A stretch of 39,326 nucleotides of DNA from an uncultured Alphaproteobacteria bacterium. Lineage in GTDB: Bacteria > Pseudomonadota > Alphaproteobacteria > RF32 > CAG-239. The stretch is taken from positions 1-39,326 of the forward strand of contig CALXWB010000013.1 in assembly GCA_944392225.1 (NCBI GenBank), written 5' to 3'. The notes below the pieces were generated by a model that saw only the letters and a list, made by a program, of their open reading frames with translations, was not told the DNA's origin and did no database searches. Positions 1 to 39,326 of this stretch are shown one piece after another (positions within the stretch are counted from its first letter, which is position 1; each line of letters begins with the position of its first letter). Both the position numbers and the translations under genes were made by a program.

Positions 1-34
1 AGGCACGGGAGAGTAGGTCGTTGCCAGATCTTCT
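1..34 (+). rRNA. rrf: 5S rRNA, 3' end (partial)
   Basis: The first bases read GGGAGAGTAGGTCGTTGCCAG, which matches the conserved 3' terminal part of alphaproteobacterial 5S rRNA. The 5' part lies outside the window. A rho-independent terminator follows about 45 bases later, as expected at the end of an rRNA operon. The exact 3' end is uncertain by a few bases because the 5' pairing strand is not visible. Confidence 0.7.
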
Positions 35-79
35 AACTGCATTGTTTCCCTTCTTGTTTATTGTTGTTTATATTAAAGA

Positions 80-109
80 CCTCTTCTGAAAATGAAGAGG
101 TTTTTTTTT
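80..109 (+). terminator. Rho-independent terminator of the rRNA operon
   Basis: The stem CCTCTTC / GAAGAGG (80-86 with 94-100) has a 7-base loop and is followed by nine T residues. It closes the operon ending in 5S rRNA and separates it from the flagellin gene downstream. Confidence 0.85.
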
Positions 110-125
110 GCAGAAGATAGACATA

Positions 126-142
126 TTAACCAAACATTAACC
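126..142 (+). promoter_or_regulatory. CtrA-type box upstream of flagellin 1
   Basis: The sequence TTAA-N7-TTAACC is an exact fit to the alphaproteobacterial CtrA binding consensus (TTAA-N7-TTAA). It lies about 90 bases before the flagellin start. The same box with the same flanks is found upstream of the second flagellin at 31657-31673, which supports function. CtrA control of flagellar genes is established in other alphaproteobacteria; here it is inferred from the motif. Confidence 0.6.
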
Positions 143-233
143 TGAAACATGGTAGCTTTAAAGACGGATGAAAAGGTTTGAGTAAGAAACCGCATCCAAA
201 GTATTGCAATATATCAAAAAGTAGTTGGTGGAT

Positions 234-2273
234 ATGTCAGAAATAAGTTTAACAGCGTCCATGCGCAGCAATTTGTTAAGCTTGCAACAAATAGCAAAGT
301 TGCAAGATAGCACGCAATTACGCTTATCCACCGGCTTAAAAGTTAATTCCGCCATAGATAATCCCAGTTCCTATTACACCGCCAGCTCGCTGAACAACCG
401 AGCCGAGGATTTATCCGCTTTGCTTGATTCGATGGGGCAATCGGTGCAAACCATCAAAGCCGCCACCGAGGGAATTGAGAAGGCAGAAGATTTATTAGAG
501 CTAGCCAAAGCCACGGCAACCGATATTTCAGAAAAAATCAGCAGTGAAAATATTTTTGCCATTGTCAGCACCAAAACCGAACTGTTAAACGCCGTTGATA
601 AATGGGAAAGCGGCAACGGTCTAATTGTTTTGGCAGAAGATATCAATATGGGCTCAACCAAATTAGAGCTCAAAGACAATCAAAAACTGGTGGGCTTAAA
701 CTATATTGACGGCTCACAAAAACGCGCTGAGCTGAGCTGGACTTTTGCAGCCGGCAGCGCAGATGGTCGCGGTATGATAACGGCAGAAGACAACCTACTT
801 TCCGACATCAAAATCACCTATAATTCAGAAAATATTGACGATAAAAATACTACCTTTAATGCGATTTATAATGACGGGCACAAACTCAACCTGCATAATG
901 TCGATTTGACAGTGAATCATACAGCAACATGGGAAACCGGACAAATAATAAGTGGCATAGAAAATGTAAATAGCGGATTAATCCATATGAGTGGAAAGGT
1001 GACGCTAAATTCAACTTCAACACGCGCTTGCAACAGATATCTGATAAACCATCAAGATAAAACATGTCAATTGGTGCTGGAAGAAGATTCGCTGTTGGAT
1101 ATAAAATCCTCACAGATTGGTTCTCGTGCTATATATTCAGGTACTAATATATTTCTAGGTGAGGTTACAGTGGCCTCAAATTCCGGAAATAGTTTTCTAT
1201 TTAACGTTGGAAATTTTTCTTTTTATAATAAATTTTCATTAAAGCAATCAGTTACATCAACATCAATTTTTTATAATTGTGAAACTTCTTTTTATGGTGA
1301 AACAAATATTGAAGTTTTAAATTATAACCATTGGTTATTTAACGGTGGTACAAGTAATATTTATGGAAAACTTACGGTTTATCTTGATAAATCTGTAAAT
1401 ACCAACAGATTTGTTTCTGACAACCATACGATGAATATACAAAGTGGGGCTGAAGTATTGTTGAGTATGGGGCAAAACAATGCCTGGATAAGTGATCAAT
1501 CGACCAACCAAATTAATATTTCTGCCGGGGCGAAATTTGGGGTGAAGAAAGATAATAGTGGGATTGATAAGCTTTATCAGGCAGATAAAGATACCAATAT
1601 TACGACTTCATCCGCTGAACAAGTTGATGACTTTGTCGGCGTGGACGGATTGTCGGTGACAGGTACTTTTCCACAATCGGCTTATGATGCCGCCATGGCT
1701 GACTTAACCGCAGAAATTGCAAAAATCGGCACCAGAAGTCATGAAAGCACGTTGAATGATAAAGACAAAATCTCCAACTATCAAACAAGCTTGACACAAG
1801 GGCAAAAATATACCGATATCATCAAACAATATGATGATTTAATCAAAGATAGCGCTTATAAAGGTGTGAATCTGTTACAAGGCGATGACCTCAAGGTGAT
1901 TTTCAACGAAAACCGCAGTTCAACGGTTGATGTCTTGGGGCAAGATATTCGTTCCGATGAAATCGGTTTAATCACCACCGATTGGAAATCTTTGGCCGAT
2001 ATTAAACAATCTTTTGATGAACTCACTAATGCCAAAAACACTTTGCGCTCGGCATCAACCAAGCTTGGCAACTATTATTCGATTATCACCGAGCGCGAAA
2101 CTTTCACCGATAATTTGATTAATGTTTTGGAAGAAGGCGCGGATAAATTGACATTGGCCGATATGAACGAAGAGAGCGCCAATATGCTCTCTTTGCAAAC
2201 GCAACAGCAACTGGCCATTAACTCTTTGAGCCTCGCATCACAAGCAAGCCAAGCCGTTCTCCGCCTCTTCTAA
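234..2273 (+). CDS. Flagellin with a large divergent central domain
   Basis: Structural protein of the flagellar filament, about 679 residues, against roughly 270-500 for many flagellins. Residues 1 to about 90 are a clear flagellin D0/D1 N-terminus (LSLQQIAKLQDSTQLRLSTG, then KVNSAIDNPSSYYTASSL). The last 110 residues are the matching C-terminus, with a TLADMNEESANMLSLQTQQQ block and a final VLRLF. The roughly 400 residues between are not ordinary flagellin: they are Asn/Ser/Thr/Gly rich, with short alternating hydrophobic strands, and the DNA there is more AT-rich. I infer an exposed, possibly beta-helical, domain. ATG at 234 is preferred because flagellins begin MS-; an in-frame TTG at 225 is possible. 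Its partner is the locus at 31766-33750. No other flagellar gene is present. Confidence 0.9.
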   Translation: MSEISLTASMRSNLLSLQQIAKLQDSTQLRLSTGLKVNSAIDNPSSYYTASSLNNRAEDLSALLDSMGQSVQTIKAATEGIEKAEDLLELAKATATDISEKISSENIFAIVSTKTELLNAVDKWESGNGLIVLAEDINMGSTKLELKDNQKLVGLNYIDGSQKRAELSWTFAAGSADGRGMITAEDNLLSDIKITYNSENIDDKNTTFNAIYNDGHKLNLHNVDLTVNHTATWETGQIISGIENVNSGLIHMSGKVTLNSTSTRACNRYLINHQDKTCQLVLEEDSLLDIKSSQIGSRAIYSGTNIFLGEVTVASNSGNSFLFNVGNFSFYNKFSLKQSVTSTSIFYNCETSFYGETNIEVLNYNHWLFNGGTSNIYGKLTVYLDKSVNTNRFVSDNHTMNIQSGAEVLLSMGQNNAWISDQSTNQINISAGAKFGVKKDNSGIDKLYQADKDTNITTSSAEQVDDFVGVDGLSVTGTFPQSAYDAAMADLTAEIAKIGTRSHESTLNDKDKISNYQTSLTQGQKYTDIIKQYDDLIKDSAYKGVNLLQGDDLKVIFNENRSSTVDVLGQDIRSDEIGLITTDWKSLADIKQSFDELTNAKNTLRSASTKLGNYYSIITERETFTDNLINVLEEGADKLTLADMNEESANMLSLQTQQQLAINSLSLASQASQAVLRLF

Positions 2274-2440
2274 AAAAAGGTCGTATAACGGGAACCTAGA
2301 GCAATTTAGCGTCGGCTCGAAAAATTCATGTGCCGTTATGCACACTAGGATTTTTCTCTCTCCTAAAATCACTCTATTTCCCTCGCTATCCGACCTTTTT
2401 TATGTGCCCTGCGTGACCTTTTGTAAAACCCTCTTCCTTC

Positions 2441-2501
2441 GTCATGCTGAACTCGTTTCAGCATCTCATAAAAAGAGATCCCGAAATAAATTCGGGATGA
2501 C
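2441..2501. repeat. Double-hairpin palindromic intergenic repeat
   Basis: Two short hairpins in tandem: TGCTGAA / TTTCAGCA around a CTCG loop, then ATCCCGAA / TTCGGGAT around ATAAA. The whole is flanked by GTCAT...ATGAC. This kind of palindromic unit is familiar as a dispersed intergenic repeat in several bacterial genomes. Only one copy is in this window, so its copy number here is unknown. The rest of the 410 bp gap between flagellin and gapR holds the downstream repeat and terminator listed separately, and no convincing gene. Confidence 0.6.
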
Positions 2502-2518
2502 AATGGTGAATGGACAAG

Positions 2519-2627
2519 GCACCAACCCTCCGCCAAGGACATAGACAGCATCGCGAGTTCAAGGCACCAACGGACAGGCAGTCAAACCGATGCGATCAAA
2601 CGCGCTGCGTTTGTGGCTTCAGCTTGT
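2519..2627 (+). repeat. Flagellin-downstream repeat, copy 1
   Basis: This stretch matches 33751-33864, which follows the second flagellin. Shared blocks include AACCCTC-GCCAAG-ACATA, AGCATCGCG and GGCTTCAGCTTGT. It contains a 7-bp hairpin CAAACGC-GCT-GCGTTTG (2597-2613). The equivalent hairpin in the other copy is CAAACAC-GCT-GTGTTTG, so one base pair has changed on both sides and pairing is kept. Confidence 0.7.
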
Positions 2628-2636
2628 TTTAGGTAT

Positions 2637-2669
2637 AAAAAAAGGACAACCGTGCTGTTGTCCTTTTTT
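2637..2669. terminator. Bidirectional terminator after gapR
   Basis: The stem AAGGACAAC / GTTGTCCTT (2642-2650 with 2657-2665) has an A-tract on the left and a T-tract on the right, so it can act on both strands. Its main role is probably to end gapR transcription on the minus strand. Confidence 0.8.
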
Positions 2670-2683
2670 AGTGTTTTGTGCTC

Positions 2684-2944
2684 TTAGATATCCAAAGCTT
2701 TTTTATAAACATCTAAAAGATATTCTTGCTCGTCACGGTCAGCGGCGTTCATTTTGCGCAATTTAATAATGGCGCGCATGATTTTAACATCAAAGCCGGC
2801 AGATTTTGCTTCGGCAAAGACATCGCGAATGTCAGAAGCAATTGCTGCTTTTTCTTCTTCCAAGCGTTCAATACGTTCAATCAAAGAGCGCAATCTATCA
2901 GCGGCGATTCCGCCGACATCATTTGAGTTTTCTTCTTCAGCCAT
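2684..2944 (-). CDS. gapR: GapR-family nucleoid-associated protein (DUF2312)
   Basis: An 86-residue protein with the hallmark GapR sequence: AADRLRSLIERIERLEEEK as an N-terminal helix, then AEAKSAGFDVKIMRAIIKLR and a C-terminal YLLDVYKKALDI. GapR is an alphaproteobacterial DNA-binding protein that binds AT-rich, overtwisted DNA ahead of replication and transcription machinery and supports chromosome replication. The length is typical. AAAGGAGATGG lies just before the ATG. It is divergent from pyk, with 169 bases between the two starts that presumably hold both promoters. The family assignment is firm; function here is by family. Confidence 0.93.
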   Translation of the reverse strand: MAEEENSNDVGGIAADRLRSLIERIERLEEEKAAIASDIRDVFAEAKSAGFDVKIMRAIIKLRKMNAADRDEQEYLLDVYKKALDI

Positions 2945-3113
2945 AATCCATCTCCTTTAATAAAAACATTGAGCCGAGGATAGCAAGCATTTGTTTTTTT
3001 GACAAGCAAAATCTTTTTGCATAAATTATGCAAATTTTAATGCATTTAAATTAAATTGTTGTATATTGAAGTCAAAAAAAGAAAGAACATATTATAAAAG
3101 AAAGGGATGAAAC

Positions 3114-4541
3114 ATGCCGTTAAGAACAAAAACCAAGATTCTGGCCACCATCGGCCCATCTTCAGCCAGCAAAGAACAGATTGAAAAATTGATAGATGCC
3201 GGGGTTGATGCTTTCCGCGTTAACTTCAGCCATGGCACGCATGAAGAGCATAAAGAGCGTGTGGGCTATATCCGCAAGCTGGAAAAAGAAAAAGGGCGTT
3301 TTATCTCGATTCTGGCAGATATGCAGGGACCAAAATTGCGCGTTGGTGTTTTTGCCAATGGTCAAGGAGTGGATTTGCAAGAGGGACAAAAGTTCCGTCT
3401 TGATTTGGATTCTACACCCGGTGATGAGAAGCGTGTTAACCTGCCGCACAAAGAGATTTTTGCTGCCCTCAAAGCCGGTGATGATTTGCTCTTAAATGAT
3501 GGCAACATCAAGCTTCATGTAGACAAGGTCGGTGCTGATTATGCAGAAACAACGGTTGTTGTTGCCGGATTCTTATCTGCACACAAAGGGGTCAACCTGC
3601 CCAACACGCCATTGCCGATTTCTGCCATAACAAAAAAAGACAAAGAAGATTTGAAATTTGCCTTAAAATTAGGGGTTGATTGGATTGGCTTGTCTTTTGT
3701 GCAAAAAGCCGAAGATGTAAAAGAAGCCAAAAAACTGATTGGGGACAAAGCCAAGCTGATAAGCAAGCTGGAAAAACCAAGTGCCATTGACGAGCTGGAA
3801 GAGATTATCAAGTTGTCGGATGCCGTAATGGTTGCGCGTGGAGATTTGGGCGTGGAATGTCCGATTTATACCGTGCCGGTTTTGCAAAAGCGCATTGTTT
3901 CTTGCTGCCGAAAATATGCCCGTCCGGTGATTGTTGCCACCCAGATGTTGGAGTCTATGATCAATAACCCCACACCAACGCGTGCCGAGGCTTCAGATGT
4001 GGCCACTGCGGTTTATGACGGGGCTGATGCCGTGATGCTGTCTGCCGAAACGGCTGCCGGTAAATATCCCGTGGAAGCCGTGAAGATGATGAATAATATC
4101 ATCCATGAAGTGGAAAATGATGATTTGTTCTATTCTTTGATGGCAAATTCTCGCCAGCGTTTGTGCTGTGACGGTGAGGCCGATTCGATTACATTTGCCG
4201 CCAGTGAAGTGGCTTCTGTTTTGAAAAACGTGGCCGGTATCGTAACCTTTACGTCTTCAGGTTTCACCACATTTTTGGCAGCCAAAGAACGCCCGGCTCT
4301 GCCAATCATTGCCATCACCCCGGATGAAAAAGTGGCACATCAAATGTCTTTGGTTTGGGGCGTGAGAAGCTTTATCAATAAAGAAAGTTTCAAAAGCTTT
4401 GATAAGGTTGAGAAAGTGGCGGTGGAGATAGCCAAGAAAAGCGGTTTGGCCAAATCTGGTGACCATATCATCATCACGGCCGGATTCCCGCTCAATATCA
4501 AAGGCAGAACCAATATGCTGCACACGGTATACATTCCGTAA
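3114..4541 (+). CDS. pyk: Pyruvate kinase
   Basis: Catalyses phosphoenolpyruvate + ADP to pyruvate + ATP, the last step of glycolysis, in the cytosol. At 475 residues it has the normal length. Visible signatures are TKILATIGPSS at the N-terminus, FRVNFSHGTHEEH, ADMQGPKLRVG, the Mg/PEP site VARGDLGVE near residue 240, and ATQMLESMI. The C-terminal allosteric domain is complete. The start follows AAAGGGATGAAAC. It is a single-gene unit, since a terminator follows directly. Confidence 0.97.
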   Translation: MPLRTKTKILATIGPSSASKEQIEKLIDAGVDAFRVNFSHGTHEEHKERVGYIRKLEKEKGRFISILADMQGPKLRVGVFANGQGVDLQEGQKFRLDLDSTPGDEKRVNLPHKEIFAALKAGDDLLLNDGNIKLHVDKVGADYAETTVVVAGFLSAHKGVNLPNTPLPISAITKKDKEDLKFALKLGVDWIGLSFVQKAEDVKEAKKLIGDKAKLISKLEKPSAIDELEEIIKLSDAVMVARGDLGVECPIYTVPVLQKRIVSCCRKYARPVIVATQMLESMINNPTPTRAEASDVATAVYDGADAVMLSAETAAGKYPVEAVKMMNNIIHEVENDDLFYSLMANSRQRLCCDGEADSITFAASEVASVLKNVAGIVTFTSSGFTTFLAAKERPALPIIAITPDEKVAHQMSLVWGVRSFINKESFKSFDKVEKVAVEIAKKSGLAKSGDHIIITAGFPLNIKGRTNMLHTVYIP

Positions 4542-4551
4542 AAAGAAAAGG

Positions 4552-4577
4552 ACGAGGCCTCGAGCCTCGTTTTTTTA
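4552..4577 (+). terminator. Terminator of pyk
   Basis: Stem ACGAGGC / GCCTCGT with a 5-base loop and an eight-T tail, 11 bases after the pyk stop codon. Confidence 0.88.
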
Positions 4578-4641
4578 TATATTGAAAAAAAAGATAAAAG
4601 AAATATATCAAAATAAAAGAAATAATTATTCAGAGGTGAAA

Positions 4642-5247
4642 ATGGAGAAAAAATCAGATTTTTTAGCTGCCGTGCAAAAACGCCGCTCGGTATATGCCTT
4701 GGGCAACAAAAAAGTTTTATCAGAGCAAGAGGTTGCAAAAATTGTCAGAACTGCGTTAAAACACGCGCCCACCTCTTTTAATGCGCAGTCGGGCCGCATT
4801 TTGCTTTTGTTTGGCAAAGCTTATCAAAAATTTTGGAGCTTGGTAAAAGCAGAGTTGAAAAAAATTGTTCCGGCAGATAAATTTGCCCCAACTGACGCCA
4901 AAATCAATTCCTTTGCTCAAGGGATTGGAACGGTTCTGTTTTTTGAAGACCAAGATGTTATAAAAAATCTGCAAGAAAAATATCCGTTATACAAAGAAAA
5001 TTTTGCCGTTTGGTCAGAGCAGGGAAACGGGATGTTGCAATATATCATTTGGACGGCTTTGGAAGAAAAGGGCCTGGGTGCCAGCTTGCAGCATTATAAC
5101 CCGCTGATTGATAATCAGGTTAAAAAAACTTGGCAGCTGCCGGCAAACTGGAAGCTGATTGCGCAAATGCCATTCGGCAGTGTGGCGCATAAGCCGGATA
5201 AAAAAGAATTTGCTCCGCTGAAAGATAGATTGAAAATATGTAAATAA
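4642..5247 (+). CDS. Nitroreductase-family oxidoreductase (Frm2/Hbn1-like)
   Basis: A 201-residue flavin-dependent oxidoreductase of the nitroreductase fold, closest in pattern to the short COG3560 (Frm2/Hbn1) group. It has the N-terminal FMN-binding RRSVYALG, then KHAPTSFNAQSGR, a central FAVWSEQGNGMLQYIIW and EEKGLGASLQHYNP, and a C-terminal MPFGSVAHKPDKK. Members reduce nitroaromatics or quinones with NAD(P)H; the physiological substrate here is unknown. The ATG at 4642 follows AGAGGTGAAA; an upstream in-frame extension overlapping pyk is rejected because it lacks a ribosome binding site and crosses the pyk terminator. Confidence 0.88.
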   Translation: MEKKSDFLAAVQKRRSVYALGNKKVLSEQEVAKIVRTALKHAPTSFNAQSGRILLLFGKAYQKFWSLVKAELKKIVPADKFAPTDAKINSFAQGIGTVLFFEDQDVIKNLQEKYPLYKENFAVWSEQGNGMLQYIIWTALEEKGLGASLQHYNPLIDNQVKKTWQLPANWKLIAQMPFGSVAHKPDKKEFAPLKDRLKICK

Positions 5248-5251
5248 AAAC

Positions 5252-5284
5252 AAAAGCCGAGCTTAATTTGCCTCGGCTTTTTTA
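5252..5284. terminator. Bidirectional terminator between convergent genes
   Basis: Stem AAAAGCCGAG / CTCGGCTTTT with a 10-base loop and a T-rich tail. It ends the nitroreductase transcript and overlaps the last codons of the small gene on the minus strand, whose stop codon lies in the loop. Confidence 0.8.
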
Positions 5285-5406
5285 AGAGCATCACGCGCTT
5301 TTTGTTGCTTTTTGCGCTTTTCAAGGTTTTTTTGCAAAGCTTTGGCCTCACGTTCAAAACGAATATCGGCGCGTTTTTTTTGTGTCTTTTTTTGTGCTTC
5401 AGCCAT
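5263..5406 (-). CDS. Small basic Lys/Ala-rich protein, 47 residues
   Basis: Starts MAEAQKKTQKKRADIRFE and continues as one highly charged predicted helix, about one third Lys/Arg. AAGGAG lies 7 bases before the ATG, a good ribosome binding site that supports translation and sets the start at 5406 rather than at upstream in-frame codons. The 3' end, including the stop codon, is embedded in the terminator hairpin at 5252-5284. The composition suggests nucleic-acid or ribosome association, but I recognise no family with certainty (it loosely resembles the small DUF4169-type alphaproteobacterial proteins). Confidence 0.6.
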   Translation of the reverse strand: MAEAQKKTQKKRADIRFEREAKALQKNLEKRKKQQKARDALKKAEAN

Positions 5407-5505
5407 TTTTATCTCCTTTTCTGCAAAATAATATAAAAAAAATATATGCGCTTGGCAAGAACAAAGAAATGCGCTATAATCAAACAAATTAAACAGGGCA
5501 AGAAA

Positions 5506-6684
5506 ATGGAAAAGAAAACAAAAAAGAAAATCAAGAAAATAATAACATTAGCCACAATATTGTCGCTTGGTGTTTCAAGCGTGGCCTTAATGCACAATAT
5601 GGCTGAAAAACATGCTCCTGAGTTTATGCAAACCCAAATAACCATTGGCAAAGATACAATCTCCATGCAGGAGTTTTACACCAATCTGCATAAAGAAACA
5701 GACGGCTGGATATATACGGATAAACAAGGAAAGGAACACAATGTTGATAGTTTGTGTGATTATCGCCAAAGAGAAAAACATCTCCGAGCTTATATCCAAC
5801 ATATAAAACTGAAAAGAAATACCGATACGATTGTTGCCGAGCGGAACAAAGATAGTGCTCATAAGGGAGAAATTTTATATAAATATGCCAATGGCAACAT
5901 TACCAACAGCACACCCTCGATGGGGGCTTTTGTTTATGATTCGCTATCTATTCGGGAGTTTGTCTCACAAGACAGTGGCGTGCAAGCTGCAGTTGCAATT
6001 TTTAATAATGAATATAACTGCACCTATGCGCACGAATATCAGCATTATCTCAATCAGAAAAACGGGCTACATTCATGGAATAGTTACCGAGTAAAATTTG
6101 TTGAAGTAGCACTGGATGAGATCTCGGCAAACATAGCCCAATGTGTGGCACAAAGAAAAAATTATATAGAACGTGGCAAAAATATAGACAACATCACTAA
6201 CCGTTTTGCCCTTTACAAAGAAGCAATCCAAAGCGGCGAGATAAACCCAACAGAAGAAAAAATTTCACCTCAAGAACAAAAAATCATAGCCCAAACCGTG
6301 TTTGACACATGGATGCGAGAAAAATATGGAATATATGTGCAACGAATGCGCGGTCGCACGAAATATTATTTGCAAGACGCCCCCTATCAAGCACTGAAAG
6401 AAGATAAGAAAACACATAATAAGATTATGAACAAAATTTTTAACATAGGTGGATATAATTTCTGGCAATATATATCCCATCGAGAAAATGAGATATTTGA
6501 TTCAATTCCGGAAGCAGCTTTAAATGAATGGAAAATTTATGAAAACCGAAAACTTACCCAGATGAAACATCTGGATAAGTTGGAACAACAAAGACAAGAA
6601 CAAGGAAAGATAAAATACATGCGGACATTGCGCAAAAATTGGTTTATGGCAAAAATGATATCAATGTTTGGCAAAAGTAAATAA
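5506..6684 (+). CDS. Membrane-anchored putative zinc metallopeptidase (HEYQH)
   Basis: A 392-residue protein. A lysine-rich start (MEKKTKKKIKK) is followed by a hydrophobic segment at about residues 11-30, so it is probably a signal anchor with the rest in the periplasm. HEYQH at 176-180 fits the HExxH zinc motif, and ALDEISANIAQ (E205) is placed where a gluzincin third ligand would be. The remainder is charged and helical. I recognise no characterised family, so peptidase activity is an inference from the motif. The ATG at 5506 is chosen over an earlier in-frame codon because the charged-then-hydrophobic N-terminus begins there. Confidence 0.65.
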   Translation: MEKKTKKKIKKIITLATILSLGVSSVALMHNMAEKHAPEFMQTQITIGKDTISMQEFYTNLHKETDGWIYTDKQGKEHNVDSLCDYRQREKHLRAYIQHIKLKRNTDTIVAERNKDSAHKGEILYKYANGNITNSTPSMGAFVYDSLSIREFVSQDSGVQAAVAIFNNEYNCTYAHEYQHYLNQKNGLHSWNSYRVKFVEVALDEISANIAQCVAQRKNYIERGKNIDNITNRFALYKEAIQSGEINPTEEKISPQEQKIIAQTVFDTWMREKYGIYVQRMRGRTKYYLQDAPYQALKEDKKTHNKIMNKIFNIGGYNFWQYISHRENEIFDSIPEAALNEWKIYENRKLTQMKHLDKLEQQRQEQGKIKYMRTLRKNWFMAKMISMFGKSK

Positions 6685-6749
6685 ATAAAAACTTAAACAG
6701 TTTGTGCTATACAAAGCCTGATAGAAAATAAAAAAAAGGAAAACGCAAA

Positions 6750-7040
6750 ATGAAAAAGTTGTTTTTGTTAATGCTCGGTGTGTTCATGTTGAGCAACTGT
6801 GCCGAGCTTGAAAAATATGTCAATGTTGGCGAAAATGCCACTCCGCAAGAAAAGTTCAGAGCCTGCGCTTTGAGCGAAGCCCACGCCAAATTGAAAAACG
6901 GCACACTCTTTTCTGCTGATATGACCAGCACCAAAAATGAGATTGTTAACACCTGTTTGAAAAAAATGGCACTTCAGGCGGCAGGCATTGATGAGGAAGC
7001 ACAGAGCATCACCTCAAGCATCATCAACAGCTTGCGCTAA
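6750..7040 (+). CDS. Small lipoprotein, 96 residues
   Basis: A signal sequence MKKLFLLMLGVFML ends in the lipobox LSNC with the modified Cys at residue 17, so the mature protein is lipid-anchored. The mature part is about 80 residues, helical, with two further Cys in the C-terminal half that could pair. AAAAAAAGGAAAACGCAAA precedes the ATG. A terminator follows directly. Family and function are not recognised. Confidence 0.75.
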   Translation: MKKLFLLMLGVFMLSNCAELEKYVNVGENATPQEKFRACALSEAHAKLKNGTLFSADMTSTKNEIVNTCLKKMALQAAGIDEEAQSITSSIINSLR

Positions 7041-7049
7041 AAAATAGAA

Positions 7050-7085
7050 AAAGCCTTAAAATCCAAAAAATGATTTTAAGGCTTT
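7050..7085. terminator. Bidirectional terminator between convergent genes
   Basis: A 14-bp perfect stem, AAAGCCTTAAAATC with GATTTTAAGGCTTT, around an 8-base loop. It sits between the lipoprotein gene and the minus-strand membrane protein gene and can serve both. Confidence 0.8.
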
Positions 7086-7093
7086 ATACGTTC

Positions 7094-7516
7094 TCAGCAA
7101 AGAAAACCATCCTTTTCCAGATTGCATTTGATTACAAATGCAAGCCGTGTGGCTTCCCAATATTTATCGGCATCGGGATCAGAGGTTTCAAGATATTCAT
7201 GAATAATGCCGACATTGAGGCAATATTCATACATATCTTGACCGACTTCGCGGCAAAAAACCTCTTTATAACCACCCGTATGCTTAACAGCATAGAAAAT
7301 AGCCCGGCATTTTTTTTGAAAAAATTGCCTTTCTGCTTCCAGCTGAGGCGGCACGACCCAAACGCCGGCAATTCCAAGTGCAAAGCCAAGGAACAACAGC
7401 ATAAAAGCTGTAGCTTTGAAATGGCTTTGCTGTTCAAAACCTTGCCAGCAAAAATAGGCAAAGGCCAACATACCCAGAGCCAAAATCCAGGTAAAAATAA
7501 TTTGTTTTTTTTTCAT
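7094..7516 (-). CDS. Two-TM membrane protein of unknown function
   Basis: About 140 residues from the ATG at 7516 (MKKKQIIFTWILALG). Two hydrophobic segments lie at about residues 5-23 and 29-50, followed by a cytoplasmic or periplasmic domain of about 90 residues with several Cys. An in-frame extension to 7615 exists, but its sequence looks like translated AT-rich leader. No convincing Shine-Dalgarno is visible, so the start is uncertain. Not recognised. Confidence 0.55.
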   Translation of the reverse strand: MKKKQIIFTWILALGMLAFAYFCWQGFEQQSHFKATAFMLLFLGFALGIAGVWVVPPQLEAERQFFQKKCRAIFYAVKHTGGYKEVFCREVGQDMYEYCLNVGIIHEYLETSDPDADKYWEATRLAFVIKCNLEKDGFLC

Positions 7517-7692
7517 AAATATTAAATTTAAAATTAATAAATGTTCATAATTTTGCGATAAATAAATCTTATAATATTTTTGACAAAAAATACAACAAAA
7601 ATTTTTATACATCATGGCAAGATGAAAAGATTGATTTTTGTTTTATAAATGCTAGCTTAAAACAAGCATATTTGTATGAAAGGAAGATAAAG

Positions 7693-8502
7693 ATGGCAGA
7701 TAATCGGATAATCCATTTACAAAACCAAGTTGCTGAATGCAAAATTTCTCTTTGGGGTGGAAATTTGCTGTCTTATCGTCCACGCAATGAAAAAAAAGAT
7801 GTCTTTTGGCTTGGAGATTTGAACAAGTTTGACAATGTTCAAGCCATACGCGGCGGCATCCCGATTTGTTGGCCGCGTTTTGCCGAAGAAGAGTTGAACA
7901 ATCATTTACCGCGTCATGGCTTTGCCAGGTTATCTATGTGGCATTTACAAAATGTGAATGTCGATGAAGATAAAATCGAAGCGGAATTGTTTTTAGAGCC
8001 TGATCCCAAATATAATCTCAATCTGTCGGTCAGACTTTTGCTCAAAATAACAGATAAACTGGAATATGCGTTGGAAACCACCAATTTGAGCGATGAAGAA
8101 TTTACCTTCAGCGAGGCGCTGCACGCATATTTTAATGTCAGCTCCATTGAAAATATTGAGATTAAAGGTCTGAAAGGGCATCAATATAAAAATTCGTTAG
8201 ATGGAAAAATTTATACTTTGGATAAAGATTTACAAATTAAAGGCGAGTTTGATTCCATCTTTTTAAATCAAGTCAAGCCAATAAAAATCATCGATAAAGG
8301 CTTTGAAAGGACAATTGTTTTAGAAAAGCAATGTTCTCACACCACGGTGGTATGGAATCCGGCCAAGGATTTAGCGGAGATGAGTCAAAAGCAATATAAA
8401 ACCTTTGTCTGTGTGGAGCCATCAAACGTTGGAAAATATTGCATAAAATTGGCCCCGCATGAAAAACACACCATTTCTGCCAGAATAAGTTTGGAGAAAT
8501 AA
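7693..8502 (+). CDS. yeaD: D-hexose-6-phosphate mutarotase (aldose 1-epimerase family)
   Basis: A 269-residue cytosolic sugar epimerase of the galactose mutarotase fold that interconverts alpha and beta anomers of glucose-6-phosphate-like sugars. The group signatures are clear: RGGIPICWPRF at 53-63, LPRHGFAR around H75, FSEALHAYF (catalytic His) and FVCVEPSNVG near the C-terminus with the catalytic Glu. The ATG at 7693 follows AAGGAAGATAAAG; an in-frame ATG at 7672 lies ahead of that site and is less likely. Confidence 0.9.
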   Translation: MADNRIIHLQNQVAECKISLWGGNLLSYRPRNEKKDVFWLGDLNKFDNVQAIRGGIPICWPRFAEEELNNHLPRHGFARLSMWHLQNVNVDEDKIEAELFLEPDPKYNLNLSVRLLLKITDKLEYALETTNLSDEEFTFSEALHAYFNVSSIENIEIKGLKGHQYKNSLDGKIYTLDKDLQIKGEFDSIFLNQVKPIKIIDKGFERTIVLEKQCSHTTVVWNPAKDLAEMSQKQYKTFVCVEPSNVGKYCIKLAPHEKHTISARISLEK

Positions 8503-8546
8503 TAGAGTTAATCAAAATATTGCCATAAAATAGACAAAATTCAGAA

Positions 8547-8576
8547 TTGACAAATAGGGGCAAAATAGGATATAAT
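8547..8576 (+). promoter_or_regulatory. Consensus sigma-70 promoter
   Basis: TTGACA at 8547-8552 and TATAAT at 8571-8576 with an 18-base spacer, both hexamers perfect. It points at the truncated reading frame at 8603. Confidence 0.8.
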
Positions 8577-8602
8577 AAAAACAAATTTTCAGGAGAAAAG
8601 AG

Positions 8603-8695
8603 ATGGTTAATATAAAAGAAAAGCTTGCGCACATAAAAACAATGGCGATGGCAACTGTTTTAACACTTTCATCTTTTTTTCATCTTGACTTATGA
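8603..8695 (+). pseudogene. 5' remnant of an exported-protein gene
   Basis: A 30-codon frame with an excellent AGGAGAAAAGAG ribosome binding site and a consensus promoter. It encodes a lysine-containing N-terminus, then MAMATVLTLSSFF, typical of the start of a signal peptide, and stops two residues later. The stop lies where the islet repeat begins (8696). The pattern fits a gene whose 3' part was lost when the islet or its distal junction formed. A genuine 30-residue peptide cannot be excluded. Confidence 0.55.
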
Positions 8696-8963
8696 TTTCG
8701 GGCATTCGCTTGTTTTTTCCGCAAGTCCACCCTCGCAACATTACCATTAAAAAAAGCCTCCGCAAGGGGTGAGGCAGACAATAGGCAAAAGTAATTGGCT
8801 ATTGTCAACGCAAATTACGCATTTGTTAGCGCGTGAGCAAGTGAAAACAACGCGAAACAAGCGTTACAAAGCGATGCCCGAAACGAGTTGGAAAATGAAA
8901 TGAGCTTACGAGTAAGAGCCTTATTTTAATGGTGCTCTATACTAAAGCAAGTATTGGGCTAAT
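8696..8963. repeat. Islet repeat unit A (distal, degenerate)
   Basis: The right end (8923-8963) aligns with the end of units B and C, from TTTTAATGGTGC to GGGCTAAT, with substitutions. The left part has GCAAGTCC (compare the T-arm motif GCAAGTCCGATT), a minus-strand terminator hairpin GCCTC / GAGGC with a T-tract (8750-8776), and a second hairpin GACAATAG / CTATTGTC (8777-8806). An imperfect inverted repeat, TTTCGGGCATTCGCT versus AGCGATGCCCGAAA, spans nearly the whole left part. The stretch 8826-8920 resembles the sequence after tRNA-Val at the end of the window. The gap 8964-9216 is AT-rich with no gene I can support. Confidence 0.6.
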
Positions 8964-9216
8964 TTAAACAACTTTTCTACAAAATTGAAGCCCTTTATGG
9001 TATTAATGCCAGATAGTTAATTTGTTTGTTTATTGATTTTCGTAAAGTATATTTACAATTTTATCTAACATAATGATTAGAAGAATTTCCAGTGAAAAAG
9101 ATTATAATTATTTTGCTTCTTAATGTTAATGACATCATGCTAAAAATATCAAGGATGAAGTAAAAAGAAATTTTGAACACGATATTTTAATAATTTTATA
9201 CAAAGACATCATAAAA

Positions 9217-9245
9217 TTGACAAAGATCTTTGAATCCTGTATACT
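9217..9245 (+). promoter_or_regulatory. Sigma-70 promoter of cassette 1
   Basis: TTGACA (9217-9222), 17-base spacer, TATACT (9240-9245), 39 bases before the start of the gene at 9284. The cassette therefore carries its own promoter. Confidence 0.75.
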
Positions 9246-9283
9246 AAAAGAAAGGTTAATTTATATCGTCTAGGAGAAAACTT

Positions 9284-9790
9284 ATGGAACAAAATAGTGA
9301 AAGTAAAGTCAAAGCAGATGAATATATAAGTCTGTGTGAACGAAAAGGGATTAATCTATCTTCAGAACAGAAAAAGTATATTTATGAACGATTTAAAAGT
9401 ATGGACGCCACAGCTTCTGATGCTGACTATAATGCACTACAAATAGATATAATAAGGCATCTGGAAAAGCCAATAGAGAAAGAGGAATTTCGAGATAAAG
9501 TTTTGGGAGGACCCAATAGAACCAATCTGGAAAGAATAGCTAAGCTGAAAAAAAGAATTGTCAAATATCCTCAAGATGAAAGTTTTAGAGTTGAGCTACA
9601 AGAAGCTTTGAGTGAAATAAATAAGGCATATGGAAAAGTTAGCCCCGAACTGGCTCGTTTCAGAGAAGAAGAGCTGAAGGAAATAGAGGCAGGTAAAGAT
9701 CCCGCACTTGCCAGAGAAACTAGACGAAAAAAAGTTCAAGCTTACTACCAACTACGAGAGCTTATGGAAAAGGGCTTTGAAAAATTTTAA
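9284..9790 (+). CDS. Charged helical protein of unknown function (cassette 1)
   Basis: 168 residues, very rich in Glu, Lys and Arg, predicted almost all alpha-helical and possibly coiled coil (about residues 90-165, with RFREEELKEIEAGKD and ETRRKKVQAYYQLRELMEK). No signal peptide or TM segment. The start follows CTAGGAGAAAACTT, a strong ribosome binding site, and a consensus promoter lies upstream. It is the only gene in cassette 1. No family is recognised. Confidence 0.75.
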   Translation: MEQNSESKVKADEYISLCERKGINLSSEQKKYIYERFKSMDATASDADYNALQIDIIRHLEKPIEKEEFRDKVLGGPNRTNLERIAKLKKRIVKYPQDESFRVELQEALSEINKAYGKVSPELARFREEELKEIEAGKDPALARETRRKKVQAYYQLRELMEKGFEKF

Positions 9791-10017
9791 TGAGACTCAA
9801 AATGTTATATGACAAACTCCTAGTTACTATCAAATGCAGGCCTTTTTAAAAAATAAATTTTTGTTGAAACTTGTATTTTTGTAAGGTGTTAACAAGAAAA
9901 CAGTGGCTTTTATATCTGCCATTTTATCAGTGGTGTTTATCCACTGGAAAATCATTCAAAAAAACAACCACCATTGCCAAACTCTGCTTGGTTCTGTTGT
10001 CAGACTTGCATTTTCTC

Positions 10018-10124
10018 CCGCAAGTCCGATTACTCTCTAACGATACTTTTAAAACACAAAAACGCCCATCAAGGGCGCTTTTGTGTTTTAATGGTGCGCG
10101 ATACTATGCAATTATCGGACTAAT
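10018..10124. repeat. Islet repeat unit B
   Basis: 107 bases identical to 12020-12126. It runs from CCGCAAGTCCGATTACTC through a near-perfect 17-bp terminator hairpin (10051-10089; AAAACACAAAA and CGCCC arms) to GGTGCGCGATACTATGCAAT and ATTATCGGACTAAT. On the minus strand its end resembles a decayed tRNA-Thr 3' end (AGTCCGAT...CGCACCATT). The neighbouring gap 9791-10017 has a small hairpin (CAGTGG / CCACTG, about 9929-9946) and no gene I can support; 10125-10271 is AT-rich leader. Confidence 0.85.
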
Positions 10125-10271
10125 GATTATGAGGAATTTAAGGAAATTTCACGCAAAATTTTTTTACTTAATGACCTTAGAGACCGTAACTGACAATTAA
10201 AGGTTATTTATTGATTTTTATAAACATATAGCTTAAAGTTATAAAAAAATTACTTAAATATTGAGGTTGCT

Positions 10272-10625
10272 ATGAAAAAATTTGGAATATTTTTACTAGG
10301 TTTCATTTGTGGTATTGCATTTATATTCATTATTGGTGCATTAGCAAATAATAATAGTGGATTAGTTTTATTTGAGAAAGAAGGAAAATGTTTTCACACC
10401 AATAAATTAGAAGTTTTTCAAGCAATAAGCCCAGGAGAAGCGTTAGCTAGGATAGGAAAATTTCCTGATGAAACAATTGTGTTTTTGCTAGATGAAAGTG
10501 AAAAATCCTATTACGATGGTGAAATAATATCTGTCCCGAAGGATAAGTGTCCTAAACAAATAGGAACATTCCAATATGAGACAAAATTTGGAATGAGAAC
10601 TGTTCCCGCGGTAATAATTGAATGA
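10272..10625 (+). CDS. Small membrane-anchored protein (cassette 2)
   Basis: 117 residues beginning MKKFGIFLLGFICGIAFIFIIG, a single TM segment or uncleaved signal (residues 4-25). The soluble part of about 90 residues has two Cys and a short Asp/Glu-rich stretch. The ATG follows TTGAGGTTGCT. Its 3' end abuts the ribosome binding site of the HNH gene (stop at 10623-10625, next ATG at 10633), so the two are probably co-translated. A role with the nuclease, such as immunity or localisation, would be speculation. Not recognised. Confidence 0.75.
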   Translation: MKKFGIFLLGFICGIAFIFIIGALANNNSGLVLFEKEGKCFHTNKLEVFQAISPGEALARIGKFPDETIVFLLDESEKSYYDGEIISVPKDKCPKQIGTFQYETKFGMRTVPAVIIE

Positions 10626-10632
10626 GGAATTG

Positions 10633-11700
10633 ATGTTTGGCACAGACGAATATTATAATGAAGAAAAACAATGCATTTATAAGAATGAAACATATCTTGT
10701 CCGAAATAATGGTGCCGTTTTAAGATATCCAAAAGATACAAATAAAATTCGCCCATTAGATAATAAATGGACTTTTGGGAAACTTGGAGATAAAGGATAT
10801 TTATATATTGCAGGTGTACAGATACATCGTATTGTTGCTACAGCATTTCATGGAGAATCTCCCTCATCTCAACATATTGTAGATCATAAAGATACTAATA
10901 GGCAGAATAACCGTCCTGAAAATTTACATTGGGTCACAAAACTAGAAAATATCCTTAATAATCCAATAACACGAAAACGAATTATTGCTATTTGTGGAAG
11001 CATAGAAGCCTTTTTAGAAAATCCCAATCTTCTAGGTGAAAGCAAACTAGATCCAAACTTTTCTTGGATGCGAAGCGTTACACCTGAAGAAGCCCGAATT
11101 AGTCGTGAAAAACTTGAAGAGTGGGCTAAAAGTGATATTCCATCTTCAGGAGGAAAAATTGGCCAATGGATATATGAAAAACGAATACCAACTCTGAATA
11201 ATAATATGGATAAGTGGAAAAAAATTTGGAAAAGTGAAAAAAACAGCACATTACCAGATGATTTTTTCAAAACAGAATATCAAGAAAATGATAGTGAAGA
11301 AGAAATTTTAGATTATATAGAATCTTTAACAGTAGGTGCAGTGCAAAGAAACTGGCAGACACCTTCAGAATTTCCTTGCTGTCCTACAGAAATTAGCGAC
11401 ACACCGTTAGAGGATTATCTAAAGAATTTACAAATTGGAAAAATATTTAGTAAAAATCAATATGGTCAATCAGAGATTATTAAGTTTGGTTTATCCAAAG
11501 ATAAAAATACTATAGTAGTACAAACGTGTAATGAAAGCGGAGTAAAAAATTTATGTATTGCAAAAATAATCTTTGAAAATAATTTGTTTGTACATATAAA
11601 TGACGGAAGTTATTTTTCAGATGATGGAGCGGACAAGTATTATACTCTAGCACTCGGTGAAGAATGGACAGGTGGTGATGTCTTTGATGATTATTGTTAA
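10633..11700 (+). CDS. HNH endonuclease domain protein (cassette 2)
   Basis: 355 residues. Residues 55-105 hold an HNH_3-type nuclease core: YLYIAGVQIHRIVATAFHG, then DHKDTNRQNNRPENLHWV, with H65, H85, the N92-N93 pair and N97. This pattern is typical of homing-type and phage HNH nucleases. The N-terminal 50 residues resemble the DNA-contacting region before such cores. The roughly 250 C-terminal residues are unrecognised and may recognise DNA. ATG at 10633 is preferred over an earlier TTG because GAGGAATTG precedes it. DNA cutting is inferred from the motif. The gene is AT-rich like the rest of the islet. Confidence 0.85.
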   Translation: MFGTDEYYNEEKQCIYKNETYLVRNNGAVLRYPKDTNKIRPLDNKWTFGKLGDKGYLYIAGVQIHRIVATAFHGESPSSQHIVDHKDTNRQNNRPENLHWVTKLENILNNPITRKRIIAICGSIEAFLENPNLLGESKLDPNFSWMRSVTPEEARISREKLEEWAKSDIPSSGGKIGQWIYEKRIPTLNNNMDKWKKIWKSEKNSTLPDDFFKTEYQENDSEEEILDYIESLTVGAVQRNWQTPSEFPCCPTEISDTPLEDYLKNLQIGKIFSKNQYGQSEIIKFGLSKDKNTIVVQTCNESGVKNLCIAKIIFENNLFVHINDGSYFSDDGADKYYTLALGEEWTGGDVFDDYC

Positions 11701-11802
11701 TTTATCGGACAGGATTTTTATTGAGTAAAATGTTTTATTTTCTTATCTTTTTATTAAAAAGTCCGATAATTTATTAAAATTTGTTCTTTTTAAAATTGCG
11801 CA

Positions 11803-12126
11803 ATCGGACTCTCTGAAAGGCTTGGAATGCATACAAAAAAGCACCTTTAACGGTGCATTATCAAAAATGGTGCCGCTGGCAAAAAGGTAAATTCCCATTG
11901 GCATTAAGCCAACGGGCCCCTTTCGCGCCGTAAGGTTCAAACTTCGTGTTTCGCTAAACGTAAAGTTAAAGCTTAACACTCGTTTTCGCCAACTATCCGC
12001 TCCGCACTTGCTTCTACCCCCGCAAGTCCGATTACTCTCTAACGATACTTTTAAAACACAAAAACGCCCATCAAGGGCGCTTTTGTGTTTTAATGGTGCG
12101 CGATACTATGCAATTATCGGACTAAT
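11803..12126. repeat. Islet repeat unit C
   Basis: The stretch 11841-12099 is identical (259 bases) to 13135-13393, and 12020-12126 is identical to unit B. Order on the plus strand: ATCGGACT (11803); a hairpin GCACC-TTTAAC-GGTGC that is a minus-strand terminator (11834-11856); TGGTGCCGCTGGCAA (11868-11882), a 15-base copy of the tRNA-Thr 3' end; a filler with a hairpin around ATTGGC / GCCAAC; the inverted T-arm motif GCAAGTCCGATT; the strong terminator (12053-12091); and the tRNA-like tail ending ATTATCGGACTAAT. The flanks 11701-11802 and 12127-12207 are AT-rich and empty. Confidence 0.88.
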
Positions 12127-12207
12127 TTTTATGGTGAATTTAAGCTTTTGAGTAGGAAGATTGATATGTTTGAAATGAAAGAATTTGTATAAAAATCAAG
12201 TCTAATA

Positions 12208-12924
12208 CTATTCCTTAAATAAATAATAAATTGGATTTGACATTCCTTTTTTCTTAAAAATATTGTTTTTATTGACATATTGGGGATATTCCTTAGAAAC
12301 ATCATCTCCTTCAAAGAGCCAACGTGTTCTGCCTTTTTCATCAAGTTCAGTTGTCCAAATTTTAGGTTTATATACGGCTCGAAAAATATTATGGTATTCA
12401 CTAATCACAAGCTCAATATTTTTAATCTTATTAGCATTTAATAACCAACTTCTTCTTGTCGCCTCATAAACATTTTGTGCTTTTTTATATGTGTTATTAA
12501 TATTTACAACTAATATATTATGTTTAATATCTTCTTTTGTAATATCTTCTGCACAATAAAAAGCTTCTATCTCTGCAACTGATTTCATTCCATTATCAAG
12601 AGAATGATAACCACCCATAATATTTGATAATTTTCTATTCTCCCATACATCAGAAGAAAATAAATCAATCAACGCAGCTTCAAGATGAAACGCTTCAATT
12701 TCTGTCAAACCATGCCGAATTATATATTTTTCAACTTGTGCACCAGAAGATTTAATATCTGAAATTCTTTTATTTTTCTCATGCTCAGCCATTTCAAGTT
12801 CATGAGCAAAAACTCTATTTCCACAACCTTTACCTATATAAAAGATTGTTTTATCTCTAGAATCTATAAGACAATAAACATAATAACCTATGTTTTCAAT
12901 CGTAGCTTTTGAAAATTCAAACAT
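12208..12924 (-). CDS. LEM-3-like GIY-YIG nuclease (cassette 3)
   Basis: 238 residues. The N-terminal GIY-YIG fold appears as GYYVYCLIDSRDKTIFYIGKG (start at residue 13), then GNRVFAHE, with the likely metal-binding Glu at E82 in HLEAALIDLF. This is the LEM-3-like bacterial branch. The C-terminal half ends KKKGMSNPIYYL, resembling the PUA/EVE-like tail common in that branch (usually ...RGAQNPVRY...). It is a DNA endonuclease by family; the target is unknown. The ATG follows GAGGATGAGTT. It is transcribed opposite to cassettes 1 and 2, in the same sense as tRNA-Thr. Confidence 0.85.
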   Translation of the reverse strand: MFEFSKATIENIGYYVYCLIDSRDKTIFYIGKGCGNRVFAHELEMAEHEKNKRISDIKSSGAQVEKYIIRHGLTEIEAFHLEAALIDLFSSDVWENRKLSNIMGGYHSLDNGMKSVAEIEAFYCAEDITKEDIKHNILVVNINNTYKKAQNVYEATRRSWLLNANKIKNIELVISEYHNIFRAVYKPKIWTTELDEKGRTRWLFEGDDVSKEYPQYVNKNNIFKKKGMSNPIYYLFKE

Positions 12925-13095
12925 AACTCATCCTCTGTGCGTTTTAGAGATATATTAATTAACAAAATGAGAAAATAAAATAAAAATTTCAATTCTATTG
13001 GATAGTTGGTAAAGCTATAAATTGCTTAGTCTTACTCAGATTTATTTTAAAAGTCCGATAATTCTTTTAAAACCTTCAAATTAAAAACATCTGAA

Positions 13096-13393
13096 ATCGG
13101 ACTCTTTGAAAGCCTTAGAAACCATACAAAAAAAGCACCTTTAACGGTGCATTATCAAAAATGGTGCCGCTGGCAAAAAGGTAAATTCCCATTGGCATTA
13201 AGCCAACGGGCCCCTTTCGCGCCGTAAGGTTCAAACTTCGTGTTTCGCTAAACGTAAAGTTAAAGCTTAACACTCGTTTTCGCCAACTATCCGCTCCGCA
13301 CTTGCTTCTACCCCCGCAAGTCCGATTACTCTCTAACGATACTTTTAAAACACAAAAACGCCCATCAAGGGCGCTTTTGTGTTTTAATGGTGC
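13096..13393. repeat. Islet repeat unit D (tRNA-proximal)
   Basis: 259 bases (13135-13393) are identical to 11841-12099. The unit contains the minus-strand terminator GCACC / GGTGC, the 15-base tRNA-Thr 3'-end copy at 13162-13176, the inverted T-arm motif at 13316-13327 and the strong terminator at 13347-13385. It then runs directly into the true tRNA-Thr gene, whereas units B and C continue into a decayed tRNA-like tail. The gap 12925-13095 contains AGTCCGATAAT at 13052-13062 and no gene. Confidence 0.88.
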
Positions 13394-13462
13394 CGCTGGC
13401 AAGAATCGGACTTGCGACCCCGTCATTACCAATGACGTGCTCTACCACTGAGCTACAGCGGC
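13388..13462 (-). tRNA. tRNA-Thr (GGT)
   Basis: On the minus strand: acceptor GCCGCTG / CAGCGGC, D-arm GCTC / GAGC, anticodon stem CGTCA / TGACG around TTGGTAA giving anticodon GGT, T-arm GCAAG-TCCGATT-CTTGC, and an encoded CCA. The T-loop begins TCC rather than the usual TTC. It reads ACC and ACU threonine codons. Its 3' end and terminator are shared with the islet repeat, making this the apparent insertion site. Confidence 0.95.
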
Positions 13463-13543
13463 GACAACGAGAGAAACATACAAACAATTATCTAAAAAAT
13501 CAAGTATAATTTTTGCCATTTGATAAAAAAATTTTTTTTACAC

Positions 13544-13571
13544 ATAAAAAAAGCCCTCAAACGAGGGCTTT
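13544..13571 (-). terminator. Terminator of trpS
   Basis: Stem AAAGCCCTC / GAGGGCTTT around an AAAC loop, with a run of T on the minus strand after it. It lies 21 bases beyond the trpS stop codon. Confidence 0.85.
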
Positions 13572-13591
13572 AGAATATCAAAAAAATGAAA

Positions 13592-14608
13592 TTATTTGCC
13601 AAAAACAGCGTCTTTAAGGCGTTTGAGTGTGGCTTGAGCCACCGGGCGCGCCTTGGCGGCACCTTCTTGCAACATCTCTTCTACTTCATTAAAATGCGCC
13701 ATATAGTAATTATACTTTTCTCTCGGTTCTTTAATTTCGTTCACAACGGCATCTAACAACATATTTTTGATATGTCCGTAACCGAGCTTACCTTGACGCA
13801 AACCATCGCCCATTTCTTGCAGTTGTTCAGAGGTGGCAATTGATTTATAAATTTCATAAACCAAAATCTCATCCGGGTTTTTGGGCTCTTCCATCGGTCG
13901 AGAGTCGGTTTTGATGGAAAAAATGGCTTTTTTGATAGTCTTGTCATCTTCAAACAAAGGAATGACGTTACCGTATGATTTACTCATCTTGCGTCCGTCA
14001 ACCCCGGCAACCACGGCCACATTTTCATCAAAACGATAAGTCGGAAGCTTCAAAAGTTCTTTACCATAATGAGCATTAATGGCGCCGGCAATATCGCGCG
14101 CAATTTCCACGTGTTGCACTTGGTCTTTGCCCACGGGAACAATATCGGAATCATAAGCCAAAATATCAGCAGCCATCAGTGTGGGATAGGTATAAAGTCC
14201 CATGTTGATACCATCGTCATCAGGTTTTCCGGCTTCGCGGTTTTTATCAACGGCAGCCTTGTATGCGTGAGCCTTGTTCATAAAACCTTTGGGTGTATAC
14301 GCATACAAAATGGTGGTAATTTCCGGAATTTCGGGAATATCGGATTGACGATAGAAATAAGATTTTTTCGGATCCAAACCGCAGGCCAGATAAATGCAGG
14401 CAATTTCTTTCATCATCTCGTTCAAAACAGCAGGGTCTTTAACGGCATTAATGGCGTGATAATCAGCAATAAACATATAATGTTTGCCGCCCTGAGCCAA
14501 AGCTTCTTCCCCAAGCTTGATAGCGGGTTTGATGGCGCCAAGATAGTTGCCGAGGTGCGGTTTGCCGGTTGGCTTAACTCCGGTCAAAACATTTTTCTTT
14601 TCAAACAT
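13592..14608 (-). CDS. trpS: Tryptophanyl-tRNA synthetase
   Basis: A 338-residue class I aminoacyl-tRNA synthetase that charges tRNA-Trp. The HIGH-like motif is PTGKPHLGNYLGA near the N-terminus and the KMSKS motif is GRKMSKSYGN. The tryptophan-site pattern YTYPTLMAADILAYDSDIVP and the VGKDQVQHVEIARD helix are present. MFEKKNVLTG is taken as the start (ATG at 14608) because GAGGG lies 8 bases before it; in-frame upstream codons would add about 8 residues. Length is normal. Confidence 0.96.
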   Translation of the reverse strand: MFEKKNVLTGVKPTGKPHLGNYLGAIKPAIKLGEEALAQGGKHYMFIADYHAINAVKDPAVLNEMMKEIACIYLACGLDPKKSYFYRQSDIPEIPEITTILYAYTPKGFMNKAHAYKAAVDKNREAGKPDDDGINMGLYTYPTLMAADILAYDSDIVPVGKDQVQHVEIARDIAGAINAHYGKELLKLPTYRFDENVAVVAGVDGRKMSKSYGNVIPLFEDDKTIKKAIFSIKTDSRPMEEPKNPDEILVYEIYKSIATSEQLQEMGDGLRQGKLGYGHIKNMLLDAVVNEIKEPREKYNYYMAHFNEVEEMLQEGAAKARPVAQATLKRLKDAVFGK

Positions 14609-14741
14609 TTTTTTACCCTCTTTCATAATCAATCAAATAACTAATATAAAAGTTTTTTGAAATCAATAAAAAATAATCATTTTTTTGTTGCCAAATTTGA
14701 CAAAAATGATAGAAAGTAAAAGAAATCTAATTATTTAGCTT

Positions 14742-15608
14742 ATGATATGTGATAGAATTATTTTTATGGCCGGAAGCTATTGCACTGCTCATAACGAATT
14801 CGTCCGTGTCCTGCGGCGCAAACGTATTTGTCCTTGTTCAAATGCATATCGCAAAGATGATATGCTTTTTGAAGAAAAATCGCCGAGCGATGTTGCTCCG
14901 GCATATCGCACGGAAGAAGATGCAACAAGCCCTTTTTTTGATGTTCCTGAAGAGGAAACGGAAGAAAAAGCGGGAGATGAGGAATATTCCAAAAATCGTG
15001 ATGGTGATGAAGATTACACCAGCGAGCATTATTGGGACTTTCACGGTGCAGACAACGATGATTCGAGCGACAATGACCGTGATGACGAAGAAGAGCATCA
15101 CGGCTTATTCGACGATGATGATGACCATGATGATGATCACGACGACGAAGAAGATCATCACGGCTTATTCGACGATGATGATGACCATGATGATGATCAC
15201 GACGACGAAGAAGATCATCACGGCTTATTCGACGATGATGATGACCATGACGATGACCGTGATGACGAAGAAGAGCATCACGGCTTATTCGACGATGATG
15301 ATGACCATGATGATGATCACGACGATGAAGAAGAGCATCACGGCTTATTCGACGATGATGATGACCATGACGATGACCGCGATGACGAAGAAGAGCATCA
15401 CGGCTTATTCGACGATGATGATGACCATGACCATGATGATGACTATGATGATCATGATGACGACAATCAAGATGATGATCGTGATGATGACAATCAAGAT
15501 GATGATGATCGTGACGACGATTCTGATGATGATTACGACCACGATGACGACGACGATCGTGATGATTATGATGACGATTATGATGACGATTCAGATGATG
15601 GTTGGTAA
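14742..15608 (+). CDS. Asp/His-rich tandem-repeat acidic protein
   Basis: 288 residues if started at the first ATG; ATG at 14766 (MAGSYCTAH) is equally plausible, and neither has a clear ribosome binding site. The N-terminal 40 residues carry three to four Cys in a basic context (RRKRICPCSNAYRK). The middle is acidic. From about residue 114 come six nearly identical 20-residue units containing HHGLFDDDDDHDDD, followed by about 60 residues of almost pure Asp/His. The composition suggests binding of divalent metals such as Ni, Zn, Cu or Ca; storage, buffering or surface roles are all possible. A strong terminator follows. No homologue is recognised. Confidence 0.75.
   Translation: MICDRIIFMAGSYCTAHNEFVRVLRRKRICPCSNAYRKDDMLFEEKSPSDVAPAYRTEEDATSPFFDVPEEETEEKAGDEEYSKNRDGDEDYTSEHYWDFHGADNDDSSDNDRDDEEEHHGLFDDDDDHDDDHDDEEDHHGLFDDDDDHDDDHDDEEDHHGLFDDDDDHDDDRDDEEEHHGLFDDDDDHDDDHDDEEEHHGLFDDDDDHDDDRDDEEEHHGLFDDDDDHDHDDDYDDHDDDNQDDDRDDDNQDDDDRDDDSDDDYDHDDDDDRDDYDDDYDDDSDDGW
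15081..15430 (+). repeat. Six-fold 60-bp tandem repeat within the Asp/His-rich gene
   Basis: The 60-base period starts at GATGACGAAGAAGAGCATCA and recurs at 15081, 15141, 15201, 15261, 15321 and 15381, with only a few substitutions (GAT/GAG, CAC/CGT). Because 60 is a multiple of three, gain or loss of units keeps the frame. Confidence 0.92.
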
Positions 15609-15610
15609 CA

Positions 15611-15650
15611 AAAAAACCTCTGACAAATATAAGCTGTCAGAGGTTTTTTT
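15611..15650. terminator. Terminator of the Asp/His-rich gene
   Basis: The perfect stem AAAAAACCTCTGACA / TGTCAGAGGTTTTTT, with A-tract and T-tract arms, directly follows the stop codon at 15606-15608. Confidence 0.85.
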
Positions 15651-15741
15651 ATATTATAAATGCAAATTTCTGTTGTTTTTATTTCAAAAATTGCTATTCT
15701 TTGGCTGTTTGATTGAATAACAAATAAATAGGACAGAAAAA

Positions 15742-17028
15742 ATGTTAGATATAAAATACATTGCCGAAAATCCTGAAGTGATAAAAGCAGGTTTGGCGAA
15801 AAAAGGTTATAGCAAAGAAGATATAGATGTTGATGCGTTGATTGCGCTTTATAAAGACATAAACAAGTTAAAAACCTCATCCCAAGCTCTGTCCGAAGAA
15901 AAAAACAAACTCAGCAACTCAATCAAATCTGCCTCGGCTGAGGAGCGCCCGAATATCATTGCAAAAAGCAAACAAATTGGCGAAGAGCTGAAAGTTGAGC
16001 AAGAAAAACTTGCCGCAGAACAAGAAAAATATGACAATATCATGTGGCGTATGCCCAATATGCCCAGCCCGGAAAGCCCGGTCGGCAAAGACGATTCGGA
16101 AAATGTTGTCCGCTGCAGAGTGGGTGAACTTCCAAAGTTTGACTTCACCCCGCGTGACCATATTGAGCTGATGGAATTAAACGATTGGTCAGAGATGGAG
16201 CGCATTGCCAAAGTTTCCGGCTCGCGCACATATGCCATTAAGAACGATTTGGCAAAATTGGAACTGGCCATGCATATGATGGTTTTGGACAAACTGCGCG
16301 CCAATGGTTTCACCGTGATTACCGTGCCGTCGATTTCCAAAGAAAAACCGCTTTATGGCCAAGGCTATCTGCCGTTTTCTCGCGATGAAGTTTATTATAT
16401 GCCGGCAGATGATATTTATTTGTCCGGCACGGCAGAGCTCATTTTGAACTCTTTGCGTGCTGATGAAATTTTGCCGGAAAATGAGCTGCCGATTCTTTAT
16501 GCCGGATTTTCTCCCTGCTTCCGTCGTGAAGCCGGTGCCGCCGGAAAAGATACCCGCGGTCTGATTCGCGTTCACCAGTTTATAAAAACCGAGCAATTCG
16601 TCATTTGCAAAAACGACATTGCCGAGAGCGAAAAATGGCACAAAAAATTGTTGCAAATTTCGGAAGAAGTTTTGCAAGATTTAGAATTGCCATACCAAGT
16701 TTTGGAGGTTTGCACCGGGGATATGGGCGCCCCGAAATATCGCCAATATGACTTGGAAGCCTGGGTTCCGTCACAAAATTGCTATCGTGAGACACACTCT
16801 TGCTCCAACATTACCGATTGGCAAGCCCGCCGCACCAATTTGCGTTATCGTGACAATGCCGATGGCAAAGTTAAGTTCGTTCACACGCTGAACAATACGG
16901 GAATTGCCACCCCGCGCGCGCTGGTTCCGTTTATTGAGAATCACCAAAACGCCGACGGCACGGTCAACATCCCGGAAAAATTGCGCCCCTATATGGGCGG
17001 TGTTGCCAAGATTGGTAAAAACGCATAA
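15742..17028 (+). CDS. serS: Seryl-tRNA synthetase
   Basis: A 428-residue class II synthetase that charges tRNA-Ser. The N-terminal 100 residues form the helical arm that grips the tRNA long variable arm (DINKLKTSSQALSEEKNKL). The motif 2 region is FSPCFRREAGAAGKDTRGLI and the motif 3 region is ARRTNLRYRDNADGK. TGTAELIL contacts serine. The start follows AGGACAGAAAAA. Length is normal. Confidence 0.97.
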   Translation: MLDIKYIAENPEVIKAGLAKKGYSKEDIDVDALIALYKDINKLKTSSQALSEEKNKLSNSIKSASAEERPNIIAKSKQIGEELKVEQEKLAAEQEKYDNIMWRMPNMPSPESPVGKDDSENVVRCRVGELPKFDFTPRDHIELMELNDWSEMERIAKVSGSRTYAIKNDLAKLELAMHMMVLDKLRANGFTVITVPSISKEKPLYGQGYLPFSRDEVYYMPADDIYLSGTAELILNSLRADEILPENELPILYAGFSPCFRREAGAAGKDTRGLIRVHQFIKTEQFVICKNDIAESEKWHKKLLQISEEVLQDLELPYQVLEVCTGDMGAPKYRQYDLEAWVPSQNCYRETHSCSNITDWQARRTNLRYRDNADGKVKFVHTLNNTGIATPRALVPFIENHQNADGTVNIPEKLRPYMGGVAKIGKNA

Positions 17029-17044
17029 TCAATTTTTTGCCCTG

Positions 17045-17069
17045 AAAGCGTCCGCAAGGGCGCTTTTTT
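17045..17069 (+). terminator. Terminator between serS and the HAD gene
   Basis: Stem AAAGCGTCC / GGGCGCTTT (one G-T pair) with a GCAA loop and a T-tract. It ends only about 18 bases before the next start codon, so some readthrough into the HAD gene is possible. Confidence 0.75.
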
Positions 17070-17087
17070 GGTGCATTAGGAGGCACA

Positions 17088-17753
17088 ATGCCAAATTTGC
17101 AAAAAGTAAAATATATTTTGTTTGATTGGGATAATACCTTGGCAGAAAGTCGGACCTGCCTTGTGGCCAGTGTGAATGAAATTTTGCAAAGATACGGGCT
17201 GGAGCCTTGGGATAAGCAAATTGATAAGAGAGATCCCAAATTGTCTTTTCGGGACAATTTTCCCAATGTTTTCGGCCAAGAAAAAGCCGCCGATGCATAT
17301 GCCGCCTATGCTGAGGTTTATAAACACAATGTCGGTAAAATGCTTTCAACTTTTCCCAAGGTCAAAGAAACATTAGAGTTTTTGAAAGAAAGGGGCAAAA
17401 AGCTGATTGTTCTGACCAATAAAGACCGCAAATTATTAGACTTTGAGCTTCCTTTGCTGTTTGATAAAAACCTGTTCGACCGCATTATTGCCGGACATGA
17501 AGCCAAAAAAGACAAGCCGCACCCGGAGCAGGCTTGGTTTGCCTTGAAAGGTTGGCTCACGCCGGAAGAAATTACACCTGAAAAAGTTTGGATAATCGGG
17601 GATAGCGATATGGACAGCGATTGCGCATTGGCTGCCCATGCACAAGCTATCAGAATAGGCAATGCCATATGGGGCAGCGCCAAACCTCTGAGAGATGATA
17701 TCATCCATTTTTCTTCCTTTGCTGAGTTTTTGCAATATCTGCAAAACCAATGA
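17088..17753 (+). CDS. HAD-superfamily phosphatase (Gph-like)
   Basis: A 221-residue cytosolic hydrolase. Motif I is FDWDNTLAES (nucleophile D13, acid/base D15), motif II is VLTNKD, motif III is the Lys in KKDKPHPEQA and motif IV is IGDSDMDSDCA. The helical cap between motifs I and II matches the phosphoglycolate-phosphatase group, but substrate specificity cannot be read from sequence. An AGGAGG site precedes the ATG by 6 bases. Confidence 0.88.
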   Translation: MPNLQKVKYILFDWDNTLAESRTCLVASVNEILQRYGLEPWDKQIDKRDPKLSFRDNFPNVFGQEKAADAYAAYAEVYKHNVGKMLSTFPKVKETLEFLKERGKKLIVLTNKDRKLLDFELPLLFDKNLFDRIIAGHEAKKDKPHPEQAWFALKGWLTPEEITPEKVWIIGDSDMDSDCALAAHAQAIRIGNAIWGSAKPLRDDIIHFSSFAEFLQYLQNQ

Positions 17754-17818
17754 GTATTAGGAAAAATTTAAAGAGTTTTAGGTATAAGAAAGAAAGAGAT
17801 TTTTGTTAAGGTTGAGCC

Positions 17819-19129
17819 ATGAGCACGGAAGACGAAGACATTGACGGTAAGGGAAAAATATTTAATATAATTTTGATTATATTGCTCATTGTTGCCGTTT
17901 TCTGGGCCAATTATCTTTACTTTATCAAGCATATATCATCCAACCCGGAGCGGATAAACAACTTTTTGCTGACGGATAATAATATTAATAAATTCAAAAT
18001 TCCCGTCACGGCAGTGTTTTTTTATCCCTATCAAAAAGAAAAAATTTTTTCATCGCAAATGCCGCCGCAAATTTTAGTCGTGCCGCATTCAGGTTATTTG
18101 TTTTCAACGGAAAATTTGCAAAAGGCATATACACGCCTAATTCCATGGAAAGATAAAATCAAAAAGATTGTGTTGGTGGTTTCGGCCGCAGAAAAAGAAA
18201 ACGGACTTAAGGCACAACTGCCGCTGATTAAAAAAACTTTTGGCGGAAATGTGAATATATCAACATTTGTATATCTGCCGGAAGAAAAAGAAAATTTAGC
18301 AGCAGTTTTGGCACCATATATCCAAGAAACGAGTAGCTTGGTCATTTTTTCGGCAGACTTGTCGGGCTATTACACCTCGGAAGAAAAAAACGCAGAGATA
18401 GATTCTGCAGCCGAGCCGATTGTAAAAATTGCGCAACAAAATCATCTTTATCCCAAGGTTTACGATCTGGTCAATTTTGAAGATATCAATGAACAATCAT
18501 TCAGAATAAATGAGCAAAAAAAAGTGCTGAGCACCTTGGAGCAAGAGGTGGAAAATTTGAGCTCTTTTGCTCATTTATACGGCTATGATCTGTTAAAAAT
18601 TGCCAAGGTTTCTTTAGACGAGGCCGTTGTTTATCACAAACAATTTTCCCCCTCGCGCGAAAATTATGCCGATGTTTTGTTCAACCGCGGTGCTGTTTAT
18701 GTCGACTTATATCAAAACGGCAAATTAAGGGGAAGTTCGGGAGCTTTGCTTCCCTCACAAGCAGTGGCTTTTGCCGTGGCACAAAATAGTTATATGGCCG
18801 CATTGGAAGATAAAAATTTTTCTCCGATAAGCAAAGAAGACTTGCCCAATATAAAGATAAAATTGAGTCTGTTATCGGGATATGAACGGATAATATATAA
18901 AAACGAGGCCGATTTGTTAAACAAGCTCCAGGTCGGCAAAGATGGCTTGGTCTTAAGGGACGGCAACCGCCAAGGTGTGCTTTTGCCTTATGAGTGGCAA
19001 CAATATTCCAAACCGGCCGAATTTTTAAACAATTTGAAGATCAAAGCCGGCATGAGCCCGGCCTATTGGTCAAACAGCATCAAAATTTATAGATTTAGAA
19101 CAGTGGAGATAAGCAAAAATGATGATTGA
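17819..19129 (+). CDS. Membrane-anchored MEMO-AMMECR1 fusion (AmmeMemoRadiSam B/A-like)
   Basis: 436 residues: an acidic N-terminus, one TM segment (about 16-38), a MEMO-like domain (about 55-265) and an AMMECR1-like domain (about 270-430). MEMO marks are VPHSGYLFS (H90) and FSADLSGYY; AMMECR1 marks are GKLRGSSGALL, AVAQNSYMAALEDKNF, GKDGLVLRDG and VLLPYEWQQ. Both sites look degenerate: the usual second MEMO histidine pair (PSHH region) is replaced by SAAEKE, SDLSHY has become SADLSGY, and the usual Cys of LRGCIG is S306. No radical SAM partner is nearby. It overlaps the next gene by 11 bases, indicating coupling. Function unknown. Confidence 0.82.
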   Translation: MSTEDEDIDGKGKIFNIILIILLIVAVFWANYLYFIKHISSNPERINNFLLTDNNINKFKIPVTAVFFYPYQKEKIFSSQMPPQILVVPHSGYLFSTENLQKAYTRLIPWKDKIKKIVLVVSAAEKENGLKAQLPLIKKTFGGNVNISTFVYLPEEKENLAAVLAPYIQETSSLVIFSADLSGYYTSEEKNAEIDSAAEPIVKIAQQNHLYPKVYDLVNFEDINEQSFRINEQKKVLSTLEQEVENLSSFAHLYGYDLLKIAKVSLDEAVVYHKQFSPSRENYADVLFNRGAVYVDLYQNGKLRGSSGALLPSQAVAFAVAQNSYMAALEDKNFSPISKEDLPNIKIKLSLLSGYERIIYKNEADLLNKLQVGKDGLVLRDGNRQGVLLPYEWQQYSKPAEFLNNLKIKAGMSPAYWSNSIKIYRFRTVEISKNDD

Positions 19130-20831
19130 CGGATATGAACTAAACCTGAGCCAAGAAGAATTGGACGATATTTTTGCGCATAAATTGCGCCAGATAGAGC
19201 TGATAACGCCGGAGTTTGAAGACTATAAAAATTTGCCCGAGAATGAAAAGAAAGTGGTAGCTCATTTGGTCAAGGCGGCAAAGATAATGAATGATGTTTC
19301 TTTGGAGCAGGATCATCCGTTAAACCGCCGTCTGAAAAAAGCCTTGGAAAAAGAGGCCGATAAAAGCTCTCATGCTGCCAAGGCATTGCGCTTGTTCAAT
19401 TGCTTCAACGGCGTTGCCGGTTTAAATGGGCTGGACCCGGAGCCGATACAGATTTTCAAAGGCGTAAAAGTTTTGACCGGCCGCAATTTTTATCCATCTG
19501 ATTTGAGTGTGGAAGAGTTTCAAACAATCATCAAAAAAATGCTGCAAGAAGGCAAGATTGATGCGGTTAAAAATATTTTGAGCGCGCGCACCATGGTCAG
19601 ACGCAAAGGCGCCGAGCTGGAAGGAATTGACTATACGCAATATTTTGCCAAAGAGTTTTCGGCCATAGCCAACGAATTGGAAGTTGCCGCACATTATACC
19701 TCAGATGAGGCATTTAAGGATTATTTGGGCTGGCAGGCTCAGGCGCTCATTCAAAACAATGAAGATATGGATATGTTGGCAGATAAGCACTGGGCGGTTT
19801 TGCAAGATTCGCCCATAGAGTTCACCATCAGCCGCGAGAATTATGATGATGAAATGACCCCGACGGTTTGCGAAAATCCTGAGCTGAAAGCCATGCTGGA
19901 TAATTTTGGCATTGAGGTCAACTCTAAAGACATGCTGGGTGTAAGGGTCGGTATCGTCAATAAAAAAGGAACGGATTTATTGCTGACGTTTAAGGAGCAA
20001 ATGAAAAATTTGGCAGGTCTGATGCCTTATGCTGATAAATATAAACAAAATATCACGGCCGGCAATGACTTGAAGCAAACCATGGTTGATGTGGATTTGA
20101 TTGCTTTGAAAGGTGATTATGCGCAGTGTCGCGGTGGAATTACCACAGCGCAAAACCTGCCCAACGATGACAAGCTTTCCATCAAAACCGGCGGCGGCAG
20201 AAGAAATGTATATCACCGCCAGGTCAGAATGAGCCAAGACAAAGAGCGCACCAAAAAGCTTTTAAATGCGCTGGTGTCATCAAATTTGCACGGCTATTAT
20301 AATCCCGAGGCCGAACATATATTTGTAATCGGTCATGAAAACGGCCATTCTTTGGGCCCGGACAGTAGTTATAAAAATTCTTTGGGCGTATATAAACATA
20401 CCATAGAAGAAAACAAAGCCGATGTTGTTTCCATTGCCATGATGCCGCAATATGTCAAAGCCGGAATTATTGATGAAAAGACCTTAAAAGAGGTTTACAC
20501 CACCTGGATTGTGCGCATTTTCTTAAAAGCCAAACCTCAATTGATTCAGCCGCATCGTATGGGAGATTTGATGCATTTTAACTATCTTTTGGAGCACGGT
20601 GCCATTAGTTTTAACTCGGAAAACAAGCTGGAGATAAATTTTGCCAAACTCCCCGAGGTGATGAATAAGATTTTGGCTGAAACCATAGAAGTTCAGCTTT
20701 CAAAATCAGCGCAAAAAGCCAAAGAGTTTATTGATAAATATACCGAGTGGAAAGACATTCACGCATATATTGCCAAGACATTGCAAGAAATCGGCATCAA
20801 ACCATATATTGAAATCAGGGAATATTTCTGA
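19119..20831 (+). CDS. M49-type (dipeptidyl peptidase III-like) metallopeptidase
   Basis: 570 residues, no signal peptide. HENGHSLGP (H406, E407, H410) and EENKADVVS (E430/E431, D435) match the two zinc-ligand motifs of family M49. The first is the HExxH five-residue form found in bacterial and NUDT-associated relatives rather than the HEXXGH of classical DPP III. Typical members release dipeptides from short peptides in the cytosol. It starts ATGATG at 19119, inside the preceding gene, with GGAG about 10 bases upstream. It ends TGATG, sharing one base with sdaA, so the three genes are probably translated as a unit. Confidence 0.82.
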   Translation: MMIDGYELNLSQEELDDIFAHKLRQIELITPEFEDYKNLPENEKKVVAHLVKAAKIMNDVSLEQDHPLNRRLKKALEKEADKSSHAAKALRLFNCFNGVAGLNGLDPEPIQIFKGVKVLTGRNFYPSDLSVEEFQTIIKKMLQEGKIDAVKNILSARTMVRRKGAELEGIDYTQYFAKEFSAIANELEVAAHYTSDEAFKDYLGWQAQALIQNNEDMDMLADKHWAVLQDSPIEFTISRENYDDEMTPTVCENPELKAMLDNFGIEVNSKDMLGVRVGIVNKKGTDLLLTFKEQMKNLAGLMPYADKYKQNITAGNDLKQTMVDVDLIALKGDYAQCRGGITTAQNLPNDDKLSIKTGGGRRNVYHRQVRMSQDKERTKKLLNALVSSNLHGYYNPEAEHIFVIGHENGHSLGPDSSYKNSLGVYKHTIEENKADVVSIAMMPQYVKAGIIDEKTLKEVYTTWIVRIFLKAKPQLIQPHRMGDLMHFNYLLEHGAISFNSENKLEINFAKLPEVMNKILAETIEVQLSKSAQKAKEFIDKYTEWKDIHAYIAKTLQEIGIKPYIEIREYF

Positions 20832-22213
20832 TGTATTACAGTTTTTTTGAAATTTTTTCAATCGGGATCGGGCCGTCGAGCTCGCACACGGTTGGTCCGA
20901 TGCGTGCTGCCAAAAGATATATCAAAAATCTGCGTGCGGCAGGCAAATTTGCCGAGCTGGCAAAAATAGAAACCACCTTGTATGGTTCTTTGGCTTTAAC
21001 CGGGGTTGGCCACGGCACGGTCAAGGCCATTTGTTATGGCTTAATGGGGCTGGAAGCAGAAGAAATAAACCCCGAAAAAGCCTATATGCTGGCCATTGAG
21101 CGAGATAAGACCTTGCTTGCCGATCATGAAAAAGTCATACCCTTTGATGTGGAAAAAGAAATCATTTTTCAAAAAGATGTCTTTTTGCCGGAACATTCTA
21201 ACGGCATGACATTTAAAGCCTATGATGCCAAGGGCAATTTGCTTTTGGAAGAAACATATTTTTCGGTTGGCGGCGGCACAATTGCCAGAAGAGATGAAAT
21301 TTCCAAACGCATTGAGCGCGAACCATATAATGTGCCGTATAATTTTGACACCTGTGCCGAGCTGATAGAGCAATGCGAAAAAAACAATTTGAGTATAGCC
21401 GAGCTGGTTTGGGCCAATGAATGTGCTTTGCGCCCGCAGGCAGAGGTCAAAGAGGGTATCTTAAAAATACACCGCATCATGCAAAACACCATAGACCGCG
21501 GCATGAAAGCAGAGGGAATTTTGCCCGGTGGCTTAAAAATCAAGCGCCGTGCTCATGAAATCTATACCCGTTTGGAAGAAAAATTCAGAAACAACGACTA
21601 TGACCCGTTGATGATGATTGATTGGATTAATCTGTGGGGCTTTGCCGTTGCGGAAGAAAATGCCGGCGGTGGGCAGATTGTTACCGCGCCGACCATGGGT
21701 TCGGCCGGGGTAATGCCTTCTGTTTTGCGCTATTATGAAAGGTTTGCCTTTAATAAGTCAAAATTTGATAAAGAAGAAGGCATTGTCACCTTCATGCTGA
21801 CAGCTTCGGCCATTTGCAGTTTATACCGCAGCAATGCCTCAATTTCGGGGGCAGAGGTGGGTTGCCAAGGCGAGGTCGGTGTGGCATGTTCTATGGCGGC
21901 GGCAGGCTTGGCGGCAGCCATGGGAGGCACCCCGAAACAAGTTGAAAACGCGGCAGAAATTGCCATGGAACACAATTTGGGTTTGACCTGCGATCCCTTG
22001 ATGGGTTTGGTGCAGGTTCCTTGCATTGAGCGCAATGCCATGGGGGCAGTCAAAGCAGTCAACTCAGCGCGCTTAGCCATGAAAGGAGACGGCAATCATT
22101 TGGTTTCGCTCGATAGCGTTATCAAAACCATGTTTGACACCGGGCGCGACATGAACAACAAATATAAAGAAACATCTTTGGGCGGTTTGGCGGTCAATGT
22201 GGCCAACTGTTGA
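20831..22213 (+). CDS. sdaA: L-serine dehydratase, iron-sulfur type, single chain
   Basis: Converts L-serine to pyruvate and ammonia with a [4Fe-4S] cluster, in the cytosol. 460 residues with fused beta and alpha domains: [19 protein letters not shown] at the N-terminus, [11 protein letters not shown], the [20 protein letters not shown] core, and AALEHNLG-like [20 protein letters not shown] with a cluster Cys. Its start overlaps the stop of the peptidase gene by one base. Amino acids freed by that peptidase could feed it, though this is only inference. A terminator follows. Confidence 0.96.
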
Positions 22214-22218
22214 TAAAG

Positions 22219-22245
22219 AAAGGCTCATACAAGAGCCTTTTTTTG
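22219..22245 (+). terminator. Terminator of the sdaA operon
   Basis: Stem AAAGGCTC / GAGCCTTT with a 6-base loop and eight T residues, just after the sdaA stop codon. Confidence 0.87.
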
Positions 22246-22324
22246 TTGCGTAAGTTGAGCATTTTTGTTGCACAAGGCAAAAATATATCTCAAAATAAAC
22301 ACAACAAAAGAGAAAGGATAGACA

Positions 22325-22693
22325 ATGATAAAAAAATTATTGAACGGAGAGTTTGGCTTAGGCGAAACTTTTTGGAAGTTTGGTATATTTGGCACATTGG
22401 TTGTTCATTTTTTTGTCAGAATATTTGAATTTATTCTGCGCGGACAAACAGGAAACCTGCGCTTGATAGATTATTATACCCGCTATTTCAACCCGATAGA
22501 CTTTAATGTTTGGGCCATTTTCTTCACCTTGTGCTATCTTGGTATTTTGGCTTTTTTCTTATATTATTGCATTGTTGTTTGGCTGGGCATATTAAGAAGT
22601 TCCAAAAATTTTGAACGCAGCGGAATATTAAAGTTCATAGCCAAAGTTTTGATTTTGGTTTTTCTGGCAGCAAATATTTGGTCGGTTTTTTAA
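22325..22693 (+). CDS. Three-TM membrane protein of unknown function
   Basis: 122 residues with hydrophobic segments near 17-36, 61-90 and 104-121, and the positively charged stretch RSSKNFERSG between the last two. A good GAGAAAGGATAGACA leader precedes the ATG. The small lipoprotein gene begins 9 bases after the stop, suggesting a two-gene envelope operon. No family recognised. Confidence 0.72.
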   Translation: MIKKLLNGEFGLGETFWKFGIFGTLVVHFFVRIFEFILRGQTGNLRLIDYYTRYFNPIDFNVWAIFFTLCYLGILAFFLYYCIVVWLGILRSSKNFERSGILKFIAKVLILVFLAANIWSVF

Positions 22694-22702
22694 GGAAAAA
22701 GC

Positions 22703-22852
22703 ATGAGAAAAGCAATATTAATCGCCTTGTTATTGATAATTTCCGGCTGCACGGTTGGTGAGTTGAAGCCTGAAAGGCAAAAGCTTTATGATATGGGAAA
22801 TGATATTTGTGATAAAGATCCCAGCCGCTGTATAAATGGAATTCCCTGGTAA
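22703..22852 (+). CDS. Very small lipoprotein, 49 residues
   Basis: MRKAILIALLLIISGC is a textbook lipoprotein signal with the lipobox Cys at residue 16. The mature peptide is only 34 residues and has two further Cys (DICDKDPSRC), which could form a disulfide. AAGGAAAAAGC precedes the ATG and a terminator follows, so it is a genuine transcribed unit with the upstream membrane protein. Its shortness resembles entericidin-like or small outer-membrane lipoproteins, but no homology is claimed. Confidence 0.75.
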   Translation: MRKAILIALLLIISGCTVGELKPERQKLYDMGNDICDKDPSRCINGIPW

Positions 22853-22860
22853 AAAATAAA

Positions 22861-22891
22861 AAAGCTCTGAAAATTTTTCAGAGCTTTTTTT
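22861..22891. terminator. Bidirectional terminator between convergent genes
   Basis: The AAAGCTCTGAAAA / TTTTCAGAGCTTT stem with T-tracts on both strands separates the lipoprotein gene from the minus-strand helicase-like gene. Confidence 0.83.
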
Positions 22892-22911
22892 GTTAAATAT
22901 AGAACAAAATC

Positions 22912-23796
22912 TCAGTAGGGAGAAGAAACTTTTTCCTGATGAGAATTGCAAGAGCAAGCTTCTCTATCATCAGCCAAAATTCCTTTATTGAGAATAAATT
23001 CAGGTGTTTTACCGTTAAAAGAATTATATTTTTTAGAGATTTCAACAGCTTCTTTATCTCTGAGCGGAGATAGATTCTTTTTGAACTCAGAATTTTTCTT
23101 TTCTTTGGTTACCTTTTCTTGTTTAGCGGCATTTTCAGCGGAAGCAGATTGTTCGCAAGCCGCAGCATTAGCGCTGATGTCTGCCTCTTTTTCTTTGTTT
23201 TTATCAACCTTAACTTCTTGCGGTGCTTTTAAGATTTTTTCCAAAATGGATTGGGTTTCTTTGGAGCGGCGATTGGTATAAATAACATTTTGTTTATCTG
23301 CCGGCAGAATATCCAAAATTTTTTCCAAATTGCTGAGTTGTTTATTTTTTTTGATGAGGTTGATATCATCCACAATCAAAATATTGGTTTTAGAAAAATC
23401 AAATTTAGAGTTTTCAACCAAATCCACAAGCAAATCGGGAGAGCCGATAACCACATTAGCTTCGGCATCAATATCTTCTTTGGCATCTTTCACGGTAGTT
23501 TCATTGATTTCGTGATATTTGTTAAAGATGGAAAGCTTGTCAGAGACCAAAACAGACTGTTCGGAGTCAGGTGTCACAATCAAAATATTTTGTCCGTTTT
23601 TGTTGCTGATAATATCCACAAGCGGAAAAATATAAGACATGGTTTTGCCGCACTGAGCCGGCGCAATGGTAAACACGTCTTTCCCTTGCAAAATGGAGGG
23701 AATGACATCAGCTTGAACGGTTGTAGCCTCTTTTATGCCATATTCATTAATAGCTTGAACAGTTTTGTCACTTAATCCCAATTGAGTAAAATTCAT
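22912..23796 (-). CDS. Degenerate DEAD-box helicase N-terminal domain protein
   Basis: 294 residues matching only RecA domain 1 of DEAD-box RNA helicases, followed by a Lys/Glu/Ala-rich tail. Q-motif TTVQADVIP (Q28) and motif Ia-like ILIVTPDSEQ are kept. Motif I is APAQCGKT (45-52), motif Ib-like is GSPD, motif II is DDIN (143-146) instead of DEAD, and SAT is replaced by YTN. Domain 2, with motifs IV-VI, is absent: after residue 190 the sequence is low complexity (residues 200-255), then a unique Cys-containing end. Loss of the Walker B Glu and of domain 2 argue against helicase activity. The frame is intact, so it may be a retained pseudoenzyme. Confidence 0.8.
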   Translation of the reverse strand: MNFTQLGLSDKTVQAINEYGIKEATTVQADVIPSILQGKDVFTIAPAQCGKTMSYIFPLVDIISNKNGQNILIVTPDSEQSVLVSDKLSIFNKYHEINETTVKDAKEDIDAEANVVIGSPDLLVDLVENSKFDFSKTNILIVDDINLIKKNKQLSNLEKILDILPADKQNVIYTNRRSKETQSILEKILKAPQEVKVDKNKEKEADISANAAACEQSASAENAAKQEKVTKEKKNSEFKKNLSPLRDKEAVEISKKYNSFNGKTPEFILNKGILADDREACSCNSHQEKVSSPY

Positions 23797-23893
23797 GATA
23801 TTTCTTCTAAATGTTAAACAATTAATTATTATTGCGAAGTATTATGTATTTTGCTAAGATAGTCAATAACCTAATTTAAAAAGGAGAGACAAA

Positions 23894-24439
23894 ATGTTGA
23901 TGAACAAAGAAGATTCCCTGTTGTTGATAATTGATGTTCAAGAACATTTAGCCCCGGCGCAAGAACGCCCGCGGGATGTGATAAACGGTTGCGCCACCTT
24001 GTTGGATATTGCCAAAAAGCTTGGTGTTCCGTTTATTGTGGCTGAGCAAAACCACAATAGTTTTGGCCCGACGATGATAGATTTGCGCATTGTTTTGGGC
24101 GAAAACATGACCTATTATGAAAAAGACACATTTTCTTGTTATAAAAATGAAGAAATAAGAGAACAAATTGAAAAATCTGGCAAAAAGCAAATTGTCATAG
24201 CCGGGTTGGAAACACACATTTGCATTATGCAAACAGCGTTAGATTTGCAAAAAGAAGGCTATGAAGTTTTTGTGGTGGCAGATGCTTGCTCGTCTCGAAA
24301 CGAGATGCAAAGTGCCTTAGGTATCCAACGTTTGCTGCGCAATAATGTAGACGTTGTGACAGTGGAAATGGCCATTTTTGAGTGGTTGGAAAATTCACGC
24401 AGCCCTGAGTTTAGAGAAGTTTGGTCCAAACGTTCATAG
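23894..24439 (+). CDS. Isochorismatase-family cysteine hydrolase
   Basis: 181 residues with the catalytic triad of the family: D14 in LLIIDVQEHL, K77 in YEKDTFSC and C110 in GLETHICIMQTALDL. The cis-peptide region before the Cys (IAGLETH) is typical. The closest pattern is the YcaC-like/nicotinamidase-related group; the substrate (nicotinamide, isochorismate, carbamates) cannot be told from sequence. AAGGAGAG precedes the ATG. It converges on the kinase-like gene with a 6-base gap and no terminator between them. Confidence 0.9.
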   Translation: MLMNKEDSLLLIIDVQEHLAPAQERPRDVINGCATLLDIAKKLGVPFIVAEQNHNSFGPTMIDLRIVLGENMTYYEKDTFSCYKNEEIREQIEKSGKKQIVIAGLETHICIMQTALDLQKEGYEVFVVADACSSRNEMQSALGIQRLLRNNVDVVTVEMAIFEWLENSRSPEFREVWSKRS

Positions 24440-24445
24440 GCAAAA

Positions 24446-25375
24446 TCATAAACTATTGCCGCTCACGCGCACATAGTTGACCATATCTTTAATCACATAA
24501 TAGCGCGGCTCATCTTGGATCTGCGAGATTCTTTTAATCATATTCTCATGATATTGTTCGGGAATATTGAGTAGGGTAATTTGTCTTTTCCAATAAGCAG
24601 CCATCTGGTTGATATCCCCTTTAAGATAGCCGCCCACGTCATTGAGGTGGTTCCTTTCCGCCCCGGCAATAACTCTTTCCACAATTTCAGTTCTATATTT
24701 AATGAGGTCAGGATCTTTGCTATGCTCATGTTGATAGCAGAAGGCACCGGGCAACAAGCCTCTGGCAAGATAAAGCGGCGTATTAAAGCCCTTCATCTGG
24801 TTTTGCGGCAATCCGGGACGTTGGGTAAAAGGTTGCAGATCGATAATGAACATGCGGTTATCCACGGCAGAATATAAGATATTGCCGGTATTGGTGAACA
24901 AGTCGCCGCCAACATCGATGGAATGTTTTCTGGAAGAAAGAAAATGCAAATCATCATAAATTTGGTCAAAAGCGGCATCAGGGAGATTTAAGATGGTTTC
25001 GCTTAAAACTCTTGTTCTGATGAGGGCTTCTTCGGCATCGGGTTTGGGACGGCCCGGTTTTTCAACCTCAATGGAAATACCCGGACAATAAAGGTTGATT
25101 GTCAGCAAAGGTTCGGAAGGATTTTTGGGGTTTTGCCAATAAGCCAGGGCTTGAGCAAAATTGCGATTCCCGAAAATATTTTTTTGATCGATTCTTGGGT
25201 TATTATTGATAATTTCAGCCAAAGTAGATAAAGGCGGACACTCCAAACTCACCCTAACGGTATATTTTGGGTTAGTATGAATTTTAAAAACCTTAGCCTC
25301 AGCGCCTTCCCCGAGGGGTTGCTCACTCATAGCAAAAAGAATCTCTTCTATGCTTGGTAAAACATGCTCTTCCAT
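24446..25375 (-). CDS. Kinase-fold-like protein of unknown function
   Basis: 309 residues, no signal peptide or TM. LGEGAEAKVFKI (21-32) resembles a glycine-rich nucleotide loop and TVRVSLE (39-45) a beta-3 strand, but with Arg in place of the usual Lys. IDVGGDLFTNTGNILY (153-168) resembles a catalytic loop of the HGDLHPGNIL type and FIIDLQPF (176-183) a DFG-like strand. Together these suggest a divergent protein- or small-molecule-kinase fold; activity is unproven. ATG at 25375 is preferred over a TTG two codons upstream; CAGGGAC lies before it. It is not assigned to a named family. Confidence 0.6.
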   Translation of the reverse strand: MEEHVLPSIEEILFAMSEQPLGEGAEAKVFKIHTNPKYTVRVSLECPPLSTLAEIINNNPRIDQKNIFGNRNFAQALAYWQNPKNPSEPLLTINLYCPGISIEVEKPGRPKPDAEEALIRTRVLSETILNLPDAAFDQIYDDLHFLSSRKHSIDVGGDLFTNTGNILYSAVDNRMFIIDLQPFTQRPGLPQNQMKGFNTPLYLARGLLPGAFCYQHEHSKDPDLIKYRTEIVERVIAGAERNHLNDVGGYLKGDINQMAAYWKRQITLLNIPEQYHENMIKRISQIQDEPRYYVIKDMVNYVRVSGNSL

Positions 25376-25479
25376 AATCAATGTCCCTGAAAAAATTTAT
25401 TGCATTATAGAAGAGAAATTTGAAAACACAAGCAAAATTTGTCTATATTTTTGAAATTTTAGAATCTTATGTCTAAAAT

Positions 25480-25842
25480 TTAAGCACGGCCATAGCTGTC
25501 TTCATAACGGATGATGTCATTTTCATCAAGGTTTTCACCGGTTTGAATTTCGATAAATTCCATCAAATCCTTGGTATCGTTCTGAATACGATGCTTAACC
25601 TTTGCGGGAATGAACACGGTTTCATTAAATTTTTTATAAAATTTGTCATCCCCGAGGGTGACAAGAGCAGTTCCTTTAACAATAATCCAGTGTTCATCGC
25701 GAAAATTGTGTGATTGCAAAGACAAAATATTTCCCGGAGTAACGCAGATTCTTTTAACGCAGAAACCATCCCCTGAATCCAAAACTTCCCAAGTGCCCCA
25801 AGGGCGTGTATCTTTATCGCCTTTTTTATAATTATTGACCAT
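25480..25842 (-). CDS. Mannose-6-phosphate isomerase type II-like cupin
   Basis: A 120-residue single-domain cupin matching the C-terminal isomerase half of bifunctional mannose-1-phosphate guanylyltransferases. It starts with the standard TRPWGTWEVLDSGDGFCVKR, then LSLQSHNFRDEHWIIVKG with the metal-binding His/Glu set, VFIPAKVKHRIQN and EFIEIQTGENLDENDIIRYED. The guanylyltransferase part is absent, which is common for stand-alone copies. It likely interconverts fructose-6-P and mannose-6-P for sugar-nucleotide supply. AAGGAT lies before the ATG. Confidence 0.87.
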   Translation of the reverse strand: MVNNYKKGDKDTRPWGTWEVLDSGDGFCVKRICVTPGNILSLQSHNFRDEHWIIVKGTALVTLGDDKFYKKFNETVFIPAKVKHRIQNDTKDLMEFIEIQTGENLDENDIIRYEDSYGRA

Positions 25843-25939
25843 TTTTTTATCCTTTAAGTAATAAAATTAACTTGATGAACGTTAATATAAAGAATATAAA
25901 GAAAACCACAACAGATATTTTTTTTTGAGGTTGATAAAG

Positions 25940-28204
25940 ATGCAGTCTCCGACAATCAACAAAGCCATGGAAATTTTACAACAACTGCGTTCCATCAGTG
26001 AAGGAACCGATTCCATAAGTGTGAAGCTGAACGGCATTGTGCAAATGATTGCAGAAAAGATGGGGGCCGATGCCGCGGCATGTTATGTCACGGTTGAAGG
26101 CAATCGTTTGGCTTTGTTTGCCGGCTATAAGATGAACCCTGAAGCGCAAAACAAAGTCATTTTTCATTTTGGCGAGGGCTTGACCGGCGAGGTGGCAGCC
26201 GACAGCCGCACCTTGAGCGTTGCCGATGTCTGGTCGCACCCAAAATTTGTGCACAAAGAAGAGCTTGGGGAAGATGAATATAAGTCATATATCGGGGTGC
26301 CGCTGATAAGGTGGAAACGCTCAATCGGTGTTTTGGTTTTGCAAAACAAAAAAGTGCATGAATATTCCGCCATGGAGATTGAAATTTTGGAAACGGTTGC
26401 CATGGTTTTGAGCGAGATTGTTTCCTCAGAAGAGATGAATGAGTTCAAAAAAGAGTTCAGCAAAAGCACGGCACTCAATGACAGAGAAAAATTAAAAGGC
26501 GTGAGCTTAAGCAAAGGTTATGGTTTGGGTGTTTCCGTCGTGCATCGCCGTCGTCAGGCCGTGACCAAAATTTTTGCCGAAGACAAAGAAAAAGAGCTGC
26601 ACCGTTTGGAAATTGCTTTTGGGCAAATGAATGTTGATTTGGATAAAAAAATTACCGAAGCCAAATTGGGCATGGGTGAGCATGTTGACATTTTAGATGC
26701 CTATCGCATGTTTGCTTCAGACAAAGGCTGGTATAAGAAGATAGCAAACAACATTCAAAGCGGTTTGACGGCCGAAGCGGCGGTTGAGCGCGCTTATGAA
26801 GATATGTGGAACCGCCTGTCTGGCACCACGGACACATATTTGCGCGAGCGTCTGCATGATTTGAGAGATGTCTCGGACCGTCTTGCTTCTTACTTAAGCG
26901 GAGATTTTGGCTCGGTTAAAAAGGTTGATGCCAAAGACATTGTGGTCATTGCTCAAACCATGGGCCCGGCAGATTTAATGGACTATGATTATACCAAGAT
27001 CAGAGGTTTGATTATAGAAGACGGCACGCCGACCATGCATGTGGCAATAGTCGCCAAAGCCTTAAACATTCCGGTGGTGGCCAAAATCAAGGGCATTTTT
27101 TCCGAGGCCAAAACCGGGGAGCTGGTTGCTGTTGACGGTATGGACGGATATGTTTATCTTCACCCGTCAATGCAGGTTCAGCAAAAGTTCAAAGAAAAAA
27201 TAGCCCAAAGAGAGCTTTTGCAGGCCAAGCTTGCAGAGCTGAAAGATTTGCCGGCCAAGACCAAAGACGGCAAGCATATCAATTTATATTTGAACGTCGG
27301 CCTGTCCTTTGATTTAGATTATATAGACAGCACCAACTGTGACGGTGTGGGCTTATACCGCACCGAGATTCCGTTCATGACCTCGGATATCATGCCGGAT
27401 GTCAACCGCCAAGTGAGCTATTATCAAGAGCTGATGGACAAAGCCGGCGATAAAAAGGTCATATTCAGGAGCCTGGATGTCGGCTCGGACAAACTTTTGC
27501 CATATTGGGGCAATGTGGGGGAGGAGAACCCGGCCATTGGCTGGCGCTCGATTCGCATCACGCTTGACCGCCGCGCCATTTTGAGAAAACAAATCAAAGC
27601 ATTTTTGCGTGCGGCTGCCGGCAAAGAGCTCAATGTCATGTTCCCGATGATAACCAATTTGGCTGAGTTTGAAGATGCCAAAGAAACGCTGATGATAGAG
27701 CTGGAAAAAGAAAAACGCAAAGGAGATTCAGTGCCCAAGAAAGTCAATGTCGGGCTGATGATTGAAGTCCCGTCGGTGATTTTTCAGCTGGATGAAATTT
27801 TGCCCAAAGCGGACTTTATCTCCATCGGCACCAATGATCTGGCGCAATTTATCTTTGCTTGTGACCGCGGTAACCCGAGACTGACGGAAAGATATGATGT
27901 CTTATCGGCACCTTTTTTGAACGTGATGCGAGAGATTGTAGAAAAAGCAAACAAGTATGGGGTTTATTGTTCCGTTTGCGGAGAAATGGCCTCCAACCCG
28001 ATAGAAGCCATGGCTTTGGTTGGGCTCGGATATCGCAACTTATCCATGTCGGGGTCATCTTTCGGCCGTGTGAAAGGCATGGTCAGAAGCATGAACGCGG
28101 AAGAGGTTTCGGACTATATTCACAGCTTGTTAAAATCGGGTAAAAGGACACTTCGTCCGCAATTAATATCCTATGCTCATGATCATGGTATTGAAATCTA
28201 TTAA
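25940..28204 (+). CDS. ptsP: Phosphoenolpyruvate-protein phosphotransferase of the nitrogen PTS (EI-Ntr)
   Basis: 754 residues. A GAF domain (about 15-165, ending IVSSEEMNEF) precedes an enzyme I core. The phosphohistidine loop is DGTPTMHVAIVAKAL with H367; the PEP-binding barrel has VGLYRTEIPFM, FRSLDVGSDKLLPYWG and the catalytic Cys C680 in SVCGEMASNP. EI-Ntr takes phosphate from PEP and passes it to NPr and then EIIA-Ntr, which regulate nitrogen and potassium metabolism and, in some alphaproteobacteria, the stringent response. The GAF domain usually senses glutamine. NPr and EIIA are not in this window. ATG at 25940 follows GAGG; an in-frame TTG lies 15 bases upstream. Confidence 0.95.
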   Translation: MQSPTINKAMEILQQLRSISEGTDSISVKLNGIVQMIAEKMGADAAACYVTVEGNRLALFAGYKMNPEAQNKVIFHFGEGLTGEVAADSRTLSVADVWSHPKFVHKEELGEDEYKSYIGVPLIRWKRSIGVLVLQNKKVHEYSAMEIEILETVAMVLSEIVSSEEMNEFKKEFSKSTALNDREKLKGVSLSKGYGLGVSVVHRRRQAVTKIFAEDKEKELHRLEIAFGQMNVDLDKKITEAKLGMGEHVDILDAYRMFASDKGWYKKIANNIQSGLTAEAAVERAYEDMWNRLSGTTDTYLRERLHDLRDVSDRLASYLSGDFGSVKKVDAKDIVVIAQTMGPADLMDYDYTKIRGLIIEDGTPTMHVAIVAKALNIPVVAKIKGIFSEAKTGELVAVDGMDGYVYLHPSMQVQQKFKEKIAQRELLQAKLAELKDLPAKTKDGKHINLYLNVGLSFDLDYIDSTNCDGVGLYRTEIPFMTSDIMPDVNRQVSYYQELMDKAGDKKVIFRSLDVGSDKLLPYWGNVGEENPAIGWRSIRITLDRRAILRKQIKAFLRAAAGKELNVMFPMITNLAEFEDAKETLMIELEKEKRKGDSVPKKVNVGLMIEVPSVIFQLDEILPKADFISIGTNDLAQFIFACDRGNPRLTERYDVLSAPFLNVMREIVEKANKYGVYCSVCGEMASNPIEAMALVGLGYRNLSMSGSSFGRVKGMVRSMNAEEVSDYIHSLLKSGKRTLRPQLISYAHDHGIEIY

Positions 28205-28252
28205 AAACTGTGCCACAATGGCGCAATAAAATTGCAACAGAGGGTTAAAAAA

Positions 28253-29329
28253 GTGACAAAAGAAACCAAAAAAACGCAAAAAAGCAAAGAAACTTCAGAG
28301 GTTATGGAAGAAAATAATACAGCTGAACAAGTTTCTGAAAAAACAGAAAAAACAGAAAATGCCAAACCGGAAAAAGAAAACAAGGTTGGCTTGCTGCTTA
28401 AAGAGATGCGCAATAAACAAGGCAAGAGCTTTGCTGAAATTTCGCAAGACTTGTGCATCAGACAAAATTATCTCGAAGCCATTGAAAACAGCGATTATAA
28501 CAACATTCCCGAATATCCGTATGGTATTGGCTTTATCCGCTCATATGCCGACTATTTGGGGCTGGACGGTAACAACATTGTAAAAATGTATAAGGAAGAG
28601 GCAGAAGAAGATTTCCGCAAAAAGCATCCATATTATGTTATGGAGCCGCAAGTAGAAGCCACGGTGCCGAGCAAGAAATATTTGTTGGTCAGCTTGCTTT
28701 GCATTGTTGCGCTGTATGTGGCTTGGAATGCCTATAACAGATATATGCTTTCGGCAGAAGAAACGGAAGAAACCCCGGCCGCAGAAACGTTTGCGCCGAC
28801 AAATATGGTGACGGAAGAAAATAATGAAGATTTTCCGCTCCGTGTTGAAGACTATTCCACGGTAGAAGAAAACATAGAGCAAGAGGCTGCACAAACAACG
28901 GAAAATGTTGCAGAAGAAGCCTCAGCTTCAGTAGAAATGCAGGCAAATGCTCCGCAGCAAATCACCATGACCAACGCCAGTTTTGAAGAGCCTGCCAAAC
29001 AGGAAGAAACATCTTTGCCCAAAGAAGAAAAAAATATGGCCAAAGAAGAACCCAAAGCAGAAGTTGCAAAGCCGGGGAAGAGTGGTTTAACGGTCAATGT
29101 TTTGAAAGAAACCTGGATAGAGGTTAAAAATGACAAAACCTTATACATCAGCAAGGTTTTGCAAGCCGGAGACAGCTATACTTTGCCCAAGGCCGAAGGT
29201 TTGAAGCTCTCTGTCGGCAAAGCCGATGGTGTGGAAATCATGTATAAAGGCAAAAAGGCCTATGAAATTTCCCCCAATAAGAAAATGAACATTTCGGTAG
29301 ATGAGATTATGGCCGGGGCACAAGATTAG
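28253..29329 (+). CDS. rodZ: RodZ-like helix-turn-helix membrane protein
   Basis: 358 residues from a GTG at 28253 (GAGGG 9 bases upstream). Layout: a charged Lys/Glu/Thr N-terminus (1-45), a RodZ-type HTH_25 domain (about 46-120; LLLKEMRNKQGKSFAEISQD, then LEAIENSDYNNIPEYPYGIG), one TM segment (about 143-162; KKYLLVSLLCIVALYVAWNA), a long Glu/Ala-rich linker (165-270), and a C-terminal DUF4115 domain (LTVNVLKETWIEVKNDK to the end). RodZ links MreB to the wall-elongation machinery. Its place just before ispG is a common alphaproteobacterial and gammaproteobacterial order. Confidence 0.88.
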   Translation: MTKETKKTQKSKETSEVMEENNTAEQVSEKTEKTENAKPEKENKVGLLLKEMRNKQGKSFAEISQDLCIRQNYLEAIENSDYNNIPEYPYGIGFIRSYADYLGLDGNNIVKMYKEEAEEDFRKKHPYYVMEPQVEATVPSKKYLLVSLLCIVALYVAWNAYNRYMLSAEETEETPAAETFAPTNMVTEENNEDFPLRVEDYSTVEENIEQEAAQTTENVAEEASASVEMQANAPQQITMTNASFEEPAKQEETSLPKEEKNMAKEEPKAEVAKPGKSGLTVNVLKETWIEVKNDKTLYISKVLQAGDSYTLPKAEGLKLSVGKADGVEIMYKGKKAYEISPNKKMNISVDEIMAGAQD

Positions 29330-29344
29330 CCGCAGAAAAATTAT

Positions 29345-29380
29345 AAGGAAAATAGCAGAAATATCTGCTATTTTCCTTTT
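29345..29380 (+). terminator. Terminator or attenuator between rodZ and ispG
   Basis: A 15-bp perfect stem AAGGAAAATAGCAGA / TCTGCTATTTTCCTT with an AATA loop and a short T-run. It lies only 25 bases before the ispG start, so partial readthrough is likely. Confidence 0.7.
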
Positions 29381-29404
29381 GTCATATAAAAAGAGGATAG
29401 AAAA

Positions 29405-30496
29405 ATGGAAAAAATAGTTCGTCGCAAGAGTCGCAAAATCATGGTTGGCAATGTTGCCGTTGGCGGAGATGCTCCGATCAGTGTTCAATCCATGACCAAC
29501 ACGCTGACCTCAGATGCCAAAGCCACCATTGAGCAGATTCAAAGACAAGAAGCGGTTGGGTGTGACATCACACGCTGTTCTTGCCCGGATGAAGATTCGG
29601 CCAGAGCCTTAAGAATCATCACCAAAGAGGTGAAGATTCCTGTTGTGGCAGATATCCATTTTGATTATCGTTTGGGCATTTTGGCAGCCGAAAACGGAGC
29701 GGCTTGTTTGCGCATCAACCCCGGCAATATTGGCAGTGCCGACAGGGTCAAAGCGGTTGTGCAAGCGGCCAAAGATTATGGCTGTTCGATTCGCATTGGT
29801 GTCAACGGCGGGTCTTTGGACAAGAAACTGCTGGAAAAATATGGCGAACCCTGTGCCGATGCTTTGGTAGAAAGCGCGCTGGAACAAGCCAAAATGCTGG
29901 AAGATAATGACTTTAGAGAGTTTAAAATCAGTGTCAAATCATCAAACATATTGATGATGATTGATGCATATAAGAAGCTGGCCGCCGCTTGTGATTATCC
30001 GCTTCACTTGGGCGTGACGGAAGCAGGTGGTTTGCGCACCGGCACCATCAAGTCCGCCATGGGCATTGGGGCATTGCTGATGCAAGGCATTGGAGATACG
30101 TTGCGCGTGTCTTTAACCGCCGATGTGGAAGAAGAAGTCAAAGCCGGATACGAGATTTTGAAAGCCTTGGATTTGCGTCACCGCGGGATTCGCATTGTTT
30201 CTTGCCCAACCTGCGCCAGAAGAGGCTATGATGTGCAAAAAACCATTGAGGCCCTGGAAGAAAGATTGGCCCATATCAATGAGCCTTTGAGCTTGGCGGT
30301 GATGGGCTGCGTGGTCAACGGTCCGGGAGAGGCCGGGCACACTGATTTTGGCGTTTGCGGCGGCAAAGGCGATGAAAATATGATTTTCATTGGCGGCAAG
30401 CCCGCTCATAAGGTCAAAAATGCCGATATTGTTGATGAGTTGGTCAGATTGGTTGAAGAAAAAGTAAAAGAAGAAAAAGTCAAAAAAGTAAGTTAA
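29405..30496 (+). CDS. ispG: 4-hydroxy-3-methylbut-2-enyl diphosphate synthase
   Basis: Also called GcpE. It reduces 2-C-methyl-D-erythritol 2,4-cyclodiphosphate to HMBPP in the MEP isoprenoid pathway, using a [4Fe-4S] cluster. 363 residues: TIM barrel with [20 protein letters not shown] and RINPGNIG at the N-terminal side, and the cluster ligands C267, C270 ([10 protein letters not shown]) and C302 ([11 protein letters not shown]). AAAGAGGATAG precedes the ATG. prfA follows after 15 bases, so the two are co-transcribed. Confidence 0.97.
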
Positions 30497-30511
30497 GGAA
30501 AGAAAGAATAG

Positions 30512-31585
30512 ATGTCATTTGCAGAAAAATTGAGTAACGTTGTCAATCGCCATGATGAAATTCAGGCTTTGCTCTCTGAACCGAATGTCAGTTCGGAAGA
30601 TTTGGTGCGCATGAACAAAGAGCTGGCAGCTTTAACGCCGGTTGTTGAGGCTGTTAACGAAATGAATCATGCGGAAAAAAACATGAACGATGCCAAAGCC
30701 ATGATGGAAGATCCCGAGCTTGACAAAGAAATGCGGGAAATGGCAGAAGCGGAATATTATGAGCTGAAAGAAAAATTGCCCGAGCTGGAAAAGAAGGTTA
30801 AGATTCTTCTCCTTCCCAAAGATGAAGAAGATGAAAAGAACGCTATTTTGGAAGTCAGAGCCGGCACCGGCGGTGATGAGGCAGCCTTGTTCGCGGCGGT
30901 TTTGTTTGAGATGTATCAGCGTTATTCGCAAAAAATGGGCTGGAAGTTTGAGGTTAATGATGTGACGGAAAACGAGCTCGGCGGTTATAAAGAGGCCACA
31001 GCCAAGATTACCGGCAAAGATGTTTTCGCGCGTTTGAAGTTTGAGTCCGGCGCGCACCGTGTGCAACGTGTGCCGATAACCGAATCTCAAGGCCGAGTCC
31101 ACACTTCGGCGGCCACGGTTGCCGTTTTGCCCGAGATTGAAGAGGTCGATATGTATATCAACCCGGCAGATTTGAAAATTGATGTTTATCGTGCCTCGGG
31201 TGCCGGCGGTCAACATGTTAACAGAACCGAGTCTGCCGTGCGTATTACGCATATTCCCACAGGCGTTGTGGTGCAGTGCCAAGATGACAGATCGCAGTTT
31301 AAGAACAAAGAAAAGGCCATGAATCACCTGCGCGCCAAGTTATATGACATGCAAAAAGCCAGCATTGATTCGGCATATTCGGAAAAAAGAAAATTGCAAG
31401 TCGGTTCTGGTGATAGGTCAGAGAGAATCAGGACCTATAACTATCCGCAAGGCCGCGTGACCGACCACCGTATTAATTTGACTTTATATAAGTTAGATGA
31501 GGTGGTCTCCGGCGATGCTTTAGGTGAGATTATAGATGCCTTGATAACCGAAGATCAGGCACAAAAGCTCTCTGAGTTAGATTAA
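30512..31585 (+). CDS. prfA: Peptide chain release factor 1
   Basis: A 357-residue class I release factor for UAA and UAG. The GGQ motif is at 232-234 in [18 protein letters not shown], and the PxT-type recognition region ([13 protein letters not shown]) is at about 188-200. [11 protein letters not shown] marks the central domain. The prmC methyltransferase gene, often next to prfA, does not follow; a terminator does. AAGGAAAGAAAG precedes the ATG. Confidence 0.97.
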
Positions 31586-31592
31586 AAAAAGC

Positions 31593-31622
31593 AAAAGGCT
31601 CATCGTTAAAGATGAGCCTTTT
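31593..31622. terminator. Terminator of the ispG-prfA unit
   Basis: Perfect 12-bp stem AAAAGGCTCATC / GATGAGCCTTTT with a GTTAAA loop. Confidence 0.87.
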
Positions 31623-31656
31623 ATATTATGGCATGATAGAAAGTTTTTTGCACATA

Positions 31657-31673
31657 TTAACCAAACATTAACC
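31657..31673 (+). promoter_or_regulatory. CtrA-type box upstream of flagellin 2
   Basis: TTAA-N7-TTAACC, identical in the N7 core to the box at 126-142, with the same surrounding sequence down to the start codon. The conserved block continues (GGATGAAAAGGTTTGAGTAAG and GCATCCAAAGTATTGCAATA), so the whole 5' region is shared between the two loci. Confidence 0.6.
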
Positions 31674-31765
31674 CGAAATATGGTAGTTTTGAATATGGAT
31701 GAAAAGGTTTGAGTAAGAAAACCGCATCCAAAGTATTGCAATATATCAAAAAGTAGTTGGTGGAT

Positions 31766-33750
31766 ATGTCAGAAATAAGTTTAACAGCGTCCATGCGCAG
31801 CAATTTGTTAAGCTTGCAACAAATCGCAAAGTTGCAAGACAGCACGCAATTGCGCTTATCCACCGGCCTCAAAGTCAATTCCGCAATCGATAATCCCAGT
31901 TCCTATTACACCGCCAGCTCGCTTAATAACCGAGCCGAGGATTTGTCCGCATTGCTTGATTCAATGGGACAATCGGTGCAAACCATCAAAGCCGCAACAG
32001 AGGGCATTGAGAAAGCGGAAGATTTACTCAGCCAAATGAAAGCCATTGCCGAACAGGTCAACACCGGGGTTTATGTGCCGGAGAAGAGCTATTTTGAAAA
32101 GCTGGTCGGTGCCAACGGTGCGGTGGTCAGCACGGCCGAAGAGCTGCGTGCGGCGGTTGATAGCGGCAAAGAAGAAATCTGCGTTTATGGCAAAATAGAT
32201 TTAGGCGACATCTCCACCTCCGGCGGCATAAACTTAAAAGAAAATCAAAAGCTCGTCGGCGTCAACTATTATGGCAACTTCGGCTCCGAAGGCGAGGAGT
32301 TTTCCTCTATTTCCGCAACAGCGACAGTTGCCGGAAAAAATCTGATAGACATAACAAAGACAGGCTGCCTGATCAGTAATTTAAATTTAAGCTATGAGAA
32401 TGATATAGCTATTGGAGGCCCTGCAGTTATCAGAGTCAGTGGTTCTAATGCCAACCTAGCAAACTTAAATATAAAGGCAGTTTATTCTGATGATAGTAGA
32501 AATTATATAGACAGATCTGCTATTTCAATTAATGCTTCAACTCAAATTGGCGGAAATTTAGATATTAATGTTTCAGGAAGCCTCGGTTCAGGAATTTTTG
32601 GTCATGAAATAACATTTTTATCCGATTCATTAACGAATATAAAAACTTTTGGTAGCGGTAGCCAAGGAGTATATCTTAATGGAACTCGATGCGATATAAA
32701 TTCCGGTGCAATTCTTAATATTGAAAATAATGGCTCAGGAAATGGATTATATACAGGAGGAAATGCTGTATATAATATAAATTCGGGAGCTATAGTTAAT
32801 ATCGTAACAAGTAAAAATGCGGCAGGAATTAGTTTGCGTCATAACTCTCAAATTAATATTATGGGAAATTTGCAAATAAAAGTAATAGTTGTCTTTCTAC
32901 ATCGCCAACAGATAGTAATAACAGAATCAATATAACTTCCACTGCTCAAATATATTTTAGCGGAGATTATCTTTTGAGTAATGGCAAAGATAGCGGTGCT
33001 GGCCCTAATATTTTAGATATAGCTAGTGGTGCCAAAATTGCCGTTGAGAAAGATGGCAACGCTAAATGGTATGAAGTGAAAGCAGACTATAATGATACCA
33101 ACACATCAGGGGCAGATAAACACATAACCGCAGACAACATAGAAACCACACTTAACGTTGCTGAAACCAACTCTTGGAAAACAGCAGAAGAGATAATTGT
33201 CGAGCAAGAAGAAAAAGATAAAAAAGAAAAGGAAGAAAACACTACATTGTTGAACGAAGATGAAGTCGCTTCTTATCAAACCCAATATAACAACGCCCTG
33301 TCGCAATATGATAGTTTGATTAAAGACAGTTCTTATAAAGGGATGAACTTACTTCAAGCAGACGACCTCAAAGTGATTTTTAATGAAAATCGCAGCGCCA
33401 CTTTGGAGGTGAGCGGTGTGGATTTGAGCTCCGATAAAATCGGTATGATGAGCGCTGATTGGACCAAAGCTAAAGATGTGCAAAACAGTATCAATCAAAT
33501 CATCAATGCCAAAAACACCTTGCGTTCCGCCTCAACCAAACTCGGCAACTATTATTCGATTATTACCGAGAGAGAAACTTTTACCGATAATTTGATTAAT
33601 GTGTTGGAAGAAGGTGCAGATAAATTGACATTAGCAGATATGAATGAAGAAAGCGCCAACATGCTCTCCCTGCAAACCCAACAGCAACTGGCGATTAACT
33701 CCCTCTCGCTGGCATCACAATCGTCACAATCCATTTTGCGCCTATTCTAG
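31766..33750 (+). pseudogene. Second flagellin, interrupted by one frameshift
   Basis: The N-terminal frame (from ATG 31766, or TTG 31757, to stop 32933-32935) has a D0/D1 start of about 90 residues identical in protein to flagellin 1. It then has a different middle with Gly/Asn-rich strands (GGNLDINVSGSLGSGIFG), and ends in 20 residues of nonsense after a frame slip near 32873-32880. The other frame resumes there (NKSNSCLSTSPTDSN, then SGDYLLSNGKD; earliest internal ATG/TTG start at 32974) and carries the normal flagellin C-terminus to LRLF. One extra A in the CAAATAAAA run would restore a single frame of about 661 residues. It may be a true pseudogene, a phase-variable state or a sequencing error. 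Confidence 0.85.
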
Positions 33751-33864
33751 GCACAAACCCTCTGCCAAGAACATAAAGAGCATCGCGGTCCACAGGGCAC
33801 AGTCAGGGAGGCCATCAAACTGATGCCGTCAAACACGCTGTGTTTGAAGCTGGCTTCAGCTTGT
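33751..33864 (+). repeat. Flagellin-downstream repeat, copy 2
   Basis: Counterpart of 2519-2627, beginning right after the flagellin stop codon. It contains the hairpin CAAACAC-GCT-GTGTTTG (33830-33846), with a compensatory pair relative to copy 1, and a second small hairpin AAGCTG / CAGCTT (33847-33862). It may serve as the flagellin mRNA 3' end, although no long T-tract follows. Confidence 0.7.
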
Positions 33865-33947
33865 CAAACGTCCCACGTGTGCCTCTTGCTTTTTCCTTCT
33901 TCAAATCATATATTTGATATAAACACAAATTATAGGAGATATGTAAA

Positions 33948-34208
33948 ATGAAAAATTTTGTTGTAAAACTTGGAAATAGATTTATAGACATCTGCGCCTG
34001 GATATTTTTGGTAATGGTTGTCATTGCCGGCATAAACGCCATGACATATAATTTTGCCTCAGGTGTGCTTTTGCTCATTGGCGGCGTTTTTTCTTTTGTG
34101 TTTGTTTTTTACTTAATATATTTGGCAATATCTATTAATGATAGTTTGATGAATATCAATAAGCTCTTACAAGAAAATTTACCTGCCAAAGCAGAAAATA
34201 AAAAATAA
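33948..34208 (+). CDS. Small two-TM membrane protein, 86 residues
   Basis: Two hydrophobic segments at about 17-36 and 40-62 are followed by an amphipathic, charged tail (NINKLLQENLPAKAENKK). TAGGAGATATG precedes the ATG. It looks like a small integral membrane protein of the DUF4282-like type, but I do not assign a family with confidence. It stands alone between the flagellin repeat and the next small gene. Confidence 0.65.
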   Translation: MKNFVVKLGNRFIDICAWIFLVMVVIAGINAMTYNFASGVLLLIGGVFSFVFVFYLIYLAISINDSLMNINKLLQENLPAKAENKK

Positions 34209-34319
34209 CAAATTTCTTACTCAAGAATAATCAAAGCTTATTAATGGGCCTCAATTAACGCTCGACAATTGTATAATTTTTGCTATTCTGATATCATATT
34301 CTTTATCAGGGAGAGAAAA

Positions 34320-34502
34320 ATGAACAAAAAAGTCATCGCGCTCATCAGCACATTGGTCGGCATAATCTTTGTTTGTTTAGGCTTATCTGAAATGTATGCC
34401 AAACAAGCGGCAGAAGAGGAAGCAACCGCCATGGAAGAAAAAGTTTTCAATCAGGCGCAACAACCAACGGCTGAAACTTCCGGGCTGGAAAACATAAAAT
34501 AA
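34320..34502 (+). CDS. Small single-TM protein, 60 residues
   Basis: MNKKVIALISTLVGIIFVCLG is an N-terminal TM anchor or signal, followed by an acidic, Glu/Ala/Gln-rich tail of about 38 residues. CAGGGAGAG precedes the ATG; an in-frame upstream extension is rejected because it lies across that site. The stop is 19 bases before mntP, so co-transcription is likely. Unknown function. Confidence 0.65.
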   Translation: MNKKVIALISTLVGIIFVCLGLSEMYAKQAAEEEATAMEEKVFNQAQQPTAETSGLENIK

Positions 34503-34521
34503 GTTTTATCAGAGAAAAATA

Positions 34522-35085
34522 TTGTCAGTTTTAGATATCTTCATTCTGGCATTGGCCCTTGCGGTTGATGCCGGTATTGTTTCTTTTTCATATGGCTTAA
34601 TCATCAAAAAGCAGCGTTTGAAAAACAGTATGCAATTAGCTTTTGCCACGGGTTTTGGACAATTCATCATGCCTGTTTTAGGCTGGCTCGGCACAAAATC
34701 GGTCAGTGCTTATTTGGCTCATTTTGACCATTGGATCTCTTTTTTGGTGTTTTTGCTTCTGGGGCTAAACATCATCAATGAAGCTTTGCATGAGAAAGAT
34801 GATGAGATAAAAGACAAACACTTATCTTTTACCGCATTATTTGTTATCGGCGTGGCCACCAGCATAGATGCCTGTGCCGCAGGTGTGACGCTGTTTTTTA
34901 TAAACGTGAGCATAGTTTGGGCATCAACCATCATTGGCCTAACAACATTCATCGTCAGTTGTTTGTCTTTCTATTTATGCCGATCGCTACAAAAAATCTC
35001 AACCCAAAAAATAGAAATTTTTGCCGGTTTGATATTAATATTCTTGGGCTTCAAGATTTTATTTGAGCATTTGACGGTGTTGTAA
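34522..35085 (+). CDS. mntP: Manganese efflux pump MntP family protein
   Basis: 187 residues with six predicted TM segments. The two internal-repeat signatures are ALALAVDAGIVSFSYG in TM1 and GVATSIDACAAGVTL in TM4, each with the conserved Asp thought to coordinate Mn(II). The start is a TTG at 34522, since MSVLDIFILALALA aligns with normal MntP N-termini and no ATG is suitably placed. The last 35 bases overlap the 3' end of the convergent RHH gene. Confidence 0.87.
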   Translation: MSVLDIFILALALAVDAGIVSFSYGLIIKKQRLKNSMQLAFATGFGQFIMPVLGWLGTKSVSAYLAHFDHWISFLVFLLLGLNIINEALHEKDDEIKDKHLSFTALFVIGVATSIDACAAGVTLFFINVSIVWASTIIGLTTFIVSCLSFYLCRSLQKISTQKIEIFAGLILIFLGFKILFEHLTVL

Positions 35086-35353
35086 AAATTTGCAACGCTT
35101 TGAGCAAATTTTTGCCCGAAGGACGAAACTTCAACTGCGCATTGTTTTTGTAATAGGCCAATAAAAATAATCTGGTGCAGCAAGAAAGGCCCAGATCTTT
35201 ATCTTTACAAAATTCAATATTTTCAATCAATTTATTGCGAGAAATATTTTCATATCTGCAAATTTCATCCATAGCTTCCCATTCGGAATCAGCCAGGCGC
35301 ATACTTGTTCTTCTTTTGTTGAGTGAAATAATTTTATTAATCAATTTAGTCAT
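35051..35353 (-). CDS. Ribbon-helix-helix (RHH_4-type) DNA-binding protein
   Basis: 100 residues. RRTSMRLADSEWEAMDEICR, then ENISRNKLIENI, match the alphaproteobacterial RHH_4 domain: strand TSMRL followed by two helices. RLFLLAYYKNN is the usual C-terminal part, and the last 25 residues are unique. Such proteins are small transcriptional regulators. AAGGTATCAAC precedes the ATG. The 3' end overlaps mntP tail to tail by 35 bases with no terminator between. Confidence 0.8.
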   Translation of the reverse strand: MTKLINKIISLNKRRTSMRLADSEWEAMDEICRYENISRNKLIENIEFCKDKDLGLSCCTRLFLLAYYKNNAQLKFRPSGKNLLKALQIFTTPSNAQIKS

Positions 35354-35501
35354 GTTGATACCTTAATTTTGGGCTATATCCAAATTACATAAATATTAAT
35401 ATAGCAAAATATGTAAAAATGCAACTAAAAATTATATAATTGTTATTTAAACAAATTAATGGTATATTATTTTATGAACAAATACATATGTTGATATGTA
35501 T

Positions 35502-36998
35502 TTACGGTTGAGCTTTTTTCCGGCGCAATAAACACATTTTGAATCGACGTTGGCATCTTTTTTGGCTGATGGTTCTTTTTAAGAAACCATCGCCGGAAGT
35601 TGGCCCTTGGAGCACTTCGGAGAAAGAGGCCCTGCCTGCATAATAAGAAACAGCCAACCACAAAGCCGCATTTTTGCAAACAAGGGCACAGTTTTTTTTC
35701 TTAAATTGGTAAATTTCGCCGTTTTGCGGTGTTTGAGAGATGAGTTTCATGCCGATAAAATCAGCCAGCTCTCTAAAATAATCAATCACATATGTAGGGC
35801 AATGCGTGGGCACAAAAACGGCGCCCTGCAACAAAGAGTTGAGATATTCATAATCTTTTAAGAACCCGTGCCCGAACCCCTGCAAAACAGGATAATCATC
35901 AACGGAAACAAACTTGATATTATGGGCATTAAACTGGCCTTTAAGCGGGTTGAAAAAAGTTTTTGCCGTGATGATTCCAAAGCTGTTTTTATAGTTGGCA
36001 TCAAAAGCCAAAGAAACATGATTATAGGTGCCAATCACAACATAGTTATTATCCAAAGTGGCAATTTCTTCTCTGTCATGAGAAAAAATAACCTTAATGC
36101 GATTTTTTGCCAAATCGGTAAAAGAAATACCATATTCAATAATTTTGTTAAGGTAAGAATAAAAATCAGGGTTGCCGAAAAAGACCACGTTTTTTTTGAG
36201 TTTTAAGGCCGCCAGAAAAGCAATGATATACATTTCCGGGTGGGTTGGATAAACCGGTAGAAAAATTTTGTCTTTCTGCGCGTGTGTGATAATTTCCACC
36301 AATTTTTTGAAAGTATCCACCTCTTTTACGGCAAAGCCATCTTCAAAAATGGCTGAAAAATCTGCCACAACATAATCAATAACCGGGGCAAATTCTTTTA
36401 TTTTTTTGATATTTGTGGGCTTTCTGAAATAAGTGCTGGCATCAATTTTCATATCGCCGGTGTGATAAACAACCGCATTTTCCGATTGGATAATAAAACC
36501 AAAGCTGTCAAAGCAGGTGTGTGAAGAAGCCGCCACGGCAATTTTTAGAGAGCCGAGGGAGATGTTATCATTGTCTTGAATAATATGAAATTTGGGATAA
36601 GAGCTCTTGCTCACGCCAAATTGGAGAAGCAGATCATCTAAAATCATTTTAGTATATTTTCCGCCATATATTGGGGGCAGGTGATACCCGGCTTTGATAT
36701 AGTGGACAATTCCGTTCAGATGGTCGGGGTGAGAATGTGTGAGAAAAATGGCTTGAAGATTGAGGCTCTTATTTTGGAGTAGGGGACGAATATCGGGAAC
36801 GGCGGCGGAGGCATCGGCAACATGCAGAGCCTGATAATTATCAAACTTGCCGACATCAACAATAATTGTGGTTGTTTTTGTTTTGCCGCGCAAGTTTACA
36901 ACATCTGTATATTGGTAGCAATGTCCGCTAATTTGGTCAACATTATTACCGCCGAGCGGTTGCCAGAATAAACCTTTTTTTTCCCAATATTCAGACAT
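35502..36998 (-). CDS. RNase J-like metallo-beta-lactamase-fold hydrolase
   Basis: 498 residues. The metal-binding motif is THSHPDH (H88, H90, D92, H93), with later ligands in SSHTCFDSFGF and YHTGDMKID. A beta-CASP-like region follows (FLPVYPTHPEM, VIGTYNHVSLAF), and PTHCPTYVIDYF gives the C-terminal His. The pattern is closest to RNase J/CPSF-type nucleases, but is too divergent for a firm rnj call and could be a related hydrolase. From about residue 433 to the end the sequence becomes basic and Cys-containing (QKRCQRRFKMCLLRRKKAQP) and unlike the family, possibly a frame-slipped or recruited tail. Confidence 0.75.
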   Translation of the reverse strand: MSEYWEKKGLFWQPLGGNNVDQISGHCYQYTDVVNLRGKTKTTTIIVDVGKFDNYQALHVADASAAVPDIRPLLQNKSLNLQAIFLTHSHPDHLNGIVHYIKAGYHLPPIYGGKYTKMILDDLLLQFGVSKSSYPKFHIIQDNDNISLGSLKIAVAASSHTCFDSFGFIIQSENAVVYHTGDMKIDASTYFRKPTNIKKIKEFAPVIDYVVADFSAIFEDGFAVKEVDTFKKLVEIITHAQKDKIFLPVYPTHPEMYIIAFLAALKLKKNVVFFGNPDFYSYLNKIIEYGISFTDLAKNRIKVIFSHDREEIATLDNNYVVIGTYNHVSLAFDANYKNSFGIITAKTFFNPLKGQFNAHNIKFVSVDDYPVLQGFGHGFLKDYEYLNSLLQGAVFVPTHCPTYVIDYFRELADFIGMKLISQTPQNGEIYQFKKKNCALVCKNAALWLAVSYYAGRASFSEVLQGPTSGDGFLKRTISQKRCQRRFKMCLLRRKKAQP

Positions 36999-37023
36999 TG
37001 TAAACTAACAAAACAAATTTTCC

Positions 37024-37749
37024 TTAATTATGGCGAGCGCGCCATTCTTCAAGTTTTGCCTCGCGCCACTGAGCAGCGGCGGAGAGCTGATTTTTTTTGC
37101 CGTTTTGAGAGATTTTTATCTCCGGCTGAGTATCATTTACTTTGTTATGAGTAGCAAAGAAAGCTTTTTCCAACTTTAGCTGAGCTTGTTTAACAATCTC
37201 ATAAGTGGTCACAATTTTCTTTTTATATTTTTGAGCTTTTGTCGGCACTTTAGAGTGATAAGCCATGGCAGCTTTAATCCAATCTTTATCATTATTTTCA
37301 TAAAGATTTTTCAAAAATTTTGCGGCATATTGAGCATTTTTTTGCGGATCAAAAGCATCTTCCACGGTTTCAAAAGCATCGGGATGATAAGCCAAATTAA
37401 TTTGCATGCAGCCGACATCAATACTTTTAACGCCCAAGCGTTGCAAACGTTTCACCTCACGCACGGCCTCATCTTTGGAATCAAAAAACATACCCTTACC
37501 CTGAGCATTAACGGTCCAAGGCCAAGCATTTTTTTGTTTTTTTTCAGGATCCCAACGTCCCGTCTCCACACTGGCAATGGTTGTCAACAAATGTCTTTTG
37601 ATTTGGTAGACTTTCTCCATTTTTTGTGTGGCATAAGTGCAAACATAAGCATCATCAATATGATCATTGTATACTTTGGCCTGCACTGGCTGAATCAACA
37701 TCAGCAATACTAAAAAAAACATTAAATATATAGATACGCTAAAACGCAT
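37024..37749 (-). CDS. Exported lytic transglycosylase (SLT fold)
   Basis: 241 residues. The signal peptide (MRFSVSIYLMFFLVLLMLIQ, cleavage likely after VQA at 24) places it in the periplasm. The SLT core has the catalytic Glu E62 in TIASVETGRWDP, and GCMQINLAYHPDAF (113-126) is the conserved G-x-MQ(I/V)N motif; KNAQYAAKFLKNLY and AAMAYHSK follow. It cleaves peptidoglycan glycan strands with anhydro-muramyl formation, typically to open the wall for flagella, secretion systems or growth. No secretion genes are adjacent. GAGGG lies 9 bases before the ATG. The upstream gap to 37953 shows nothing further. Confidence 0.88.
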   Translation of the reverse strand: MRFSVSIYLMFFLVLLMLIQPVQAKVYNDHIDDAYVCTYATQKMEKVYQIKRHLLTTIASVETGRWDPEKKQKNAWPWTVNAQGKGMFFDSKDEAVREVKRLQRLGVKSIDVGCMQINLAYHPDAFETVEDAFDPQKNAQYAAKFLKNLYENNDKDWIKAAMAYHSKVPTKAQKYKKKIVTTYEIVKQAQLKLEKAFFATHNKVNDTQPEIKISQNGKKNQLSAAAQWREAKLEEWRARHN

Positions 37750-37953
37750 TCCTCTATTCCCTCAAAGTGCCACAAAAATCCCTTATGCAACCAATGTGCC
37801 AATTTCAATTTGCGAAAAGCAGATAAGGCGAACACAAGCCTTAAAAACTTTGAGGTTAGTTAACCAAAGGTGCCAAAAAAACACCATAAAGCGCTAGAAA
37901 AAATAAATAAAAAAACAAATCTAAACGCCAAAACGGAAGTGTTTATAGCATAG

Positions 37954-38844
37954 TTATTTATTAAAATCCAGTAAAAATTTGCCAAGCTGGACGATTGAGT
38001 CCGACATGGTAGTGCTAACAGTTTGAAAATCTGTCTTTTTCTGGTAAGAAATTTCATTCACATAGAGGCTCCGATTGACCTCTAATTGCAGTGCGAATAT
38101 CTTTTTTCTGGGTTGGCAATAGTTAAAAGTGATAAAAGCGCCGGAATATGGTTTGTTAAATTCCACCCGATACTGATTATCTTTTGCCAACTGTTGCGCA
38201 AAGAACTGAGAAATATCATTAGGGCAGCTTTCATCAAACAAATTGCCGACACAAAAATCAATAGGCTGGTTTTCATTCATGATATTGCAAATTTTTGAGG
38301 GCATGGAGTGACAGTCGATAACGAGGCAGAAGCCAAATTTTTTATAACATTTGGTAATAAGTTGTTTGAGGCGTTTATGATAAGCGTCATAAACAAACTT
38401 GATTCTGTCGCAAATTTCGGCATAAGAGAGCAAACCGTCATAAATAGGTTTATTTTGGGCAACGATTCTGGGAATAACGCCCAAGCCGACGCGGCATCTG
38501 CGGCTGCCGATAGCGTTTTCCGGCATGGTTTTGTCAAAGAACATGGAGTCGCCAATTTCAATTTTATCGCGATTCACATCAATAAAAGCCCTTGAAATAT
38601 TCATGGCAATCAGAGGGATTCCGGCATTGCTGGCAGGGCGAGCAAGCTCATCGACAAAACAATCTTCAGATAATCTGAGTTCAGATTCGCTCAAGCAAGT
38701 GTTTGCAAGAAACTCGGGCGGAAACATTCTGCCGCTGTGCGGAGAAGACAGCACGATGGGATAGATAAAATCTTCCGTATTATATTCATCAAAGATTTTA
38801 AGTTTATCATAGTCAATATTGAAGGTAATATGCTTATCTGTCAC
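37954..38844 (-). CDS. N-formylglutamate amidohydrolase
   Basis: 296 residues from a GTG at 38844 with GAGGT 5 bases upstream; an earlier in-frame ATG at 38892 would add 16 hydrophobic residues and lacks such a site. Family marks are PIVLSSPHSGRMFP, SEDCFVDEL, AFIDVNRDKIEI, VIDCHSMPS (metal His) and ALQLEVNRSLYVNE near the C-terminus. It hydrolyses N-formyl-L-glutamate to formate and glutamate, the last step of one histidine degradation route. No hut genes are nearby, so the substrate may differ. Confidence 0.88.
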   Translation of the reverse strand: MTDKHITFNIDYDKLKIFDEYNTEDFIYPIVLSSPHSGRMFPPEFLANTCLSESELRLSEDCFVDELARPASNAGIPLIAMNISRAFIDVNRDKIEIGDSMFFDKTMPENAIGSRRCRVGLGVIPRIVAQNKPIYDGLLSYAEICDRIKFVYDAYHKRLKQLITKCYKKFGFCLVIDCHSMPSKICNIMNENQPIDFCVGNLFDESCPNDISQFFAQQLAKDNQYRVEFNKPYSGAFITFNYCQPRKKIFALQLEVNRSLYVNEISYQKKTDFQTVSTTMSDSIVQLGKFLLDFNK

Positions 38845-38948
38845 GATAGACCTCAAAAAAAAGATTATCCGTAAAAAGCAGTATAAAGGCAAAAGATTAA
38901 CTATTTGATAATTGCTTTAAGATTTTTTTCAAAAATAAAAATTTTTGC

Positions 38949-38977
38949 TTGCCAAAGAGAAAATCATCATATATAGA
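38949..38977 (+). promoter_or_regulatory. Probable promoter of tRNA-Val
   Basis: TTGCCA, 17-base spacer, TATAGA, 34 bases before the tRNA. Both hexamers have one or two deviations from consensus. Confidence 0.5.
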
Positions 38978-39011
38978 AAATAGAGCAAACGGTATTATTG
39001 CGGGACATAAC

Positions 39012-39086
<75 letters not shown>

Positions 39087-39094
39087 ATAAAAAA

Positions 39095-39123
39095 ACAGCC
39101 TACCTTATGTAGGCTGTTTTTTT
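39095..39123 (+). terminator. Terminator of tRNA-Val
   Basis: Stem ACAGCCTAC / GTAGGCTGT around CTTAT with a seven-T tail, 8 bases after the CCA. Confidence 0.88.
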
Positions 39124-39137
39124 ATTGATAGAAAGGA

Positions 39138-39326
39138 TATCAAGGTCGAACTTGTGAGCCCGTGAGGGGCTTGAGCCTAAAAACAACCGTTGCTCCGGTT
39201 GTTTTTAGGCGAAAAGGCGAAGTTTTGTTAGCGAGAGAGGGAAGCGTGAGCTTTCCGAAGCGAGGTTAAAAAACGAGTGACCGAAACGGAGTTGGCGAGG
39301 GACGAGCCCTACGGAGTAAGAAGGAG
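39138..39326. repeat. tRNA-linked repeat after tRNA-Val, runs off the window
   Basis: Begins with an inverted, slightly decayed copy of the tRNA-Val T-arm (GGTCGAACTTGTGAGCCC, 39144-39161). It then has a perfect 15-bp hairpin GCCTAAAAACAACCG / CGGTTGTTTTTAGGC (39175-39210) and a purine-rich tail. The tail resembles 8826-8920 of the tRNA-Thr islet (GTTAGCG, GAAACGGAGTTGG, CGAGCCCTACGGAGTAAG). No coding potential is seen. Confidence 0.7.

Follow-up and report, generated by a model that had tools for sequence, protein, structure and literature searches.

What strings a series of unrelated short cassettes behind a single tRNA gene, and how can one target be used again and again? The question is raised by a window of 39,326 nucleotides (the whole stretch of DNA analyzed, from an uncultured alphaproteobacterium), in which three cassettes follow the 3' end of tRNA-Thr(GGT) (13388..13462, minus strand; identified by ARAGORN and Rfam, and by spacing). 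A preliminary description had reported AT-rich cassettes separated by four related repeat units, A to D, and had left the mobilising agent open. The array is indeed AT-rich (32.1% GC, versus 39.9% and 41.5% in the flanks), and the repeat units are genuine and serve as the joints of this array. We consider it probable that this array is site-specific and was built at the tRNA-Thr(GGT) 3' end by a large serine recombinase (LSR) from larger elements at the same site.

All features of the array backbone lie on the minus strand. The 3' end of the tRNA gene contains a proposed attB half-site, with a box, AGTCCGAT, at 13405-13412 and the core GCACCA at 13388-13393, spaced by 11 nt. A joint profile delimits cassette 1, which is proximal to the tRNA (12094..13387, 1294 bp), cassette 2 (10092..12093, 2002 bp) and cassette 3 (8930..10091, 1162 bp), each ending in a putative attP-type half-site. 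In joint 1 (12094..12123), the box AGTCCGAT (12116-12123) and GCACCA (12094-12099) are 16 nt apart, and the same spacing separates box (10114-10121) and core (10092-10097) in joint 2 (10092..10121). Joint 3 (8930..8960), the joint of unit A, is decayed; its box, AGCCCAAT (8953-8960), has two mismatches and stands 17 nt before GCACCA (8930-8935). The rest of unit A, past joint 3 (8696..8929), is a decayed left end; inspected by eye, it shows a hairpin resembling a terminator and a T-arm copy in inverted orientation. Terminators had been described before for units C and D, and a terminator-like hairpin follows GCACCA in all three window cassettes. Left end 1 continues (13052..13161) with a second terminator and then an inverted repeat, AGTCCGAT...ATCGGACT (13096-13103 and 13052-13059); left end 2 likewise has a second terminator and then an inverted repeat (11760..11867; repeat at 11803-11810 and 11760-11767).

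Units C and D are nearly identical, with a longest exact match of 265 nt (at 11835 and 13129; previously given as 259). The longest match between B and C is 108 nt (at 10017 and 12019; previously 107), and between B and D it is 81 nt. Unit A, described before as a decayed relative, matches B and C over 12 nt each, a length that does not support relatedness, because 100 shuffles also gave a longest match of 12. Its kinship is instead indicated by the joint profile (24.5 bits, E 1.6e-5), with an E-value that is biased in its favour because the seed joints of the profile include its own joint.

We then applied the joint profile to 43 tRNA-Thr loci from a family of uncultured alphaproteobacteria, all in draft assemblies. 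At a cut-off of 14 bits (shuffled loci gave seven matches, the best with 8.6 bits), 31 of the 43 loci had an internal joint, and at least six of the 12 loci without one are broken by contig ends. Orientation was identical in all 64 joints, and the median cassette measured 1.3 kb. Box and GCACCA are 11 nt apart in every one of the 43 tRNA-Thr genes, versus 16 nt in 38 and 15-18 nt in 50 of the 64 joints, even though the seed pattern permitted spacings of 9-25. The other 14 joints comprise six without box, five with a poor core, one with a spacing of 25 and two, in genomes G050 and G045, that are the only ones with the tRNA-like spacing of 11. Passages of PMC3783163 describe a zinc-ribbon motif whose position differs by 5 bp between attB and attP, being further from the crossover in attP. 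The Thr system shows this 5-bp shift on the one half-site examined. The attP-like half could alternatively be a decayed tRNA 3' end with five extra bases. Left ends carry an inverted repeat of about 50 nt, and 52 of the 64 have terminators (versus 35 of 2000 interior draws); a clear common motif for the right half-site, Y, was sought among them and not found.

A candidate enzyme is present at the same site in relatives. In seven other genomes, an intact LSR gene (at least 91% identity) runs into the tRNA-Thr 3' end, and three of the LSR elements at tRNA-Thr end in the same half-site as the joints. The LSR of genome G013 contains Resolvase, Recombinase and zinc-ribbon domains (Pfam PF00239, PF07508 and PF13408) and the motifs ARVSS at 22 and DRLQR at 93. 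This LSR is most likely the agent that the preliminary description had left open. In agreement with that description, no integrase or transposase was detected in the four cargo proteins scanned in the window cassettes. A tRNA-Thr LSR was also sought in the genome of the window (94.9% complete) and is absent; the only relative, at 36%, is located at tRNA-Leu. Supply in trans, or loss, must therefore be assumed. An agent acting in trans had also been suggested in the preliminary description.

In the proposed mechanism, the LSR would join circular DNA to the tRNA-Thr(GGT) 3' end, with a crossover inside GCACCA, the six bases that end the tRNA gene. From the tRNA would come an attB-type half-site (B), whose box AGTCCGAT lies in the T arm and precedes the core by 11 nt, and from the element an attP-type half-site (P), with the box about 5 bp farther out. 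The other half, Y, would be the left end of the element, including a terminator in most small cassettes, and the tRNA would therefore remain complete and terminated. Recombination of B/Y at the tRNA with P/Y on the circle would yield B/Y and P/Y, renewing the target. Because the tRNA half-site would outlast every insertion, serial stacking of cassettes appears possible, the newest presumably adjoining the tRNA, and small cassettes that lack the LSR would require it in trans. The earlier idea that each arrival brings a tRNA 3' end applies to the last bases (GCACCA) only.

Differing fillings in relatives support the earlier view that unrelated cassettes have inserted repeatedly at the 3' end of tRNA-Thr. 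Other cassettes are found between the aldose epimerase gene and TrpRS/tRNA-Thr in genomes G001, G004 and G006, and also in the same slot of G005, where the next gene replaces TrpRS as flank marker; G016 has an apparent empty site. The cassettes were not at fixed, syntenic positions in all relatives. Near-identical cassettes occur across genera, some in different array slots, and cassette proteins common to different genera are 92-99% identical, where TrpRS is 83-88% identical.

The array might also be a fossil, consisting of old LSR insertions that are now fixed in the lineage and immobile. This alternative is about present activity and is compatible with an LSR origin of the array. The absence of the cognate LSR from the window genome and the decay of joint 3 and unit A speak for it, but C and D are identical across 265 bases, six other genomes of the genus show other fillings or broken contigs, and cassettes of 96-99% identity sit in different genera. 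Overall, we regard immobility as unlikely, though less so than the alternatives below.

It is far less probable that the array was made by islands or satellites of the tyrosine-integrase class, each duplicating the tRNA 3' end, whose integrase has since been lost. Passages of PMC4701971 and PMC5704250 name tRNA 3' ends as the usual targets of tyrosine integrases, G050 has a 387-aa tyrosine integrase in an element within tRNA-Thr, and the G004 array holds a 579-aa Phage_integrase protein. Among 115 cargo proteins, however, these are the only two such cases, and neither sits at an end of the joint pattern. The G050 element has a 46-nt tRNA copy, as that class predicts, whereas most array joints have only the box and GCACCA in common, with five extra bases in between, and it is an LSR that adjoins the tRNA in seven genomes.

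Assembly by the LSR also has to be distinguished from a second repeat that is nested in the separators. The preliminary description treated each separator as one unit, but only the half-site with AGTCCGAT and GCACCA constitutes the recombination joint. The 15-base copies of the tRNA 3' end noted in units C and D are real (11868-11882 and 13162-13176, in addition to the tRNA) and are part of a distinct mini element of 226 nt. Mini element 1 (13162..13387, minus strand, left end of cassette 1) consists of a palindromic terminator, an inverted T arm, an insert and the tRNA 3'-end copy; mini element 2 (11868..12093, minus strand, left end of cassette 2) is also 226 nt long and has the same sequence. 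Mini elements were extracted from 17 of the 64 left ends, with a pattern that misses some (for example, L078). The repeat is not scattered without link to tRNA genes or cassettes, but its mini-element part is also found at other tRNA genes, each time with the 3' end of the respective tRNA: behind tRNA-Gln in the window genome, as two tandem copies behind tRNA-Gln in G004 and as two behind tRNA-Met in G010. These occurrences and the 265-base C/D identity would suit a mini repeat that is itself the mobile unit, with the array growing through duplication and through homologous recombination of one separator with another, but this is very improbable, as mini-free cassettes also end in the attP-like half (for example, L095, L088 and slots 2-3 of L073) and the distal end of the mini element, inspected by eye, has no box at the expected position. 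A conserved RNA fold was considered for the mini element (RNAalifold on 19 copies, -10.2 kcal/mol versus about 0 for 30 column shuffles) and rejected, nearly all pairs falling in the terminator.

Among known systems, the staphylococcal and enterococcal cassette chromosomes (SCC and ECC) include non-autonomous members. The array resembles them in its probable LSR chemistry, a fixed target at a gene 3' end, extra attR sites, variable cargo and non-autonomous members. Passages of PMC6222049 describe Ccr large serine recombinases that move these elements at the rlmH 3' end, and complex elements with extra attR sites and variable cargo; the same source gives ECC sizes of 21-78 kb, in contrast to the median array cassette of 1.3 kb. 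The array joints are at tRNA-Thr and not at rlmH, have a single orientation and show a clear B/P difference at each good joint. CcrB is the best NCBIfam match of the LSR, but at 90 bits versus a cut-off of 900, which does not place it among Ccr proteins.

Integrons hold small, promiscuous cassettes, mostly of one or two genes; their single landing site is fixed and becomes regenerated, and their enzyme is separable from the cassettes. The array shares small cassettes, a fixed and apparently renewed landing site and a separable enzyme, and differs in its probable enzyme, a serine rather than a tyrosine recombinase, its landing site at a tRNA 3' end and its cargo in both directions; the four window cargo proteins had no Phage_integrase match that would indicate IntI. 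Since the joints match the attachment sites of an LSR that occupies this position in relatives, we tentatively see an integron-style gene store with a different enzyme, in which the tRNA-Thr 3' end might correspond to attI, the attP-type half-site of the cassette to attC, and the LSR would act in trans.

Tyrosine-integrase islands at tRNA genes, including tycheposons, also insert behind the gene and keep a complete 3' end. The array differs from them in the serine recombinase at its site and in having a short common core where such islands have a long tRNA repeat (contrast G050); the window cargo includes no integrase, and 62 of the 64 joints lack the tRNA spacing that a long distal repeat would preserve. 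The tandem rtT repeats of E. coli tyrT, which lie behind a tRNA and carry its 3' end, resemble the mini element by description and have no cassette array. According to passages of PMC4701971, serine-integrase IMEs and ICEs in rumA have the att site within the integrase gene, and the overlap of LSR gene end and att site is a shared feature, but the target here is an undisrupted tRNA 3' end and the cassettes are non-autonomous and arrayed. The array is best classed as an integron-like arrangement, sited at a tRNA, whose chemistry is SCC-like. In the portions of the literature searched, mostly outside subscription journals, we found no account of cassette arrays that an LSR builds at tRNA genes.

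At the loci studied, the LSR and its relatives appear to target at least seven types of tRNA, and sister LSRs specialized for the 3' end of tRNA-Leu, Glu, Pro, His, Asp or Trp may likewise build arrays. The attP-like half of the tRNA-Leu LSR, judged by eye, has no 5-bp shift, and tRNA-tail copies near other tRNA-targeting LSRs revealed few clear distal ends. A viral carrier of the LSR was rejected, as seven pattern matches in viral contigs included no relatives; the degenerate attP-half pattern had zero matches in viral contigs. Plasmid or phage carriers were rejected as well, all record matches being below 60% identity (33.5% and 35.4% for the best of those listed). Among phage-labelled records, the top two are probably chromosome pieces, because their LSRs run into tRNA genes, one for Leu and one for Glu. 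Three weak matches to RecA constructs in a search of solved structures were set aside.

A serine integrase is classically an enzyme of single, unidirectional insertion, and the enzymes chiefly associated with tRNA 3' ends are tyrosine integrases. The present data suggest a group of serine recombinases that is specialized for tRNA 3' ends and one member of which, the tRNA-Thr LSR, seems to assemble small cassettes, some of them anti-phage, into arrays. If so, this would be a second chemistry for cassette arrays, would hint at how a directional enzyme reuses a single target, since target and element differ in one half-site only, and would point to an unsampled reservoir of small defence genes and to recombinases with predictable tRNA targets. 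If the integron parallel holds, these alphaproteobacteria would use such arrays to gather genes, for defence and other functions, and to reshuffle them.

The cargo of the window cassettes comprises four genes. The 168-aa ORF of cassette 3 (9284..9790, plus strand) and a 117-aa ORF of cassette 2 (10272..10625, plus strand) have no match in Pfam, NCBIfam or PADLOC. Cassette 2 also encodes an HNH_3 endonuclease-like protein (10639..11700, plus strand; Pfam PF13392, E 2.3e-18; PADLOC homing endonuclease models, E 2.7e-11). The 238-aa LEM-3-like GIY-YIG protein of cassette 1 (12208..12924, minus strand; Pfam PF22945, E 3.9e-14) resembles the anti-phage protein PD-T4-3, with a near full-length match to the PADLOC model (residues 3-236 of 238 on model positions 5-254 of 256, E 3e-41).

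Three AT-rich cassettes lie 3' of tRNA-Thr(GGT) (13388-13462, minus strand), with a GC content of 32.1% versus 39.9% and 41.5% in the flanks; the array is bordered by an aldose epimerase gene (left) and TrpRS (right). The repeat units that separate them, as claimed in the preliminary description, are real: units C and D are identical over 265 bases and units B and C over 108, compared to a longest match of 12 in 100 shuffles. Unit A has only 12 exact shared bases, and its proposed relatedness to the other units is supported by a match to the joint profile (E 1.6e-5, with unit A itself included in the profile). A separate ORF at 14742-15608 (plus strand) encodes 288 amino acids with tandem acidic repeats (DDDHDD...EEHHGLF).

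Read in tRNA sense, a joint comprises a left part and the core GCACCA, after which the next cassette begins with its left end. T arm and acceptor strand form the left part at the tRNA; in internal joints, its place is taken by a conserved sequence that opens with the same box, AGTCCGAT. A profile built from 48 joints was run on 44 oriented loci, with the duplicate locus L070 excluded from every count. The resulting 43 loci represent 43 genomes of one family, namely 42 with a full-length tRNA match and four more of the genus, minus three (G002, G012 and G035) left out for a tRNA at the contig edge. Beyond the 42 full-length matches, the tRNA search of the family gave only partial matches in four genomes and none in three. 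At least one internal joint was found in 31 of the 43 loci, and all 64 joints (cut-off 14 bits) had the same orientation. Shuffled loci gave seven hits, the best with 8.6 bits. Six of the 12 loci without a joint have less than 5 kb of downstream sequence; G016, with tRNA and terminator and no repeat, looks like an empty site.

The distance from box to core was 11 nt at the tRNA in 43 of 43 cases. In the 64 joints, for which the seed pattern permitted spacings from 9 to 25, it was 16 nt in 38, 17 in seven, 15 in four, 18 in one, 11 in two and 25 in one; five had a core with more than one mismatch, and six had no box. The difference was first spotted by eye and then measured, and the published rule for serine integrases was checked afterwards: the zinc-ribbon domain contacts attP half-sites at positions 16-24 and attB half-sites, with a 5-bp shift, at positions 11-19 (PMC3783163). 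Together with this shift, the 11-nt spacing at the tRNA and the mostly 16-nt spacing in joints suggest, from the one half-site analysed, that the tRNA corresponds to an attB half-site and each cassette's distal end to an attP half-site. No clear common motif was found in the other half of the site.

In several relatives, a large serine recombinase (LSR) gene abuts the tRNA 3' end, and its final codons come from the tRNA itself. Intact copies (at least 91% identity) are present at tRNA-Thr in G013, G060, G009, G101, G155, G096 and G091. The joint profile was applied to three of these seven elements, which measure 8.4-8.9 kb and terminate in the same attP-like half. In the G013 enzyme, Resolvase, Recombinase and zinc-ribbon domains are accompanied by the motifs ARVSS and DRLQR; its element further codes for a C5 methylase, a HaeII-type endonuclease, a DUF3768 protein and a Rep match below cut-off. 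LSR fragments at the tRNA or within arrays in other genomes show decay.

The window genome (assembly 94.9% complete) has no copy of the tRNA-Thr LSR, so the cassettes of its array would need the enzyme in trans, or have lost their donor. The sole match, 36% identical, is on contig C16 (24735-26192; L126, L185). This gene continues into a tRNA 3' end truncated by the contig end and recognised as tRNA-Leu(CAG) by identity with the full gene in G004 and G006. A second copy of the tRNA-Leu end, with a different upstream sequence, lies about 15 kb away and marks the distal end of the LSR element, which spans about 15 kb. G004 has two tandem LSR copies at the same tRNA-Leu(CAG).

Some LSR match was obtained in 101 of the 154 genomes of the order. 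Our sample of 40 regions, mostly the best-scoring of the order-wide matches listed, plus eight further loci is not exhaustive; tRNA targets in it are Thr, Leu, Pro, His, Asp, Glu and Trp. In a quick tree of 52 LSRs, a tRNA lies at the end of 27: ARAGORN identified 25 of these tRNAs, and the remaining two are the truncated tRNA-Leu in the window genome and a copy of this type within an array. The other 25 LSRs have no tRNA within 60 nt. The tRNA label changes three times on this tree versus 17.6 times in shuffles, with long branches flagged by the tree program. In loci L126-L172, from many genomes, LSRs 31-41% related to the Thr type have genes that extend into the 3' ends of tRNA-Leu, Pro, His, Asp, Glu and Trp.

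We infer that cassettes stack at tRNA-Thr by target renewal. Target and element would differ in the left half-site only. Recombination of B|Y at the tRNA (attB-type half and left end Y) with P|Y on a circle (attP-type half and Y) would restore B|Y at the tRNA, with P|Y now on the far side; the target would thus be renewed after each joining and cassettes could stack. With ordinary serine integrases attL and attR are inert, whereas here the target would be renewed. A terminator was found in the left end Y of 52 of the 64 cassettes, compared to 35 of 2000 interior draws; thus, most small cassettes carry one for the tRNA they land behind. Five of the 12 terminator-less left ends are LSR-gene ends.

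Cassettes 1 and 2 open with a 226-nt mini element (13162-13387 and 11868-12093), also seen in L006, L042 and L049. Its order is palindromic terminator, inverted T arm, insert and tRNA 3' end; it is a copy of the tRNA 3' half with the T loop replaced by an insert of about 80-130 nt. A 15-base copy of the tRNA 3' end, previously attributed to arriving cassettes that supply or displace it, is indeed present in the window, but its source is the mini element. At least 19 mini elements were extracted at tRNA-Thr with a pattern that misses some. Others lie behind tRNA-Gln in the window genome and, in tandem, twice at tRNA-Gln in G004 and twice at tRNA-Met in G010, and bear the 3' ends of those tRNAs. 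On C16, the distal tRNA-end copy is followed by a palindromic terminator resembling that of the mini element. Many cassettes also have, 60-130 nt into their left end, an inverted repeat spanning about 50 nt, AGTCCGAT...ATCGGACT (13052-13103 and 11760-11810 in the window). The LSR gene contains it as well, in its 3' part.

Cassette proteins common to different genera, and a cassette in different slots (counted from the tRNA), are probable signs of movement. Identities are 99.4% for G043 slot 3 and G059 slot 4, 96.1% for slot 2 of both, 96.2% for G001/G068, 97.3% for G008/G049 and 92.2% for G006/G045. TrpRS identity is 87.9% between G006 and G045, and 83.1% (G001) and 83.8% (G043) versus G042, a proxy of the same genus for G068 and G059. 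The GIY-YIG cassette is in slot 1 in the window and in slot 2 in G003 (81% identical). Its protein is PD-T4-3-like (E 3e-41); PD-T4-3 is described as an anti-phage system of one gene with a GIY-YIG domain (PMC12409345). The window cargo also includes an HNH_3 protein and two ORFs without a match in Pfam, NCBIfam or PADLOC. From all arrays, 115 proteins (125 ORFs minus 11 short ones, plus the LSR) were scanned as sets of 72 and 43. Among the matches listed (first 25 families per table) are acetyltransferases, GDSL lipases, NUDIX proteins, a phosphotransferase, restriction-modification proteins and candidate defence models.

By the features tested, the array is a member of neither the SCC elements nor the integrons. 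It is like the former in likely chemistry, but the LSR scores 90 bits against the CcrB model (cut-off 900) and the target is not rlmH; it is like the latter in layout, but there is no integron-type integrase among the window cargo proteins. Judging by domains and the 5-bp rule, the system fits the serine-integrase class. Other elements also occur at tRNA-Thr. L104 (G004:C17) is an 8-kb unit that encodes a KAP/STAND-like NTPase, an Mrr-type nuclease and a Phage_integrase protein of 579 aa; its terminal joint is attP-like and has a poor core. L087 (G050:C38) is an element of 4.5 kb that carries a tyrosine integrase and ends in a 46-nt copy of the tRNA; it directly adjoins an LSR-gene end, placing both enzyme classes at one tRNA.
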